Shown: positions 1-64,000 of the stretch, piece after piece
How positions within the stretch are numbered: the stretch's first letter is position 1
Layout: each line of letters begins with the position of its first letter
Source: Candidatus Cloacimonadota bacterium
Lineage (GTDB): Bacteria > Cloacimonadota > Cloacimonadia > Cloacimonadales > Cloacimonadaceae
Direction: 5' to 3'
NCBI GenBank assembly: GCA_020532085.1
Contig: JAJBAV010000006.1
Span: 1-64,000, forward strand
DNA length: 64,000 nt
Program-made: the position numbers and the translations under genes
Notes under the pieces: model-generated
Databases searched by the model: none
Told to the model about the DNA's origin: nothing
Seen by the model: only the letters and a program-made list of their open reading frames with translations

Positions 1-35
1 GCCTGTTCATCTTTCTTTCGCTTCGGTTGAGTCAT
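1..35 (-). CDS. 5' end of a minus-strand gene, cut by the window edge
   Basis: Only the first eleven codons are visible (MTQPKRKKDEQ). The call rests on an ATG at 35-33 preceded by a good Shine-Dalgarno sequence (AAGGAG, around 41-46 on the opposite strand) at a normal distance. The first residues are highly charged and lysine-rich, so no export signal is evident. The product cannot be identified. The gene is divergent from the palindrome at 154-246. Confidence 0.5.
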   Translation of the reverse strand, partial: MTQPKRKKDEQ

Positions 36-491
36 GATCGTCTCCTTGTCTGTTAGTTTTGTCAAAACCATCAAAACAAAGAGCGGGATCTGGCTCAACC
101 TTTTTCTTCATCTGCCGTTACCTATTTGACACCAACCTTTGAGACGCTACCGTTCGCTCCCAATATCAATACGGTATCAATACGGAATCATTACAGATGA
201 AATCCGTATTGATTCCGTATTGATACCGTATTGATATTGGGAGCGATATTAGTTTCAAAACCTTATGGCGATGAAGAGTGCCGCAGAAGATATCCGGCGC
301 TTCAAACAGCAGCAGCAGGTTACCAAATCGGCTGGAAGAAGAACCAATACTTCAGCTTGGTGGGTGTCCGGAATTCATTCCGTAACACGGGAATCGTCTC
401 AATGCGGAGTTTTATCAGGTGGAAGGAACAGGGCGCTCAAACGTGGGATAAGATGAAGAAGCCTTTTCTCTTTATGCCATTATCCCCATAT
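36..491. other. Intergenic region without a supported gene
   Basis: This 456-bp stretch lies between the start of the truncated gene at 35 and the stop of the radical-SAM gene at 492. It holds the 93-bp palindrome at 154-246. The rest (247-491) shows no ribosome-binding site, no protein-like reading frame that I recognise and no clear terminator. A 63-codon open frame at 265-456 has no family resemblance and is not called. Confidence 0.6.
154..246. repeat. Long palindrome built from 11-bp units, copy 1
   Basis: The two halves are near-perfect reverse complements with arms of about 46 bp: the outer 37 bp match exactly, followed by two mismatches close to the centre. Each arm is made of direct repeats of the form AATACGGNATC, so direct and inverted repeats are nested. 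A second copy with the same outer boundary (CTCCCAATATC) lies at 47477-47574. As RNA or single-stranded DNA it would fold into a long hairpin. Confidence 0.85.
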
Positions 492-1499
492 TCAGCTGTA
501 GTTGCAGCCCTTGCAGCCTTCCAGGATGTCTCCGCGTCTGTCGCGGTGGGCCTGGCGCATGGCTTTGAACTCCGGGCCGTTCCAGATGTCCAGCAGGGCA
601 TCCTGGCAGATGTGGCCGAGGAACTGCTGTTTGGCGGGATCGATGGCGCAGCCTTTGGCGGGGCAGATGGGGACGCGTCCGTCGGGCCTAACTTCCAGGT
701 CCTTGAAGGGCAGGGTGCAGACGGGAGCTGTGTGCTGGTCGTAAACCGGGGCGTAGAAAACGTCGGTGTCGTATTCCGAATCCGGATGCTTGAGCAGCAG
801 CTGGGGCAGCACGGTGTCGGCATAGCGTTTCCAGAAGAGGGTTTCAGAGCGTTCCAGGTGCCGGGTGGAAGGGCGCAGCATCAGGCGGGCTTTGATGAGG
901 GTCCTGCTGTTCAGCCTGTCCCGCAACGCGCGCATGTGCCGCAGGTTGCGGATCAGGCGCAGGTAGCTGGCGTTTTTGCGGGAGGCTTCATAGACCTTGG
1001 CGCCACCGGCATCGATGGAGATCTCGATCAGGTTCACGCCGGAAAGCAGGATCTCGTCGATGTGGTGAGGGTCCTGCCACTGGCCGTTGGTGATCACGGA
1101 GAGGTATCTGGTGAGGGGGGCCAGCTTGGTGAGCATTTCCGCGCATTTGGGATGCAACATGGGCTCGCCGCCACCGATGCGCACGCGGTTGATCTTGGCG
1201 GCGCGGAGGTTTTCCAACAGGCAGCCGAAAACCTCATCGCTCATCATGGTGCGGGGGTGGGGGAAAAGCGGATTGTTGCAATACACGCAGGCGAGGTCGC
1301 AGGCGTCGGTGAAATCGACAGAGAGCAGGGGTGGTTTGGGCGGATCGGGCAGGCGGAGCGGATATTTGAGTTCGATCAGCTCGCGCAGGGGCACTCGCTG
1401 CATCAGCACGTGGCCGTTCAGGCGCAGATAGTAGCCCCAGTGGGCGGCAATCCAGGCCAGGTCTTGAAATTTGTTCGATCCATATTGTTTGTCGGGCAA
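492..1499 (-). CDS. Radical SAM protein with SPASM-like C-terminal cysteines
   Basis: The protein has 335 residues. The radical-SAM cluster motif CDLACVYC (C67, C71, C74) should bind the 4Fe-4S cluster that cleaves S-adenosylmethionine. GGGEP follows at the usual spacing. Near the C-terminus, cysteines in CTLPF, CPAKGC and CKGC resemble a SPASM/twitch auxiliary cluster site, as in peptide- or sugar-modifying family members. The start is TTG at 1499, preceded by GAGAGGA at proper spacing; no better ATG exists. It lies 76 bp downstream of the secreted subtilase on the same strand and may be co-transcribed with it, although a stem-loop sits between them. The substrate is unknown. Confidence 0.85.
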   Translation of the reverse strand: MPDKQYGSNKFQDLAWIAAHWGYYLRLNGHVLMQRVPLRELIELKYPLRLPDPPKPPLLSVDFTDACDLACVYCNNPLFPHPRTMMSDEVFGCLLENLRAAKINRVRIGGGEPMLHPKCAEMLTKLAPLTRYLSVITNGQWQDPHHIDEILLSGVNLIEISIDAGGAKVYEASRKNASYLRLIRNLRHMRALRDRLNSRTLIKARLMLRPSTRHLERSETLFWKRYADTVLPQLLLKHPDSEYDTDVFYAPVYDQHTAPVCTLPFKDLEVRPDGRVPICPAKGCAIDPAKQQFLGHICQDALLDIWNGPEFKAMRQAHRDRRGDILEGCKGCNYS

Positions 1500-1518
1500 G
1501 CTATCCTCTCTTTTTTTG

Positions 1519-1557
1519 CTGAAACACCGGAAACCAGGTCGGTCTCCGGTGTTTCAG
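1519..1557. repeat. Intercistronic 13-bp stem-loop
   Basis: CTGAAACACCGGA (1519-1531) is the exact reverse complement of 1545-1557, with a 13-nt loop. It lies between the subtilase stop and the radical-SAM start. In the direction of transcription (minus) it is followed by an A-run rather than a U-run, so it is not a canonical intrinsic terminator. It could stabilise or process the upstream mRNA. Confidence 0.7.
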
Positions 1558-1575
1558 ACCATATTTGGGGTGGGA

Positions 1576-4500
1576 TTACTTCATCAACACCATTTTACGG
1601 GTGGAGCTGAATTTGCCGGAGCGCATACGGTAGAAATAGACTCCGCTGCTCACGGGGGAATTGTTGGCGTCAAGTCCGTTCCATTCCGTGGTGTGGGCAC
1701 CAGCTGGCAGCTCAGCGTCAAGCAGTGTTTTCACCAGTTGGCCCTTCTGGTTGTAGATCTCGAGGTTCACGGCACCGGGTGAGGCCAGCTCGAAGCTGAT
1801 CTGGGTGCTGGGATTGAAGGGATTGGGGAAATTGCCCTTGAGCCCGGTGGTCAGGCCGGGAGTGGTGTTGTCCGCCGCGGGAGTGTGTTGGAAAGAGTTC
1901 CCGGCGCGGTTGTAGCCTCCCAGGTAGCAGGGCCAGGCAATGCTTTGGGCGGGGCGTTTCACGTCGATCACGTAGAAGGAGGCGTCGTTCGGGATCACGA
2001 TGTCCAGATCGCCGTCCAGATCGATGTCGCTGAGGGCGGCGGAAGTTTTCACGTTGCCGTTGATGCGGATGGGGAAATTGGCGGATTCGGTGCCGTCGAG
2101 CCTGACGCTGTGCACGTAGCCGTTGGTGTCGCCGAAGATGATGCCGGCTTGGTTGTCGCCGTCAAAATAGGCCACGGTGGGTGTGCATTCCACGGCCTGG
2201 CCAACGTTGATGGGGGTTCCGGGCAGGTCGGTCCCGGTGGGAGTGAGCACGTTCACCATGCCGGTGGCACCGATCACGATGATCTCCTGGTTGCCGTCGC
2301 CGTTCACATCGGCCACCACGGCCCCGGTCTTGAACTGTCCACCCACGTTTTTCTGGAAGAGCACGGTTCCGTCGTGGTTGTAGGCCAGCACATAGCCGGC
2401 GGTGCTGGTGGTGACGATGATCTCGGGGTGGTTGTCGGAATCGAGGTTGGCGATGGTGATGGGATTCTGGGAGCCGCCCTGCATGGTCACGGGGAAGCCG
2501 GCGATGTTCTGTCCGGTGGCGCTGTTGATGGCGTGGAGGGCGCCATTGAGGGTGGCCACGAGGATCTCGTGGATGCCGTCACCGTTTAGGTCGGCCACGG
2601 CCGGGGTGCCAAGGCAGGCGCCGCCCAGGGCCACGGGGAAATTGGGATAGGGGGTGCTGTCGCCATTGAGCACCACCAGGCTGCCGGTCTGGGTGACGGC
2701 GATCACCTTGCTTTGGTTGTTGTTGGCCAGATCGGCGATCACGGGCCCGTTGCGCAGGGTTCCGCCCGCGGGTGCCGTCCAGAGGGTGTTTCCGGCAGGG
2801 CCGAACAGCATGATGTTGTTGTTTTGAAGGCTGGCGGCAAAGTCTTTCACGCCGTTGTTGTCAACGTCGCCCATGGCGATCGATCCCACCACGGCGCAGC
2901 CCACGTTGATGGGGAAGCCGGCAACAGATGCTCCGCCTTCCTTCACGGCGTGGATGTTTCCTGAGGGATCGCCGAAAATGATCTCCTGGTCCGGGTTGGC
3001 GTCGATGCTGTGGATGATGGCGCTGGAGGTGGAGGCACCGCCGAGGGCCACCGGCCAGCCGGATTGGATGAGGGAAAGGTTCACCTGGAAGGGAATGGTT
3101 TTGGTGTAGGGGAACGCCGCTCCGGGGTTGGCAGTGACCACCAGTTCAAAGGGGATGGGTTCCGAAGGCAAAGCGGAGATGGCCTGGAACTTGAAGGGCT
3201 GGCTGTTGTTCCACATCGTGCTGCCAGGGGTCAGGTTGCCGTAGCTGGCTGTGTTGTCGATGATGGTGATGCCGGGATAGCTGGTGGTGAGGGTGGCGCT
3301 GAGACCGGTGGCGGTGAGCCAGGCCAGGCCGGTGAAGGGATCCAGGTAGTTGTTCAGGGAAACTTTCAGCCGGATGGTTTCGCCGGGATTGGGGATGCCG
3401 TCGCCGTCGCCGTCGAACTCTTCCACAGCGGTGGCGTCGATGGTGATGTTGGGGATCTTGTCAAACATGGTGGCGGTGAAAGCGTTGATGCGTCCGGCGC
3501 CAAGCTTGTCCACATAGGTGGGATTGGCTTCGTAGATGTAGTCGGCGGTCATCATCACTCGCTGCATCAGCTGGGCGGGGGTGAGTTCCGGATGCAGGGC
3601 CTTCACCAGGGCGCAGACGCCGGCAGCCACGGGCGAGGCCATCGAGGTGCCGTCATAGGCGTCGTAACCGTTTCCAGCAATGATGGTGGAGAGAATGCCT
3701 TCGCCGGGGGCGCAGATGTCGATGGGGGTGCCGTAGTCTGAAAAGCTGGATTTAACGTCATTCTGGCCGGTGGAAGCCACGCAGAGGGCGTTGGTGCAGT
3801 CGGCCGGGTAATCCTGATAGCTGGCGTTGTGTTCCGTGTTTTCGTTGCCGGCGGCGGAGACCACCAGGGCGCCAAGGGCGGTGGCGTAATTCACTATGGA
3901 ATTGGGGTAGGCGCCTGTTCCGGGACTGCCCCAGCTGGCGTTGATGATGTGGGCGCCAACTTCGGCGGAGTATTTGATCTGGTCGTAAGCGTAGGAAATT
4001 CCCTGGGAGGGCGAGGTATTGGAAGCGCCCTTGCAGGAAATGAGGGAGACGATGGGCGAGGTGCCCACCAGGCCGATGGCGTTGTTGCCAACGGCGCCGG
4101 CGCAACCGGCCACGTGGGTGCCGTGGTCGTTCGAGGCGTAGGTTTGGATCGGGTTGTTGTCGCTGTTGTAAAAATCCCAGCCCACCAGGTCATCTATCTT
4201 GTTTCCGCCTTCTCCGGCGTCAACGCCATTGCCGCCGGTGATGGTGCCGGCATCCCAGTTGATGGTCATGCCGGGTGATTCGGCGGGATTGACCCAGATG
4301 TTGCCCCGCAGGTCCGGGTGGTTCCATTTCACGCCGGAATCTGTGATGGCCACCTTGACGTCGAATGAGCCCTGGATGTAGTCCCAGGCGTCAAAGCTTT
4401 GGATGCGGGTGTGGGTGTATTGCTGGGTTACCATGGGGTCATTGGGTACGAATTTGCTGCGCGCGATGCCTTCCAGCTCCGCGTAGATGAGGTTGTGGTC

Positions 4501-4854
4501 CTTGGCCAGGGCCTCCACGGCGGCGTCGATGCGGTCGTCGGAATCCAGGATCAGGCGATAGGTGTTTTGCAGGTAGATCCCGTTGTCGTTCCAGGTGGGA
4601 ACTTTCACGTATGGATGCATCTGCTGCAGTTCCACGATCCCGTATTCCGCGGCCAGTTCGTCGAAGGAACCCAGGCCGGTGCAGGCACGTCCGTTTTGCA
4701 CGGACCAGTCTATCTTTCCGGTGTCGTTGCCCACCGCGTCTTTGGTGAAACAAACGATCACGGACCGGGAGTAAAAGTAGTCGGGGTCGAATTTAACCGC
4801 GAACATCGCGCTCACCGCGACGATCAGCAGGCTCAGGAGGATCAGCTTTTTCAT
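1576..4854 (-). CDS. Secreted subtilisin-like (S8) protease with FG-GAP/VCBS-like repeats and a type IX sorting domain
   Basis: The protein has 1092 residues. I chose ATG at 4854 because GAGG lies five bases upstream; an in-frame GTG two codons earlier overlaps that site. An N-terminal signal peptide (MKKLILLSLLIVAVSA) is followed by a propeptide-like region and an S8 catalytic domain: Asp in TDSG near residue 171, His in NDHGTHVAG near 245, Ser in GTSMASP near 402. The second half holds repeated DxNxDGxxE/D motifs typical of FG-GAP/VCBS beta-propeller blades (for example DVNGDGNQEIIV). The last 80 residues (FPNPFNPSTQISFEL to KMVLMK) are a type IX (Por) C-terminal sorting domain of the FlgD-like type. 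The expected role is a cell-surface or released protease. It is preceded by its own promoter at 4886-4914. Confidence 0.95.
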   Translation of the reverse strand: MKKLILLSLLIVAVSAMFAVKFDPDYFYSRSVIVCFTKDAVGNDTGKIDWSVQNGRACTGLGSFDELAAEYGIVELQQMHPYVKVPTWNDNGIYLQNTYRLILDSDDRIDAAVEALAKDHNLIYAELEGIARSKFVPNDPMVTQQYTHTRIQSFDAWDYIQGSFDVKVAITDSGVKWNHPDLRGNIWVNPAESPGMTINWDAGTITGGNGVDAGEGGNKIDDLVGWDFYNSDNNPIQTYASNDHGTHVAGCAGAVGNNAIGLVGTSPIVSLISCKGASNTSPSQGISYAYDQIKYSAEVGAHIINASWGSPGTGAYPNSIVNYATALGALVVSAAGNENTEHNASYQDYPADCTNALCVASTGQNDVKSSFSDYGTPIDICAPGEGILSTIIAGNGYDAYDGTSMASPVAAGVCALVKALHPELTPAQLMQRVMMTADYIYEANPTYVDKLGAGRINAFTATMFDKIPNITIDATAVEEFDGDGDGIPNPGETIRLKVSLNNYLDPFTGLAWLTATGLSATLTTSYPGITIIDNTASYGNLTPGSTMWNNSQPFKFQAISALPSEPIPFELVVTANPGAAFPYTKTIPFQVNLSLIQSGWPVALGGASTSSAIIHSIDANPDQEIIFGDPSGNIHAVKEGGASVAGFPINVGCAVVGSIAMGDVDNNGVKDFAASLQNNNIMLFGPAGNTLWTAPAGGTLRNGPVIADLANNNQSKVIAVTQTGSLVVLNGDSTPYPNFPVALGGACLGTPAVADLNGDGIHEILVATLNGALHAINSATGQNIAGFPVTMQGGSQNPITIANLDSDNHPEIIVTTSTAGYVLAYNHDGTVLFQKNVGGQFKTGAVVADVNGDGNQEIIVIGATGMVNVLTPTGTDLPGTPINVGQAVECTPTVAYFDGDNQAGIIFGDTNGYVHSVRLDGTESANFPIRINGNVKTSAALSDIDLDGDLDIVIPNDASFYVIDVKRPAQSIAWPCYLGGYNRAGNSFQHTPAADNTTPGLTTGLKGNFPNPFNPSTQISFELASPGAVNLEIYNQKGQLVKTLLDAELPAGAHTTEWNGLDANNSPVSSGVYFYRMRSGKFSSTRKMVLMK

Positions 4855-4885
4855 TGGCACCTCGGGTTGGTTTTTGTTTTTTTTC

Positions 4886-4914
4886 CTTAAATCTCAGGGG
4901 GGCGATTTAGTCAA
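4886..4914 (-). promoter_or_regulatory. Promoter of the subtilase gene
   Basis: On the minus strand, TTGACT (4914-4909) and TTTAAG (4891-4886) are separated by 17 bp, about 30 bp upstream of the chosen ATG. The spacing and -35 box match the other strong promoters in this window. Confidence 0.6.
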
Positions 4915-4938
4915 TACTTTAATCCGCCGGGGTGGACA

Positions 4939-7032
4939 TCAGTAGAGGATAAGTTTTTCCTTGTCAGCGAATTGGCGTGTGTAGAATTTTTTGATCAGGG
5001 CGTTGCTTACCTGCTCGAGGTCCGGGTCCGCGGCGATGATGGCAAAGGCGTCTTCCCGGGCTTCCTTCAGCACCGGCTGGTCCGCCACCAGGTTCGCGAA
5101 GTTGAACTGGGGCAGGCCGCTCTGCTCGGTTCCGAAGAATTCCCCGGGTCCCCGCAGCTGGAGGTCCTTTTCCGCGATCAGGAAGCCGTCCGTGGTCTTG
5201 GCCATGGTGTCCAGGCGTTCGCGGGCCACTTTGCTGAGCGGAAAATGTTCGATCAGATAACACCAGGCCTGCTGTCCGCCGCGTCCCACCCGGCCTCGCA
5301 GCTGATGAAGCTGGGCCAGGCCAAAGCGTTCCGCGTGCTCCACGATCATCACCGAGGCGTTGGGAATGTCCAGCCCCACCTCGATCACGGTGGTGGAAAC
5401 CAGGATCCGGATCTCGCCGGCCTTGAAACGCAGCATGATGGCGTCTTTCTCTTTGGAAAGCATTTTGCCGTGCAGCAGCACGCAACTGTATTGGGGGAAA
5501 ACCTTGGTGGAAAGATGGATATGCATCCTCTGGGCATCCAGGAGGTCGAGTTTGTCGGATTCCTCGATCAGGGGGCAGACCACATAGACCTGGCTCCCGG
5601 CGGCCAGTTCCCTGGCCACTTCGCGGTAAACGAGGTCGATCTTCTGGTTCGAGCGCACGAGGGTTTTCACTGGGACCCTGTCCGGTGGAAGTTCGTTGAG
5701 GGTGCTCACTTCGAGATCGCCAAAGACTGTGAGGGAAAGCGATCTGGGGATGGGCGTGGCGCTGAGGTAGAGCAGGTCCGGATGCTTGTCCTTTCTGGCC
5801 AGGGTGGCGCGCTGCTGCACGCCGAAACGGTGCTGCTCGTCCACGGCCACGAAGCCCAGCTTCTCGAAGGAGATGTCGCCCTGCAACAGGGCATGGGTGC
5901 CGATGATCAGGTTGGCCGAGCCCGCGGAGATGTCGGCCTTGGTTTGGGCTTTGCCCTTGTAGGACCCGCCTTTGAGCAGCGCCACTTGGACGGGGAAATC
6001 CTTCAGCAGGCGGGTGATGTTGGCATGATGCTGGTCCGCCAGGATCTCCGTGGGAGCCATCAGCGCGGCCTGGAAGCCGTTTTCCACCGCCAGCAGCATC
6101 GCGAAGAGGGTCACGATCGTCTTGCCGGAACCCACGTCCCCCTGCAGCAGCCGCGACATCTGCCGCTCGGAACCCATGTCCGCGAAGATCTCATTGATCA
6201 CGCGTTTCTGGGCCTGGGTGAGCCGGAAAGGCAGCTCGCGGTAGAGCCTGGAGGTCAGTTCCCGCTTGTTTTCGAACCGGATGCCCCGCACTTCATGGGC
6301 GTGAAAGCGTTTGTGGCGGGCCCAGAGCAACTGGGAATAAAAGAATTCCTCATAGACAAAGCGTTTGCGCACCTGGTCCAGTTCTTCGGGTCGCAGGCTG
6401 AAGTGCATCTTTTGCAGAGCCACCTTGCGGGGCAGGAACCCGCGTTTGGCGATCAGATCCACGGGCAGGTTTTCCTCGATCTGGGCGGCGTAGAGCTCGA
6501 ACGCGCCGTAGATAACGCGGCGGAGGAAATTCTGGGTGAGGTCGCCGCTGAGCCCGTAAACCGGCAGATACTCGCGTGTTTTCCAAAAATCCAGTTCCTC
6601 GCTGTCGTCCACAAACTCCACTTCCGGGTGCATCAGCTGCAGCTGGCCGTTGTATTCCGTAAGGTTCCCGGCCACCCAGAGCATGGCTCCCGGCTTGAAC
6701 AGCCCCGGGAACTTTTGGGGATAGCTGAACCAGGAGCAGACGATGGTGGCGCGGCCGTCGCTGATGCCCACGCTGAGCAGGTTTTTCCCTTTTCTGGTGC
6801 TGCGTTCGTCCACCCAGCTGATCATCGCCGTGAGAGCGAGGTTGTCGCCGGGTTTCAGCTCGCGCAGCGAGGGGTTGAGCTTGCGGTTGATGTAGGCCCG
6901 GGGAAAATGCTCCATCAGGTCGATGACCGTGTCGATGCCCAGTTTGGCCAGTTGGCGCGCGCGGAAATCCCCCACCCCCTTGAGAAATTTAACCGGGGTG
7001 CGAGTGTCTTTTACGAATTCAGCCTTTTCCAT
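4939..7032 (-). CDS. recG: ATP-dependent DNA helicase RecG
   Basis: The protein has 697 residues, the usual length for RecG, which remodels stalled replication forks and branches Holliday junctions. An N-terminal wedge/OB region begins with a helix-hairpin-helix-like stretch (LKGVGDFRARQLAKLGI). It is followed by helicase motif I (GDVGSGKT, near residue 300), a DEQH box near 399 within VAVDEQHRFGVQQR, and the conserved C-terminal QLRGRVGRG. The ATG at 7032 has no clear Shine-Dalgarno sequence, so an alternative start is possible, but the N-terminus looks family-like. The gene stands about 85 bp upstream of the subtilase and is divergent from htrA. Confidence 0.96.
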   Translation of the reverse strand: MEKAEFVKDTRTPVKFLKGVGDFRARQLAKLGIDTVIDLMEHFPRAYINRKLNPSLRELKPGDNLALTAMISWVDERSTRKGKNLLSVGISDGRATIVCSWFSYPQKFPGLFKPGAMLWVAGNLTEYNGQLQLMHPEVEFVDDSEELDFWKTREYLPVYGLSGDLTQNFLRRVIYGAFELYAAQIEENLPVDLIAKRGFLPRKVALQKMHFSLRPEELDQVRKRFVYEEFFYSQLLWARHKRFHAHEVRGIRFENKRELTSRLYRELPFRLTQAQKRVINEIFADMGSERQMSRLLQGDVGSGKTIVTLFAMLLAVENGFQAALMAPTEILADQHHANITRLLKDFPVQVALLKGGSYKGKAQTKADISAGSANLIIGTHALLQGDISFEKLGFVAVDEQHRFGVQQRATLARKDKHPDLLYLSATPIPRSLSLTVFGDLEVSTLNELPPDRVPVKTLVRSNQKIDLVYREVARELAAGSQVYVVCPLIEESDKLDLLDAQRMHIHLSTKVFPQYSCVLLHGKMLSKEKDAIMLRFKAGEIRILVSTTVIEVGLDIPNASVMIVEHAERFGLAQLHQLRGRVGRGGQQAWCYLIEHFPLSKVARERLDTMAKTTDGFLIAEKDLQLRGPGEFFGTEQSGLPQFNFANLVADQPVLKEAREDAFAIIAADPDLEQVSNALIKKFYTRQFADKEKLILY

Positions 7033-7145
7033 TTGGAGGACATTCTCGCGGATGGCAAAATGTTGTCAACATCCGTGTACAAGGCATCGCCTGTCCCGGC
7101 CGCGAGCTGGCTGAACCAACGGCCGCGGGCCACGGCATTTTTTCC

Positions 7146-7174
7146 TTGACCGCGGGTAGGGGGTGGATTATTAT
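7146..7174 (+). promoter_or_regulatory. Promoter of the htrA-like gene
   Basis: TTGACC (7146-7151) and TATTAT (7169-7174) are separated by exactly 17 bp, leaving a leader of about 90 nt before the ATG at 7272. Confidence 0.7.
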
Positions 7175-7271
7175 GTTTCGGAACAGCAGTTGAAGCGCTA
7201 TGTGATTGGTTTTATATTTTCAATACAACAATATTCCCGGGGCCAGTGGCTCCCGGTTTCAGGAGAAAACG

Positions 7272-8792
7272 ATGAAAGTGTTCAAACGCATATTCCCCCT
7301 GTTGGTGGCCCTCAGCCTGATGTCCTGCGCCGTGGCCCAGACCAACGACTTCCAGGCCGACGATATTCCGCGGTTCCGCCCCACTGCCGGCGGCAGCGCG
7401 CCCGTTTGGGGCAGCGAGCCCAACCCGGTGGTCAACGTGGTGCGCCAGGTGCGCGAATCCGTGGTGCAGATCAAGGTCGAGGCCAAGGTCACCGTCCAGA
7501 ATTTCAACAATCCCTTCTTCGACGACGATTTCTTCCGCTATTTCTTTCCCCAGCAGCCCCGTGAGATGCAGCGCCCGGTAACCTCGATGGGCAGCGGCTT
7601 CATTTATGAATACAATCCCCAGACCCGCGAGGCCTTCATCATGACCAACAACCACGTGGTGGAAAAAGGCCGGGAAGGCACCATCACCGTGACCCTGGCC
7701 GACAAGGTGAACTACACCGCCACCGTGGTGGGGCTGGATCCGAACACCGATGTGGCCGTGATCAAGATCACCCTCAAGGAAGGGGAAAAGATCACCATCG
7801 CTCCGTTGGGCGACTCCTCTAACCTCGAGATCGGCTCCTGGGCCATCGCCATCGGCAATCCCTTTGGTGACGTGGGCCTGGACCGCACCGTGACCCTCGG
7901 CGTGATCTCCGCCATCGGCAGAAGCAACCTAAACTTTGGCAACAATTCCCCCATCTATCAGGACTACATCCAAACCGACGCGGCCATCAATCCCGGCAAC
8001 AGCGGCGGCCCCCTGCTCAACATCCACGGTGAGGTGATCGGCATCAATTCCGCCATCACCAGCACTTCCGGCGGCAACATCGGCATCGGTTTCGCCATTC
8101 CCGTGAACCTGGCCAAACGCGTGGTGGAAGACCTAGTGGCCAATGGCAAGGTGACCCGCGCCTACATCGGCATCTCGCCTCAGGAGATCACTTCCGACCT
8201 GATGGAGGCCCTGAACCTGTCCGAGGTCTCGGGAGTGCTGGTGGCCAAAGTTGAGATCGATTCCCCCGCGCACAAGGCCGGTCTCTCCGTGGGCGATGTG
8301 ATCCTGGAATTCAACGGCGAGAAGGTTCCCAACGTTTCCAAATTCCGCATCGCGGTGGCCACTTCCAGGGTGGGCACCAAGGTTCCTGTGAAGATAGTAC
8401 GCGAAGATGAGACCAAGACCCTCTACATCCAGCTCGACAATTTCCCCGAGGACAAGGTGGCCGAGGCTGAAGCAACCCCCACTCCGGAAAGCGGCGCCGG
8501 GATCAGCGTGGAGGCCATCGACAGCGCCTACGCCCAGCGCAACAACATCAAAGCGGACAAGGGCGTGATCGTGAGCGCCATCGAATCCAATTCCCCCGCC
8601 TCCAAAGCCGGCATCCAGGTTGGCTTCGTGGTACTGAAGGTTGGCAACACCGAGGTGAACAGCCCGGATGAGTATAGAACCGCCATCGACGCGGCCATTG
8701 CCAAAATGCGGGAGGACGGGCGCAACACCTTGATCCTCTATGTGCAGGACCGCAACAAGACAGAGCAGTTCGTGGTGCTCAAATTCAACTGA
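7272..8792 (+). CDS. HtrA/DegP-family periplasmic serine protease
   Basis: The protein has 506 residues. ATG at 7272 is chosen because AGGAG (7261-7265) precedes it; the open frame extends upstream without a better start. An N-terminal signal sequence (VFKRIFPLLVALSLMSC) is followed by a trypsin-like domain with catalytic His128 (NNHVV), Asp160 (NTDVAVIK) and Ser244 (NPGNSGGP). Two PDZ domains follow, near 290-380 and 420-500. The architecture matches DegP/DegQ-type envelope quality-control proteases. The cysteine of LMSC could be a lipidation site, but the lipobox is poor (Met at -2), so cleavage after AVA is equally plausible. The gene is monocistronic, bounded by its own promoter and terminator. 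Confidence 0.95.
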   Translation: MKVFKRIFPLLVALSLMSCAVAQTNDFQADDIPRFRPTAGGSAPVWGSEPNPVVNVVRQVRESVVQIKVEAKVTVQNFNNPFFDDDFFRYFFPQQPREMQRPVTSMGSGFIYEYNPQTREAFIMTNNHVVEKGREGTITVTLADKVNYTATVVGLDPNTDVAVIKITLKEGEKITIAPLGDSSNLEIGSWAIAIGNPFGDVGLDRTVTLGVISAIGRSNLNFGNNSPIYQDYIQTDAAINPGNSGGPLLNIHGEVIGINSAITSTSGGNIGIGFAIPVNLAKRVVEDLVANGKVTRAYIGISPQEITSDLMEALNLSEVSGVLVAKVEIDSPAHKAGLSVGDVILEFNGEKVPNVSKFRIAVATSRVGTKVPVKIVREDETKTLYIQLDNFPEDKVAEAEATPTPESGAGISVEAIDSAYAQRNNIKADKGVIVSAIESNSPASKAGIQVGFVVLKVGNTEVNSPDEYRTAIDAAIAKMREDGRNTLILYVQDRNKTEQFVVLKFN

Positions 8793-8815
8793 TACATTAT
8801 AAAACGCATACATGG

Positions 8816-8844
8816 AAAAACCCCGTCAGCCGGCGGGGTTTTTT
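8816..8844 (+). terminator. Intrinsic terminator of the htrA-like gene
   Basis: CCCCG (8821-8825) pairs with CGGGG (8834-8838) and is followed by six T residues (8839-8844). It lies 24 bp after the stop codon. Confidence 0.85.
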
Positions 8845-8941
8845 CGTTGGGATCAAGCTCTGCCCGTTCCGCTCCCGTTGCTTCAGTCCGAGCTCAGCTC
8901 AGAGATCCCGGGATTAAAGGCCAAAAGTGGTTTTCGGGCAG

Positions 8942-8977
8942 AAAAACCCCGTTCCAAACTGGCCGGGGGGAACGGGG
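8942..8977 (-). terminator. Intrinsic terminator of the small acidic protein gene
   Basis: On the minus strand, CCCCGTTCC (8977-8969) pairs with GGAACGGGG (8955-8947) and is followed by five T residues (8946-8942). It lies about 30 bp after the stop at 9007 and faces the htrA terminator, so the two convergent genes are insulated from each other. Confidence 0.8.
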
Positions 8978-9006
8978 GCGTTTAAACTCAGGAAAGGAGG
9001 CCGGGG

Positions 9007-9441
9007 CTATTCGGTCGTATATTCCACCCAGAAATCTTCCCAGGCCCAGTCCCAGCCGGCGTAAACCCAGTGACCTTCACCCAGGTACCAGTAGTACATT
9101 TCCATGTCTTCGTCAATATCATACTCATCACCATGGCGTTCCACCAGGGCTTCCATCACCAGGTCCTCGATGTCCTCATCCTCCTGGAGCAGATATACTA
9201 TATACCAGTCCTGCAGCACGCCGTCGGTGAATTCCAGCTCGATGCTACTCACGTAGTAGTTGTCTTCCGGGCTCATTTCCACCGAGTTGTCAATGTCGGA
9301 GGTTACGGAAAAGCCTTCGTCTTCCAGATGCTCAACGGCCTGCTCTTTGGTCATGCCGTAGCGGATATCGAAAAGGCCGGTCTGGGCACTCAGGGAGAGG
9401 GCGAAGACCAGCAGGATAAATGTCAAAAGAGTCTTGTTCAT
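9007..9441 (-). CDS. Small secreted, very acidic protein of unknown function
   Basis: The protein has 144 residues. The start is ATG at 9441, preceded by AGGAG; the longer open frame to 9570 lacks a ribosome-binding site and overlaps xdhC. A clear signal peptide (MNKTLLTFILLVFALSLSAQ) is followed by a mature region rich in Asp, Glu, Trp and Tyr. The motif RYGMTKEQAVEHLEDEGF resembles the first helix of SmpA/OmlA/BLIP-like modules, but the match is weak. It follows the xdhC gene by 85 bp on the same strand and ends at a strong terminator, so it may be the last gene of that operon. Confidence 0.75.
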   Translation of the reverse strand: MNKTLLTFILLVFALSLSAQTGLFDIRYGMTKEQAVEHLEDEGFSVTSDIDNSVEMSPEDNYYVSSIELEFTDGVLQDWYIVYLLQEDEDIEDLVMEALVERHGDEYDIDEDMEMYYWYLGEGHWVYAGWDWAWEDFWVEYTTE

Positions 9442-9526
9442 GATTAAACTCCTGTTAATTTTGCAGGACAGTATAATGGCTAAGGAAGGCCTGCCAAACC
9501 CTATTTTTGGATTGGGCAAACATTGC

Positions 9527-10318
9527 TCAGCGATCGAGGGAAATGATCTGGGCCAGGATGGAAACGGCAATCTCGTATGGGGTCTGCGATCCGATGGGCA
9601 ATCCGACCGGCGCGGTGACCCGGTCCAGTTGCTTTTGGCTGTGGCCTTTTTTCCACAACTCCGTGAAGGTGGCCTGAACTTTTTTCTGGCTGCCGATCAT
9701 GCCCAGATACGCGAAAGGCTTGTTGAGGCAGAGCTCTAGCACATGCTGGTCGTGAGTGTGGCCGTGGGTCATGATCACGATCAGGGCCGCGGGTGAAAAG
9801 CTGACCCCGCCGTCAAGCGTGCTAAAATCGCTCAAACGCTTGTCGGAACAAATCTCCGGCGGTACGCGCTCCAAAATCTCGGCGCGGTTGTCGATGAGGC
9901 GGGTTTGAAAACCGCAGAGCCCGGCCAGGTGGGCCAAAGCCCGGCCGCAATGCCCGGCGCCGATGATCTGGAGAAGTTTGCCAGGGTTCAGCGGCTCGAT
10001 GAACAGCCGCACCTGGCCTCCGCAGTTCATCGCGGTGGGAATGGCCTCGTCGGAATGAGTGCTCTCGCCGGCTGCGGAGAGGTTGTAGGTCCTCAGCACC
10101 GGCTTTTCCGGCCGCGAGGCCTGCACCCAGGCGATCACGCCATGTTCCAGTTCTCCGCCGCCGAGGTTGCCCTGTTCCCTTCCCTGCGCGGGAATCAGCA
10201 TTTTCATGCCCGGTTTGGCGGGGGTGGAACCTTCCACCTCAACAATGGTAACCTGCCAGGCGGCCTGTCCGGCGCTGACCAATTCGTTCAAAGAGCTGTA
10301 GTATTGCCGGGGGTCCAT
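9527..10318 (-). CDS. XdhC/CoxI-family molybdoenzyme maturation protein
   Basis: The protein has 263 residues. ATG at 10318 is preceded by CGGAGGAAAG; the open frame runs further upstream only because it is out of phase through the methyltransferase gene. It contains the XdhC N-terminal region (VEGSTPAKPGMKML, GGGELEH) and a C-terminal Rossmann-like domain with IIGAGHCGRALAHLA and, near the end, YLGMIGSQKK. XdhC proteins bind molybdenum cofactor and help insert it into xanthine dehydrogenase-type enzymes. No such enzyme is encoded in this window. It is 10 bp downstream of the SpoU methyltransferase, in the same operon. Confidence 0.9.
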   Translation of the reverse strand: MDPRQYYSSLNELVSAGQAAWQVTIVEVEGSTPAKPGMKMLIPAQGREQGNLGGGELEHGVIAWVQASRPEKPVLRTYNLSAAGESTHSDEAIPTAMNCGGQVRLFIEPLNPGKLLQIIGAGHCGRALAHLAGLCGFQTRLIDNRAEILERVPPEICSDKRLSDFSTLDGGVSFSPAALIVIMTHGHTHDQHVLELCLNKPFAYLGMIGSQKKVQATFTELWKKGHSQKQLDRVTAPVGLPIGSQTPYEIAVSILAQIISLDR

Positions 10319-10328
10319 CTTTCCTCCG

Positions 10329-11147
10329 TCATTGGCCGGAAGGTGTGCCGAACACGATCTGGTAGGCGCAGGCGGCACAGGCGACGGCCACGTTGAGCGA
10401 GTTTTTCCAGCCCTGCACAGGCAGACAGATCGTCCGGTCGCACAGGGCCAGAACTTCATCCGATATGCCCAGGCTTTCGTTCCCCAAAACCAGGGCCAGG
10501 GGCAGCTGAAAATCCTCTGTGAAGACTGATCCCGCCTGGGGCGAGGTTTCCAGGGCATAAACCTGGTAGCCTTTGGCTTTGGCTTCCCGCACCGCCTCTG
10601 GTGTTTCCTCAAACTGGCGCCAGTCCACCCGGGCGGCGGTTCCCCGGGCGGTTTTTACCAAAGCGGGGTCAGAAGGCGTGGCGGTTACTCCGCACAACCA
10701 GATCGCGCCCAGCCCCAGGCATTCGGCGCTGCGGAAGATGGAGCCCACGTTGAAGGCGGAGCGGAGGTTGTCCAGGATCAGGATCACGTGTCCGGCCCGT
10801 TCGAGCGACTTGAGACCGGCGAAGCGGGGGCCATCAGTCTGTTTCAGGGAAAACTGGGTGTCCTTGAAAGACTGGCCCAGCGAACTTTTAAAGCGGGCGA
10901 TGGCCAGGAGGGCGGCCCGGGGGGTGGCCGCCGTGGCCAGGTCTTGGGAAAGCCTGAGAACGTTGTCTGGAATTGGTCCCGCCATCCAGGCCACGCATTC
11001 ACCCAGATGCGCGGTCAGTTCTGAAGCTGGTTCCCCGGCGGACAAGATCCTTTCCAGGGAGGCTGCCAGCTTATCCAGGGCCTTGATCTGGGCAGCGGGG
11101 GGGAGGCTTTGGAACTTGCCTGGGCTGAAACTGCCGCGGGTCTTCAT
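10329..11147 (-). CDS. SpoU/TrmH-family RNA 2'-O-ribose methyltransferase
   Basis: The protein has 272 residues. The C-terminal half carries the three SPOUT motifs of this family: RSAFNVGSIFRSAECLG (motif 1, with the catalytic Asn/Arg region), LALVLGNESLGIS (motif 2) and SLNVAVACAACAYQ (motif 3). Together these form the knotted S-adenosylmethionine site. The N-terminal roughly 110 residues are helical and not recognised. The exact RNA target cannot be told. The start codon overlaps the stop of the upstream HAD phosphatase in an ATGA arrangement (11144-11147), which suggests translational coupling. Confidence 0.92.
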   Translation of the reverse strand: MKTRGSFSPGKFQSLPPAAQIKALDKLAASLERILSAGEPASELTAHLGECVAWMAGPIPDNVLRLSQDLATAATPRAALLAIARFKSSLGQSFKDTQFSLKQTDGPRFAGLKSLERAGHVILILDNLRSAFNVGSIFRSAECLGLGAIWLCGVTATPSDPALVKTARGTAARVDWRQFEETPEAVREAKAKGYQVYALETSPQAGSVFTEDFQLPLALVLGNESLGISDEVLALCDRTICLPVQGWKNSLNVAVACAACAYQIVFGTPSGQ

Positions 11148-11734
11148 GAGTGGATCAGTTCGATCAATTTGGCCGCCGTGAGCAGGGTTTCGGCGATGTA
11201 GTCCGGCTGCCGCGGCCAGTCTTGCAGGCCGGAGAGCATTTCCTGAGCGCCGTTGCCCGTGAGCAGCAGGATGGAACGGAGGCCGGCGTTTTTGCCAAAG
11301 GTGATGTCCGTCTGGCGGTCACCGATCATCCAGGAGCGGCCGGGATCGATCCGGTGGGCGCGCCGGGCTTTGTGGAACATGCCCAGGCCGGGTTTGCGGT
11401 CCTCGTGCTCGATGTTGTAGGGGGCAACGCTGCCGCTGGCGAAATAGGGGGAGAAGTGGAGTCCGTCCAGCTTCACCTTCTCGGCGGCCAAAAGCTTGCG
11501 CAGCCTTGCGTGCACGCGATTCAGGGAGGGGATGTCGAAACACCCCCTGGCGATGCCGGACTGGTTGGTGACCAGGATGAGCAGATAGCCCAGCGACTGC
11601 AGCAGCCGCAGCGCCTCACCGGTCCAGGGATAGAGTTCGTAAGCGGCGGGATCGCCGATGTAGCCGAACCTGTCGGGGCTGATGCAGCCGTCGCGGTCCA
11701 GGAACACGGCGCGTTTAGAAGCTTTTGCTGTCAC
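11144..11734 (-). CDS. GmhB-like HAD-IIIA phosphatase lacking the zinc site
   Basis: The protein has 196 residues. HAD motif I is FLDRDG (nucleophile and acid/base Asp), motif II is VTNQSGIARG, the Lys is in EDRKPG and motif IV is MIGDRQTD. Overall it resembles D-glycero-D-manno-heptose 1,7-bisphosphate phosphatase (GmhB) or the HisB phosphatase domain. The zinc-binding loop of those enzymes, CxH followed by CxC just before RKP, is replaced here by SPYFASGS and HEDRKP. All four usual ligands are therefore changed. The start overlaps the lptD end by 20 bp. Beside lptD, a role in LPS heptose synthesis is plausible but not proven. Confidence 0.85.
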   Translation of the reverse strand: MTAKASKRAVFLDRDGCISPDRFGYIGDPAAYELYPWTGEALRLLQSLGYLLILVTNQSGIARGCFDIPSLNRVHARLRKLLAAEKVKLDGLHFSPYFASGSVAPYNIEHEDRKPGLGMFHKARRAHRIDPGRSWMIGDRQTDITFGKNAGLRSILLLTGNGAQEMLSGLQDWPRQPDYIAETLLTAAKLIELIHS

Positions 11735-14105
11735 TGGTTTGAAACCTCAGGGCGTCCGGCAGGGCCAGGTTGAACAGCGCCACCTTGTACTCCCAGTAAT
11801 CGTTGCGGCGGGTGTAGCTCAGCTCCAGTTTCCAGCAATGCAGATCGCGGGTAACGCGGATGGTCTGGGAAAGCTGTTCGCCGGTTTTCAAGCTGAAATA
11901 GCTGCCGTAGGCCACGCTCCAGTTCTTGGTGAGGCGCAGTGAGCTGTCCAGGCGCAGGTTTTGGGAGCTGGGATCGAAGAGGTTCGTGGTGGCGCTCAGA
12001 TCGTGGGAGACCGCCACCCGCCAGGTATTGCTGGATTCGGCTGCGGACAGGGGCTGGGATGGCATCTGAAGGCTGTCCGCCTGCTGGTAGGGGTCAAAGA
12101 TGCGGTTCTTGGCCTTCTGGAAATAGTCCTGATAGGGCGCGGAGCCCGTGAGGGTGAAGCCCTGAGAGAAATACTGGCTGCCGATCTGCCAGTCGTTCCA
12201 GCTCATCCCGTAGGGGCTGTGGCTCAGGCTGTACTGGGCGGAATAGGCCAGCGAAAGGCCTTCCAGCCTTGTTTTGGTGCCTGGCAGTTTGAGGCTGCCC
12301 AGGCTGAAGCTGCCGGGACGGAACGCCGCCGTGTGGGAGATTGTTTGAAAGGGCCTGACGTCCGGGTTCAGCAGATTCGCCGAGCTGCGGCTGCTGAGGC
12401 TGAGCACGTCGTTGATCTTGCGGTCGTCCTTGCCGAATTTGATCTGCCACTTCTGGTCCAGAGAGAGGTTCAGGTTCGCCGAGCGGGCGGAATTGAGCAG
12501 CCCGATCCCGCCGAAGCTGTAGAAGCGGGAATTGGCGGAAAAATCCGGATTGAAGCTGATCCCCGCGTTGGGAGTGAGGATGTGGCGCAGGGATTTGAGC
12601 CAGCCTTGCTTGAAGTTGCGGATGCCGTAGACGTTGAAACTGGCGTTCGTATAGGCGTTGTAGTCGTTGCCCCGCACCAGGGTGGCGCCGTTTTTGTCGC
12701 GGTCGAACCAGGCCTCGTTGTAGCGGGCGCCGTGCTGCAGGCCCAGCCAGCCGAAGGCTTTCCAGCTGTAAGAAAGGCCCAGCTGCTGCTTGATCCCGAA
12801 ATTGTGCCACACCGAATCCGCTTCGGCGTAGCGGTTGTTCCAGACGTAATCCATGAACTGGCGGTCGCTGGAGTAGAGGCTGCCGCTGTGGTCCAGGCGC
12901 AGGTTGTAGCTGTAGTTGAGGTTGCTCCACCAGGCGTCCGGGCTGCGCTCGGGCTTGTAAAACAGTTCATAGAGCGGCCGGGTGGGCAGGGCGAAGGAGG
13001 CCGAGGGCAGCGAGACCGTGCCGCGGTTGTTGATCAGATCTTCGGTGTAGGAGGCACCCACGTTCAGATACGAGCCCAGCAGCGGCCGGCGGTAGGAAAG
13101 CGAGGAAGTGACCGTCTGGGCCAGGCTTTCGTCGATATCCGAGCTCCCCTCCCAGATGCGTTTGTTGCTCACGAAATCCACGTTGGCGTCGAAGGTGGCC
13201 CGGTTGCCCAGTTCCTGGTGGTGAGTGGCGCGCAGCGACCAGTCGTTGAAGGACTGGCTGCCGCCTGATCTCCTTTGGAAAGCGGCGTTGAGGTTGCCGT
13301 TCAGCAGATAGCGGCGCAGATAGTCCAGCTGCAGTTCGGCGCGCCAGCCCGTCCGCTCGTAAAGGTCCAGGCTCAGGATCAGGTCCGCGTAGTCCTTGTA
13401 GGGATAATACCAGGCGATGTCGCGGAAAAACTTGCCGTCGATGGTGTTGTAACCCGGCTGGGGGATCAGAAAACCCGGCTTGCGCCCGCTCTGCAGCGGC
13501 ACCACGATGAAGGGGAAGTAGAAGACGGGCAGGTGGTTCACATAGGCGATCACGGGCTTGCCCACGATCTTGTCCCCCCGGTAGATGCGCAGCTTTTTGG
13601 CCGTGAACCAGAAATCCGGCTCTTCGTTCTCGCAGGTGGTGAAGCTGCCGTTGTCCACGTCGTAGGCCTCGGCGCTGATCTTGCGGATCTCGTCCCCGGT
13701 GTAGTAGCTTTTCTCCATCCGGCTGATCCCGCCGGAAAGCGATCCCGTCTGGCTGTCGATGTCGTAGGCCACGTCGTCGCCGAGGATGATCTGGTCGCCG
13801 TCGCGCATCACGGTGTTGCCCTGGCTGAAGGCGCGGTTGTTTTTCAGGTCCACCAGCAGCGAATCGCTGCTGATCTCGAAGCTCTGGTAGCTGATGCTGG
13901 TGTTGCCGTAAAGGCGGATCTGCTCCAGCGCGTGGTTGTAGGCCAGGCTGTCGGCCGCGTAGGCAAGCGAATCCTCCGGGGCCGGGGCCTCCGGCAGCGA
14001 GTCGGCGGGAGCCAGGGCCGGGGGAATTTCCTGGGCCGCCTGCGCCGGAAGCGGCATCCGGCCAAAAGCCAGAAGCAGAATCAGGAGCAGGGCGGATCTT
14101 CTCAT
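11715..14105 (-). CDS. lptD: LPS-assembly protein LptD (OstA family)
   Basis: The protein has 796 residues. A signal peptide (MRRSALLLILLLAFG to AQA) is followed by an OstA/LptA-like jellyroll region (about 45-170, with DSLLVDLKNNRAFSQG). A long beta-strand-rich part then has the hallmark FPFIVVPLQSGRKPGFLIPQ around 200-220. LptD forms the outer-membrane barrel that, with the lipoprotein LptE, inserts lipopolysaccharide into the outer leaflet. It implies a genuine LPS-type outer membrane in this organism. Its own end overlaps the downstream phosphatase start by 20 bp; 15 bp separate it from the upstream glycerate kinase. The rest of the barrel is divergent, as is normal. Confidence 0.92.
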   Translation of the reverse strand: MRRSALLLILLLAFGRMPLPAQAAQEIPPALAPADSLPEAPAPEDSLAYAADSLAYNHALEQIRLYGNTSISYQSFEISSDSLLVDLKNNRAFSQGNTVMRDGDQIILGDDVAYDIDSQTGSLSGGISRMEKSYYTGDEIRKISAEAYDVDNGSFTTCENEEPDFWFTAKKLRIYRGDKIVGKPVIAYVNHLPVFYFPFIVVPLQSGRKPGFLIPQPGYNTIDGKFFRDIAWYYPYKDYADLILSLDLYERTGWRAELQLDYLRRYLLNGNLNAAFQRRSGGSQSFNDWSLRATHHQELGNRATFDANVDFVSNKRIWEGSSDIDESLAQTVTSSLSYRRPLLGSYLNVGASYTEDLINNRGTVSLPSASFALPTRPLYELFYKPERSPDAWWSNLNYSYNLRLDHSGSLYSSDRQFMDYVWNNRYAEADSVWHNFGIKQQLGLSYSWKAFGWLGLQHGARYNEAWFDRDKNGATLVRGNDYNAYTNASFNVYGIRNFKQGWLKSLRHILTPNAGISFNPDFSANSRFYSFGGIGLLNSARSANLNLSLDQKWQIKFGKDDRKINDVLSLSSRSSANLLNPDVRPFQTISHTAAFRPGSFSLGSLKLPGTKTRLEGLSLAYSAQYSLSHSPYGMSWNDWQIGSQYFSQGFTLTGSAPYQDYFQKAKNRIFDPYQQADSLQMPSQPLSAAESSNTWRVAVSHDLSATTNLFDPSSQNLRLDSSLRLTKNWSVAYGSYFSLKTGEQLSQTIRVTRDLHCWKLELSYTRRNDYWEYKVALFNLALPDALRFQTSDSKSF

Positions 14106-14120
14106 CGCGGCAGGGGCGGT

Positions 14121-15392
14121 TCAGGCCAGGTCGTCAAAGATGTCCAAAGCTTCCCGGTCCTTGGAGGGACAGGGGCTGGCCAGGTTGTAGCCCACGCTCA
14201 GGACCTGGATGTCGTTCACGTTGCTGGCCAACAGCGGGGCGGGGAGGAGGTGGTTGATGCCTTTGAGGGCGGAAAAGCTGTCGCAGTTCCTTTTGGCGGC
14301 CACGGGGTCGATCCCGGCCGCCTGGAGCAGGGCCAGGGTGTTGCTGTCGGCCCAGGCGCCGCCATTGCCGGGAACGTTGTCACAGCCGTCGGTGGCGAAG
14401 CAGAACAGGGCCGTTTCCTCCTGTTTGGCCAGATAGCGGGCCAGCAGCAGCGCCAGATGGCTGCAGCGGCCGCCCAGGCCTTTGCCGCTCACCTTCAGCG
14501 GTGATTCGCCGCCCCAAACCTTCATGAAGGGCGGATGCAGCCGATAGTGCGGGCTGTTGGCCTGGCGCAGGGTCTCCTTGATCCCGTCGGCCAGTTTGGG
14601 CAGGGGGCAGCTTTGAAAAGCGTCTTCCACCAGCACCCGGAAACCCTGCTCACGCAGGTCCGCGGCCAGCAGCTCGCGAAAGCTCTTGTTGTCGGCCACA
14701 AAGCGGTACTCGATGTGTTTGGCCCCCAGTTTGAAGCGCCAGCCCACGCCCGCTTGCTCGCCCGGCTCCAGCGGCGTGAATGGCCCGGAGCCAAGCACCC
14801 AGGGATCGTTGCCCTCCACGTCGGAAACGGCGAAGATCCTGATCCGGCGGGCCTTGGTGAATTCCAGCGCCTTGCCGCCCTTCACCAGGGACAGCTCGGC
14901 CCGTTCGCGGTTGATCGCGGCGATGTCCTTTCCGCTTCTCAGCAGGCGTTTGTGCTGTGCCGCCAGGGTGGCCAGGTCGCTGCCTTCGGGAAGCAGCTCA
15001 AAGAGCGCGGAACTGCCTCCGGAGAGCAGGATGAGGAGGTCGTCCCCGGCCCGCAGTTGCTTCAGCCAGGCGGCGATGAGCGCGCTGGAGGCCAGACTGT
15101 TCCCGTCCGGCAAAGGGTGGCCGCCGGACAGGATGTCCAAACCGGGGATGGGACCGTGGCTGAGGCTGGGTTTCGTGAGCACCAGGCCCTCTGCCCTGAT
15201 GCCCCGCCCGGCCAGGGCGTTCACGCTCACCGCGGCCATTTTCCAGGCCGCCTTGCCGATGGCCAGCACCCGCACGCGCGCCCCAAACTGCGCCTCCCGG
15301 AGGCCTGCGGCCAGCACCGGATACTGGCAGTAGCGGTGCATCAACTGGATGTAGCTCTGGTAAACCAGATGGTGAAGACTGCTCAATTTCAC
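14121..15392 (-). CDS. Glycerate 2-kinase (GckA/TtuD, MOFRL family)
   Basis: The protein has 423 residues. It has the features of type-II glycerate kinase: VLAIGKAAWKMA near the N-terminus, SGGHPLPDGNS, LILLSGGSSALFELLPEG, SDVEGNDPWVLGSGPF, and a C-terminal MOFRL part (FCFATDGCDNVPG). It phosphorylates D-glycerate to 2-phosphoglycerate. The start is GTG at 15392, only a few bases from a weak AGG, so a different start a few codons away is possible. It is the first gene of the operon through lptD to xdhC, driven by the promoter at 15415-15443. Confidence 0.92.
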   Translation of the reverse strand: MKLSSLHHLVYQSYIQLMHRYCQYPVLAAGLREAQFGARVRVLAIGKAAWKMAAVSVNALAGRGIRAEGLVLTKPSLSHGPIPGLDILSGGHPLPDGNSLASSALIAAWLKQLRAGDDLLILLSGGSSALFELLPEGSDLATLAAQHKRLLRSGKDIAAINRERAELSLVKGGKALEFTKARRIRIFAVSDVEGNDPWVLGSGPFTPLEPGEQAGVGWRFKLGAKHIEYRFVADNKSFRELLAADLREQGFRVLVEDAFQSCPLPKLADGIKETLRQANSPHYRLHPPFMKVWGGESPLKVSGKGLGGRCSHLALLLARYLAKQEETALFCFATDGCDNVPGNGGAWADSNTLALLQAAGIDPVAAKRNCDSFSALKGINHLLPAPLLASNVNDIQVLSVGYNLASPCPSKDREALDIFDDLA

Positions 15393-15414
15393 TACCTAAA
15401 ACGTATTTCCAAAC

Positions 15415-15443
15415 ATTTAAAATGCAGGAAAGAATTTAGTCAA
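15415..15443 (-). promoter_or_regulatory. Promoter of the glycerate kinase-lptD operon
   Basis: On the minus strand, TTGACT (15443-15438) and TTAAAT (15420-15415) are separated by 17 bp, about 23 bp before the GTG start at 15392. The leader would be very short. Confidence 0.65.
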
Positions 15444-15594
15444 GTCCATTTTTCAGCTGCCCAGCCAACGCCACTTTTCCGCCCGGACCGCTCCTCTCTG
15501 CGCCTTGCTTTGGCCCTCTGCCGCAATAAAAATCCTTTACAAAAAAAGCCTCACGGAAAACGTGGTCTTTCTGAAATGTCCTTAGGAGATAGTT

Positions 15595-17112
15595 ATGTCA
15601 GACAAGGTGCGTGAAACCAGCAGCAAAGCTGCGCTGAAAGAAATGCGGGAAGAGTATCTTCGTTTGCTCGAAGAGTCTTTCCAGGCCACTGCGGAATTCA
15701 AGAAAGGCGACGTCGTTGAAGCCCCGATCATCAGTATTGGAGATCATCACATGATCCTGAGCCTGGGCGGGAAGTTCGACGCCTATGCCGAAAACGGCGA
15801 ATTTGCCGATGACAAGGGCGAGCTGCCCTATGCCGTCGGCGACACCCTCAAGGGTTACATCGTTGACAGCAACGACCAGGGATTCGTCATCGGCAAAAGC
15901 CTCACCAAGCAATATGTGGACAAACAGTCACTGCTCGACGCTTTCGAGCGCAAGATCCCGGTTTCCGGCAAGGTCTACGCCGTCACCAAGGGCGGGTTCA
16001 ACGTCGATGTTCTCGGCGCCCGCGCTTTTTGCCCCCTTTCCCAGATCTCGCTGCGGGGCGGTGATGGAAACGTTGACTACATCGGCAAGACCATGGATTT
16101 CGTGGTGATCGAGTGTTCCGAAAATTGCCGCCGCGTGGTGGTTTCCCACCGCCAGCTGCTGGAAGCCGAGGAATCCGAGAAGAGGGCCGAGGCCCTGAAG
16201 AATCTCCAGATCGGCGCGACGGTCACCGGCAAGGTGGCTCGCATGACCAGCTTCGGCGCCTTTGTCGATCTGGGCGGCATCGAAGGCCTGATGCACGTTT
16301 CGGAGATCTCGTGGCAACACGTCGTGAAGCCTCAGGACGCCCTGAAACAGGGCCAGGAAATCGACGTGAAGATCCTGGACATCAAGGGCGAAAAGCTCTC
16401 CCTTTCGATGAAAGCCCTGATGGAAAATCCCTTTGAACAGCTCGTCAAGGAGATCAGGGAGGGCGACACCATCAACTGCCGCATCCTCCGCCTCCACAAC
16501 TTTGGCGCCTTTGCCGAGATCAAGCCCGGCGTGGAAGGCCTCATTCCGGTTTCCGAAATGAGCCGCAACCGCAACGTCTCCCATCCCCGTGAAGTGCTCA
16601 AGGAAGGCGATTTCGTGGAGGTCCAGGTGCTGCGCATCGATCCCGACACCCAGAAGATATCCCTTTCCCTGCGCGCCCTGCAGGCCGATCCCTGGGACCA
16701 GATCGACGACGTGGTGAAGCTGGAAACACCCTTCACCGGCAAGGTTGAAAGCGCCACCAATTTCGGCGTCTTCGTTACCATCGCCGAAGGCATCACCGGC
16801 CTCCTGCCCCGCTCCCGAGTGCGCGACAAGGACAATTTCAAGCCCGGCGACGAGGTTGAGCTGATGGTCACCGCCATCGACCGCGACAGCCACCGCCTCA
16901 CCCTGGACTACACCGACCGCCAGCCGGGCGAGATCGTGGAACAGCGCCGCCGCCCTGATGACCGCCGTTCCGACGACCGGCGCGATTCCCGCGAACCCTA
17001 CGATCCCACCCGTCCCCGCCGGGGCGGACGCTCCCGTTCCGATGAGGAATGGCGCCGCTATGCCAGCCAGAAGCCCAATCCCGCGGACGACAATCCCTTC
17101 AAAGACCTTTAA
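15595..17112 (+). CDS. rpsA: 30S ribosomal protein S1
   Basis: The protein has 505 residues with five recognisable S1 (OB-fold) repeats starting near residues 36, 118, 205, 290 and 377. The third is the most canonical (TSFGAFVDLGGIEGLMHVSE). S1 helps the 30S subunit bind and unfold mRNA. The family usually has four to six repeats, so five is within range. The C-terminal roughly 60 residues are a low-complexity tail rich in Arg and Asp (RRRPDDRRSDDRRDSRE), unlike Escherichia coli S1. The ATG follows AGGAG at 15583-15587. lysS starts 8 bp after its stop, so the two are probably co-transcribed. Confidence 0.93.
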   Translation: MSDKVRETSSKAALKEMREEYLRLLEESFQATAEFKKGDVVEAPIISIGDHHMILSLGGKFDAYAENGEFADDKGELPYAVGDTLKGYIVDSNDQGFVIGKSLTKQYVDKQSLLDAFERKIPVSGKVYAVTKGGFNVDVLGARAFCPLSQISLRGGDGNVDYIGKTMDFVVIECSENCRRVVVSHRQLLEAEESEKRAEALKNLQIGATVTGKVARMTSFGAFVDLGGIEGLMHVSEISWQHVVKPQDALKQGQEIDVKILDIKGEKLSLSMKALMENPFEQLVKEIREGDTINCRILRLHNFGAFAEIKPGVEGLIPVSEMSRNRNVSHPREVLKEGDFVEVQVLRIDPDTQKISLSLRALQADPWDQIDDVVKLETPFTGKVESATNFGVFVTIAEGITGLLPRSRVRDKDNFKPGDEVELMVTAIDRDSHRLTLDYTDRQPGEIVEQRRRPDDRRSDDRRDSREPYDPTRPRRGGRSRSDEEWRRYASQKPNPADDNPFKDL

Positions 17113-17120
17113 ACCATAAG

Positions 17121-18617
17121 ATGCAGCCAAAGGACAACCAGTTCATCCAGCTGCGCAAGCAGAAACTGGCCAAACTGCTGGAAGCCGGGATAAACCCCTA
17201 TCCAGTGAAGTCCGAACGCTCCCACCCCGTCTCCGCCGTGCTGGAAGGCCGGGACGAATGGATCGCCGAGGCGCGTGAAGTAACGCTCGCGGGACGCCTG
17301 GTGGCCATGCGCCGCCAAGGCAAACTGGGCTTTGGCAACCTTGAGGACGCCAGCGGGAGGATCCAGGTCTACGTGGCCCAAAACCTCGTGGGCGAAGAGA
17401 ACTACGAGCTCTTCAAACTCTGCGATCCGGGCGATTTCGTGCAGATCAGCGGGACCCTCTTCCACACCCAGTCCGGCGAATATTCCCTCAAGGCCGCCCG
17501 GGTGACGCTGCTCTCCAAGAACATCCGCCCCCTGCCTGCCGTGAAGGAAAAGGTGGTGGACGGCAAAACCATTCGCTACGACGAATTCGCGGACATCGAG
17601 CTCCGCTACCGCAAACGCTATCTGGATTTGCTGCTCAACCCCTCCCACCGCGAGGTCTTCATCCGCCGCGCGCGGATCATCACAGCCATCCGCGCCTTCC
17701 TGGATGCCCGCGGCTTCACCGAGGTGGAAACACCCGTGCTCCAGCCCCTCTACGGCGGCGCGAACGCCCGTCCCTTCATCACCCACCACAACACTTTGGA
17801 CACGGACCTCTACCTGCGGATCGCCACCGAACTCTATCTCAAACGCCTGATCGTGGGCGGCTTTGAGAGCGTTTACGAACTGGGCAAGGATTTCCGCAAC
17901 GAGGGCATGGACCGCGTTCACAATCCCGAATTCACCATGCTCGAGCTCTACGAGGCCTATTCCGACCTCGAAGGCATGCTGGACCTCACGGAAAGCCTCA
18001 TCCGCCACCTGGCGATCGACATCCTCGGCCAACAGGAATTCACCTTCCGGGGGCATCGGATCGACCTGGCCAAGCCCTTCACCCGCGCCTCCATGACCGA
18101 GCTGGTGGCCCAATACGCCGGGATCGACCTCGCCGACATGGACCTGGCCCAAGCCACCGCCTTCTGCCGGGAACGGAAGATCGAGATCCCGCCCGGGGCC
18201 GGCGTGGGCAAACTGATCGCCGTCATCTACGAGGAATGCGTGGAGTCAAAGCTGGTCCAACCCACCTTCGTGACCGATTTCCCCAAGGAGATCTCGCCGC
18301 TGGCCAAAGCAAAAAGCGACAACCCCCTCCTCGCCGACCGCTTTGAACTGATGATCGCCGGACACGAATTTGCCAACGCCTTCAGCGAGCTTAACGATCC
18401 CCTCGACCAGCGCGCCCGCCTCGAAGCCCAGGCCGCCCTCCGCGCCCTCGGCGACGAAGAGGCCCAAAGCGTTGATGAGGACTTCCTCGAAGCCCTCGAA
18501 TACGGGATGCCCCCCATGGGCGGGCTCGGGATCGGGATCGACCGCCTGGTGATGCTGCTCACCGAAAACGACTCCATCAAAGAGGTCATCCTCTTCCCCC
18601 AAATGAAGCCGGAATAA
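17121..18617 (+). CDS. lysS: Lysine--tRNA ligase, class II
   Basis: The protein has 498 residues, normal for bacterial LysRS. An N-terminal OB-fold anticodon-binding domain (about 55-150) precedes the class II catalytic domain, with motif 2 (FRNEGMDRVHNPEFTMLE) and motif 3 (GLGIGIDRLVMLLTE). It charges tRNA-Lys. ATG at 17121 lies 8 bp after the rpsA stop. The upstream sequence has no strong Shine-Dalgarno, consistent with coupling to rpsA; the frame is open further upstream inside rpsA, but the family N-terminus (IQLRKQKLAKLLEAGINPYP) fits this start. The preceding gene order in other bacteria differs, so the pairing is local. Confidence 0.96.
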   Translation: MQPKDNQFIQLRKQKLAKLLEAGINPYPVKSERSHPVSAVLEGRDEWIAEAREVTLAGRLVAMRRQGKLGFGNLEDASGRIQVYVAQNLVGEENYELFKLCDPGDFVQISGTLFHTQSGEYSLKAARVTLLSKNIRPLPAVKEKVVDGKTIRYDEFADIELRYRKRYLDLLLNPSHREVFIRRARIITAIRAFLDARGFTEVETPVLQPLYGGANARPFITHHNTLDTDLYLRIATELYLKRLIVGGFESVYELGKDFRNEGMDRVHNPEFTMLELYEAYSDLEGMLDLTESLIRHLAIDILGQQEFTFRGHRIDLAKPFTRASMTELVAQYAGIDLADMDLAQATAFCRERKIEIPPGAGVGKLIAVIYEECVESKLVQPTFVTDFPKEISPLAKAKSDNPLLADRFELMIAGHEFANAFSELNDPLDQRARLEAQAALRALGDEEAQSVDEDFLEALEYGMPPMGGLGIGIDRLVMLLTENDSIKEVILFPQMKPE

Positions 18618-18753
18618 GCTCCGACTTCGCCTTTTACCCTTTACCATTCTTCATTTACCAGTAATTCCCTTACCCGCCCTCAACTAATGAGAGAAATTGT
18701 CTGGTTTCCCACTTTTCCCTTTCCCCTCTGCCTCCTATCCGCCTCCCCTTGAG

Positions 18754-18774
18754 TTCCCGCCTGTTCAGCGGGAA
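18754..18774. repeat. TTCCCGC/GCGGGAA inverted repeat in a CCTCCC-rich block
   Basis: TTCCCGC (18754-18760) pairs with GCGGGAA (18768-18774). It is flanked by CGCCTCCC-type and GGGAGGCG-type stretches (about 18728-18822). The same motif vocabulary recurs at 33042-33103, indicating a dispersed intergenic repeat family. Confidence 0.6.
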
Positions 18775-18865
18775 GTTAACGAGAGGCATACGGGAGGCGA
18801 GCGGGAGGCGGCTTGGGGGCAGGCGTGGGACGGGGAGGCTTGGTGACGGAGTGGCGTGGCCGTGG

Positions 18866-18916
18866 CGCAGCATTCCAATGCTGCGTTTGGTCTTTTCGCA
18901 GGATCGGAATCCTGCG
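18866..18916. repeat. Two adjacent small palindromes with different arms
   Basis: CGCAGCATT (18866-18874) pairs with AATGCTGCG (18877-18885). CGCAGGAT (18897-18904) pairs with ATCCTGCG (18909-18916) across a CGGA loop. They share only the outer CGCAG, so the arms differ while self-complementarity is kept. Confidence 0.65.
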
Positions 18917-18935
18917 CTAAGCCTTGAGTTGCGCT

Positions 18936-19280
18936 GTCATTACGGGGAAGCGTGCGCCAGCACGCGGGATCCCGGAATCCAGACGGTTATGGGTAATGCC
19001 CCTTTGAGGGTTTCGATGCAGACTGCGTCTGGATCGACACTGTTTTTTGGGATCGGTTTGGCTATTCCCGCAAGGGCTGGATTCCGTCACTTCGCGCCCA
19101 GGCGCTCCGTTCCGGAATGACGCGGGTTTGGGGGAGCTGCTATGGTTTTGCCTGGATTCCGGGGCCCCTACTCCGGAATGACATTTCGGGACGGGGTCAG
19201 GAGGATTACTGTCGGGCCCCATCCACACCCCACGAACTCGCTGCTCCTGTCCGTGGGACCCCATTTCCCCGGAATGACGC
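18936..19280. repeat. Four degenerate copies of a GGATTCC...GGAATGAC module
   Basis: Partial copies lie at about 18936-18981 (inverted), 19077-19121, 19151-19192 and 19254-19280. The common outline is CTGGATTCC, a short variable and often self-complementary middle, then CCGGAATGAC. The first copy contains the hairpin GCGTGC/GCACGC. A further partial copy is seen near 47389-47440. The layout recalls short dispersed hairpin repeats of other Gram-negative genomes. Confidence 0.55.
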
Positions 19281-19322
19281 AGCGGATCAAGGTTCGTTTT
19301 CCGGAGGACAGCAGACGGAAGG

Positions 19323-19498
19323 CGGTGGCTTCAGCCACCGTTAACCGCCCGGTGACCGACCCACAAAAAGACGATGTCCGGTGCTTTCAATCACCGGCAT
19401 AACACACGGTGGTTGGTCCTCCACAGCCTCCGGAGGTCGCGTTTACGGCCTTTTCACCGGATACAGGCATGGGCGTCAGCCGGCGGTTGAAACCGCCG
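19323..19498. repeat. TGAA-loop palindromes
   Basis: CGGTGGC (19323-19329) pairs with GCCACCG (19334-19340) around TTCA, whose complement is TGAA. CGGCGGT (19481-19487) pairs with ACCGCCG (19492-19498) around TGAA. A third, imperfect version (GGTGGC-TGAA-GCCAAC) lies at 19535-19550. The loop is constant while the stems differ. Confidence 0.6.
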
Positions 19499-19592
19499 GA
19501 GATCGTCTCTCCCTTGCCGCTGATGCCCGGGAACGGTGGCTGAAGCCAACGCCTTCCGTCTTCTCCCGCGGGGGCTTGGTTTTGGGTTCTGA

Positions 19593-19661
19593 AAGGCCCT
19601 CCGGGCCTTGGCAGACGGCGACGTCTGCCACTCCATTTTGTGGTCGACGGGGACGTCGACC
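19593..19661. repeat. Three stem-loops, two with GNRA-type loops
   Basis: AAGGCCC/GGGCCTT lies at 19593-19609. TGGCAGACG-GCGA-CGTCTGCCA spans 19609-19630. GGTCGACG-GGGA-CGTCGACC spans 19642-19661. GCGA and GGGA both fit the GNRA tetraloop pattern if transcribed on the plus strand. Confidence 0.65.
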
Positions 19662-19769
19662 TTCCGTCTTCAACCTCCAGATCTTTTGAGTGACATATTC
19701 CAATCATATACTCCCTTGCTCAGATCCACGGCTCCGATTTGCCGAATAAAAACACAGGCGCACAAAAGC

Positions 19770-20135
19770 GTGGATTTAATCAACCTCTTGTGGGAGAACA
19801 AGATACGCTAATAAAGCACCAAATATGGCTTCTCCTTCCCCGCCGCCATGCCAAGAGTTACGGTCCAGGAGATCCAGGTCCAGGAGGTCCAGGTCCAGGA
19901 TGAAAGAAAGTGGGAAGAAGGGGTGCTGTAGAGAAAGAGTATCTTTATAGTAATAATAAAATATATAATTATATAATATATTATCTATATATCTTATATC
20001 TATATATGCATATAGGTTATGGCATGTATCCAAGAGCACCTTATTGCCAGCCATCAGGTTGGGGGTGGGGCAGAGCGTGATTTTGGTGCTTTATTAGCGT
20101 ATCTTGTTCTCCCACAAGAGGTTGATTAAATCCAC
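19770..20135. mobile_element. 366-bp element with perfect 54-bp terminal inverted repeats (MITE-like)
   Basis: The left arm (19770-19823) and right arm (20082-20135) are exact reverse complements over 54 bp. Between them lie 258 bp that differ strongly in composition from the rest of the window: a 15-bp tandem repeat based on GGTCCAGGA (about 19862-19900) and a very AT-rich tract (about 19940-20020). No transposase frame is inside. I do not see a convincing target-site duplication at the edges. Nonautonomous transposable element, invertible segment and long RNA hairpin are all possible readings. Confidence 0.6.
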
Positions 20136-20230
20136 AGAAAATACGGCTTGTGCTTTATTGGAGTTTACGCGCGTTCAACGGCAGCGTGCCATCCTGGACA
20201 CTACAGCTAATGTTTACCGGAGCTTAGCTC

Positions 20231-20461
20231 TCATGCATTTCTCTCATACCCCTGCCTGCGATGGCAGAAGCGGCACTCGAACACGTGGCGGGTCCGTTTC
20301 CCGGTCTGGGTGGCGTAGAGCAGCTTCTTCTCCACTTTCTTCAGGGCGAACCAGCGCTGGCAGGCTTTGCAGCGGATGGCATGGCCATAGGCCAGCACCG
20401 CCGCCAGCAAGGCGAGGGCGATGATCAGGATGAACACGGGAAGGGAACCGGCCGCGGCCAT
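20231..20461 (-). CDS. Small membrane-anchored zinc-ribbon protein
   Basis: The protein has 76 residues. One hydrophobic segment (LPVFILIIALALLAAVLAYG) is followed by a cytoplasmic-looking basic part with two cysteine pairs, CKAC and CRFC, spaced about 30 residues apart. This is the pattern of a zinc ribbon. AGGTGA precedes the ATG at 20461. It is the last gene of the long minus-strand unit, 14 bp downstream of the Na/Pi transporter. The function is unknown; the composition and cysteine spacing argue that it is real despite its size. Confidence 0.7.
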   Translation of the reverse strand: MAAAGSLPVFILIIALALLAAVLAYGHAIRCKACQRWFALKKVEKKLLYATQTGKRTRHVFECRFCHRRQGYERNA

Positions 20462-20475
20462 GACGGCATCACCTG

Positions 20476-22191
20476 TCAGCTTCCGCTGGGTTCATCCGGA
20501 TGGTTATCCCCGTCGGTTTTCAAGACGTCCAGCTTGTAGATGAAGTCGTGCGTGCCAGCCTTGACGAGGTTTTTGAGTTTGTCGGCGATGAGTTCCATGG
20601 CATCGATGTAGTCGATGGTATTAAGGCCGCCCACGGGGTCGCATTCGGCGTTTTGGATCTGGTCCATGATCCGGGCGCGGAGGCTGCGGTGCATTTCGTT
20701 GATGCGGCCTTCGAGCTCGATGATCTGGAAGGTGTAGATGGGTTTGAATTCCTCGATGTATTCGATGGAAAGGTCGAGCATCTCGGTCACGCGGGCGTGC
20801 AGGTCGTCGATCATGGCGCGGAAATCGGAGCAGAGGGGGTTTTTCTGGGCGGGGATCTGGTAGTTCAGGATGCGGTTCACCTCTTCGGTGAAGTCGCCGA
20901 TTTTTTCGATGTCGTTCACGCTGTGGAGGAGGGCGGGGATCTTCTGGATGATGGTTTGGGCGTTGGTGCGCTCGTTGACGGCCACCAGGTAGCGGGTGAT
21001 CTCGCGCTGGAGGTGGTCGATGGCATTTTCGATGCGGGAAACGCGGATCTGTTTCTTGTAATTCTTGTCGCGGAAAGCCTCATAGGAAACGAAGAGGCCA
21101 AGGCGCACGAGGCGCAGCATTTCCCGCATTTCCTTCAGTGATTGGTCGATGGCGAGCTGGGAATCGTTGATCAGATGGTAGTTCAGGTGTTTGGGCTCGC
21201 CCAGGGAGATAATGTCCTCGGGGTCCTTGGGAATCACCCGGGTGGCGATCCTGGCCAGAAATCCCGCCAGAGGCAGCATCATGAAAGTGTTCAGAACGTT
21301 GAAGAAGGTGTGGGCGTTGGCAATGTGGCGGGCGATGTTGCGCTCGGCCAGGATGGCGGAGTAAACGTTTCCGGGGGTGATGAGGTTCACGAAGGCCTTG
21401 TAATAGCCCAGCCAGGTGAGGGCGGCGAAAATGGCGGTTCCGAACACGTTGAAGAGAGTGTGGACCAAAGCCACGCGCTTGGCGGTGTTGTTCGCTCCCA
21501 ATCCGGCCAGCCAGGCGGTGACGGTGGTGCCGATGTTGTCGCCGTAAACCAGGTAGAGCGCTCCTTCAAAGGAGATCAGGCCGGCATTGGCCAGCACGAT
21601 CACGATCCCCACGGAGGCGGAGGAACTCTGGATCGCCATGGTGAAGAGCATCCCGGCCAGGATCGCCAGCAGCGGGTATTCCGCGGCCTGGCTGAGGATG
21701 TTGATGGCCGTTTGGGATTCCTTGAGGCCGCTCACGGAGTGGGACATCACGCTGAGCCCCACGAAGAGGAGGCCGAAACCGAGGATGATCTGGCTCCAGT
21801 GCTCCATCTTGCGGCTGCGCTTCACGAACATCCCCACCACGCCCACGATCACGAAAAGATAGGCGATCTCGCCGATGTTGAAGGCGATCAGCTGGGCGGT
21901 GACCGTGGTGCCGATATTGGCCCCCATCACCACGCCCACAGCTTGCTGCAGGGTCATGATCCCGGCGTTCACCAGGCCGATGATCATCACCGAGGTGGCG
22001 GAGGAACTTTGGATGATGGCGGTGATGCCGAGGCCCACCAAAACGCCCTTGAACGGGGTGTTGGTGATCTTCTTGAGGGTGCGGCGCATCTCGTTTCCGG
22101 CCACGGCCTGCAGGTTGTCGCTCATCTTGTTCATGCCGAAGATGAAGAGCGCGAGGCCGCCCAAAAGGTTCAGAAGGTCGAGGAATGTCAT
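20476..22191 (-). CDS. Na+/phosphate cotransporter family protein (NptA/YjbB-like) with PhoU-like tail
   Basis: The protein has 571 residues. The membrane part (about 1-330) has two inverted repeats, each with the family signature QSSSA (IIQSSSATSV and AIQSSSASVG) and GANIGTT/GDNIGTT. The C-terminal roughly 220 residues are helical and PhoU-like (two stretches around SRIENAIDHLQREI and MIDDLHARVTEM). Members move phosphate with sodium; the bacterial YjbB type exports phosphate. It lies 58 bp downstream of the kinase-like gene, probably in the same transcription unit. Confidence 0.92.
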   Translation of the reverse strand: MTFLDLLNLLGGLALFIFGMNKMSDNLQAVAGNEMRRTLKKITNTPFKGVLVGLGITAIIQSSSATSVMIIGLVNAGIMTLQQAVGVVMGANIGTTVTAQLIAFNIGEIAYLFVIVGVVGMFVKRSRKMEHWSQIILGFGLLFVGLSVMSHSVSGLKESQTAINILSQAAEYPLLAILAGMLFTMAIQSSSASVGIVIVLANAGLISFEGALYLVYGDNIGTTVTAWLAGLGANNTAKRVALVHTLFNVFGTAIFAALTWLGYYKAFVNLITPGNVYSAILAERNIARHIANAHTFFNVLNTFMMLPLAGFLARIATRVIPKDPEDIISLGEPKHLNYHLINDSQLAIDQSLKEMREMLRLVRLGLFVSYEAFRDKNYKKQIRVSRIENAIDHLQREITRYLVAVNERTNAQTIIQKIPALLHSVNDIEKIGDFTEEVNRILNYQIPAQKNPLCSDFRAMIDDLHARVTEMLDLSIEYIEEFKPIYTFQIIELEGRINEMHRSLRARIMDQIQNAECDPVGGLNTIDYIDAMELIADKLKNLVKAGTHDFIYKLDVLKTDGDNHPDEPSGS

Positions 22192-22249
22192 GGCAGGGGG
22201 CTACTCCATAGCAAGATTTGCGGACATTTTACAGGCAAGGGGGAATCGG

Positions 22250-22894
22250 TCAAGGAGTTTCATTGCCCAGGGAGGAGAGAAACTGAAGGTTGGCCGCGAA
22301 ATCGCCCTGGCCAACGTGATGGCGCCGGCGGGAGTGGTTTCGGCGGCGGGCTGAAAAGCGCTCCAGGCTGCGCTGGAGGGCCGTTTGCCAGGGGTTGGGG
22401 GGCAGGGGGATGACTTTCGCGTAAGCCTCCAGAAACGCGCCACAGAGCGTTCTGAATGCCTCTGCGTGGTACTCCGCCGCCCAGAAGAGAAGAAGGTGGG
22501 TGAGGTCCGCTTCCGGCGGGGCGAGGCGGGATTCGCTGAAGTCGATGAACCAGAAATCATCTCCGGCGCGGAGGATGTTTTTGGGTTGGTTGTCCCAGTG
22601 GCAAAGGCAGACGCCTTCGCTAAACCAGGCACGGTGGAAGCCGGCGAGCGCAATGGCGAGGCGGCTGGCGGCTTCAGGCCCGAAATCCGCGTCCAGATGG
22701 GGCTGGCCCATGACCCGCTCCATCTCGATCCATTCCCGCTCTCCAAAGCGCAGCAGCTTCGGCACCATCGGCAATCCGGCCTGATAGACCCGCAGTTCGC
22801 GGTAAAAATCCTCCGGATCGTTGAAGCGTTTTACCACCGAGCGGGGCAGGAGTTCCACAGTGGCTTTGGCGGAGCTGTACAAAGCCTGGCTCAA
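22250..22894 (-). CDS. Small protein-kinase-fold phosphotransferase
   Basis: The protein has 214 residues. Despite the short length the kinase landmarks are in order: a candidate ATP-binding Lys in VVKRF near residue 22, a Glu in YRELRVY near 34, the catalytic loop CHWDNQPKN near 103-110 (HxDxxxxN) and a metal-binding Asp in FIDFSES near 120. This fits the aminoglycoside/choline kinase or Kdo-kinase-like group rather than a specific family. The start is TTG, overlapping the upstream stop codon as TTGA (22891-22894), which supports translational coupling to the beta-propeller gene. The substrate is unknown. Confidence 0.65.
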   Translation of the reverse strand: MSQALYSSAKATVELLPRSVVKRFNDPEDFYRELRVYQAGLPMVPKLLRFGEREWIEMERVMGQPHLDADFGPEAASRLAIALAGFHRAWFSEGVCLCHWDNQPKNILRAGDDFWFIDFSESRLAPPEADLTHLLLFWAAEYHAEAFRTLCGAFLEAYAKVIPLPPNPWQTALQRSLERFSARRRNHSRRRHHVGQGDFAANLQFLSSLGNETP

Positions 22895-23712
22895 TCCACC
22901 TTGAAGCGCCGGATCTCGTTTTTTTCCATCAGCGGCACAAGGATCTCGTTGCCGGGCTGGTGGTAATAGATGTCAGCCGGGGACTGGAGTTCCGCTTGCC
23001 AGATCTCGGTGCGGTTCTGTTCCTGAGGGATCATGAAGATGCACTGTTCGCCCCAGGAGCTGTAATAGATGCGGCCCAGCTCGTCGATGGCGATGCCGTC
23101 CAGCTTGTTGTAAAGGGTGTCCTGGAAGACGCTGAAGGCCTGGGTGTTCACGTTCAGGGCCAGGATGGGCGATTCTTCGGTGAGGCCCACGATGAACATC
23201 TGGCGGCGGGGACCGTCGTACACGATGCCGTTGGGCGCTTTCAGCAGGGGTGAGCTGAGCTGGGTGGTGAGTTTGGTGCCAGGGTCGAAAACATGGACGC
23301 AGTTGGCTTTGGTATCGGTGATGTAGATTCGGCCAAGGTGGTCTTTCTCGATGTCGTTGAGCATCATCGCGCCCTTGATGGGGATGCTGGCTTTCTGATC
23401 GCCGGAGGCCAGGTCCAGGGCCACGATGCGGGTGTTGTCCGTCACATAGAGCAGTTCATCCACCACCCTGAGGCCGCGGGGGGCCTCCAGCCCTTTGGCA
23501 AACACGGAGTAGTGCCCTTCCTCATCAAGGCTGAGGATCTGGCCGCTGCCCACATTGGAGACCATGAAAGTACGGGTGGAATCATTCCAGGCGATGCTTT
23601 CCGGGCGGTTCAGGCTGGCGGGGAAGAGATGCCTCAGCAGGATGAACGCGGTGGCCAACGCCAGCACGGCTATGATGAGGATCAGGATGATCCTGCGTTT
23701 ACTTATGGCCAT
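22891..23712 (-). CDS. Membrane-anchored six-bladed beta-propeller (SMP-30/NHL-like)
   Basis: The protein has 273 residues. An uncleaved-looking N-terminal membrane segment (RRIILILIIAVLALATAFIL) is followed by a repetitive domain with blade motifs such as APRGLRVVDELLYVTDN, LGRIYITDT and LGRIYYSSWG. These are typical of SMP-30/gluconolactonase/NHL propellers that face the periplasm. Catalytic metal ligands of true lactonases are not obvious to me, so a binding role is as likely. It starts 9 bp downstream of cysS and overlaps the kinase-like gene. Confidence 0.75.
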   Translation of the reverse strand: MAISKRRIILILIIAVLALATAFILLRHLFPASLNRPESIAWNDSTRTFMVSNVGSGQILSLDEEGHYSVFAKGLEAPRGLRVVDELLYVTDNTRIVALDLASGDQKASIPIKGAMMLNDIEKDHLGRIYITDTKANCVHVFDPGTKLTTQLSSPLLKAPNGIVYDGPRRQMFIVGLTEESPILALNVNTQAFSVFQDTLYNKLDGIAIDELGRIYYSSWGEQCIFMIPQEQNRTEIWQAELQSPADIYYHQPGNEILVPLMEKNEIRRFKVD

Positions 23713-23721
23713 TTTGGCCTC

Positions 23722-25104
23722 CTAATCTTTTAGTTTCCAGGTGCAGCCGCCGGGGGTGTCACGCAGTTCCACGCCCAGCGAGGACAGGTCGTCCCGGATC
23801 CGGTCCGAAAGCTTCCAATCCTTGTTCTCGCGGGCTTCGCGGCGATAGCTTAGCAGCAGTTCCACCAGCTGGCGGGACAGGTCCGGCAGGTCTTTGCTCA
23901 GCTTCCCGCACAGATCGGAGAAGAAGCCCAGCACCTCTCCCAGCCGCACCAGCATCAACGCGGCCTGCTCCCGTTGAGCCCTCGGCAATTGCCCGTTTTT
24001 GCAGTGGCGGGCGAGATCGAAGAGCACGGCGAGGGCTTTGGCGGTGTTCATGTCGTCGTCCATGGTCTCGGTGAAGGCCTGTTCGGAGGCGTCGAAGCTG
24101 CCGTCGCGGGAACAGATGATGTTCTTGTAGTCGACTGCGCGGAGGGCGGCATAAAAGTTGTTCACGGCGCGTTCGGATTCCTTGATGATCCCGCGGTTGA
24201 AATCGATGGGGGAGCGGTAGTGCTTCGAGAGGAAGAAGAAGCGGATGGCCTCGGCGCTGTGCTGGGCCAGGATGTCGCGCGCGGTGAAGAAATTGTTCAG
24301 GCTTTTGCTCATCTTGTCGCCGTCGATGTTCAGAAAGCCGTTGTGCATCCAGTATCTGGCCAGGGGTTTGCCGGTGAGGGCGAGGGCCTGGGCGAGCTCA
24401 TTCTCGTGATGGGGGAAAACGAGGTCGGTGCCGCCGCCGTGGATGTCGAAGGTTTCGCCCAGATATTTCTGGCCCATCACCACGCATTCGGTGTGCCAGC
24501 CTGGCCGTCCTTCGCCCCAGGGACTGTTCCAGACTGGCTCTCCGGGTTTTCCGGCTTTCCAGAGGGTGAAATCGGCTGGATTGCGTTTCTGGTGGTTTTC
24601 CAGCACTCTGGCGCCGGGAAGCTGTTCTTCGGTCTTTTTGCCTGAAAGCTGGCCGTATTCAGGCAGGGAGGCTGTGTCGAAATAGACGTCTCCGTTCACC
24701 TCGTAGGCGTGGCCGCTTTTCACCAGGGCGGCGATGGCGGCGGTGATCTCCGGCAGCACTTCCGTGGCCCGGGGCTGATGGGTGGGCTTGCGGATGCCGA
24801 GGGCGGCGCTGTCCTCCAGAAAGGCTTTGGCATATTTGTCGGCGACTTCCTTGAAGGGCACCTCCTCCTCCAGCGCCTGGGCGATGATCTTGTCCTCGAT
24901 GTCGGTGATGTTTTGCACGTAATCCACCTTGTAGCCGCGGAATTCAAAGTAGCGGCGGAGGACGTCGAAGGTGAGGAAGGCGCGGGCGTTGCCGATGTGA
25001 AAATAGTTGTAAACAGTGGGGCCGCAGGCATACATTTTCACCCGGCCCGGGGTGAGGGGAACAAATTCCTCTTTGGCGCGCTTGGCGGTGTTGTACAAAA
25101 GCAT
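23722..25104 (-). CDS. cysS: Cysteine--tRNA ligase
   Basis: The protein has 460 residues, normal for CysRS. Visible are the zinc/cysteine-binding MYACGPTVYN near residue 25, the HIGH-like FHIGNARAFL, GWHTECVVMG, a further zinc-ligand His region (DIHGGGTDLVFPHHENE) and the KMSKS loop (DKMSKSLNNF). Helical DALR-type anticodon-binding sequence follows. It attaches cysteine to tRNA-Cys. It lies 10 bp downstream of the porU-like gene and is part of the long minus-strand unit. Confidence 0.97.
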   Translation of the reverse strand: MLLYNTAKRAKEEFVPLTPGRVKMYACGPTVYNYFHIGNARAFLTFDVLRRYFEFRGYKVDYVQNITDIEDKIIAQALEEEVPFKEVADKYAKAFLEDSAALGIRKPTHQPRATEVLPEITAAIAALVKSGHAYEVNGDVYFDTASLPEYGQLSGKKTEEQLPGARVLENHQKRNPADFTLWKAGKPGEPVWNSPWGEGRPGWHTECVVMGQKYLGETFDIHGGGTDLVFPHHENELAQALALTGKPLARYWMHNGFLNIDGDKMSKSLNNFFTARDILAQHSAEAIRFFFLSKHYRSPIDFNRGIIKESERAVNNFYAALRAVDYKNIICSRDGSFDASEQAFTETMDDDMNTAKALAVLFDLARHCKNGQLPRAQREQAALMLVRLGEVLGFFSDLCGKLSKDLPDLSRQLVELLLSYRREARENKDWKLSDRIRDDLSSLGVELRDTPGGCTWKLKD

Positions 25105-25114
25105 GGTCCTGTCC

Positions 25115-28100
25115 TTATTTATAGATCACCAGGCGTTCGGTGGCCTCGGCTTTGAGGCCGTCGGCGGAGGCGCGCAGCTTCACGAAATAGGTGTTGTTCG
25201 CGAAACGGTCGCCACGCTTGTCCCTGCCGTCCCAGGGAATGGCGTTGAAACCCTGGCGTCCGCTGGCCTGGAAGCTGTGGATCTTTTTACCGGTGACGGA
25301 ATAGATGTCCAGGCTGAGGTCGCAATCGCGGGAGAGCATGAAAGTGAAGCTGGTGGAGCTTTGCATGGGGTTCGGGTAGATGAGGAAGCGCTCGATGGCG
25401 AGCTCGCCGCTCTCCTTCACGTTGAACTCGGTGGAGGCCACGGAGGGGAGGTTGAAGTTGTCAAAAGCGATCACTTGCAGGGTGTGGGGGCCTTCGCTGA
25501 GCCCGGCCAAGGGATAGGTGAGCAGGCCGGCAGTGTGGGAATCGAGGTCGTAGCTGAAATTATCCGTAACCGGCACCGGCTGGAGCGCGTTGTCCAAGAT
25601 CAGCAGCAGATTGTGTCCGGAGCTGCCTGTCACGTTTATCCCGTTGCTGTCCGAGATCCTGGCGTAGAGTGTGGTTTGGGTGCCAACGGTGTCGCCGGGG
25701 CGGAAATCGTAGCTGCCCAGATAAAGCTTGATCTCCGGAGCGTCGGGGTTGTCGGCGGTCACGGCAGCGTCGCTGAGGGCCAGGGGGTGGTGGTAGTTCG
25801 TGTAATCCTGTTTCAGCGCGGGGTCCCAAAGGTAGGAAACGATCAGGCCTGTGTTGCCGGTGGTCACGTCATCCGGAACGATGAACCCGCTTTGGTAAGC
25901 GCCTCCGTTCACGGTGACGCTACCGGAAAAGAGAGGCGCACCGCGGTGGGTCACGTGGGTCTGTCCGTCGAATTCGAATGCCGTTTTCGTATTAAAGGCC
26001 TTGATCTCAGCGGTGCCGTTAACCGGCGAGGAGAGGAAGGATCCGGATACCGTGGCCAAGTCCCTGGCGTGCAGGGTTTCCCCCTGCAAAGCCTGTCCGG
26101 ATACGGTCATCAGACTGTCTCTGAGGGGTGGGACCACGTTCAGCAGGGGGTCGCCCAGCAGCACGTAGGTGGCGTCGTTGTCGTTGCTCTGGGTGAAGAG
26201 GACCTTGGCCATCATGATGGATTGCCCCAGCGGGTTGCGGCCGTTGGTGAGGTTGTCCAGCAGAAACTCCATCATGGGGGCATTGCTGTAAGGGGCGCTG
26301 GTGCGGCTGGCGGAATAGGAGGCGATGGCTCCGAGGTTGTTCAGCAGCACGCTCTTCTGGCCCAGGCTTTCAAAGCCCCAGTAGTCGAAGTGGGAAACCG
26401 AGCAGGAGGCGGCCATGAACAGGGGCAGCTTGTCCTGATTGTTGAAGCGGCCCATGTCCGAAGCGCCGTTGAAGTAATCCTCCGCGCCCAGCTTGTCGTA
26501 AGCGCCGTGGCCTATGTAGAGCCAGATCAGGCGGCCGGCATTGATGGCGGCCATCATGTCATCCCGGGCCGTGGGTTTGTTTTGAAATTCGTCGTATTCG
26601 TATCCCCAGGCAAAGATCTTGTCGGTGAGGATGCTGGGATGGATGATGTTTCCGGCGGTCTCGGTCTGGCGGGTGTGGATGTTCTCATAGGCGGTGGAAC
26701 TGCCGTTGAAGAGATCGTCGCCCAGCAGCACGGTGGAATTGCGCCACCAGCCGTTCTGGGGGTTGCGCACGTAGTTTTCCCGGTTGGAGAGCATGTTCGC
26801 CAGTTCGGTGGAACTGGTCACGGGATAGCGTCCGATGGCTAGTTCAGGATGGGATGACTGGGTGAGCATCACGAAGTAATCGTCCGAGGCGATCACATTG
26901 CGTTGATAGATGATCAGTTTGTTCTTGTCCTGGGCCTGGCCGGAATTGTTGCGCCAGTCGATGGTGCCGAGGCCGATCAGGGTCACGGAGCTGATCCGGG
27001 GCGAGGGGTAGTTGTGCCAGGCGTAGCGCAGGAACTGGCGTAAAGCAGCGGGATCGGGATGGCCGCCGTTGAACTGGTTGAAGATGTCGCTCTGCTTCAC
27101 CACCAGGCTGCGTTTGCCATGGTCCTGGAGATACATGTCCGCCAGGGACTGGGCCTGGGCAGAAAACTCGTCGGCGGTGATGATCACGTTGTCGCATTGC
27201 GTTTGGCTGAGGGCGAGGTCAGGGGTTTCCACCAAGCTGAAATTCACCGGGCTGTGGAGCTCAGAATCGTTGCTGAGCCAATACTTGGTGTCGCTAAAGC
27301 CCGCGCTCACAAAGTAATTCTGCCCGGCGGAACTCTGCAGCGGCACCATCTTCACGTCCGTCAGGCCGTTCACCCGGTAAACGCGGGTGTCGGTGCTGCC
27401 GGCAAGGTTGTAGCGGACGGGGACTTCATAATTGAGGGCCATTTGGTTCACGAAACTCTGGACGCTGCCCTTGGCAATGACGCGGGTGTGGTCCACCGTG
27501 ATCCAGTTCAGGAACAGGTTGTCGGTGGAATTTCTCAAAACCCTTATCCGAACGGTGTTTTGGCCGCTTACGAAGCTGGAAACGTTTTTGTAAAAGAGAT
27601 ACTGGCCTGTGCCCCGCCAGCTGAAAGTGATTGAGCCCAGGGTATCGGAAGGTACCGGTACTCCATTCACGAAGACGTTGATGTTGTGCCAGATGCTGTC
27701 GTTCACCTCTTCCTGGCGGATGGTGAAACTGAGGGCCTGGGAAGTGGAGGGGTCGAGGTCGGGCAACTGGAGCTCGAACTCGTAATCAGCATTGGCGTTG
27801 CCGAACATGCGCGTCATGTACCAGTCGAAGCCTATGATCTCGCGGCGCTGGCTTTCCGTTTCCAGGCGGGTCAGTTCGCGGAATTTGGAGGTCTCAGCGA
27901 ACCAGCTTTGCTGCGCGGGCAGCGTTTCCATCCGCAGGGGGTCTCCGCCGAACTCACCGGCAAAGGTGAGCCAGTAAACTGTGTTTCCGGAATAGGGGTT
28001 GAAATATGTCTGGCTGTTTTGCAGGCTTACGTTCTTGTCCGTGCCGTCCCGGGTGGTGCCGTGGAACACGATGTAGTCGGCGGGATCAAAACTGCCGTCC

Positions 28101-28960
28101 TCTTCACCAATAACGCGGATGGGGATCTCCGCGAACTCGTTGCCGGGATTGATGATCGTGAAGGGCAGCAGCTTGCCGCCGTTGCTGAAGAGGCGGAAAG
28201 AGCGGGGATCGATGTCGGCGAGGGGAAATCCCGTGAGTTGCTCAGGCCCGATGCGGAACATGCCCTCCCGGTCGGTTTCCAGGCGCAGCCAGTAGTCGGC
28301 CCTGGAGAAATCGGCGTAGTAAACTGGGTTCCGGGTCTGGTTTTGCCACTGCCTGGCCTGCCTGGGATTGAGCAGGGTGGAACTGAACAGGTCCAGCAGT
28401 TCGTCGCTCTGGGGCAGGCTCCGGTGGGAGGTGTCGCCGGCAATGTCGATCCTGATCAGGGCCTGTTCCGTGACGGTCAAGCCAAAGCTCCCGTCATAGG
28501 CGAAAGGACGGACCTCCAAAGCGCTGAAATCCACGCCCCGGAAGCTGGATCCGGCGGTGGTGGTGAGCAACGGCATGCCTGCAGCGTTATAGAGGCTTTC
28601 GTCGATCAGGTAAATGTGTTCGGAAAGACCTTCGTTCATGCGGACTTCCGGCACCGGCAAGAGTCGTTTGGACAGAGTGGCCTGGCGTTGGCTGGAGCTG
28701 ATCAGCACGGCGCTGACCCCGCCTCCAGGAGGCAGGGCCACCCGGACCTCTTCCAGCGGCAGCAGCGGAGCTCCGGGGCGGGTTTCATAATCCAGCCCGG
28801 CCACGTCCACGCGCAGCATATCCTCCACCTCGCTCAGTTCATATTCGTCCAGCCGGAATTCCAGCAGGAGTTGGTTGGCCGAACTTTCCAGCACCCGCAC
28901 GGAAGAAAAGGCTGCGGTGGCAAACAGCAGAAAGGCCAGCGCGGAAATGAGCCTTCTCAC
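25115..28960 (-). CDS. Type IX secretion sortase, PorU-like (C25 gingipain family)
   Basis: The protein has 1281 residues. A signal peptide (MRRLISALAFLLFATAAFSS) and a long beta-rich N-terminal region precede a gingipain-type C25 domain (about 590-940). It has catalytic His818 in LYIGHGAYD and Cys853 in FMAASCSVSHFDYWG. The C-terminus (FLIYPNPMQSSTSFTF, then a WDGRD segment) is a type IX sorting-like domain. PorU is the cell-surface transpeptidase that removes sorting domains from secreted cargo and links it to A-LPS. The length and own retained C-terminal domain fit PorU better than a free gingipain. The start is GTG, overlapping the stop of the OadG-like gene as GTGA (28957-28960). Confidence 0.85.
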   Translation of the reverse strand: MRRLISALAFLLFATAAFSSVRVLESSANQLLLEFRLDEYELSEVEDMLRVDVAGLDYETRPGAPLLPLEEVRVALPPGGGVSAVLISSSQRQATLSKRLLPVPEVRMNEGLSEHIYLIDESLYNAAGMPLLTTTAGSSFRGVDFSALEVRPFAYDGSFGLTVTEQALIRIDIAGDTSHRSLPQSDELLDLFSSTLLNPRQARQWQNQTRNPVYYADFSRADYWLRLETDREGMFRIGPEQLTGFPLADIDPRSFRLFSNGGKLLPFTIINPGNEFAEIPIRVIGEEDGSFDPADYIVFHGTTRDGTDKNVSLQNSQTYFNPYSGNTVYWLTFAGEFGGDPLRMETLPAQQSWFAETSKFRELTRLETESQRREIIGFDWYMTRMFGNANADYEFELQLPDLDPSTSQALSFTIRQEEVNDSIWHNINVFVNGVPVPSDTLGSITFSWRGTGQYLFYKNVSSFVSGQNTVRIRVLRNSTDNLFLNWITVDHTRVIAKGSVQSFVNQMALNYEVPVRYNLAGSTDTRVYRVNGLTDVKMVPLQSSAGQNYFVSAGFSDTKYWLSNDSELHSPVNFSLVETPDLALSQTQCDNVIITADEFSAQAQSLADMYLQDHGKRSLVVKQSDIFNQFNGGHPDPAALRQFLRYAWHNYPSPRISSVTLIGLGTIDWRNNSGQAQDKNKLIIYQRNVIASDDYFVMLTQSSHPELAIGRYPVTSSTELANMLSNRENYVRNPQNGWWRNSTVLLGDDLFNGSSTAYENIHTRQTETAGNIIHPSILTDKIFAWGYEYDEFQNKPTARDDMMAAINAGRLIWLYIGHGAYDKLGAEDYFNGASDMGRFNNQDKLPLFMAASCSVSHFDYWGFESLGQKSVLLNNLGAIASYSASRTSAPYSNAPMMEFLLDNLTNGRNPLGQSIMMAKVLFTQSNDNDATYVLLGDPLLNVVPPLRDSLMTVSGQALQGETLHARDLATVSGSFLSSPVNGTAEIKAFNTKTAFEFDGQTHVTHRGAPLFSGSVTVNGGAYQSGFIVPDDVTTGNTGLIVSYLWDPALKQDYTNYHHPLALSDAAVTADNPDAPEIKLYLGSYDFRPGDTVGTQTTLYARISDSNGINVTGSSGHNLLLILDNALQPVPVTDNFSYDLDSHTAGLLTYPLAGLSEGPHTLQVIAFDNFNLPSVASTEFNVKESGELAIERFLIYPNPMQSSTSFTFMLSRDCDLSLDIYSVTGKKIHSFQASGRQGFNAIPWDGRDKRGDRFANNTYFVKLRASADGLKAEATERLVIYK

Positions 28961-29112
28961 TGTGCCTTCTTTTCCTTGAAGATCTTCTCCAGGGCAATGA
29001 TCAGGCCATAAAACAAGCCCATGAACACAAATATCCCTCCCATCCCCTGAAGCAGGATCAGCAGGGACCGTGTGAAGTTCTGCGCTATCATGGAGAGCAG
29101 CATGTAGGTCAT
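28957..29112 (-). CDS. OadG-like small subunit of a sodium-pumping decarboxylase
   Basis: The protein has 51 residues, and I translated it directly: it begins MTYMLLSMIAQN and ends IFKEKKAQ. One membrane segment contains LLQGMGGIFVFMGLFYGL followed by IIALEKIF. This matches the GMGxVFxFL pattern of oxaloacetate/methylmalonyl-CoA decarboxylase gamma (OadG) subunits, which tether the carboxyltransferase to the membrane beta subunit. AGAGG lies six bases before the ATG. It sits 18 bp after rlmH, and its stop overlaps the GTG start of porU. A beta subunit (oadB) is encoded about 10 kb away at 38699-39805. Confidence 0.7.
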   Translation of the reverse strand: MTYMLLSMIAQNFTRSLLILLQGMGGIFVFMGLFYGLIIALEKIFKEKKAQ

Positions 29113-29130
29113 TGGGGGCCTCTGAAACTT

Positions 29131-29595
29131 TTAATGGTGGTAGCTTCTACCTTGGTTGATCATCAGCGCGCGGTAGATTTGTTCGATCAAAACCAACCGC
29201 GCCAGCTGATGGGTGAAAGTCAGCGACGACAGGCAGAGGCAGGCATTGGCCCGGTTTTTCAGGCTGGCGTGGATGCCATACACCCCGCCGATCAGGAAAA
29301 CAACCGACTTCTCTGTAGACAAGTTATTCAGAAACGCGGCAAATTCAAGCGAAGTTTTCGCTTCTCCGCGTTCGTCCAAGAGGATCACAAAATCATCTGG
29401 GGCCAGGCGTTTGAGGCAGAGGGCGGCATCTTTGGCTTTCACGGCGTCCGGGCTGCCGGCTGTTTTGAGGCTCACGTCCGCGATGTCCGCCACCTCCAGC
29501 CTCACCATCGGGGCCAGGCGCATCAGGTATTCGGCGATGCCTTCCTTTAGCCAGCCTGACCGGGTTTTACCAACCTGGAGGATGCGCAGGATCAC
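29131..29595 (-). CDS. rlmH: 23S rRNA (pseudouridine1915-N3)-methyltransferase RlmH
   Basis: The protein has 154 residues, the standard RlmH length. It begins (GTG as Met) ILRILQVGKTRSGWLKEGI and has the family landmarks LLDERGEAKTSLEFA, FLIGGVYGI and a C-terminal LTFTHQLARLVLIEQIYRA. RlmH methylates Psi1915 in helix 69 of 23S rRNA. The start is GTG at 29595, overlapping the ptb stop as GTGA (29592-29595); a longer frame exists but runs inside ptb. It is in the same unit as sigA, ptb and porU. Confidence 0.94.
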   Translation of the reverse strand: MILRILQVGKTRSGWLKEGIAEYLMRLAPMVRLEVADIADVSLKTAGSPDAVKAKDAALCLKRLAPDDFVILLDERGEAKTSLEFAAFLNNLSTEKSVVFLIGGVYGIHASLKNRANACLCLSSLTFTHQLARLVLIEQIYRALMINQGRSYHH

Positions 29596-30494
29596 TTGTT
29601 CATGCAGGCCAGGGCCATCGCCATGCAGAGCATTTTCAGTTCGCCACGGTCGGCCCGGGAGGGGATCAGGATCGGGGCCTTGGTGCCCACCACCACGTGC
29701 GCCACGCGCCAGCCGCAATAGTAGGTGAGCATCTTGCCAAAGATGTTCCCGGCCTCGATGTTGGGCACGATGAAGACGTCCGCGATCCCGGCTACGGGGG
29801 ATTCGATGCCCTTGATCTTCGCGGCATTGATATCGACCGCGTTGTCGAAAGCGAGGGGACCTTCCACAATGCAGCCGGTGATCTGGTTGCGGGCGTTCAT
29901 CCGCGAGATGAGGGCCGCGTCAAGCGTAGCCGGCATCTTGGGATTCACCGTTTCCACGGCGGTGATCATGGCCACTTTTGGCTCGGGGGAACCCAGGCTG
30001 TGGGCCACCTGAACGGCGTTTTTCACGATGGCAACCTTTTCCTTCAGGTCGGGGGCCAGATTCACTCCGCCGTCGCTAAGCAGTTTCAGGCCTTCAGGAT
30101 GTTCATAGGCCAGCACGTCCGAGATCACGTCGCTCACGCGCAAGCCGTTTTCCTTGTCCAGAACAGCCCGCAGCAGCTGGCCGGAATCGGTCTTGCCTTT
30201 CAAAATGATGTCGCCTCTGCCTTCCCGGGCCAGCTGGACGCTCACTTTGGCGGCTTTCACCGAGTCCGGGCCGATATCCACGATCTCAAAGGAATTCACA
30301 TGTTGCGGAGCCATTTGTTCCAGCAGGGCCAGGATCTGGGGCTTGTCGCCCACCAGCAGGCAGTCGGCCAGGTTATCCTGTTGGGCCAGGATCGCCGCGT
30401 CGAGCACGGATTCAGTTTGCGCGGCCGAGATGATCACGGTGCCGCGCCGGCTGGCTTTCACGGCGCTCACCATTTCGTCGAAGTTCTTGTACAT
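29592..30494 (-). CDS. Phosphate butyryl/acetyl-transferase family protein (Ptb-like)
   Basis: The protein has 300 residues, the length of phosphate butyryltransferase. Family sequence includes ILKGKTDSGQLLRAVLDKE, SDGGVNLAPDLKEK, ITAVETVNPKMPATLDAAL, VEGPLAFDNAVD and VPNIEAGNIFGKMLTYY. These enzymes interconvert acyl-CoA and acyl-phosphate, the step before ATP formation by an acyl kinase. The substrate (butyryl, propionyl or acetyl) cannot be told from sequence. ATG at 30494 has GGAGA upstream; the reading frame continues upstream across sigA only by chance. It lies 26 bp after the sigma factor gene. Confidence 0.92.
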   Translation of the reverse strand: MYKNFDEMVSAVKASRRGTVIISAAQTESVLDAAILAQQDNLADCLLVGDKPQILALLEQMAPQHVNSFEIVDIGPDSVKAAKVSVQLAREGRGDIILKGKTDSGQLLRAVLDKENGLRVSDVISDVLAYEHPEGLKLLSDGGVNLAPDLKEKVAIVKNAVQVAHSLGSPEPKVAMITAVETVNPKMPATLDAALISRMNARNQITGCIVEGPLAFDNAVDINAAKIKGIESPVAGIADVFIVPNIEAGNIFGKMLTYYCGWRVAHVVVGTKAPILIPSRADRGELKMLCMAMALACMNK

Positions 30495-30520
30495 GTCAGT
30501 CTCCGGTTCCCGAGCCAGGC

Positions 30521-31396
30521 TCAGGTGCTGTATTTTTCGATGAATTCGTCCACCAGGGCATCTTCTTCCGGCTTGAGGTCGGAGAGGATCTTTTTCAGCG
30601 CCTCTTTCTGGATCTGGCGCACCCTTTCCCGCGAAAGCCCCATCGTCTCGGCGATCTGGGCAAAGTTCTGCGTTTCCTGCTCCGCGTTCAGGCCATAGTA
30701 GGTGCGGATGATGTCCGCTTCCCGCTGGTCCAGTTTGTCGATGGCCCGGTTGATCTTTTCCTGCAGGCGTTCCCGGTGATACATTTGCTGAGGGTCGGCA
30801 AAATGTTCGTCCGCGATCATGTCGCGGGTGGAAAACTCCTGGAAGTCGCCGCTGGAGATCAGTTCGTCGAACGAAGTGGTTTCGATCATCTGGTCCTGTA
30901 GCTGTTCGATGGATTTTTCCGTTACGTTCATCTTTTCGCTCAGTTCCTCGTTGGAGGCCGTGAGTCCAGTCTCGGCGTAGATGCGGTCCTGGGTTGCCTT
31001 CACGCGGTGCGCGGAGCTGGATTTCCCCAGCGGCACACGGATCAGGGAGCTTTTTTCCGAAACAGCCAGCATGATGCGCTGTTTGATCCACCAGATGGCG
31101 TAGGAGATCAGTTTGATGTCCTTTTCCGGATCGAACTTTTCGATCGCTTTCAGCAGGCCGATGTTGCCTTCGCTGATCAGTTCAGACAGGGACAGGCCCC
31201 GGTTTTGGTAGCGGGAGGCTATCTTGACCACAAATTTGAGGTTCGCCTGCACCAGCCGGTTGATCGCTTCGTGGTCACCGGCCTGGGCCCGGATGCCCAG
31301 TTCGTGCTCCTCTTCGCGGCTCAAAGCCTGAAACTTGGAGATTTCCTTTAGGTAGTTCTGCAGCGCTTGGTCTGCAAATACATTTTCCCGGTTCAT
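30521..31396 (-). CDS. RNA polymerase primary sigma factor (RpoD/SigA type)
   Basis: The protein has 291 residues. Region 1.2 (LQNYLKEISKFQALSREEE), region 2 (RYQNRGLSLSELISEGNIG and SYAIWWIKQRI), region 3 and region 4 (YYGLNAEQETQNFAQIAE, SRERVRQIQKEALKKI) are all present. Region 1.1 is absent, as in the short primary sigma factors of Bacteroidota and allies. The complete region 2-4 match supports a housekeeping role and agrees with the TTGAC-17-TATAAT-like promoters here. It lies 22 bp downstream of the LysM/M23 peptidase gene. Confidence 0.94.
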   Translation of the reverse strand: MNRENVFADQALQNYLKEISKFQALSREEEHELGIRAQAGDHEAINRLVQANLKFVVKIASRYQNRGLSLSELISEGNIGLLKAIEKFDPEKDIKLISYAIWWIKQRIMLAVSEKSSLIRVPLGKSSSAHRVKATQDRIYAETGLTASNEELSEKMNVTEKSIEQLQDQMIETTSFDELISSGDFQEFSTRDMIADEHFADPQQMYHRERLQEKINRAIDKLDQREADIIRTYYGLNAEQETQNFAQIAETMGLSRERVRQIQKEALKKILSDLKPEEDALVDEFIEKYST

Positions 31397-31418
31397 GCGG
31401 CCCCGTTGGCTTTAAGCA

Positions 31419-32633
31419 TCAAAATGGCAATACCTTGCGGGGATTGATCGCCGTCCCCTTGACGCGGTATTCAAAATGCAGATGAGGACCGGTGGAATTT
31501 CCGGTCGAGCCCATTCTGGCGATCTGCTGCCCCCGTTTAACGTGGTCGCCCACCTTCACCAGATTCTTTTCGTGATGGGCGTAAACCGTCATCACAAAGT
31601 TCGGATGCTCGATCAGGACGACGTTCCCGTAGCCGCGTTGCACCCCGGAAAAGACCACCACGCCGTCCAAAACGGCGTAGATTGGAGTTCCGGATTTGTT
31701 GGCAATGTCGATGCCCTTGTGGGGGCGTCCCCGGCGCATGCCGAATTCTGAGGTCACCTTGCCCTTGGTGGGCATCACGCAATCGGTGCGGACCTTGGTG
31801 GAAGAGCTGGCGCTGCTTGAGCCGGAGGCCTGGTCCGCGGGCGGAGTGCCGGTCAGCCATAGTTTCTGGCCCACGCTGATGTCGTTGGAAGTGAGGTTGT
31901 TGCGGGTCTTGATGTCGTCCACGGTGGTCCCGTGGGCTTTGGCTATGCTGAACAGGGTGTCTTTTTTCTTCACCACGTAAACCTGTTCCAGCAGCAGAGT
32001 GTCGGGTTTGGCCGGTGCGGCGGCCTGGATGGCGGGTCCCTGTTCCACGGGTTTTTCCACCGCGGGATCAAAGCTGGCCGGGTCCTTGATGATCAGCCGG
32101 TCACCCGGTTTGATGGGTGGATTTTCGGCGGGGAGGTTGTTCCAGCGCAGAAAATCTGCGGGAGCCAGTTTGTGGTTCGTGGCAATGCGGAAGGCTGTTT
32201 CCCCTGCCTGCACGGTGTAATAGTAGTCGTCCGGAAGCTTGAGTTGGCTGTGATCAGGTGGTTCCGGTGAAGTTGGAGGAGGGGTGGGGGTTTCGCTCTG
32301 GGTGGGAGTTACAGGAGGTGTCTTGAAATCAGGTTTAATGGGATCAGCTTCCTTGATCTTCAGGACCTGTCCCACCTGGATGTTGTTGCTGCTGAGGCCG
32401 TTCAGTTCCCAGATCTGCTCGATCGACACCTGGTATTGCTTGCTGAGCCCGTAGAGCGTTTCACTCTTTTGCACCTTGTGGGTTACCAGCTCCGCGGCCA
32501 GCCAGGCCGGCAGCAGCAAGGCCAAGGCCACCATGAAAAGCTTCCAGCCCGGCCGGTGGCCATGGCTCTGATCGCCGGCCCCGCTTCGGGTCTTTTTATC
32601 GTATCGTAAAATCATCGTATTCAACCGTTTCAT
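31419..32633 (-). CDS. LysM-domain M23 metallopeptidase (murein hydrolase/activator)
   Basis: The protein has 404 residues. I chose ATG at 32633 because AGGGAAC precedes it; a second ATG at 32615 has poorer upstream sequence. A signal-anchor segment (FMVALALLLPAWLAAE) is followed by three LysM domains (starting near residues 60, 140 and 210, e.g. VQKSETLYGLSKQYQVS) and a C-terminal M23 domain with HKGID, AHHEKN and HLHFE zinc/catalytic residues intact. It should cleave or regulate cleavage of peptidoglycan cross-links (NlpD/EnvC-like). The start overlaps the end of the acylphosphatase gene by 38 bp. Confidence 0.93.
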   Translation of the reverse strand: MKRLNTMILRYDKKTRSGAGDQSHGHRPGWKLFMVALALLLPAWLAAELVTHKVQKSETLYGLSKQYQVSIEQIWELNGLSSNNIQVGQVLKIKEADPIKPDFKTPPVTPTQSETPTPPPTSPEPPDHSQLKLPDDYYYTVQAGETAFRIATNHKLAPADFLRWNNLPAENPPIKPGDRLIIKDPASFDPAVEKPVEQGPAIQAAAPAKPDTLLLEQVYVVKKKDTLFSIAKAHGTTVDDIKTRNNLTSNDISVGQKLWLTGTPPADQASGSSSASSSTKVRTDCVMPTKGKVTSEFGMRRGRPHKGIDIANKSGTPIYAVLDGVVVFSGVQRGYGNVVLIEHPNFVMTVYAHHEKNLVKVGDHVKRGQQIARMGSTGNSTGPHLHFEYRVKGTAINPRKVLPF

Positions 32634-32865
32634 TTTGTTCCCTGATTTGCAGCTCCCGCACGTCAACAAACCTGTTGCCGGAGCGCAGCAGCCCGCAGAA
32701 TTGCTCCAGCCTGTCCCGTTCTCCGCTGGCCACGATCAGCACGCTGCCGTCAGACCGGTTGCTAACCCAGCCGGTAACAGAACACTGCAGCGCGCAGGTT
32801 CGCGCGAAACTGCGGAAACCGACAAACTGGACTCGTCCCGTGGCTCGTAGTTCCCAAGTAAGCAT
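32596..32865 (-). CDS. Acylphosphatase
   Basis: The protein has 89 residues, the standard length. It has the catalytic Arg loop GRVQFVGFRSF and the Asn-containing TGWVSNRSDGSV. The first motif normally reads VQGVGFR or VQHVGFR; here a Phe replaces that Gly/His while the catalytic Arg remains. It hydrolyses acyl phosphates such as acetyl- or butyryl-phosphate, which is interesting given ptb in the same transcription unit. ATG at 32865 is preceded by GGAG. First gene of the unit driven by the promoter at 32892-32920. Confidence 0.9.
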   Translation of the reverse strand: MLTWELRATGRVQFVGFRSFARTCALQCSVTGWVSNRSDGSVLIVASGERDRLEQFCGLLRSGNRFVDVRELQIREQNETVEYDDFTIR

Positions 32866-32891
32866 TTTCTACTCCATTTCAGGAAGAAAAC

Positions 32892-32920
32892 TTTATATTT
32901 CAACTCCGGATATTTGTCAA
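32892..32920 (-). promoter_or_regulatory. Strong promoter of the acylphosphatase-to-NptA unit
   Basis: On the minus strand, TTGACA (32920-32915) and TATAAA (32897-32892) are separated by exactly 17 bp. This is the best consensus match in the window, about 27 bp before the acylphosphatase ATG. It likely drives the tightly packed genes down to 20231. Confidence 0.75.
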
Positions 32921-33041
32921 GGATTCGTTTTCCGTGCTTCCCCAGACCGTTTTGGACCCTGATTGTTACCCACTATATATGGGGGCGCGATTCTGGGATT
33001 CAAGATAAATCAGGGTCGCCCCGTCCTGATCCCTGTCCCGT

Positions 33042-33103
33042 CCGCCTCCCAATGACTTCCCGCTAACTTCCCGCCTGACAGGGGGGAAGTCAGCGGGAGG
33101 CGG
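33042..33103. repeat. Composite GC-rich inverted repeat
   Basis: CCGCCTCCC (33042-33050) pairs with GGGAGGCGG (33095-33103), and GACTTCCC (33054-33061) pairs with GGGAAGTC (33084-33091). The loop contains a further CTTCCCGCC. It shares motifs with the block around 18754-18774. Placed directly after phnC it might act as a bidirectional barrier, but no T-run follows. Confidence 0.65.
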
Positions 33104-33237
33104 GCAAGGGGCGTTCGGGTTGAGGTTCAGGGCCGATAAGGTTGGTGACAAAAACCATTTCTCCGCTGGTCAGGAGCCGTATCGGGCGGCGCCGGACGCG
33201 GAAACCAGGGAGCGGGTCGAGCGCTCCACAGCTGGAT

Positions 33238-33978
33238 TCAGATCTCTTCGGCGTCCTGGCCGTAGATCTGTTTGAAGCGGGTGTTGTCGATCTCCGCGGG
33301 CAGTCCCTCGTAAACCTTGAGCCCGTCCTTGAGCGCGATCACGCGGTTGCCGTAGCGGCGGGCGAGGGACAGGAAGTGCAGCGAGCAGAGCACGGTGATG
33401 CCTTCGGAATTGATCTCGCCAAGGTATTGCATGATGGAATCGGCGGTGGCGGGATCGAGGCTGGCCACGGGTTCGTCGGCAAGGATCACGGCTGGGTTTT
33501 GCATCAGGGCCCGGGCGATGGCCACCCTTTGCTGCTGGCCGCCGGAGAGGTTTTTCACCTGCCGTTTGGCATAGTCCTTCAAGCCCACCCGGCCCAGATT
33601 GTGGTGGGCAGCTTCGAGTTCCGCTGCGCTGTGTTTGTCCACCAGTCCGTGATAACCCAGCCGGCCCGTGAGCACGTTGGTTAGCACGCTGAGGTTTTTC
33701 ACCAGGTTGAATTGCTGAAAGACCATGGCGATGTTGCGGCGGTATCTGCGCAGCTGAGTGGGGGAGAGGGCGCGCACCGAATTGCCTTCGTACAAAACGT
33801 CGCCTTCATCCGGCTCGATCAAGCGGTTGATGCAGCGCAGGAGGGTGGATTTGCCGCTGCCGGAGAGGCCCAGCAGGATGATGAAATCCCCCTTTTGGAC
33901 CTCAAAGGATACTTTGTCCAGGGCCCAGACCTTCTGGTCGTAGCTTTTGCGCAGGTCTTTGATCTCGAGCTGGGTCAT
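33238..33978 (-). CDS. phnC: Phosphonate-type ABC transporter ATP-binding protein
   Basis: The protein has 246 residues. Walker A GLSGSGKSTL, Q-loop MVFQQFNLV, signature LSGGQQQR, Walker B VILADEPVASLD and the H-loop His in CSLHFL are intact. The sequence is closest in style to PhnC (FNLVKNLSVLTNVLTGRLGY). It should energise uptake of phosphonate or a related organophosphorus compound together with the binding protein encoded 6 bp upstream. No permease gene follows. Confidence 0.9.
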   Translation of the reverse strand: MTQLEIKDLRKSYDQKVWALDKVSFEVQKGDFIILLGLSGSGKSTLLRCINRLIEPDEGDVLYEGNSVRALSPTQLRRYRRNIAMVFQQFNLVKNLSVLTNVLTGRLGYHGLVDKHSAAELEAAHHNLGRVGLKDYAKRQVKNLSGGQQQRVAIARALMQNPAVILADEPVASLDPATADSIMQYLGEINSEGITVLCSLHFLSLARRYGNRVIALKDGLKVYEGLPAEIDNTRFKQIYGQDAEEI

Positions 33979-33984
33979 CCTGCC

Positions 33985-34914
33985 TCAGTTCTTGAAAAAC
34001 TGCCCGGGGTCCTTGCCCAGGGTTTTGAGGGTCTGGCGCACGATGTCGTAATCGGCTTTGGTGGCCCGGGTGAGCCCGTCAATGTCGTAAAGTTCACGCA
34101 GGACGGCCTGGCCGTCCTTGGATCCGGAAAACTTTTCCAAAGCGGAAACCAGAGAGTTTTGCACTTCGGCCGGCAGACCGCGGCGGAAGGTGACGGTGTC
34201 GTTGGGAATGGAATCCGTGAGGGCCACTATCTTGAGCTTGGAAAACACGTCAGGATAGGTCTGAAGCAGCTTTTCCCGGGCGTCCATCGGCTTTCCGCTG
34301 GCATCCGGAGGTGACCAGTAGGTGCAGGCAACATCCGCGGTCCCGTTGTAAACGGCGGTGATGGCCTGCGGATGGCCTCCCGCGAGGGTGTATCTGGCCG
34401 GGACGATGCCCTTCTGCTTCAAGATGGCGGAAGGGTAAATGTAGCCTGAGGTTGAGGCCGCGTCGGTGTAGGCCACCACCTTCCCTTCAATGTGCTGCAG
34501 GCTGTCTATACCGCTGTCCGCGCGGGCCACGAATTGCCCGCAATACTTGTTCAGACCGTTGCGGACGGTCATGAACTCCACCTCGGCGCCATATTTTTCC
34601 TCGGCCAGCACATAGGCGAAGGTGGGCAGCCAGGCCACGTCGGCCTGGAAGGCGCCGATGGCTTCCACCACGGCGGCGTAACTGGTGGGCACGGCCACTT
34701 TGAATTTGTAGCCGGTTTCCTGTTCCAGCCAGGCGGCGATCGCCTCCCCGCTGGTAACCACGGTGGAGGCCTCCATCGAGGGCACGAAATACATCTTGAT
34801 CGGGTTTTTCTTCGATCCGAGTTCAAGATTAGCCTTTTCCAGTTTGTTGGCTTCGCTCATGCATGATGCGAGCAACAGGGCGAAAGCCAAAACTATCAGA
34901 GCAGCTTGTTTCAT
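33985..34914 (-). CDS. phnD: Phosphonate-type ABC transporter substrate-binding lipoprotein
   Basis: The protein has 309 residues. A lipoprotein signal (IVLAFALLLASC, with lipobox LASC) precedes a PhnD/SsuA/transferrin-like type 2 binding fold: KMYFVPSMEASTV, VAVPTSYAAVVEAI, DVAWLPTFAYVLAEE, VAYTDAASTSGYIYPSAIL. The S/T-rich stretches are typical phosphonate or phosphite contacts. It would deliver substrate to a membrane permease in the inner membrane. It lies 49 bp downstream of the DUF512 gene and 6 bp upstream of phnC. Confidence 0.9.
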   Translation of the reverse strand: MKQAALIVLAFALLLASCMSEANKLEKANLELGSKKNPIKMYFVPSMEASTVVTSGEAIAAWLEQETGYKFKVAVPTSYAAVVEAIGAFQADVAWLPTFAYVLAEEKYGAEVEFMTVRNGLNKYCGQFVARADSGIDSLQHIEGKVVAYTDAASTSGYIYPSAILKQKGIVPARYTLAGGHPQAITAVYNGTADVACTYWSPPDASGKPMDAREKLLQTYPDVFSKLKIVALTDSIPNDTVTFRRGLPAEVQNSLVSALEKFSGSKDGQAVLRELYDIDGLTRATKADYDIVRQTLKTLGKDPGQFFKN

Positions 34915-34963
34915 GGGTTATTCTCCCGTTAATGAAGTGGGTTGATAATGGTTGTTAAAACGG

Positions 34964-36229
34964 TCAGATCCATTCCCAATCCTCGAAATACTGGTCCACC
35001 ACCAGCAGGGGCCGGCTCAGGCGGTCGCGGAGCTCGATCTGGGAAAGATCGTCCAGGGTGATCCCGTCATGGTTGAAGATACTGGAAGGCACGATCAGGC
35101 CTTCGTTGGGCTTGGCTGCCTGTTGGTTCAGGATGTCTTGCGCGGCCAGCAGTCCGCTCACGCTCACCTGGCCTCCCAGCCAGCGGTTGGATATGGCCTG
35201 GACACGCACGGAGGCTTTATCCAGCCTGGGGCCAAGATCGCAGGCCAGGTCTTTAAGGGTGGATTCCGCCGAGCGCGAGGTGATCATCAAAAAAGGGATC
35301 CCGGCCTTGTCCAGCTCTTTGCCAAAGGCGCGGCGACGCCGGCGGAAATTCATCCGGCTGAGACGGAGCATGCCGATCCCGTTTTCCAGCTGGGGAAATT
35401 CCCCGTAATAATCTTCACCGGGTACCGGCAGGCCGGCTTGGACGTAGATCTCGTCCGCGGCCTGGACAACCGCATCCTGCTGCCTGAATGAGTCTATGAT
35501 CGCTATCGTTTCCGCCGCGAGAGGCTGAGTGAAGGGTTCCAGGGCGGCAAGTCTGGCCCGGAAACCGGTGAGGCCCACGGGTACCACGCCGATGGACAAA
35601 GCGTTCACGGAGCCGTCAAGCAGGTCGCTGAGGGTGGCGCGCAGTTGGTCGCCGCAGTTGTATCGCGGCACGCAGACGATCTGAAGGTGAAAGCTGATCC
35701 CCTGGTCCGAAAGGTGGCGCAGGGTTTGCAGCACGTCAAAATCCGCCCGGTAGCGCATCAGCTGCTTCCGCAGCGCGGGATCGGTGCTGTGCACGGAGAC
35801 GTAGAGCGGGCTGATATGCTGGTCCACGATGCGTTTGAGCTGAGGGGAGCGCAGATTGTTCAGCGTGATGTAGTTGCCGAAAACGTAGGAAAAGAGATAG
35901 TCGTCGTCCTTTTGATACAGAGTGGGCCGCAGCCCGGACGGCAACTGGTCGATGAAGCAAAAGACACAGCTGTTGTCGCAGGTGGCCACCTCGTGGGGTT
36001 CGGGCTCGATGCCCAGAGCTTTGTTCGGTTGCCGCAGCACGGTGAGCGTTCTGCTGGCTCCTTCTGGGCCGCGCAGTTCCACCTCGAGCTGGTAATCATT
36101 GCCGTAATATTCGAGATCGAAAAAATCATGGATGGGCATGGCGTTGATGCTGAGAATGGTGTCTCCGCCGCTGATCCCGGCTTTGGCAGCCGGGCTGCGG
36201 GGTTGAACTTTGAGCACCTTCAGCGGCAT
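34964..36229 (-). CDS. PDZ/radical-SAM-like DUF512 protein (TIGR03279-type)
   Basis: The protein has 421 residues. ATG at 36229 is preceded by GAGG; a longer frame overlaps the amidase gene and lacks a site. An N-terminal PDZ-like segment (VLKVQPRSPAAKAGISGGDTI) is followed by a cysteine motif CDNSCVFCFIDQLP, then YVSVHSTDPALRKQLMR, and the C-terminal DUF512 region ending with VDQYFEDW. The CxxxCxxC spacing suggests a radical-SAM cluster. Family members are widespread but functionally uncharacterised. It begins 7 bp after the amidase stop, within the oadB-to-phnC unit. Confidence 0.88.
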   Translation of the reverse strand: MPLKVLKVQPRSPAAKAGISGGDTILSINAMPIHDFFDLEYYGNDYQLEVELRGPEGASRTLTVLRQPNKALGIEPEPHEVATCDNSCVFCFIDQLPSGLRPTLYQKDDDYLFSYVFGNYITLNNLRSPQLKRIVDQHISPLYVSVHSTDPALRKQLMRYRADFDVLQTLRHLSDQGISFHLQIVCVPRYNCGDQLRATLSDLLDGSVNALSIGVVPVGLTGFRARLAALEPFTQPLAAETIAIIDSFRQQDAVVQAADEIYVQAGLPVPGEDYYGEFPQLENGIGMLRLSRMNFRRRRRAFGKELDKAGIPFLMITSRSAESTLKDLACDLGPRLDKASVRVQAISNRWLGGQVSVSGLLAAQDILNQQAAKPNEGLIVPSSIFNHDGITLDDLSQIELRDRLSRPLLVVDQYFEDWEWI

Positions 36230-36236
36230 GGAAGCC

Positions 36237-37376
36237 TCAACTGGTCTTGCGGATCCTGTCGTAGCTGTATTTGAAGCGCTTGATGCCTTCAAAGATGGTG
36301 CGGGCCAGGCGTTCCTGATACTGCTTGTTGGACAGCACCGCTTCCTCGTTAAGGTTCGAGATGAAGCCCATCTCGATCAGGATGGCGGGCATGAAAGCCC
36401 CGCGCAGAACGTAAAAACTGGCTTGTTTCACACCCCGGTCCTGGCCCTGGGCGCCCGACACCATGTTGCGCTGTACCAGCGTGGCCAGATCGTTGCTGTA
36501 CTCCAGAAACTCCGTCTGGCTCATGTCGCTGAGGATGAAATCCAGCGCGTCGTAGTTCCTTTTAGCCTCGGCTCCCTCGTAAAGCTCCACCACATCGTTT
36601 TCCAAGGCTTCCACCGCGCGGGAATCGGAGGTGGAGGAGGTGGAAAGGTAATAGGTCTCCAGGCCTTTCGCGCTGCGGTTTCGGGAGGCATTGGTGTGCA
36701 GGCTCACGAAGAGGTCGGCTTTTTTGTCCATGGCGAATTTGGTACGCCCGGAAAGTGGGATGAAGCGGTCGTCGGAGCGGGTCATCAGCACTTCCACCCC
36801 CAGCTCCTTTTCCAGCATCGCTTTCAGCAGGAGGCCCACATTGAGGTTGATGTCCTTTTCCCGGGTTCCGTTTTTCCCCACCGCGCCGGGGTCCTTGCCG
36901 CCGTGGCCGGGGTCCAGCACGATGCGGACCACGCCTTTGTCCACCGGACGGGGTATCTGCAGAACCCCGTTTTTGAGGGTGATATCCTTGGGAAAATGCA
37001 AGGGCAGGTTTTGCAGGAAAAAGGTTTCCGGAACGTAGTATTCAGCCCCCACCTGCAAAAAGGGATGCTGCATGTTGAACACGCCTTCCGCGAAACTGTA
37101 GAAGGGTGAGTTGGTGATGAATGTGAACTGCTGCCCATTGTACCAGACGTTGATGCGGTGGTCGTTGTATTCGCTGTATTCCACCCTGAGCATGGATTGC
37201 AGCAGCGCGTTCATCTGTTCCAGGGCCACATAGGAGCGGTTCTCCAGGGTGACGGTGGGCAGTTTCTTGGGTATCTTGGCGGGCATGAAGAGCAGATTGA
37301 TATCAGCGCTCAGAAAAGAGGCGCAGCAAGATAGCAGGATCAGGCCCAGCAATATTTTTCTTGCGTTATATGGCAT
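36237..37376 (-). CDS. N-acetylmuramoyl-L-alanine amidase (Amidase_3, AmiC-like)
   Basis: The protein has 379 residues. A signal peptide (ILLGLILLSCCASFLSA) is followed by a copper-amine-oxidase-like/AMIN-type N-terminal region (about 30-145). The Amidase_3 domain has zinc ligands in LDPGHGGKDPGAVG, REKDINLN and SLHTNAS, and the catalytic Glu in ILIEMGFISN. It cleaves the amide bond between MurNAc and the stem peptide, usually during cell separation. Its start overlaps the end of the radical-SAM gene by 11 bp. Confidence 0.94.
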   Translation of the reverse strand: MPYNARKILLGLILLSCCASFLSADINLLFMPAKIPKKLPTVTLENRSYVALEQMNALLQSMLRVEYSEYNDHRINVWYNGQQFTFITNSPFYSFAEGVFNMQHPFLQVGAEYYVPETFFLQNLPLHFPKDITLKNGVLQIPRPVDKGVVRIVLDPGHGGKDPGAVGKNGTREKDINLNVGLLLKAMLEKELGVEVLMTRSDDRFIPLSGRTKFAMDKKADLFVSLHTNASRNRSAKGLETYYLSTSSTSDSRAVEALENDVVELYEGAEAKRNYDALDFILSDMSQTEFLEYSNDLATLVQRNMVSGAQGQDRGVKQASFYVLRGAFMPAILIEMGFISNLNEEAVLSNKQYQERLARTIFEGIKRFKYSYDRIRKTS

Positions 37377-38313
37377 CGTGTTTCCTTCCGTTAAAATGGG
37401 TTATGGGATTTTCGGTTGCCTCCGAAGAGAAAGTGGGGGTCCAGTTTGGCGAGGGGTCCAGTTCCTGGGCGTAAACTTCGGCATATCCCAGGTTCAGGGC
37501 CACTTCCAGCGCTTCCGCGTATTCCTCCGGACGCAGTCCGCGGGCCAGCTCGGAATGTTTTCGGGCCGCGGTGGTGGGGTAATATTGGGCCATCAGACTC
37601 AGGCAAACACCCTCGCCCAGGATTTCACGCAGGCGGTAGAGCAGGTCCCGGGTGCCGGCCAGACGATTTGGCAGCACCAAATGCCGCACCAGCAAGCCGC
37701 GCAAGGCCAGTCCGGCGGCAGAGATCTCCAGCCTTCCCACCTGCGCGTGCATTTCCTGCACCGCTTTCAAGGCGAGGGCGGGATAATCCAGCGCCTGGGA
37801 ATACTTTGAGGCATAGGCCGGATGGGCGTATTTGAGGTCCGGCAGATAGATGTTCACCAGTCCGGACAGGGTTTTCAGCGTGTCCGGCTTTTCATAGGCG
37901 TTGCTGTTCCAAACCACCGGGACACTCAGGCCCTGGGCCCGCGCCAGCCTGAGCGTTGCGGCCAGCTGGGGCGTGAATTGCGTCGGCGAGACCAGATTCA
38001 CGTTGTGGGCCCCGGCTTCCTGCAAACTCAGCATCATGTGGGCGCAATCCTGTTCGCTGATCTCCCGGCCCCAGCCCAGATGAGATATCTGGTGATTCTG
38101 GCAATAAACGCAGCACAGGTTGCAATGGGAAAAGAAGATGGTTCCGCTGCCGCCGGTGCCGCTAAGGACGGGCTCCTCGCCATGGTGCAGATGCGCTCCG
38201 TTCACGCGCAGGGAAACCCCCGCGCCGCAGAAACCAGTGGTCTCCCGGCGGTTCACCCCGCAGTTCTGGGGGCAGATCCGGCATTCCAGCAGTTCGGGGT
38301 GGCTAAGCTTCAT
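37366..38313 (-). CDS. Radical SAM protein, PflX/COG1313-like
   Basis: The protein has 315 residues. An N-terminal cysteine group (CRICPQNCGVNR, GFCGAG) precedes the radical-SAM motif CNLCCVYCQN near residue 68. The sequence VVWNSNAYEKPDTL and the C-terminal LSLMAQYYPT follow the pattern of pyruvate formate-lyase-activating-like proteins of the PflX group. The target is unknown. The start ATG overlaps the cdd stop as ATGA (38310-38313), and its end overlaps the amidase start, so translation appears coupled. Confidence 0.88.
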   Translation of the reverse strand: MKLSHPELLECRICPQNCGVNRRETTGFCGAGVSLRVNGAHLHHGEEPVLSGTGGSGTIFFSHCNLCCVYCQNHQISHLGWGREISEQDCAHMMLSLQEAGAHNVNLVSPTQFTPQLAATLRLARAQGLSVPVVWNSNAYEKPDTLKTLSGLVNIYLPDLKYAHPAYASKYSQALDYPALALKAVQEMHAQVGRLEISAAGLALRGLLVRHLVLPNRLAGTRDLLYRLREILGEGVCLSLMAQYYPTTAARKHSELARGLRPEEYAEALEVALNLGYAEVYAQELDPSPNWTPTFSSEATENPITHFNGRKHDAI

Positions 38314-38702
38314 TGTCCATGCAAAACAAATGCCTGGGGCAGCAAGGTTTCCAAGTCGCTGAGAATGCTGCCCAGACGGTTGGCGTAGAGGATCTGCAGG
38401 TGGGGGCTGAATTCGGCCAAAACCTGACGGCAGGCCCCGCAGGGAGGAAAGATCTCGTCGGAATCCACATAGATGGCGAGGGCGAGAAAATCCCGCTTGC
38501 CCATGTTCACGGCGGCAAAGAGGGCGTTGCGCTCGGCACAGATGGTCAGGGAGTAGGAGGAGTTTTCCACATTGCAGCCGGTGACCACGCTGCCATCGGC
38601 GCAGAGCAGGGCGGCGCCCACCCGGAATCCGGAATAGGGCGCGTAAGCCTTTTCAGAGGCGGCCTGGGCCTGCTCCAGCAGGATGTCCAGATCGATGCTC
38701 AT
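38310..38702 (-). CDS. cdd: Cytidine deaminase
   Basis: The protein has 130 residues, typical of homotetrameric CDA. Zinc ligands and catalytic Glu are in TICAERNA and PPCGACRQVL, and the substrate loop GCNVENSSY is present. It converts cytidine/deoxycytidine to uridine forms in pyrimidine salvage. ATG at 38702 overlaps the oadB stop as ATGA; the open frame continues upstream only out of phase with oadB. Confidence 0.95.
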   Translation of the reverse strand: MSIDLDILLEQAQAASEKAYAPYSGFRVGAALLCADGSVVTGCNVENSSYSLTICAERNALFAAVNMGKRDFLALAIYVDSDEIFPPCGACRQVLAEFSPHLQILYANRLGSILSDLETLLPQAFVLHGQ

Positions 38703-39805
38703 ACATTCCCCAACAGAGCCAGAATGAGGCCTCCGGCGATCACCGAGCCGATCTGGCCGCCCACGTTCACGCTCACGGCTGGCATCAGCAGAAAGTTGAA
38801 GGGGTCCTCTTTCAGCCCCATCTGATGGACTACCCGCGCGGACATCGGAAAGGCCGAGATCCCGCAGGCGCCGATCATGGGGTTGATCTTGTGTTTGCGG
38901 AAAAGGTTCAGGAATTTGGCAAAAAGCACTCCGCCGGCGGTATCGAAAATGAAGGCCACCAGACCCAGGCCAAAGATCAAGAGGGTTTGCGGCCTTAGAA
39001 AAGCCGCGCCCCGCATCGTGGAGGCGATGCTGATGCCCAGAAAGATCGTCACCAGGTTGGCCAGTTCGTTCTGCGCGGATTTGGACAGTCCTTCCAGCAC
39101 TCCGCACTCGCGGATCAGGTTTCCGAACATCAGAAAGCCGATCAGCGCCGCGGAAGCGGGAACGAAGATCCCTGCGATCAGCGTGATGGCGATGGGGAAG
39201 ACGATCTTCACCACTTTGGGAACGTCGCCGGCGTGGTAATCCATGCGGATCTTGCGCTCTTCCTTGGAAGTGAGCAGTTTGATCACCGGCGGCTGGATGA
39301 TGGGCACCAAGGCCATGTAGGAATAGGCTGCCACGGATATCGCCGGCAGCAGGTCCTGGGCGAAACGGTTGGCCACGTAGATCGAGGTGGGGCCGTCCGC
39401 CGCGCCGATGATGCCGATCGCGCCAGCTTGTTTAAGGCTGAAACCGAGCAGGGTGGCCGCGGCAAAGGTTACGAAAATGCCCAGTTGGGCCGCCGCGCCA
39501 AAGAGTAGCATGAAGGGGTTTTTGAGCAGGGGCGAGAAATCGATCATGGCGCCGATGCCGATGAAGATCAGCAGCGGAAAAAGCTCGGTGGCGATGCCGG
39601 CATTGAACAGGATCTGCAGCGGACCGTGCTCTCCCACGGCCGCGGAGAAGGGTATGTTCGTGAGAATGGTCCCAAACCCGATCGGCAGCAGCAGGGTCGG
39701 CTCATATTTCTTCGCGATCGCCAGCCAGATCAGCACCAAGCCGATCAGGATCATCACCGCCTGCTGCCATTCAAAGGCCAGGATACCGCCAAATAATGCT
39801 TGCAT
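38699..39805 (-). CDS. oadB: Sodium-pumping decarboxylase beta subunit (OadB/MmdB family)
   Basis: The protein has 368 residues, the usual length for OadB. It is highly hydrophobic with about nine to eleven membrane segments and the family landmarks MLLPIGFGTILTN-like sequence near residue 42, GAADGPTSIYVANRFA, and the C-terminal INPMIGACGISAFPMSARVV. Beta subunits couple decarboxylation of the biotin-bound carboxyl group to sodium export. ATG at 39805 is chosen (GGAGT upstream); a TTG one codon earlier is in frame. No alpha subunit is adjacent; an OadG-like gene lies at 28957-29112. First gene of its unit. Confidence 0.93.
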   Translation of the reverse strand: MQALFGGILAFEWQQAVMILIGLVLIWLAIAKKYEPTLLLPIGFGTILTNIPFSAAVGEHGPLQILFNAGIATELFPLLIFIGIGAMIDFSPLLKNPFMLLFGAAAQLGIFVTFAAATLLGFSLKQAGAIGIIGAADGPTSIYVANRFAQDLLPAISVAAYSYMALVPIIQPPVIKLLTSKEERKIRMDYHAGDVPKVVKIVFPIAITLIAGIFVPASAALIGFLMFGNLIRECGVLEGLSKSAQNELANLVTIFLGISIASTMRGAAFLRPQTLLIFGLGLVAFIFDTAGGVLFAKFLNLFRKHKINPMIGACGISAFPMSARVVHQMGLKEDPFNFLLMPAVSVNVGGQIGSVIAGGLILALLGNV

Positions 39806-39837
39806 CAAATACTCCAGATGTTTTCACTAAGAAACCC

Positions 39838-39866
39838 ATTAATTCCGCCGCTGTCCTCTTTGTCAA
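39838..39866 (-). promoter_or_regulatory. Promoter of the oadB-to-phnC unit
   Basis: On the minus strand, TTGACA (39866-39861) and ATTAAT (39843-39838) are separated by 17 bp, about 32 bp before the oadB ATG. Confidence 0.6.
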
Positions 39867-40025
39867 TGATTATATCCGTCAATCCTATCACGCAGTCAGT
39901 TAGGTTTCTTCACCGGTTATTACCGGCAGGGGTTATTTTTACTGCGCGATCCGCTCTTTCAGGAAAGTCAGATAATCGGACTGCTGGCTTCGCAACCGGC
40001 AGCCCCTATGTTATTCAAACAGTGC

Positions 40026-43000
40026 TCAGAGCACCGCCGAAACCTTGAAGAAGAGTCTGTTTTCTGTGAAGTAATTTGCAGTGACGCGCCAGACGTTGGG
40101 CTCCATGGGATCGAAAGAGCCAGTTGTGTCACTGATCAATTCATAGCTCCCATAGGGATCGGAAGATCCGTAAACAACATAGGAAACAGCTCCCGGCACC
40201 GGCGTGAGCGTGAGCTTGATGTCGGCTCCTTCCAGCGCGATGGTGGCGGTTCCTTCCACGTGGGCGTGGATGACATCAGTATTGCTGGTGACGGGATAAT
40301 CCACACTTAGCTCAGCCGTCGCGACAGTAATTGAAAAATCCGCGTAGTTGGAGTCAAAATCCGTTCCCGTAAAGGCCAGGGTGATGAGCGCCGTGGTGGA
40401 GTTCACGTGGCTGACACTCTGGATCGAGAGTCCCGCCGGAGCGTTGTTAAGCGTGAAATTGGATGCCGACAGACTGCTGTCGGAGAAGGAGGCGTCGGAG
40501 AGAGTGTAAGTGACGGTGGCTCCGTTCAGATTAACCTCTTCCAGGGTTTGCGTGGGGGTGATGGTCGCTGTGGCTGTCACGGGGTTATCCAGCACCACTT
40601 GCAGATAGGGCGACCACATGCCGTAATCGTCCTCAAAATATGAACGGAGCCGGTAATAATAGGTCCCGCCAGCGCTGAGTCCAGTGATCACCTTGGAGGT
40701 CAGCAGGTCCACGTCGAAGTTGGAGTAGCCGCTCACGACATTGGTGAAGAGGCTGTCGGTGGCCACCTGCAGATAGTAGTTGGTGGCTGTGATGGGCACG
40801 CTCCAGTTGGCAGTGAAACCTGTGGTTGTGATATCGGAATTGAACAGCGGACAGGGCGCCCAGATGCGGGCCGCGTAGCCGGGCAGGTCGATGAAGGGGT
40901 TGCGGTTGCCCTGGCGCTCGGCGATGCGGTTGTTGCGGCGGACTTCCCAGGCGTCTGGGGGATCGGTTGCGTGCCATTGGAGCAGGGTGGCCAGCTTTCC
41001 GTAATAGGGCAGGTTTTCGCTTGCGTCGGAATATACGTGATCGACCAGTTCCAGGTCGTAGCTGGTGTCCGTGCCTTCATAGCGCACCGCCATGTACATG
41101 ATGATGCGGGCCACGTCGCCTTTGTCATCCGGGCGGGGTTCCCAGGTGTTGTAGGTTTGGTAACAGCCTGTGGCGCCGGTATATCCGGGCGGGGGAGAGG
41201 AGTCCGTTACCGCGGTTCCGCCGTCGTCGAAGTCCTTGTTGCTCTTGGAGGAATTGACCGTGGCGTCGCAAGGCCGGAGGTGGTGGAGGTCGGTTCCGGC
41301 GGGGGCTGTGTCGCCAAAATCGCCATGGCTCTTGCTCCAGGTGTGTTCCTTGTTCCAGTCGGTGGCGTCTCCGCCGTAGGAATCTGCGTCGATGCTCCAG
41401 CCAGTGTAGATCTCCAGCACATTGTTGGAGTTGTTCGGGTCCTGGTCTGTGTATTTGAGTTGGGTGGTGGTCGCTGTGTAGGAGTACTCTGTGGTGTGGG
41501 TGGTGCGCAAGAGGCTGTGCAGCAGTCCTTTAATGGTGATTCCGTAACCGTAGATGTCGGCGTAGTATCCGCTGCCGGAAGAGGTGGTTGTGGAAACCGA
41601 TCTGGGGTTGTTGGCGGCAGTGGTGGTGAGGTATTTGGTGTCGATTCCGCTGCCGTTGTATTCATACACCCGGAACCAGTAAGCAGTGTCCGGGGTCAGG
41701 TTGGTTACCGTAACTCCGTTGTAGGGCTCGCCTTCGATGTACTCGGTGGCGCCGTTATAGACCACCTGTTCGCCGGAACCCAGGTAATAGGTGTTTGCTG
41801 TATATGTGGATCCGTCCGTGGGATTGCTGAAGCTGTTGCTGGTGTTCACCTTAACCAGGCGGAAAGTTCCGTTGCCCGGTGTCCATTCTGCCGTGATGGA
41901 GGTGAAGGCCGGGTATCCGGTGATTCCTGACGCCTGGATCGTTGGCGTGGTAACGCTTTCGCTGGTGACCAGGCCGGATACGTAAAGGCTCACGTCGATG
42001 GCCCCGGGGCTGGAGTGGACGATGTTTCCGATCCAGGTGCCAGCTGTTCCGGCCAGGCGAACGTGGATGTTTCCGCTGAAGGATGATGCCACGCTGGTGC
42101 TGCTGCTGAGATAGCTCGATCCGCCATCGGTGGAAAGCTCAAACCCTGCGGGAATGGCCATGCTGATGCTGCCTGTGAGGTTGGATGAAGATAGGTAGTA
42201 GTGTTGAGACGCGGAGGGGGTTCCTTCGGTGGTGGAAAAGGGACTGAAAGTGTGGCTGGCGTAGATAACCGGCGCCGTGCTGGAAGTGGTGGTCACGTCT
42301 ATCTCGTTGGAATTGCCGCTGGTCCCGTGCAGATTGACGGCCCGCACCTGGTAGCGGTAGTCGGTCGATTCATCAAGGCCTGTCACCAAGTGACTCGTGA
42401 CGTTGCCCACATTGAGGTCCTGGTAGCCAGGCACGTAGCTGATGGCTTTGCTGCCGTAGGTGTGGGAGCCGAGATCGGAAGCAGTGTCTACCGGGTAAAA
42501 ATCCCACTCCGAAGTTAGGGTGGGAAAGCCGGAATCCGGATTTTGGCTTATTCCAGCAGAGACAGAGGCTTTGCGGATCATGGTTTGGTCTTTGGTTATG
42601 TTTGGTGATACACCCCAGAAATCTCCCGGATCCTCGCCAATTCTTCCGAAGATATCCACAAGGCTGGCTGTGGATACATTGTACAAAGCAACCGCGTCAT
42701 CTCCATTAAAGTTTATCACAGCAGATGAGGTCTGATCTGCCACTGCGAGAATTCCGGCACTGGCACTTGGGTGCGCGATCACGTAAACATCAGCGTTAGT
42801 TAGAGTTCCCGACAGATCCAGCGTGTTGGATGCAGTGGGAGCTCCATTCGAGTACAGATGCAATTTGTAATTGCTCAGGTCAACCGCAGCGCCGGTTCCG
42901 TTGTAGATCTCGATCGCCTTGTTGTAACTGGTTCCCTCAATATACTCCGAGAAGAAGAGGTCACTGACATCCGAACCGGTGTAAACATCCAGCCGGTAGC

Positions 43001-44240
43001 TGCTGGTGTACGGTACCGCGTTCCAGTTGGCGGTGAAACTAGAATGATCAACAGCGCTCGCAGCGGTGGCTACCGGGGTTGCCGGAACAGCGCCCGTCAG
43101 CACAGATCCGCTGCAAGTTACATATACAGTGGTGGCGCCACCTGAGCTTACGCTGATGTCTTCCGAGTTGTAATCTCCCGCGCCTAATCCGGCTTTCAGT
43201 CTCACATAAACCGTGGTGGGCGGAATGTCGCCCCGGGTAGGTGAGACCGTCAGAGTGGGGCCAAAGCCGCTGCCGGAGCTGGCGGAAATTTCATAATGCG
43301 TTGGGGCTGATATGCTTATGTCTGAGACAACATCAACCCCGCTGACCGTGAAAGCCTGCTCGGCAGAAGGCCCCAGGTCCTGCATGTAGGAAAAACCGCT
43401 CAGAGCTGAGGGATAGGCATACACGGCAATGTTGGGCGTAACCTGCACCGTAACGTTGTCGAAAAACGCGGTCTGGGTGGCAGAGGTGGAGCCCTGCCAG
43501 TAAGCGCCCAGAAAGGCCAGCGCGTCTAAAGTGTAGGTGTTGTCCACAGCGGTTCCCTGAGACACCAGAGTTCCGGACATGGGATCGGAAAAAGCTGAGG
43601 TTCCGTCGTTGCGCAGGAACATTACCCAGGTGTTGGTGGAGGGATCGTAGGTAACTTTGACGCTCAGGTATTCATTGCCAAAATCCGTGAGGCCGGAGGT
43701 ATTGCTGGTGATCAAGTTCGTAAAGGAACCTATTCCCGCGCTGTACTTTACCAGCCTGAGCGGGTCGGTGGAGCCTGTTTGGCCCAAGGCCAGGGCGTAG
43801 CCGGAGCCGCTGTTGAAGGCAGAGGTCGATGAACCGGCCAGGATGAAGGCCAGCCCGTAGTTTCCACTGCCAAATCCGGCGGGGTCGGGCCTGATCTGCC
43901 TCAGGTTCACATACCAGGTCACCAGGCCGTCGATCAAGGCCAGGGTCGCGTTATAGGGGCCGCCAAATCCTGAGGTGGGAACCGAAGCAAACATCCAGCC
44001 TGCAACATTCGCGGTTCCGCTGGCATCATTGGTCAGTTCCAACTGGGCGGGGTCCAGGTTGCGACGCGCGCCCCAGTCATCTCCGGAGCGATTTGCAGAC
44101 CAGGCACTGGAGCCGATCTGGCCTGTGGTTGTCCAGCCTGCGTCCTGATTTGCCGAAAAATCGTCGGCAAAAACAGTCGTTTGCGCGAACCCGGCGGCCA
44201 CTGCCAGCACGAGGGACAAAGCGAGCGTGAGCATTTTCAT
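40026..44240 (-). CDS. Large modular secreted protein with lamin-tail and endonuclease I domains
   Basis: The protein has 1404 residues. A signal peptide (MKMLTLALSLVLAVAAGFAQ) leads into a lectin-like N-terminal domain, then Ig-like modules. A lamin-tail domain (FFSEYIEGTSYNKAIEIYNG, near 425) follows, with fibronectin type III-like segments (SFTANWNAVPYTSSYRL), and a further Ig-like repeat (TTEGTPSASQHYYLSSSNLTG, near 680). An endonuclease I (EndA/NucM) domain lies near 960-1110 with EHTWSKSHGDFG and DLHHLRPCDATVNSSKSN, which hold the catalytic His/Asn region. It likely degrades extracellular DNA. No type IX sorting domain is present at its C-terminus (FFKVSAVL). GGAG precedes the ATG. Confidence 0.88.
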   Translation of the reverse strand: MKMLTLALSLVLAVAAGFAQTTVFADDFSANQDAGWTTTGQIGSSAWSANRSGDDWGARRNLDPAQLELTNDASGTANVAGWMFASVPTSGFGGPYNATLALIDGLVTWYVNLRQIRPDPAGFGSGNYGLAFILAGSSTSAFNSGSGYALALGQTGSTDPLRLVKYSAGIGSFTNLITSNTSGLTDFGNEYLSVKVTYDPSTNTWVMFLRNDGTSAFSDPMSGTLVSQGTAVDNTYTLDALAFLGAYWQGSTSATQTAFFDNVTVQVTPNIAVYAYPSALSGFSYMQDLGPSAEQAFTVSGVDVVSDISISAPTHYEISASSGSGFGPTLTVSPTRGDIPPTTVYVRLKAGLGAGDYNSEDISVSSGGATTVYVTCSGSVLTGAVPATPVATAASAVDHSSFTANWNAVPYTSSYRLDVYTGSDVSDLFFSEYIEGTSYNKAIEIYNGTGAAVDLSNYKLHLYSNGAPTASNTLDLSGTLTNADVYVIAHPSASAGILAVADQTSSAVINFNGDDAVALYNVSTASLVDIFGRIGEDPGDFWGVSPNITKDQTMIRKASVSAGISQNPDSGFPTLTSEWDFYPVDTASDLGSHTYGSKAISYVPGYQDLNVGNVTSHLVTGLDESTDYRYQVRAVNLHGTSGNSNEIDVTTTSSTAPVIYASHTFSPFSTTEGTPSASQHYYLSSSNLTGSISMAIPAGFELSTDGGSSYLSSSTSVASSFSGNIHVRLAGTAGTWIGNIVHSSPGAIDVSLYVSGLVTSESVTTPTIQASGITGYPAFTSITAEWTPGNGTFRLVKVNTSNSFSNPTDGSTYTANTYYLGSGEQVVYNGATEYIEGEPYNGVTVTNLTPDTAYWFRVYEYNGSGIDTKYLTTTAANNPRSVSTTTSSGSGYYADIYGYGITIKGLLHSLLRTTHTTEYSYTATTTQLKYTDQDPNNSNNVLEIYTGWSIDADSYGGDATDWNKEHTWSKSHGDFGDTAPAGTDLHHLRPCDATVNSSKSNKDFDDGGTAVTDSSPPPGYTGATGCYQTYNTWEPRPDDKGDVARIIMYMAVRYEGTDTSYDLELVDHVYSDASENLPYYGKLATLLQWHATDPPDAWEVRRNNRIAERQGNRNPFIDLPGYAARIWAPCPLFNSDITTTGFTANWSVPITATNYYLQVATDSLFTNVVSGYSNFDVDLLTSKVITGLSAGGTYYYRLRSYFEDDYGMWSPYLQVVLDNPVTATATITPTQTLEEVNLNGATVTYTLSDASFSDSSLSASNFTLNNAPAGLSIQSVSHVNSTTALITLAFTGTDFDSNYADFSITVATAELSVDYPVTSNTDVIHAHVEGTATIALEGADIKLTLTPVPGAVSYVVYGSSDPYGSYELISDTTGSFDPMEPNVWRVTANYFTENRLFFKVSAVL

Positions 44241-44542
44241 GATATCTCCACAAGCGGGACGAGCCTTGATCTCTCTTCAGAGATCCGATCGCCCGGCTTT
44301 CACTGGTTTGTTAAATCATTATCCAGCTGAGCGTTGTGAAGGACTATTGTCCGCAGTCACGCGACCAGCAGGAAAATATGGATGATGCAATTTCAGTTCC
44401 ATTAACTCATCTGATTCAGGCTCTGACCGATGTTGTGGAAAATAATACACAGTTGGCAAGAAAAAGGAAATTTAGTTCTTGACATCATAAGTCCGGATGT
44501 TTAAATTGTTTTCATTAGGAGAAACATAAAATAGAGGTGAAC
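44241..44542. other. Divergent promoter region between two surface-protein genes
   Basis: This 302-bp gap separates divergent start codons. It holds the promoter of the OmpA-family gene at 44479-44507 and a small stem-loop in the leader of the nuclease gene (GATCTCT at 44268-44274 pairing with AGAGATC at 44279-44285). No small gene is apparent. Confidence 0.6.
44479..44507 (+). promoter_or_regulatory. Promoter of the OmpA-family gene
   Basis: TTGACA (44479-44484) and TAAATT (44502-44507) are separated by 17 bp, about 35 bp before the ATG at 44543. AGAGGTGA directly upstream is the ribosome-binding site. Confidence 0.7.
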
Positions 44543-47245
44543 ATGAGCAAATTATCAAAAAGTCTTCTTCTTACCCTGTTGTTGCTGGCGCTGCTGCCGG
44601 CAATCCACGCTTTTGAAAGTACCCTTTTAATAGAAGGGGGAGTTGGCATTCCGCTCGACGACATTGAGGGAACCAACGAGATGAAAGGCGCCTGGGCCCT
44701 CACCTGGGATGCCTGGATGATCAAGGACTGGCTTGGCGTGGGTTTCAGCCCCTGGTTCGCCAATGTGGAAGTTCAGGGCGCCGATCCTACCGAATCGTAT
44801 TTTTCCTCGCTGGAAGGGATCAATTTGTATCTGAAACTGCGCCCCACCAAGGCCGGCGCGCTCAATTTTCCCGAGGCGTCTTTCATCAGACGGATATCCC
44901 CGTTCGTGGCGCTCGGCGGTGGCTGGTCCACCCACGGCAGCAAAGATGAAAACGGCGTTGCCAGCAATCCCAGCGAACAGCCTGGATTCAGAGGCCATTT
45001 GACCCTTCCGCACGCCGCGGCCGGCGTTTCCATCCTTTCCAAATGGAACACCACTTTGGATCTGGGCGTTAAATTCGACTACTTCGACGCTGACAGCCTC
45101 GACCTCACCGGCCCCGCCAGCAATTTTCTGGAAAATGACGCGCTGATTACTCCCTACATCGGACTGGGCCTGCATTTCGGAACCCCGATCGCCGTGCCGG
45201 AGCTGCTCTATCAGGGCACCCTGAACGGTTTCAGCACTGTGGTGGGAACTCCTTCCGCGGCTCAGTCCTACAAGTTGCAGGGAAAAAACCTCAAGGGCGA
45301 CATCGATCTGGTGGCTCCCGAAGGTTTTGTGCTTTCCATTGACGGCGGCCAGGTTTGGGCCAAATCGGTGCGCGTGCCGGCGGATTTTGCAGGGGACATC
45401 TGGGTGCGCCTGACCGGCGACAAAGTGGGAACTTATGACGGCAGCATCGGCCATCAGAGCAAAGGCGCGGCCGCGGTCGCCCTGCCCGTAAGCGGTATGG
45501 TGCGTGAACCCATCCTGCCAACTCTGGGCTTGGTATCATCCGGTTTGGGCACGTTCACCACAGAATTGGGAACGCCCTCAGCCGCCCAAAGCTACAAGAT
45601 CAGGGGCAAGGACCTCACCGGCGACATCGTGATCGACGCTCCGGCGGGCTTCGAGTTCTCCCTCGACGGCGGAACTACCTATGCCACATCCATGCGGGTG
45701 CCGGCTGGCTTCGACAGGGATATCCTGGTCCGCATGCCCGGTACCAAGGCCGGCAACTTCAGCGGTAACATCTCTCACGTCAGCCCGGGCGTGCCAAATC
45801 TGACCGTTCCGGTGATGGGCATCGTAACCGCGCCGCAAGTTCCCTCAATCGGTTTGGAGACGGGCGATTTGAGCGCTTTTACCACCGAACTGGGCACTCC
45901 CTCCGCGCCTCAAAGCTACAAGATCAAAGGCAACAACCTCACCGGCGACATCATGATCGACGCGCCGCAAGGATACGAGATTTCCCTCGACGGCGGCAAG
46001 ACCTGGAAGCCTTCCGTCACCGTGCCCGGAGGATTTAATGACAACATCTGGGTGCGCCTGACCGGGGCAGATGCCGGAAACTTTGACGGCAATGTTTCCC
46101 ACGCCAGCCCTGGCGCCGGGACCTTCAACCTGCCTGTGGCGGGAACCGTGATCGAACCTGCTCCGGAAATGCCGGAAATCGTTCTGACATCCGGCAGCCT
46201 GAACGCTTTTTCCACCGATCTGGGAACCCCCTCCGAGCCCCAAAGCTACAAGATCGTGGGCAAAAACCTCACCGGTGACATCGTGATCGACGCTCCCGCG
46301 GGTTACGAATTCTCCCTCGACGGCGGCAAAAACTGGTCCACCTCAATGCGTGTTCCGGCCGGATTCGACAAAGACATCTGGGTGCGCCTCACCGGTGCCA
46401 AAGCAGGAAACTTCAGCGGCAACGTCTCCCACGCCAGTCCTGGCGCAGGAACCTTCAATCTGCCCGTAAGCGGCACCGTTAAGGAAGCCCCTAAACCTGA
46501 AGAACCCGAAGAACCCGAGCAACCCGAAGAACCCGAAGAACCCAAGGACAGCGACGGCGACGGCATTCCCGACGACCGCGACAAAGCTCCTTTCGCTCCG
46601 GAAGACCGCGATGGATTCATGGACGCGGACGGCATTCCGGATCCGGATAACGACGCGGACGGCATCCCGGATGCACTTGACGGCGCCCCCATGGATCCCG
46701 AGGACAAGGATGGATTTGAAGATACCGACGGCATCCCCGATCCGGACAACGACGCGGACGGCATCCCGGACGTGAGCGATCTGGCCCCCGGCACAGATCA
46801 GACCGTGGCCCAGGGCATCAACACCAAGGAAACCTACAACGATTTCGAGGATACCGACGGTGTTCCGGACGAACTTCCGGGCAACCCTCTGCTGGACCAG
46901 TTGGAGGAAGACCTGCTGAAGCACATGGTGCACTTCGACACCAACCTCTACACCATTCGCGCCAGTGACAAACCCTTCCTGGACCGCGTGGCCGAAGCCC
47001 TCAAACAGCTCCCCGAGGTGATGATCGAGATCCAGGGACACACGGATTCCACTGGTAATGACAAGATCAACGAACCGCTATCCTACAACCGCGCCAAGGT
47101 GGTCAAAGACTACCTCGTGGCCAGAGGCGTGGACGCGGAACAGATCGAAAGCAAGGGCTACGGCTCCAAGGTCCCCGTCGCCACCAACGACACCGTGGCC
47201 GGACGCCAGGAAAATCGCCGCGCCCAAATGGTGCTCATCAAATAA
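44543..47245 (+). CDS. OmpA-family outer-membrane protein with four Ig-like repeats and Ca-binding linker
   Basis: The protein has 900 residues. ATG at 44543 is used because AGAGGTGA precedes it; an in-frame GTG two codons earlier lies inside that site. Signal peptide (SLLLTLLLLALLPAIHA), a barrel-like region (about 25-215), then four repeats of about 95-100 residues starting near 225, 331, 439 and 549. Each has the pattern GTPSxxQSYK, NLTGDI, SLDGG, VRLTG and SGxV. A Pro/Glu linker and thrombospondin type 3-like Asp-rich repeats (DSDGDGIPDD) follow. A C-terminal OmpA domain (VHFDTNLYTIR, IQGHTDSTGND, NRAKVVKDYL) should bind peptidoglycan. It probably links the outer surface to the cell wall. 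Confidence 0.92.
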   Translation: MSKLSKSLLLTLLLLALLPAIHAFESTLLIEGGVGIPLDDIEGTNEMKGAWALTWDAWMIKDWLGVGFSPWFANVEVQGADPTESYFSSLEGINLYLKLRPTKAGALNFPEASFIRRISPFVALGGGWSTHGSKDENGVASNPSEQPGFRGHLTLPHAAAGVSILSKWNTTLDLGVKFDYFDADSLDLTGPASNFLENDALITPYIGLGLHFGTPIAVPELLYQGTLNGFSTVVGTPSAAQSYKLQGKNLKGDIDLVAPEGFVLSIDGGQVWAKSVRVPADFAGDIWVRLTGDKVGTYDGSIGHQSKGAAAVALPVSGMVREPILPTLGLVSSGLGTFTTELGTPSAAQSYKIRGKDLTGDIVIDAPAGFEFSLDGGTTYATSMRVPAGFDRDILVRMPGTKAGNFSGNISHVSPGVPNLTVPVMGIVTAPQVPSIGLETGDLSAFTTELGTPSAPQSYKIKGNNLTGDIMIDAPQGYEISLDGGKTWKPSVTVPGGFNDNIWVRLTGADAGNFDGNVSHASPGAGTFNLPVAGTVIEPAPEMPEIVLTSGSLNAFSTDLGTPSEPQSYKIVGKNLTGDIVIDAPAGYEFSLDGGKNWSTSMRVPAGFDKDIWVRLTGAKAGNFSGNVSHASPGAGTFNLPVSGTVKEAPKPEEPEEPEQPEEPEEPKDSDGDGIPDDRDKAPFAPEDRDGFMDADGIPDPDNDADGIPDALDGAPMDPEDKDGFEDTDGIPDPDNDADGIPDVSDLAPGTDQTVAQGINTKETYNDFEDTDGVPDELPGNPLLDQLEEDLLKHMVHFDTNLYTIRASDKPFLDRVAEALKQLPEVMIEIQGHTDSTGNDKINEPLSYNRAKVVKDYLVARGVDAEQIESKGYGSKVPVATNDTVAGRQENRRAQMVLIK

Positions 47246-47274
47246 GAAGCACTTGCTGGATAAACACTCCAATC

Positions 47275-47303
47275 GGGGCCCGCATCACGCGGGCCCCTTT
47301 TTT
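47275..47303 (+). terminator. Intrinsic terminator of the OmpA-family gene
   Basis: GGGGCCCGC (47275-47283) pairs perfectly with GCGGGCCCC (47289-47297) around a 5-nt loop and is followed by six T residues. Confidence 0.92.
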
Positions 47304-47476
47304 CAGGTTTAGAAACTGCTCAGGTTTGGCTTTCATCCAGGCCTGGCGGAGAGCGGATGTCTCCTGCTGGGACTGGGTTGTTCCTGTCAGGCCTGGATTC
47401 CCTGGCTTCGCGCGCTTGAGCAGGCTTCCCCGTAATCCCCAAAATGCCATCTTCCAGGAAGCTTTTTCCCGAGTAG

Positions 47477-47574
47477 CTCCCAATATCAATACGGTATCAA
47501 TACGGAATCAATACGGATTTCATCCGTATTGATTCCGTATTGATTCCGTATTGATACCGTATTGATATTGGGAG
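47477..47574. repeat. Long palindrome built from 11-bp units, copy 2
   Basis: The outer ends CTCCCAATATC and GATATTGGGAG are exact complements, and the arms contain AATACGG-type 11-bp units. The left arm has three units and the right arm four, so the two arms are out of register by one unit near the centre. Copy 1 lies at 154-246. Confidence 0.85.
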
Positions 47575-47805
47575 GGAGCCGGGCAAAATGGGATAAATCG
47601 CAAATGGTTTCAGCCTGTGGTTGCGGCCAGTTTCGGCCTGTCCTGGCTGTTCGGCGCGGGGTGCCCCAACAACTGGAAAGCAGTTGGCAGGGTTGAAATC
47701 CGGAGTACTGCGGACGGGGCTGGCGCAGGTTTTCATAAAAAGGCTGACGCGCGCATCCGCACGCGCTCGTCCGGGAAAAAATCCGGGAAAGTTGCAAAGG
47801 TCTGC

Positions 47806-47914
47806 TTGACAAAAAATGGGGTGGAGAATTTTTTGCACCGAACCGGGATTTTCGGTGACAACATAGAGTGACGCAAGAAAAGTGATTGACAAAAAACAGG
47901 TGCTGAAATTGCTT
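47806..47914 (+). promoter_or_regulatory. Tandem promoter-like sites before the tRNA cluster
   Basis: Two TTGACA boxes occur at 47806-47811 and 47886-47891, each followed after 17 bp by a weak -10 candidate (TTTTTT at 47829-47834 and TTGCTT at 47909-47914). The second would start transcription just before tRNA-Thr. The -35 boxes are convincing; the -10 boxes are not. Confidence 0.4.
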
Positions 47915-47927
47915 GGAAAAACTTGAC

Positions 47928-47999
47928 GCCGATGTAGCTCAATGGCAGAGCAATTGATTTGTAATCAATAGGTTGGGGGTTCAACTCCCTTCATCGGCT
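47928..47999 (+). tRNA. tRNA-Thr (anticodon TGT)
   Basis: Acceptor arms GCCGATG and CATCGGC pair. The anticodon stem ATTGA/TCAAT encloses TTTGTAA, giving anticodon TGT (reads ACA). The T-loop TTCAACT is present. CCA is not encoded. First of four clustered tRNAs before tuf. Confidence 0.95.
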
Positions 48000-48010
48000 C
48001 CAGGAATTGT

Positions 48011-48096
48011 GGACAGGTGGTCGAGTGGTTAATGGCACTGGGCTGTAAACCCAGCGACGCGAGTCTACGGAGGTTCAAATCCTTCCCTGTCCACCA
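48011..48096 (+). tRNA. tRNA-Tyr (anticodon GTA)
   Basis: Acceptor arms GGACAGG and CCTGTCC pair. The anticodon stem CTGGG/CCCAG encloses CTGTAAA, giving GTA. A long variable arm is present, as expected for bacterial tRNA-Tyr. CCA is encoded. Confidence 0.95.
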
Positions 48097-48114
48097 CGTT
48101 TTTAGAGAATGCCA

Positions 48115-48190
48115 GCGGGAGTAGCTCAGTTGGTAGAGCATCAGCCTTCCAAGCTGAGGGTCGCGGGTTCGAACCCCGTTTCCCGCTCCA
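48115..48190 (+). tRNA. tRNA-Gly (anticodon TCC)
   Basis: Acceptor GCGGGAG opposes TTCCCGC with one G-T pair. The anticodon loop CTTCCAA gives TCC. The T-loop TTCGAAC is canonical and CCA is encoded. Confidence 0.95.
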
Positions 48191-48224
48191 TTTTCAAGCC
48201 CGGCACCAATAAAGATAATAAACA

Positions 48225-48300
48225 GCTCAAGTAGCTCAGCAGGTAGAGCACCTCCTTGGTAAGGAGGAGGTCATCGGTTCGAGTCCGATCTTGAGCTCCA
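48225..48300 (+). tRNA. tRNA-Thr (anticodon GGT)
   Basis: Acceptor GCTCAAG pairs with CTTGAGC. The anticodon stem CCTCC/GGAGG encloses TTGGTAA, giving GGT (reads ACC/ACT). CCA is encoded. It directly precedes tuf. Confidence 0.95.
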
Positions 48301-48361
48301 CTTTCTTTTCGAACAAACAATAACACGACGTGGGATCCGCCAGCGGGTCCCAGGAGGAAAA

Positions 48362-49546
48362 ATGGCAAAAGAAAAATTCGTACGTAACAAGCCGCATGTC
48401 AATGTTGGTACGATCGGTCATATTGACCACGGCAAGACGACGCTCACCGCAGCGATCACTTCGTATTTGAGCAAAAAGGGCGGCGCTTCGTTCCGTTCCT
48501 TTGACAGCATCGACAACGCTCCGGAAGAAAAAGCCCGCGGCATAACCATCGCCACAGCCCACGTTGAATACGAAACCGACAAGCGCCACTACGCGCACGT
48601 GGATTGCCCCGGCCATGCCGACTACATCAAGAACATGATCACCGGTGCCGCGCAAATGGACGGAGCCATCCTCGTCGTGAGCGCCGCAGACGGCCCCATG
48701 CCCCAGACCCGTGAGCACATCCTGCTCGCCCGTCAGGTGGGCGTTCCCGCCATCGTGGTTTTCATGAACAAGTGCGACCTGGTTGACGATCCCGAATTGC
48801 TCGACCTGGTGGAAATGGAAGTTCGTGAGCTTCTGGAAAAATATGAATTCCCCGGCAGCGACCTTCCCGTGATCCGCGGTTCCGCCTTGAAAGCGCTGAA
48901 TGGCGATGCCGAAGGCGAAGCCCAGATCCAGGAACTCATGGACGCCGTGGACAGCTACATTCCGCAGCCTGACCGCGCCACCGACAAGCCCTTCCTGCTT
49001 CCCGTCGAAGACGTGTTCTCGATTCCGGGACGCGGCACCGTGGCCACCGGCCGCGTGGAACGTGGCGCCATCAAAGTTGGCGAAAAAGTAGAGCGCGTGG
49101 GCATCCGCGAGACCGTGGAAACCACCTGCACCGGCGTGGAAATGTTCCGCAAACTTCTGGACGAAGCCCAGGCAGGCGACAACATCGGCGTGCTGCTGCG
49201 CGGCTTTGCCAAGACCGACGTGGAGCGCGGCATGGTGCTGGCCAAACCCAAATCCATCACCCCGCACACCAAGTTCTCTGGCCAAACCTACGTCCTCACC
49301 GCTGATGAAGGCGGACGCCAGAAGCCCTTCCGCACCGGCTACCGTCCCCAGTTCTATTTCCGCACCACCGACGTGACCGGAACCCTGACCCTGCCGGAAG
49401 GCGTACTGATGGTCATGCCCGGCGACAACGTGCAGATCACCGGTGAGCTCATCACCCCGATCGCCATGGAGCAGGGACTGCGCTTCGCCATCCGCGAAGG
49501 CGGCCGCACCATCGGCAGCGGCGTGGTTGGCGATATCATCGAATAA
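48362..49546 (+). CDS. tuf: Elongation factor Tu
   Basis: The protein has 394 residues, the normal length. GTP-binding motifs are [10 protein letters not shown] (P-loop), [12 protein letters not shown] (G3), NKCDLVD (G4) and GSALKAL (G5). Domain 2 and 3 sequences ([27 protein letters not shown]) are typical. It delivers aminoacyl-tRNA to the ribosome. AGGAGG lies close upstream of the ATG. Placement right after four tRNA genes reproduces the thrU-tyrU-glyT-thrT-tufB arrangement known from Escherichia coli. Confidence 0.98.
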
Positions 49547-49564
49547 ACTGCTGGACAAGGAACA

Positions 49565-49711
49565 ATGAGAGACATCATCATCCTTGCTTGCGAAGAGTGC
49601 AAAAACCGTAATTATACGACCACGCGCAACAAACGCAAGAATCCGAACAGGATGGAGCTGAAGAAATTCTGCCCCAGCTGCCGGAAACACACACTGCATA
49701 AACAGCGCTAA
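49565..49711 (+). CDS. rpmG: 50S ribosomal protein L33
   Basis: The protein has 48 residues, read directly from the sequence: [17 protein letters not shown], then a basic middle and [14 protein letters not shown]. Two CxxC pairs mark the zinc-binding form of L33. It lies 18 bp after the tuf stop and just upstream of tRNA-Trp, the usual place for rpmG in this cluster in many bacteria. Confidence 0.95.
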
Positions 49712-49729
49712 CGCTGAACGATATGTTGC

Positions 49730-49805
49730 AGGACAGTAGTTCAACTGGTAGAGCACCGGTCTCCAAAACCGGGGGTTGCGGGTTCGATTCCTGCCTGTCC
49801 TGCCA
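49730..49805 (+). tRNA. tRNA-Trp (anticodon CCA)
   Basis: Acceptor AGGACAG pairs with CTGTCCT. The anticodon stem CCGGT/ACCGG encloses CTCCAAA, giving CCA. CCA is encoded at the 3' end. It lies between rpmG and secE as in many bacteria. Confidence 0.96.
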
Positions 49806-49856
49806 CATTTTCATCCTCCAGCTGATGCTGCAGGCCCAAAGTTAAATGGTGAAAAC

Positions 49857-50057
49857 ATGAAACTCAATTTCGATAGAATCAAACGCTTTTTCCACGACGT
49901 GCTCAGCGAAATGAAAGCCGTATCCTGGCCCACAAAAGCCGACATCAAGGAAGGCACGGTGGTGGTGATCGTGATCTCTGGCATCGTGGCGTTGTTTCTG
50001 AGCCTGGTCGATTTCGGCTTTGGCCAGCTGTTCGGCCTGCTGTTCAAGCTCGTCTAA
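49857..50057 (+). CDS. secE: Preprotein translocase subunit SecE
   Basis: The protein has 66 residues. The start is ATG at 49857 (MKLNFDRIKRFFHDV); the open frame extends into tRNA-Trp and is not coding there. The conserved amphipathic helix VLSEMKAVSWPTK precedes one membrane segment (VVVIVISGIVALFLSLVDFG). SecE clamps the SecY channel. The single-helix short form is normal outside gammaproteobacteria. Confidence 0.95.
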   Translation: MKLNFDRIKRFFHDVLSEMKAVSWPTKADIKEGTVVVIVISGIVALFLSLVDFGFGQLFGLLFKLV

Positions 50058-50068
50058 GGATATTCGCA

Positions 50069-50611
50069 GTGGCAATGCAATGGTACGCGATCCATACCTA
50101 CTCGTCCCACGAGAACAAGGTTAAGACAGCCATTGAAAAGGGTCTGGAGGGCACCGATCTGCAGGAATGCGTCGGCCAGTTGCTGGTGCCGCTGAGAAAA
50201 GCCTTCATCGTGCGCGAAGGCAAAAGGGTCGAGCAGGAGCGCAAGCTGTTCACCAGCTATGTGTTCATCCAGGCCGACCTCACTCCGGAACTGCGCAGCT
50301 ACATTTTGAATATCGCCGGGGTCACTAAATTTTTGGGCCAGACCAAGGACCACAAGGACCCCATCCCCTTGGATGAGGAAGAGGTGAACCGGCTTTTGGG
50401 CATCGCGGACAGGGAAAAGGAGCCGGGGAAAGTTTTCGCTTTCATGCCCGGCGACATGGTGAAGGTCACCGCCGGCCCCTTCACGGATTTTGAAGGCCTC
50501 GTGCAAAAGGTTGCAGACGACGGCCAGAAGCTGGTGATCGATGTAACGGTCTTTGGCCGGCGCACACCGGTGGAGCTGAACTCCAACCAGGTGGAGATTT
50601 TAAGGAAATAG
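50069..50611 (+). CDS. nusG: Transcription termination/antitermination protein NusG
   Basis: The protein has 180 residues. The NGN domain (MQWYAIHTYSSHENKVK, KLFTSYVFIQAD) is followed by a KOW domain (FMPGDMVKVTAGPFTDFEG). The start is GTG at 50069, with AAGGA eight bases upstream; an ATG two codons later is too far from that site. NusG couples RNA polymerase to Rho and the ribosome. It begins 11 bp after secE. Confidence 0.97.
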   Translation: MAMQWYAIHTYSSHENKVKTAIEKGLEGTDLQECVGQLLVPLRKAFIVREGKRVEQERKLFTSYVFIQADLTPELRSYILNIAGVTKFLGQTKDHKDPIPLDEEEVNRLLGIADREKEPGKVFAFMPGDMVKVTAGPFTDFEGLVQKVADDGQKLVIDVTVFGRRTPVELNSNQVEILRK

Positions 50612-50623
50612 GAAGTAAACAAA

Positions 50624-51055
50624 ATGGCAAAACCGAAAGACGTAGCGGCGATACTGAAGCTTCAGCTTCCCGCAGGAAAAGCAACCCCGGCCCCGCCGGT
50701 CGGCCCCGCGTTGGGCCAGGTGGGAGTGAACATTCCTGAATTTTGCCGCCAGTTCAACGAAAAAACAGGTGACCAGCCCGGGATGGTTTTCCCCGTGGTG
50801 ATCTATGTCGCCAAAAATAAATCCTTCACTTTTGAGATCAAGACGCCGCCGGCGTCCATCCTGATCAAGAAAGAGGCCGGTCTGGCCAAAGGTTCGGCCA
50901 CCCCGAACAAAGTGAAAGTTGGCCATATCAATCAGGACCAGCTGCGCACCATCGCCCAGCTGAAGATCCAGGACATGAACTGCAATACCCTTGAATCTGC
51001 TATGAGTATGATCGCTGGCACTGCAAGGAGCATGGGTGTGGTCGTTGACGACTGA
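50624..51055 (+). CDS. rplK: 50S ribosomal protein L11
   Basis: The protein has 143 residues, the standard length. It contains [20 protein letters not shown] near the N-terminus and [20 protein letters not shown] near the C-terminus. It is part of the GTPase-associated centre. 12 bp after nusG. Confidence 0.98.
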
Positions 51056-51094
51056 CCCACCTTGTGCAGGAGATAATATTCAGAAGGAGAGTCA

Positions 51095-51799
51095 ATGAAA
51101 CATAGCAAAAGGTACAACACTGCCTACGGGATGTATGACCGCCAGAAACGCTATGATCTCGACGAAGCCATCAAGATCCTGAAATCTTACCCGGCTTCCA
51201 AGTTTGACGAAACGGTTGAGATCCATTTCAATCTGGGCGTCGACCCCCGCAAAGCCGATCAGCAGATCCGCAACTCGCTGGTTTTGCCCCATGGAACGGG
51301 CAAAGTCTCGCGCGTGCTGGTTTTTGCCGAAGGCGACAAGGCGGATGAGGCCAGGAAAGCCGGTGCCGATCACGTGGGATTGGATGATCTGATGGAAAAG
51401 ATATCGGGCGGATGGTTCGATTTCGACGTCGTGATCACCACACCCACGATGATGGGAAAGATCGGCAAACTGGGCAGGGTTTTGGGCCCGCGTGGCCTGA
51501 TGCCCAACCCCAAGGTTGGTACCGTAACCATGGACGTGGGAAAAGCCGTTGAAGAAGCCAAGGGCGGCAAGATCGCCTACCGGGTGGACAAATTCGCGAA
51601 TTTGCACATCCTGACCGGCAAGATCAGCTTTTCCGCGGAAATGCTCAAGGACAACATCAAGGCCGTTCTGGCCGCGGTTCTCAAAGACCGCCCGGCGACC
51701 ATGAAGGGTGTCTATATCAAGAGCATCACCGTGTGCACGACCATGGGACCCGGCATCAAGCTGCAAATCGCAAGCGCGACTCTGGAAGCGAAGAGCTGA
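51095..51799 (+). CDS. rplA: 50S ribosomal protein L1
   Basis: The protein has 234 residues. It contains the signatures [19 protein letters not shown] and [19 protein letters not shown]. It forms the L1 stalk near the ribosomal E site and represses its own operon in many bacteria. GAAGGAG precedes the ATG. Confidence 0.98.
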
Positions 51800-51810
51800 G
51801 GAGGAGAACA

Positions 51811-52341
51811 ATGGTTCAAAGTGTAAAATATGACATCGTAGCACAACTTAAAGAACGCATGGAAGGCGCCAAAGCGATCGTACTGGTGGATTACAAGGGG
51901 ATCAGCGTGGAGCAGGTGAATCAACTGCGCAACCAATACCGGGAAGCGAAAGTGGATTACCTGGTCCAGAAAAACACCCTGGTCAAGATAGCTCTCAATG
52001 ACCTGGGCATAACCGAGCTCGACGAATACCTGCAAGGCCCCACGGCCATCGCCATCTGCAAGGATGAGGAAGTTGCCCCGGCCAAGGTGCTCGTCAAATT
52101 CATCAAGGATGTGATGGAGGAAGCCCAGTTTCCCAGCTTCAAGGCTGGGTTGGTGGCCGGGCAGGTCTTCGACCAGGCCCAGCTGCAGGAACTGGCCAAA
52201 CTTCCGTCCCGCGAAGAAATGCTGGCCAAGATCATGGGCAGCCTGAACGCTCCTCTGTCCAACTTCATGAATGTATCCCAAGGTGTCGCCCGTAAGCTTG
52301 TATACGCGCTTGATGCCGTTGCCAAAACCAAGGCAAGCTAA
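51811..52341 (+). CDS. rplJ: 50S ribosomal protein L10
   Basis: The protein has 176 residues. ATG at 51811 follows GAGGAG directly after rplA; the upstream extension of the open frame lies inside rplA. It contains [33 protein letters not shown] and the C-terminal helix that binds L7/L12 dimers. The 11-bp rplA-rplJ gap leaves no room for the long L10-binding leader seen in Escherichia coli. Confidence 0.97.
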
Positions 52342-52367
52342 AAAAAATATTATCCCTGGAGGAAAAA

Positions 52368-52745
52368 ATGTCCGATAAAATAACCCAAGTTATTGACCTG
52401 GTTTCAGAGATGAGCCTGCTTGAGGTCTCTGAACTCGTAAAAGCAATGGAAGAGAAATTTGGTGTGTCAGCCGCCGCCCCCGTGGCCATGGCTGCCGCCC
52501 CGGCTGCCGGTGGCGCCGAAGCTCAGGAAGAAAAGACCGAGTTCGACGTCGTCCTGGCCAGTGCTGGCGAGAAAAAGATCAACGTGATCAAGGTCGTGCG
52601 CGAGATCACCAAGCTTGGCCTCAAAGAAGCCAAGGACCTGGTTGACGGCGCCCCCAAGGTGGTTGTGGAAAAAGTCAGCAAAGAAGAAGCCGAATCTGTT
52701 AAGAAGAAACTCGAAGAAGTCGGTGCTTCTGTCGAAGTTAAATAG
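52368..52745 (+). CDS. rplL: 50S ribosomal protein L7/L12
   Basis: The protein has 125 residues. An N-terminal dimerisation region ([18 protein letters not shown]), an Ala/Pro-rich hinge ([15 protein letters not shown]) and the C-terminal factor-binding domain ([33 protein letters not shown]) are present. GGAGG precedes the ATG. Confidence 0.98.
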
Positions 52746-52766
52746 GGTAACCACTCCCTAGCCAAT

Positions 52767-52800
52767 GTCCAAAAAAAGTCCCGTGGGACTTTTTTTGGAC
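52767..52800 (+). terminator. Attenuator-like hairpin between rplL and rpoB
   Basis: GTCCAAAAAAAGTCCC (52767-52782) folds back on the following sequence ending in TTTTTTTGGAC (to 52800). The inner GC stem is followed by seven T residues. Its position 21 bp after rplL suggests partial termination that lowers rpoBC expression relative to ribosomal proteins, as is known at the same place in Escherichia coli. Confidence 0.8.
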
Positions 52801-52951
52801 TTGTTATGTTTCAGAACCCGAACCCGATCCATTGTCCGAGCGACATCCCTGTCCCCACATCCAAGGCAGGCTTATTTTACCGCAAAGTGGCGGTACCGCG
52901 CAAGCAACACATTTACCATGCAACGGTTAGAGACCGCAAAGGAGTGAGCTT

Positions 52952-55900
52952 TTGAGAAAGATCAAGAGTTTTTCCAAGATCTCCGGAAGATTTGCCGAAC
53001 TGGGCATCCCGGAAGTGGAAATACCCAATCTGCTGGCTATGCAAGTGGATTCGTTCAATGACTTTTTACAAAAGGACATCCATCCCAAGCGCCGGGAGAA
53101 AAAAGGGCTTCAGGAAGTTTTTGAGGCCATTTTCCCGATCGAGGACATCAAGGGCAATTTCCTGCTGGAATTTCAGGAGTATAACATCCTGCAGGAGAAG
53201 TATTCCATCGACGAGTGCCGGGAACGCAACCTGTCTTACCAGGCACCCCTGAAAGCCAAGCTGCGGCTTACGATCTTCGAACAGAACGAAGGGGTCCGGG
53301 AACACAAGGACACCATTGAACAGGATGTGTTTTTAGGTGAGATCCCCCTCATCACCGAGCAGGGAACTTTCATCGTCAATGGCGCTGAGAGGGTGGTCAT
53401 ATCGCAGTTGCAGCGCTCACCCGGAGTTTTTTTCTCGGAAGAGAAGCACGCCAGCGGTAAAACTTTGTATTCCGCCAAGGTGATCCCCTACAACGGGTCC
53501 TGGCTGGAATTCGACATCGACATCCACGACGTGATGTATGTGCACATCGACAAGCGCCGCAAACTTCCGGTCACCATCATTTTGCGCGCCATCGGCATTT
53601 CCACCAACCAGGACCTGCGCAAGGTGTTTTACGCCAGCGAGACCCTGAAGCTGAAAGAGGCGAAGGGCCGCCATCTCTATGAAGAGATCAAAGTGAAGGG
53701 CTCAGACGAACCCCTGGCAACCGTGAACGAGCAGGTGACCGACGCCCTGATCAAGATTCTGGAAGAGCAAGGCATCAAGAAGGTCGAGGTGATCGACTAC
53801 GAGTATGAGATCGCCCGCAAGGTGCTGGAAAACACCATTGCCAAAGACCCCACCGAAAACCAGGAAGACGCCCTTAAAAAGATCTACAGCCTGATCCGGC
53901 CCGGCGAAGACGCCACCTTGGAAACCGCCAAGGCCTTGGTGGACAGGATGTTTTTCAACGAAAAACGCTACAACCTCGATGAGGTGGGACGCTACAAGAT
54001 CAACACCCGCCTCGGCATCAACGTGGACCCCAACCTCCTCACCCTCTGCGTGGATGACTTCGTTCACATCTTCAAGACCCTGGTGAACATCTATCACGAC
54101 CAGGATGTGGTTGACGACATCGACAACCTTTCCAACCGGCGCGTGCGCACGGTGGGTGAACTTTTGGAAGAGCAGTATAAGACAGGGTTGTCCATGGTTG
54201 CCCGGATCATTCAGGAACGCATGGCGATCTCCAACACCGACGAGATCACGGTGCACGATCTGGTGAACAGCAACGCGCTGATCTCCGTGGTGCAGTCGTT
54301 CTTCCTTACCGGACAGCTTTCCCAGTTCATGGAACAGACCAATCCCCTGGCTGCGCTGCGGCACAAACGCGCGTTCTCGGCTTTGGGCCCCGGCGGACTC
54401 ACCCGCGACAGGGCCGGCTTTGAAGTGCGCGACGTGCACGCGTCCCACTACGGACGGGTTTGCCCCGTGGAAACCCCGGAAGGACCGAACATCGGCCTCA
54501 TCGTGTCGCCCTCCATCTATTCCCGGATCAACAAGTTCGGTTTCATGGAAACCCCCTACCGCAAGATCGTGGATGGAGTGGTCACCAATGAATATGAATA
54601 TCTGGACGCCGCCCAGGAAGAGAAATTCATCATCGCCCAGAGCAACGTGACCTTGGACGACAAGCGCCGGATAACCGACGAAGCGGTCTTCGCCCGCGAC
54701 AAGGGCGATTTCATCCTGGTGAGTCCCAAACAGCTGGAGTACATGGATGTTGCCCCGCAGCAAATGGTTTCGGTTTCCGCGGCGATGATCCCCTTCCTCG
54801 AGCATGACGATGCCAACCGCGCCCTGATGGGCTCAAACATGCAACGCCAAGCCGTTCCGCTGATCAATCCGAAAGCCCCGGTGGTGGGAACCGGCATGGA
54901 AAAAATTGCCACCATGGATACCTCCAACATTGCCGTGGCCCCCTATGACGGCACTGTGACCAACGTAACCTCGGCCTATGTGGAGATCAAGCCCCTCAGC
55001 GAAACGGACGAAGCTTTTTATCTGAGCACGGGCAACCGCATCGAACTCAAGAAATTCGTGCGCACCAATCAGGACACCTGCAACAACCAGCGTCCCGTGG
55101 TGCGGATCGGCGACAAGGTCCGCAAAGGCCAGCCGATCTCGGACGGTGGCTGCGTGGAAGACAACCGTCTGGCGCTGGGCACCAATCTGCTGGTGGCTTT
55201 CATGCCCTGGTACGGTTACAACTATGAGGACGCCATCATCCTCAGTGAAAAGGTGGCCCGCGAGGACACCCTCACTTCGATCTATATCGAAGAGATGGAA
55301 GTGCTGGTGCGCAACGTCAAGAATGGGCGCGAAGAACTGGCTTACGACATACCCAATGTGCCCGCCCACGCTCTGCGCAATCTGGACAAGACCGGTATCA
55401 TCCGCGTTGGCTCAGTGATCCAGGCCGGCGATATCATCGTGGGCAAAGTGACCCCCAAGAGCATCGAGATAGACCCCTCTCCGGAAGAAAACCTGATGCG
55501 CGCGCTGTTTGGCGACCGGGCCGGAGACTTCACCAACAGTTCGCTCAAGGCCAAGCCAGGCATGGAAGGCGTGGTGATCGACGTAAAGATGTTCTCCCGG
55601 CTGGAAGAGGGCATGGAACAGGAAGAGGACAAGGACGAAAAATACAACAAGCTGAAAAGCGATCTTAACCTGCGCCGCAAAAAGGTGGAGGAATTCAAGG
55701 AAGAGAAGCTCTCCGCCGCCTTGCTGGGCCAGCTGGCCCAAACCATCTGGGACGAGAAGACCAACGTCTATTTCATCGCCCCCGGTAAAAAGATCACCAA
55801 GACGGACGTGGCCCGGATCAACTTCAAGAAGCTGGACCTGGACGCCCAACTGGTGCAGGACACTGAGAAGAACGAGCAAATCTACAGCGACATCATCCTG

Positions 55901-56740
55901 AAGGTCAAGCAGTCCCTGGAGCAGAGTGAAAACATCTACCGCAAGTCCCGCGAACGCATCAAACATGGAGATGAGTTGCAATACGGCGTGCGCAAGATGG
56001 TGAAGGTCTATGTGGCCAAGAAACGCAAGATCGAGGTGGGAGACAAGATGGCCGGACGCCACGGAAACAAGGGAGTGATCTCCATCGTGGCTCCCATCGA
56101 AGACATGCCGTTCCTGGAAGACGGATCCCCCGTGGACATCGTGCTCAATCCTCTGGGTGTGCCCAGCCGCATGAACATCGGCCAGATCATGGAGACCCAT
56201 CTTGGCATGGCCGCGCAGGCCTTGGGCTTTGAAGTGGAGACCCCGATCTTTGACGGCGCTTCGGTGGACGACATCGAATCCGCGCTGCAGGAGGCAGGAT
56301 TGCCCACCGATGGCAAGCAGGTCCTCTATGACGGAAAATCCGGAGAACCTTTCAAGGAACGCGTCACCGTTGGCGTGATCTACATGATGAAACTCAACCA
56401 CCTGGTGGCGGACAAGATGCACGCACGCTCCACCGGTCCTTACTCCCTGATCACGCAGCAGCCCCTGGGTGGAAAAGCCCAGCACGGCGGACAGCGTTTG
56501 GGGGAAATGGAAGTCTGGGCGCTGGAAGCTTACGGCGCTGCGCACCTGCTGGAAGAAATGCTCACCATCAAGAGCGATGACGTGGATGGCCGCAACAATG
56601 CCTTCAAAGCAATCACTCGCGGTGAAAACCCGCCCCCTCCGGGCATTCCGGAATCCTTCAACGTGCTCATCAGTGAGCTCAAGTCCCTGGGCTTCGATAT
56701 CGAATTCCTCAAGGATAGCGAAAAGGGCGAAGTGAGGTAA
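52952..56740 (+). CDS. rpoB: DNA-directed RNA polymerase subunit beta
   Basis: The protein has 1262 residues. The start is TTG at 52952, with AAGGAG seven bases upstream; no in-frame ATG fits better. Landmarks include FLTGQLSQFMEQTNPLAALR with HKRAFSALGPGG in the rifampicin-binding fork region, ETPEGPNIGLI, the Lys/Arg-rich KMAGRHGNKG and the C-terminal PLGGKAQHGGQRLGEMEVWA. The rifampicin region looks wild type by eye. Two bases separate its stop from rpoC. Confidence 0.98.
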   Translation: MRKIKSFSKISGRFAELGIPEVEIPNLLAMQVDSFNDFLQKDIHPKRREKKGLQEVFEAIFPIEDIKGNFLLEFQEYNILQEKYSIDECRERNLSYQAPLKAKLRLTIFEQNEGVREHKDTIEQDVFLGEIPLITEQGTFIVNGAERVVISQLQRSPGVFFSEEKHASGKTLYSAKVIPYNGSWLEFDIDIHDVMYVHIDKRRKLPVTIILRAIGISTNQDLRKVFYASETLKLKEAKGRHLYEEIKVKGSDEPLATVNEQVTDALIKILEEQGIKKVEVIDYEYEIARKVLENTIAKDPTENQEDALKKIYSLIRPGEDATLETAKALVDRMFFNEKRYNLDEVGRYKINTRLGINVDPNLLTLCVDDFVHIFKTLVNIYHDQDVVDDIDNLSNRRVRTVGELLEEQYKTGLSMVARIIQERMAISNTDEITVHDLVNSNALISVVQSFFLTGQLSQFMEQTNPLAALRHKRAFSALGPGGLTRDRAGFEVRDVHASHYGRVCPVETPEGPNIGLIVSPSIYSRINKFGFMETPYRKIVDGVVTNEYEYLDAAQEEKFIIAQSNVTLDDKRRITDEAVFARDKGDFILVSPKQLEYMDVAPQQMVSVSAAMIPFLEHDDANRALMGSNMQRQAVPLINPKAPVVGTGMEKIATMDTSNIAVAPYDGTVTNVTSAYVEIKPLSETDEAFYLSTGNRIELKKFVRTNQDTCNNQRPVVRIGDKVRKGQPISDGGCVEDNRLALGTNLLVAFMPWYGYNYEDAIILSEKVAREDTLTSIYIEEMEVLVRNVKNGREELAYDIPNVPAHALRNLDKTGIIRVGSVIQAGDIIVGKVTPKSIEIDPSPEENLMRALFGDRAGDFTNSSLKAKPGMEGVVIDVKMFSRLEEGMEQEEDKDEKYNKLKSDLNLRRKKVEEFKEEKLSAALLGQLAQTIWDEKTNVYFIAPGKKITKTDVARINFKKLDLDAQLVQDTEKNEQIYSDIILKVKQSLEQSENIYRKSRERIKHGDELQYGVRKMVKVYVAKKRKIEVGDKMAGRHGNKGVISIVAPIEDMPFLEDGSPVDIVLNPLGVPSRMNIGQIMETHLGMAAQALGFEVETPIFDGASVDDIESALQEAGLPTDGKQVLYDGKSGEPFKERVTVGVIYMMKLNHLVADKMHARSTGPYSLITQQPLGGKAQHGGQRLGEMEVWALEAYGAAHLLEEMLTIKSDDVDGRNNAFKAITRGENPPPPGIPESFNVLISELKSLGFDIEFLKDSEKGEVR

Positions 56741-56742
56741 AG

Positions 56743-59700
56743 ATGTTAAAAGACACCCGACGTGAGATCCGCCCCAACGAATATGACTTTGTGCGCATCA
56801 AGCTGGCATCGCCGGAAACGATCGTAAACGAATGGTCGCATGGCGAGGTAACCAAACCCGATACACTCAACTACCGCACTCTCAAACCCGAAAAGGACGG
56901 CCTTTTCTGCGAAAGGATCTTCGGCCCGGAAAGGGATTATGAGTGCGCCTGCGGCAAATACAAGAAGAAACGCTTTCAAAACACGGTCTGTGACCGCTGC
57001 AACGTGCTGGTGACAACTTCCCGCGTGCGCCGCACCCGCATGGGGCACATCGCCCTGGCCGTGCCGATCGCCCACATCTGGTTCGTGAAAAGCGCGCCCA
57101 GCAAGATCGGAACTTTGCTGGACATGACGGTAAAAGACCTGGAACGCATCCTCTATTATGAATCTTTCATTGTGATCGACCCAGGCGACAGCCCCTATGA
57201 AAAGTATGAACTGATCGAAGTGGACGAATACTACGAGATCCGGGATAAAGTGGGCGATAATTTCATCGCCATGATGGGCGCTGAGGCCGTTCGGGAATTG
57301 CTTTCCCGCATTGACCTGCACAATGAGGCCCTGAACATCCGCTCCCGGCTGAAAATGGAGAAGGCCACCCTGCACAAGCAGAAACTGATCAACAAGCTCA
57401 AGATCGTGGATGCCTTCATCAAATCCGGCAATCAGCCCGAAAATATGATCCTGCAAGCCCTGCCGGTGCTGCCGCCGACGCTCAGGCCGTTGGTACCGCT
57501 GGAAGGCGGACGCTTTGCCACCGCGGACTTCAACGACCTTTACCGCCGCGTGATCACCCGCAACAACCGGCTGAAACAGCTGCTGGACATCCGCGCCCCC
57601 GAGGTTATCCTGCGCAATGAAAAGCGCATGCTGCAGGAAGCGGTGGACGCCCTGATCGACAATTCCCGTAAACCACGCCCGGTGCGGGGCAGAGGCAACC
57701 GGCCCCTGAAATCGCTCACCGACCAGTTGAAGGGCAAGCAGGGCCGCTTCCGTCAGAACCTGCTGGGAAAACGCGTGGACTATTCGGGCCGTTCCGTGAT
57801 CACCGTCGGCCCCGAACTGAAGCTCTACCAGTGCGGCATACCCAAAGATATGGCCGTGGAGCTTTTCAAACCTTATCTGATCGAACGCCTGCAAAAAATG
57901 GGCGAGGTCGACAAGGTCAAAAACGCCAAGAAACTCATCGAGAAAAAGCAACCCGAGATCTGGTCCATCCTGGAAGATGTGATCCGCGATTACCCCGTGC
58001 TGCTGAACCGCGCGCCCACTCTGCATCGCCTGGGTATCCAGGCCTTCATGCCGGTGCTCACGGACAACAAAGCCATCCAGCTGCATCCCATGGTCTGCGT
58101 TCCTTTCAACGCCGACTTCGACGGTGACCAGATGGGTGTGTATGTGCCGCTCTCGCATGAAGCGCAGATCGAGGCCAGGGTGCTGATGCTTTCCACCCGC
58201 AATCTGCTGCTGCCCTCGAACGGCAGGCTGGCCATGGCGGCCAACCAGGACATTGTATTGGGTTGCTACTACCTCACCATGGAAGAGTTTCCCCCGCCCG
58301 CGGAGGTCTCCACCATGCGCCATTTCTACAACACAGACGAAGTGATCGCCGCCTATGAATCCGAGGAGCAAAACTACTCCGTGAAGGGAGAGGTGATCGG
58401 CAGGCGCAATCTGGACCTGCACACCTGGATCCGGGTCAAAGTGGATGGCAATTTCATCGTCACCACCGTGGGACGGGTCATCTTCAACCAGGTGATACCG
58501 CGCGAGGTTGGCTTCCAAAACATCACCTATGACAAAGGCAAACTCAACGATCTGGCCATGCTTTGTTTCGACGCCGTGGGACAGTGGCGCACCGCCCAGT
58601 TCCTCGACCATCTCAAAGAGGTTGGATTTGGCTACGCCACCCGGGCCGGAGTGACCTTCAGTTTCAGCGACATCGTGGTGCCCAAGCGCAAGGACGAGAT
58701 CATCGCCGAATCCGAGGAAGACGTGAAGAAGGTCTTCGACCTCCACCAAAAAGGCGGGATCACGGAAAGCGAGCGCTTTGGCCGGATCGTCGACCTGTGG
58801 AAAAAGACCACCGTCCGGGTCACCGATGAAATGATGGAAGACCTTTCCCACAGCAGAAACGGCCTCAACTCCATCTACATGATGTTCAAGTCCGGGGCCC
58901 GCGGCAGCAAAGACCAGATCAAACAGCTGGGCGGCATGCGCGGACTGATGGACAAACCTTCCAAGATAGGTTCCACCGGTGGGGCCGACGTTATCGAAAC
59001 CCCCATCAAGTCGAACTTCCGGGATGGCTTGACCGTGCTGGAATACTTCGTTTCCACTCACGGCGCCCGCAAGGGATTGGCCGATACAGCCCTGAAAACA
59101 GCCGACGCCGGATATCTCACCCGCCGTCTGGTGGACGTGGCCCAAAACGCCATCATCACCCTGGACGACTGTGGCACCGGCCGCGGCGTGCACATGAGCG
59201 TGCTCAAGGAAGGGAACGAAGTGGTGACCACTCTCTCCGACCGCATTCAGGGACGCACTGCGGTGGATGACGTGGTCGATCCCGTCACCGGCAAGATCCT
59301 GGTTCACAGCGGCCAGGAGATCAGCAACAAGATGGCCCGCACCATTCAAAACCACGGCATCATCTCGGTGCATGTGCGCTCGGTGCTCACCTGTGAGGCA
59401 GAGCGTGGCATCTGCGCCAAATGTTACGGGCGCAACCTGGCCACCCAAAAGCCCGCCACCATCGGTGATCCCGTGGGCATCATTGCCGCTCAGAGCATCG
59501 GTGAGCCAGGCACGCAGCTTACGCTGCGCACCTTCCACATCGGTGGTGCGGCCTCCACCGCTACCGAGATGGCGGAAGTGGCCTCCAACCACGACGGTAT
59601 CGTGAAATTCGACAGGATGAACACGGTTTCGAACATCGACAACCAGCTGATCTCTGTCAGTCATCTGGGCCGCATCCTGGTGCTGGACGAAGAGAACGAG

Positions 59701-61224
59701 AGCAAGGTCCTGGAAGAATACAAAGTGGAATACGCGGCCACGGTGCATGTGCGCGACGGCCAAAAGATAGCCCTCAACACCAAGCTGCTCAGTTGGGACC
59801 AGTTCAACAATCCTCTCATTTCCACAGCCAAAGGTGTGCTCCACTATGAAAACTTCATCAAGGACATCACCTTCAGGGAGGAATACAACGACATCACCTT
59901 CTCCCGAGACATCACCATCATTGAATCCAAGGACCGCAAGAAACAACCGCAGTTCCGCATCGTGAGCGAAGACGGCAGCGCGGTGCAGGTGCCCCTGCCT
60001 GCCGGACTGGTGGTGCGCGTGGAGGACGGCAGTTTCGTGCATACCGGCGATATCTTGGGCCAGACGTCACGCATGACCATTAAACAGCGCGACATCACGG
60101 GTGGCCTGCCCCGCGTGCAGGACCTCTTCGAAGCCCGCGTACCCAAAGACAAGGCCAAGATCTCTGACATCGAGGGGATCGTTACCATCGGCGGACTCAA
60201 AAAGACTGGACGCGACATCTTCGTGACCCCGGCCAACGGCATTGTTGCGCCGGTGGACGGCAAGGTGCTGGTCCAATCCGACGATTATCTGCATCAGGTG
60301 GTCATCCTCACCGACAAGACCGTTTACACGGAAAAGGACGGCAAGGTCACCATCATCGAGGAAAACAAGAAGAAGTTGGTCTCGGTCGCCAAGCGCAATG
60401 CCAAGCAGCCCGCGGTGTATGAAATCCCCAAAGGACTGCAGATCATCGTGAACAGCGAGGACAGCGTGAAAGCTGGTGCCCCGCTCTGTGGCAGGATCAT
60501 GCCCATCCCACCGCTGCAGGAAAGCATTGTCAACGACGGAGACATGGTGAAAAAAGGTCAGCCTTTGGCCGGCCGCAAATATTCCATCCCTTCCGGGAAA
60601 CGCATCATCGTTCACCAGGGTGACCACGTGGAAAGCGGTGATGCCTTGTCCGACGGTCCTTTCGACCCTCACGACATGCTGGTGAAGGGTATCATCGAAG
60701 CCCAGCTGATGATCCTCAACGAAGTGCAGGAGATCTACCGCAAGCAGGGCGTGAAGATAGACGACAAGCATGTCAGTGTGATCATCCGCCAGATGTTCAA
60801 GAAAGTTCGCATCACAGACAGTGGCAGCACTTCCTTCCTTGAAGGTGACATTGTGGACAAGATCCAAGTGGAAAAAGAGAACCGCGAGATCATCCAGTTC
60901 GGCAAAACGCCCGCGCAGTTTGAACAGCTGCTGCTGGGCATCACCAAAACCTCGCTGCTCACAGACAGCTGGCTTTCCGCCGCGTCTTTCCAGGAAACAA
61001 CCAAGGTTCTCACCAAAGCCGCCATCGAAGGCAGGATCGACCGCCTCGAAGGCCTCAAGGAAAGCATCATTTTAGGCCACCGCATCCCCGTGGGAACCGG
61101 TACCAGGATCTACAACACCCAGATCGAGGAAGCCGTGAACAACGGCGATACGGTCGCCCAGATCATCGATCACTTTGCCCATCCCAGCCAGGATGAGGAA
61201 GCGGATGATTTTTACAATTTCTAA
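56743..61224 (+). CDS. rpoC: DNA-directed RNA polymerase subunit beta'
   Basis: The protein has 1493 residues. Zinc site 1 is CACGKYKKK with CDRCN near residue 70; the catalytic magnesium loop is [12 protein letters not shown] near 460; zinc site 2 is [14 protein letters not shown] near 885; the trigger-loop region has [13 protein letters not shown]. The subunit is long because of an insert between the trigger-loop region and the C-terminus, around 1000-1230. This includes biotinyl/lipoyl-like barrel repeats ([18 protein letters not shown]). It forms the active site with RpoB. Confidence 0.98.
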
Positions 61225-61257
61225 ACCCAAACATACAACCACCATGGAGGTAAATCA

Positions 61258-61638
<381 letters not shown>

Positions 61639-61653
61639 ACGGAGGAATGAGCC

Positions 61654-62124
61654 ATGCCCAGAAAGAAAAAAGCTGTCGTCCGTGTAGTGCTTCCGGATCC
61701 CAAATATAACGACGTGATCGTCTCCAAGTTCATGAATTGCCTGATGAAGCAAGGCAAGAAGAGCATAGCCGAAAAGATCGTTTACGGCGCTTTCGACATC
61801 ATCGCGGAAAAGACCAAGCAGCCACCTTTGGAAGTCTTCAAAACCGCCCTCGAAAACGTGCGCCCGATGGTCAAGGTCGTTTCCCGCCGCGTGGGTGGAT
61901 CAAACTACCAGATCCCTCTGGAAGTGAACGAGAAAAACGGCCGTGCCCTGGCTTTCCGCTGGCTGATCAGCTACTCCCGCGCCCGCAGCGAAAAGACCAT
62001 GATCGAACGCCTGGCCGCCGAGCTCATCGCCGCCTACAAGAAAGAAGGCGCTTCCATCAAAAAACGCGAAGACACCCACAAGATGGCCGATGCCAACAAA
62101 GCCTACGCCCATCTGAGGTTCTGA
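61654..62124 (+). CDS. rpsG: 30S ribosomal protein S7
   Basis: The protein has 156 residues. It contains DVIVSKFMNCLMKQGKKSIA, VSRRVGGSNYQIPLEV and a C-terminal HKMADANKAYAHLRF. It nucleates folding of the 16S 3' domain. 15 bp after rpsL. Unlike the usual str operon, fusA does not follow. Confidence 0.98.
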   Translation: MPRKKKAVVRVVLPDPKYNDVIVSKFMNCLMKQGKKSIAEKIVYGAFDIIAEKTKQPPLEVFKTALENVRPMVKVVSRRVGGSNYQIPLEVNEKNGRALAFRWLISYSRARSEKTMIERLAAELIAAYKKEGASIKKREDTHKMADANKAYAHLRF

Positions 62125-62149
62125 CCCGTTTCAACTCTTGTCAAAACTG

Positions 62150-62175
62150 CAAGGCGGAATTTCGGTTCCGCCTTG
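62150..62175 (+). terminator. Stem-loop after rpsG
   Basis: CAAGGCGGAA (62150-62159) pairs perfectly with TTCCGCCTTG (62166-62175) around a 6-nt loop. Only a short TTGTTG-like tract follows, so termination may be weak. It marks the end of the ribosomal block. Confidence 0.6.
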
Positions 62176-62260
62176 TTGTGCATGATGGCCAGTTTGACAG
62201 AGAGCCGAAATTAATGGTCTTTATGGCGGCCAAATTGCATATAATGGATATGGAGGAACG

Positions 62261-64000
62261 ATGAACGTTTTCACACAGATAAACAAAATGCTGCTCCTGT
62301 GCCTGCTGGCGGGCTTGCTGTCCGTTCCGGCCAGGGCTGATATCATCCAGCCGGAAACGGCCGCCATTGCCGTCCGGGCATGGCAGGAAAACACCATGCG
62401 GGGCACGCGCGTCCCTGCTCAGACCGCTGAATTGCTGGCTTACAGGGCTGGAGAGTTTGCTCCCTCAGCCATGAGTTATGACAGCAAATCAGCAATTCTG
62501 CCCCAGCTCTATCTGGCCAAGTTTAGCGATGGTGGTTTTGTGCTGCTGGCGGCTGATGACAACTCCGTTCCGGTGCTGGCCTATTCCGGCGCGCCCCAGG
62601 CCTCGGTCGGCACATTCCCCCCTGCCTTTCTGGAATGGGCGTCGCTCTACGCCGCGCAGATCGAAGCTTTGTCTGCAAGCGGCCTGGTCATTCCGGAAAA
62701 CCGTCAGCTTTGGCAGGACCTGACCTCGGGAAACATTGCCATCTCAGGATACCGGGATCGCTCTGTGGAACCCCTCATGGCCACGGACTGGGACCAGGGT
62801 TGGCCCTACAACGAGCTCTGCCCCTTGGATCAAGCTGGTCCCGGCGGACACGTTTATGCCGGCTGCGTGGCCACGGCCATGGGCATGGTGATGAAATACT
62901 GGAATCATCCTCAGACCGGTGTGGGCAGCAACACCTATTACGCACAGGGCTACGGCTATCAGACCGCGAATTTCGGTGCCACCACCTATCTCTGGGACGA
63001 AATGCCCAATTCCGTGGGCGCTTCCAACCTCCCCGTTGCCACCCTGCTCTATCACTGCGGAGTGGCGGTGGACATGAGTTACGCGCCAGACGGCTCCGGA
63101 GCTCAGAGCGCTGATGCCGCTTGGGCCATGGCCAACAATTTCCGCTACCCCGCGGCCACCATCCAAAACCGGTCGAGTTACTCCGATGATCAGTGGAACT
63201 CCTTGCTGCAAGACCAGTTGGATAACGGCAGCCCCATCTACTACAGCGGCCACGGCAGCGGCGGCCACGCCTTCGTGATCGACGGATATCAAAGCTCCGC
63301 CTATTACCACTTCAACTTCGGCTGGAGCGGCTCGTACAACGGCTATTACTACATGAACGGCATCAATCCCGGTGGCAGCGATTTCAACGACTGGAACTCG
63401 GCCATCGTGAACACCATCCCGGAAAACTACAGCATCGCCAATACCCGCGTGAAGCTGGAAACCCCCGGCGGAGAAACGGTCGGGAACCCCTTCACCCTCT
63501 CCGTAAACACCAATCCCCTCCTCGGGGACTGGAACGTGAACCACTACGAATTCACCCTCTTTTACGACCACACTTACGTGGATTTCGTCTCATCCTCCAC
63601 TGCCAGCACCATCTCGCAGCAGGGAACGCTTACGGTCACCGAAACGGAACCGGGCAATTTGCTGGTGAGCTGGAATGGTGCCGCCGCCCTTGTCGGAGGC
63701 GGAGATCTGGCCACCTTCACCTTCCTGCCCCGGGACGCGGGAGATTTCCTCTTCGACATTCTGGGCATGCAATACAACAGCAGCGCGGTCACCAACACCC
63801 AGTATCTGATGGTGGCGGTGGCAGCGCCGGTGGCCTCTTTGGCCCAAAGCCAGATCAGCATGACCAATGTGATGCATCTCGGCTATCAGCAGACCGGCAT
63901 CACGGAGCTGCGCAGCAGCTACTTGCTTCCCTCTTGGAACGTTGGCCACTATCAGTTCGATCTGGCCTACGATCCCTCCAAGCTTGAATTCGCGGGCAGC
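62261..64000 (+). CDS. Secreted C10 (streptopain-like) cysteine peptidase with cohesin-like domains, truncated by the window
   Basis: I read 580 codons before the window ends. A signal peptide (KMLLLCLLAGLLSVPARA) is followed by a prodomain and a C10 catalytic domain with Cys202 in YAGCVATAMGMVMKYW, His336 in GGHAFVIDGY and the Trp-rich FNFGWSGSYNGYYYM. After about residue 395, a beta-rich module (HYEFTLFYDHTYVDFVSSS, ATFTFLPRDAG) looks like a cohesin/dockerin-type surface domain. A second copy starts near 550 (HYQFDLAYDPSKLEFAGS). AGGAACG precedes the ATG at 62261. A C-terminal sorting domain would be expected beyond the window. Confidence 0.88.
   Translation, partial: MNVFTQINKMLLLCLLAGLLSVPARADIIQPETAAIAVRAWQENTMRGTRVPAQTAELLAYRAGEFAPSAMSYDSKSAILPQLYLAKFSDGGFVLLAADDNSVPVLAYSGAPQASVGTFPPAFLEWASLYAAQIEALSASGLVIPENRQLWQDLTSGNIAISGYRDRSVEPLMATDWDQGWPYNELCPLDQAGPGGHVYAGCVATAMGMVMKYWNHPQTGVGSNTYYAQGYGYQTANFGATTYLWDEMPNSVGASNLPVATLLYHCGVAVDMSYAPDGSGAQSADAAWAMANNFRYPAATIQNRSSYSDDQWNSLLQDQLDNGSPIYYSGHGSGGHAFVIDGYQSSAYYHFNFGWSGSYNGYYYMNGINPGGSDFNDWNSAIVNTIPENYSIANTRVKLETPGGETVGNPFTLSVNTNPLLGDWNVNHYEFTLFYDHTYVDFVSSSTASTISQQGTLTVTETEPGNLLVSWNGAAALVGGGDLATFTFLPRDAGDFLFDILGMQYNSSAVTNTQYLMVAVAAPVASLAQSQISMTNVMHLGYQQTGITELRSSYLLPSWNVGHYQFDLAYDPSKLEFAGS

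Follow-up and report, generated by a model that had tools for sequence, protein, structure and literature searches.

Dispersed repeats in bacterial genomes are usually explained by transposition followed by decay. MITEs, for example ERIC and the Correia elements, are short non-coding elements that carry inverted repeats and are dispersed through genomes, and IS1397 is reportedly an insertion sequence (IS) that inserts into REPs. In the accessible parts of the literature, REPs and REPINs are described as palindromic, intergenic sequences that are present in tens of copies, form persistent sequence populations and act as IS targets (PMC3733652, PMC8049555, PMC1525189), and an example of an IS with REPs as preferred sites is ISPpu9 (PMC1525189). 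An 11-bp repeat layout is known from the distal direct repeats of pMV158 RepB, which the accessible part of the source describes as three 11-bp tandem repeats of one helical turn each (PMC9943647).

We analyzed a window of 64,000 nucleotides from a Candidatus Cloacimonadota genome (G000). A preliminary description had reported two copies of a palindrome made of 11-bp units, the second of which, at 47477-47574, was said to share the outer boundary of copy 1 and to have unequal arms, with three units on the left and four on the right. Coordinates, shuffles and folding confirmed this second copy, with its three left and four right units enclosed by one shared outer stem (Table 1), and copy 1 was found to have the same outer boundary. 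A unit pattern with one mismatch allowed matched the window 12 times (five times in copy 1 and seven times at 47477-47574) against 0.75 matches expected, a number reached in 0 of 100 shuffles, and the palindromic stretch folded as DNA with an MFE of -51.4 kcal/mol (z = -14.9). The shuffles and the folding z-score together exclude chance for this palindrome. Its identity as an intrinsic terminator was rejected, the scan giving only 47275-47297 and 47747-47766, as was that of an Rfam RNA, the palindrome having only sub-threshold matches to miRNA precursors and none above the gathering score.

Table 1. Features of the tRNA-tuf locus and the related palindrome copy (positions in the window)
Feature	Position	Strand	Remark
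Copy 1, same palindrome family	154..246	.	3+3 units
OmpA-family gene	44537-47245		upstream of palindrome
Terminator-like hairpin	47275..47297	+	3' of OmpA-family gene; context, outside palindrome
Left outer stem GCTCCCAA	47476..47483	+	conserved across copies
Left arm, three 11-bp units (TATCAATACGG, TATCAATACGG, AATCAATACGG)	47484-47494, 47495-47505, 47506-47516 (47484..47516)	+	
Centre ATTTCAT	47517..47523	.	in 3+3 register: 3-nt loop between AT/AT
Right arm, four 11-bp units	47524-47534, 47535-47545, 47546-47556, 47557-47567 (47524..47567)	-	inner unit twice
Right outer stem TTGGGAG	47568..47574	+	
tRNA-Thr	from 47928		in the run of four tRNA genes preceding tuf
tuf	48362-49546		after four tRNA genes

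The palindrome belongs to a dispersed family. An assembly-wide search returned dozens of near-identical sites, with 121 forward and 138 reverse matches to a two-unit pattern and none to the reversed control. Counted by the centre pattern, there are 60 copies in G000, 76 in G006, 57 in G010, 41 in G012, 37 in G008 and one in G009, and none in 7 of the 13 genomes of the genus. An exact scan of a species-genome collection found 95 stretches, all in three Candidatus Cloacimonadota metagenome assemblies. By a home-made gene caller, on which the orientation and intergenic counts rest, none of 50 G000 copies examined lay inside a called gene; the neighbouring genes were convergent in 13, tandem in 12 and divergent in 9, and 16 copies did not have called genes on both sides. 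Viral or plasmid spread was rejected, with no exact two-unit match of this AATACGG type in viral contigs and no match in plasmids or phages. A two-unit match to another unit type, TTAATCAAG, was seen in six viral contigs (L358-L363). The accessible parts of the open-access literature gave no account of 11-bp-unit palindromes or similar repeats in Cloacimonadota.

High copy number and extragenic position are shared with REPs and REPINs. Unlike REPs, which measure 20-40 bp, the Cloacimonadota palindrome is about 90 bp long with arms of 42-45 nt; the arms are made of 11-bp direct repeats, no unpaired terminal GTAG or CGTC tag was seen, a RAYT partner is only a candidate (adjacent in G006, G008 and G010), and orthologous sites carry a species-specific spelling. 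The element is short, dispersed, non-coding and made of inverted repeats like a MITE, but is a stem throughout instead of two ends and a core. Its likeness to the pMV158 RepB repeats is one of layout only; those repeats lie at a plasmid origin, at a single locus, and have no palindromic arms.

The earlier reading had placed the palindrome between a strong terminator and the promoters of the translation operon, as a possible local DNA-structure device such as a supercoiling barrier that would serve this operon. The position between the terminator-like hairpin and the tRNA-tuf cluster was borne out and is what speaks for a barrier. For the promoters, a consensus scan from the palindrome to the tRNAs gave none at its threshold, and TTGACA hexamers at ~47806 and ~47886, which recur in congeners, were seen by eye. 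However, some 60 copies exist genome-wide, the mixed orientations of the genes next to the 50 copies show no tie to such operons, and, among the seven genomes in which the region upstream of tuf was read, the palindrome is absent from G002, G003 and G006. A structural role tied to the tuf locus was thus not supported, and we give it hardly any credence. The same seven genomes include three with an AATACGG-type palindrome upstream of tuf (G000, G010 and G012) and one, G001, with a palindrome of a different 11-bp unit, the TTAATCAAG type; one intergenic region upstream of the tRNA cluster therefore holds the AATACGG type or the TTAATCAAG type in different genomes.

Unit number was counted in 145 copies (50 in G000, 52 in G010, 37 in G012 and 6 in G008), four of which ran off the end of their stretch and were left out. 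In the 141 fully readable copies the arrangement is 3+3 in 138, the exceptions being the 3+4 copy at 47477-47574, a 3+12 copy (L082) and a 3+2 copy in G008 (L146); a further 3+2 copy, L356, lies outside this count. In L082 (1277-1448) the right arm continues for 12 units up to the contig end, which may reflect either an extensive gain of units or a loop in the assembly. The extra right-arm unit at 47477-47574 repeats the inner unit, CCGTATTGATT, which could have been duplicated by slippage or misaligned copying. Because the tuf-locus copies in G010 and G012 are both 3+3, the fourth unit was most simply gained in the G000 lineage, and it is probably a rare derived duplication. Unit-wise gain and loss, proposed in the preliminary description, finds support in the duplicated inner unit and in the 3+12 and 3+2 copies, but the expected variability between arms and copies is rare. 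The fourth unit might also be an error of metagenome assembly, the genome being split into 98 contigs with several ending at these palindromes. Yet this copy is internal to a 93.8-kb contig and its duplicated inner-type unit stays in register, and we consider such an error quite improbable.

Many sites are shared between species. For 31 of the 50 G000 copies, a match to a flanking gene adjoins a palindrome in G010 or G012, giving 42 pairs in total at a matching cut of 65% identity, some of which may be paralogues. In 19 of the 38 usable pairs (those with a target distance <1500 bp) the two gene-palindrome distances differed by no more than 30 bp, whereas 2000 shuffles averaged 5.0 such pairs and never exceeded 11. 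Some pairs have distances far apart (-114 and -1103 in L080/L209; -347 and -1564 in L053/L171). Flanks could be aligned up to the palindrome edge in L056/L180, here on both sides, L075/L177 and L087/L235. The L056 site carries a palindrome also in G008 and none in G004, G007, G009 and G011, and by eye these four unoccupied versions show no clear empty target beside the occupied ones.

The spelling of the copies follows the genome and not the site. Core identity is 0.990 within G000, 0.974 within G010 and 0.983 within G012, and 0.885 between G000 and G010 and 0.934 between G000 and G012. Orthologous pairs, averaged from the listed values, have a mean identity of 0.884 (22 pairs, G010) and 0.936 (19 pairs, G012), close to the between-genome means; orthologues therefore resemble each other no more than other pairs do. 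The middle unit is TATCAATACGG in 96/96 arms of G000, GATAAATACGG in 83/102 arms of G010 and AATAAATACGG in 54/68 arms of G012. We take the shared sites together with the uniform spelling in each genome as concerted evolution in place. The main alternative, which keeps some weight because the flanks of most pairs align poorly, is repeated independent insertion at identical preferred spots.

Our main reading, to which we assign a probability of about 0.5, is that the palindromes form an old, vertically inherited, REP-like family of dispersed non-coding elements that is kept uniform through in-place copying and whose units change by slippage. Most insertions would be old and inherited vertically, and each copy would be overwritten at its own site with sequence from ectopic sister copies, either by gene conversion or by replication template switching, with arm-to-arm template switching maintaining the match between arms. 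All 34 copies of G012 have perfectly matching arms, though some hold non-consensus units. In G000, 13 of 48 copies are fully matched; the remaining 35 have at least one arm mismatch, in most of them in an inner unit, indicating that arm correction is incomplete. Offset 6 of the G000 outer stem, one of 30 offsets tested, covaries between the arms (39/49 paired, shuffled 31.9, p 0.004), and offset 9 showed no covariation (16/49 paired versus 22.6 in shuffles). Dozens of copies thus seem to keep their shared sites as replacement of their sequence proceeds across the genome, so that the concerted evolution of short repeats in bacteria could be tested directly.

Conversion could be initiated by the hairpin nuclease SbcCD. 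SbcD exceeded the model cut-off in 0 of 13 genomes of the genus and in 8 of 14 control genomes; SbcC likewise exceeded it in 0 of 13, a weak test with only 1 of 14 controls over the cut-off. Gene conversion started by SbcCD is weakened by these results. Strong sub-cut-off SbcC matches were found in 7 of 49 genomes of the family, including G020, which has many TTAATCAAG palindromes, showing that the absence of SbcC is not required for palindromes. That a genus lacking recognizable SbcCD has near-perfect palindromes some 90 bp long bears on the tolerance of long palindromes.

Several unrelated unit sequences occur in the family, among them AATACGG, TTAATCAAG and TGTGGCTATGA, with a common 11-bp period. 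Palindromes of the TTAATCAAG type are common in G001, G004 and G020 and also present in G003 and G008. Across 1.15 Mb surveyed in 13 genomes, 14 palindromes had arms of at least 20 nt, and the best internal period was 11 in every one of them; the surveyed stretches of G016 (C10), G020 (C94 and C29) and G001 (C1) had been picked around already known palindromes, and seven palindromes were met without a prior pattern (G016 L339, three in G019, two in G018 and G020 L380). New unit types in this survey were GATGNNAGGGT (G016), AGCAGATCAAG (G019), TGTGGCTATGA (G018) and TCCTGTCATCC (G020). The surveyed stretches of G011, G002, G009, G021, G015, G022, G032 and G029 contained no palindrome with arms of at least 20 nt. 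Near Y1 genes, additional 11-bp types were found in G013, G052 and G043, together with several palindromes without the period. A universal 11-bp period was rejected: among 24 arms, with two loci counted twice, the best period was 11 in 19 and another in five (L244, L251, L259, L267, L133b), and four of the 19 were no better than shuffles (the left arm of L250, L139, L145 and L374). It is possible, though we hold this only tentatively, that one Cloacimonadota family harbors a palindrome class defined by an exact 11-bp period in both arms rather than by sequence, in which lineages swap the unit genome-wide and keep sites and architecture; a dedicated machine that reads the palindromes and rewrites them in place would explain such a class.

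An 11-bp unit would span about one helical turn, and the fixed period suggests a protein that reads one helix face turn by turn; its recurrence across unrelated units points to a putative reader. The palindromes might accordingly be arrays of binding sites for a putative protein, such as a nucleoid organizer or an HUH initiator-like protein, with selection instead of copying keeping the sites alike as its specificity changes. Besides the recurrent period, this reading could draw on pMV158 RepB, which, in the accessible part of the source, binds three 11-bp direct repeats with its domains lying along the same side of the DNA helix (PMC9943647). It could also draw on the flanks, whose consensus is GCTCCC/GGGAGC plus CCC/GGG: the CCC and GGG lie ~16 nt beyond the outer stem on the two sides and are conserved in G000, the outward-left profiles of G010 and G012 have the same CCC, and no pairing covariation was found for them in G000, as expected for protein contact. 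However, the copy-specific variants in the 34 G012 copies occur symmetrically in the two arms, and no intermediate with a change in one arm was seen, which argues for arm-to-arm copying, and the type is missing from 7 of 13 genomes of the genus and hence dispensable. We regard selected binding arrays as an unlikely explanation of the family.

Active movement of the palindromes as miniature elements by a Y1 (RAYT-type) transposase, as for REPs and REPINs, was attractive at first. PF01797 genes were found in 28 of 41 genomes searched, with seven matches in G000, and a close homologue adjoins an 11-bp-unit palindrome in G006, G008 and G010, at distances of ~23, 78 and 257 bp, respectively. These three adjacent genes may represent one ancestral locus, however, and the neighbor in G008 is of the TTAATCAAG type. 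Homologues of this gene have short repeats of their own around them, of the classical REP-like form (GAGTCCC..GGGAC..TTTAGATAG), G000 and G012 have palindromes without a close copy of the gene (best matches 47% and 35% identical), and the flank consensus contains no GTAG or CGTC tag. Because of the homologues' own repeats and the palindromes of G000 and G012 without a close homologue, we do not classify the family among REPs driven by a RAYT, and we doubt that such a transposase moves it. Repeats of the form GAGTCCC-NNN-GGGACG..TTTAGATAG and variants surround the Y1 homologues L241, L244, L245, L246, L247, L248 and L249. The Y1 homologues and the short GAGTCCC repeats likely constitute a separate RAYT/REP system.

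The palindromes are also used by insertion sequences. An IS3-like end, TGTCTCGTCCTAAAAAAGTTGACA, occurs at seven sites in the genome (L059, L062, L064, L073, L086, L092 and L356) and in every case lies directly against a palindrome's outer stem, which explains several of the contig breaks. Two of the seven matches are partial, and five lie at contig ends. The start of a reading frame beside TGTCTCGTCCTAAAAAAGTTGACA resembles IS3-family OrfA by eye, and 23 residues of this frame had no match in Pfam. As in the cases of IS insertion into REPs, the IS uses a palindrome family as its preferred site; unlike in those cases, its end abuts the outer stem, and the IS is known here by its end and the start of its ORF. 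A second IS end, ACCAACCTTTGAGACGCTACC, presumably IS256-like and located at 1-148 of the window and 1-129 of L074, abuts or cuts the palindrome at copy 1 and in L074.
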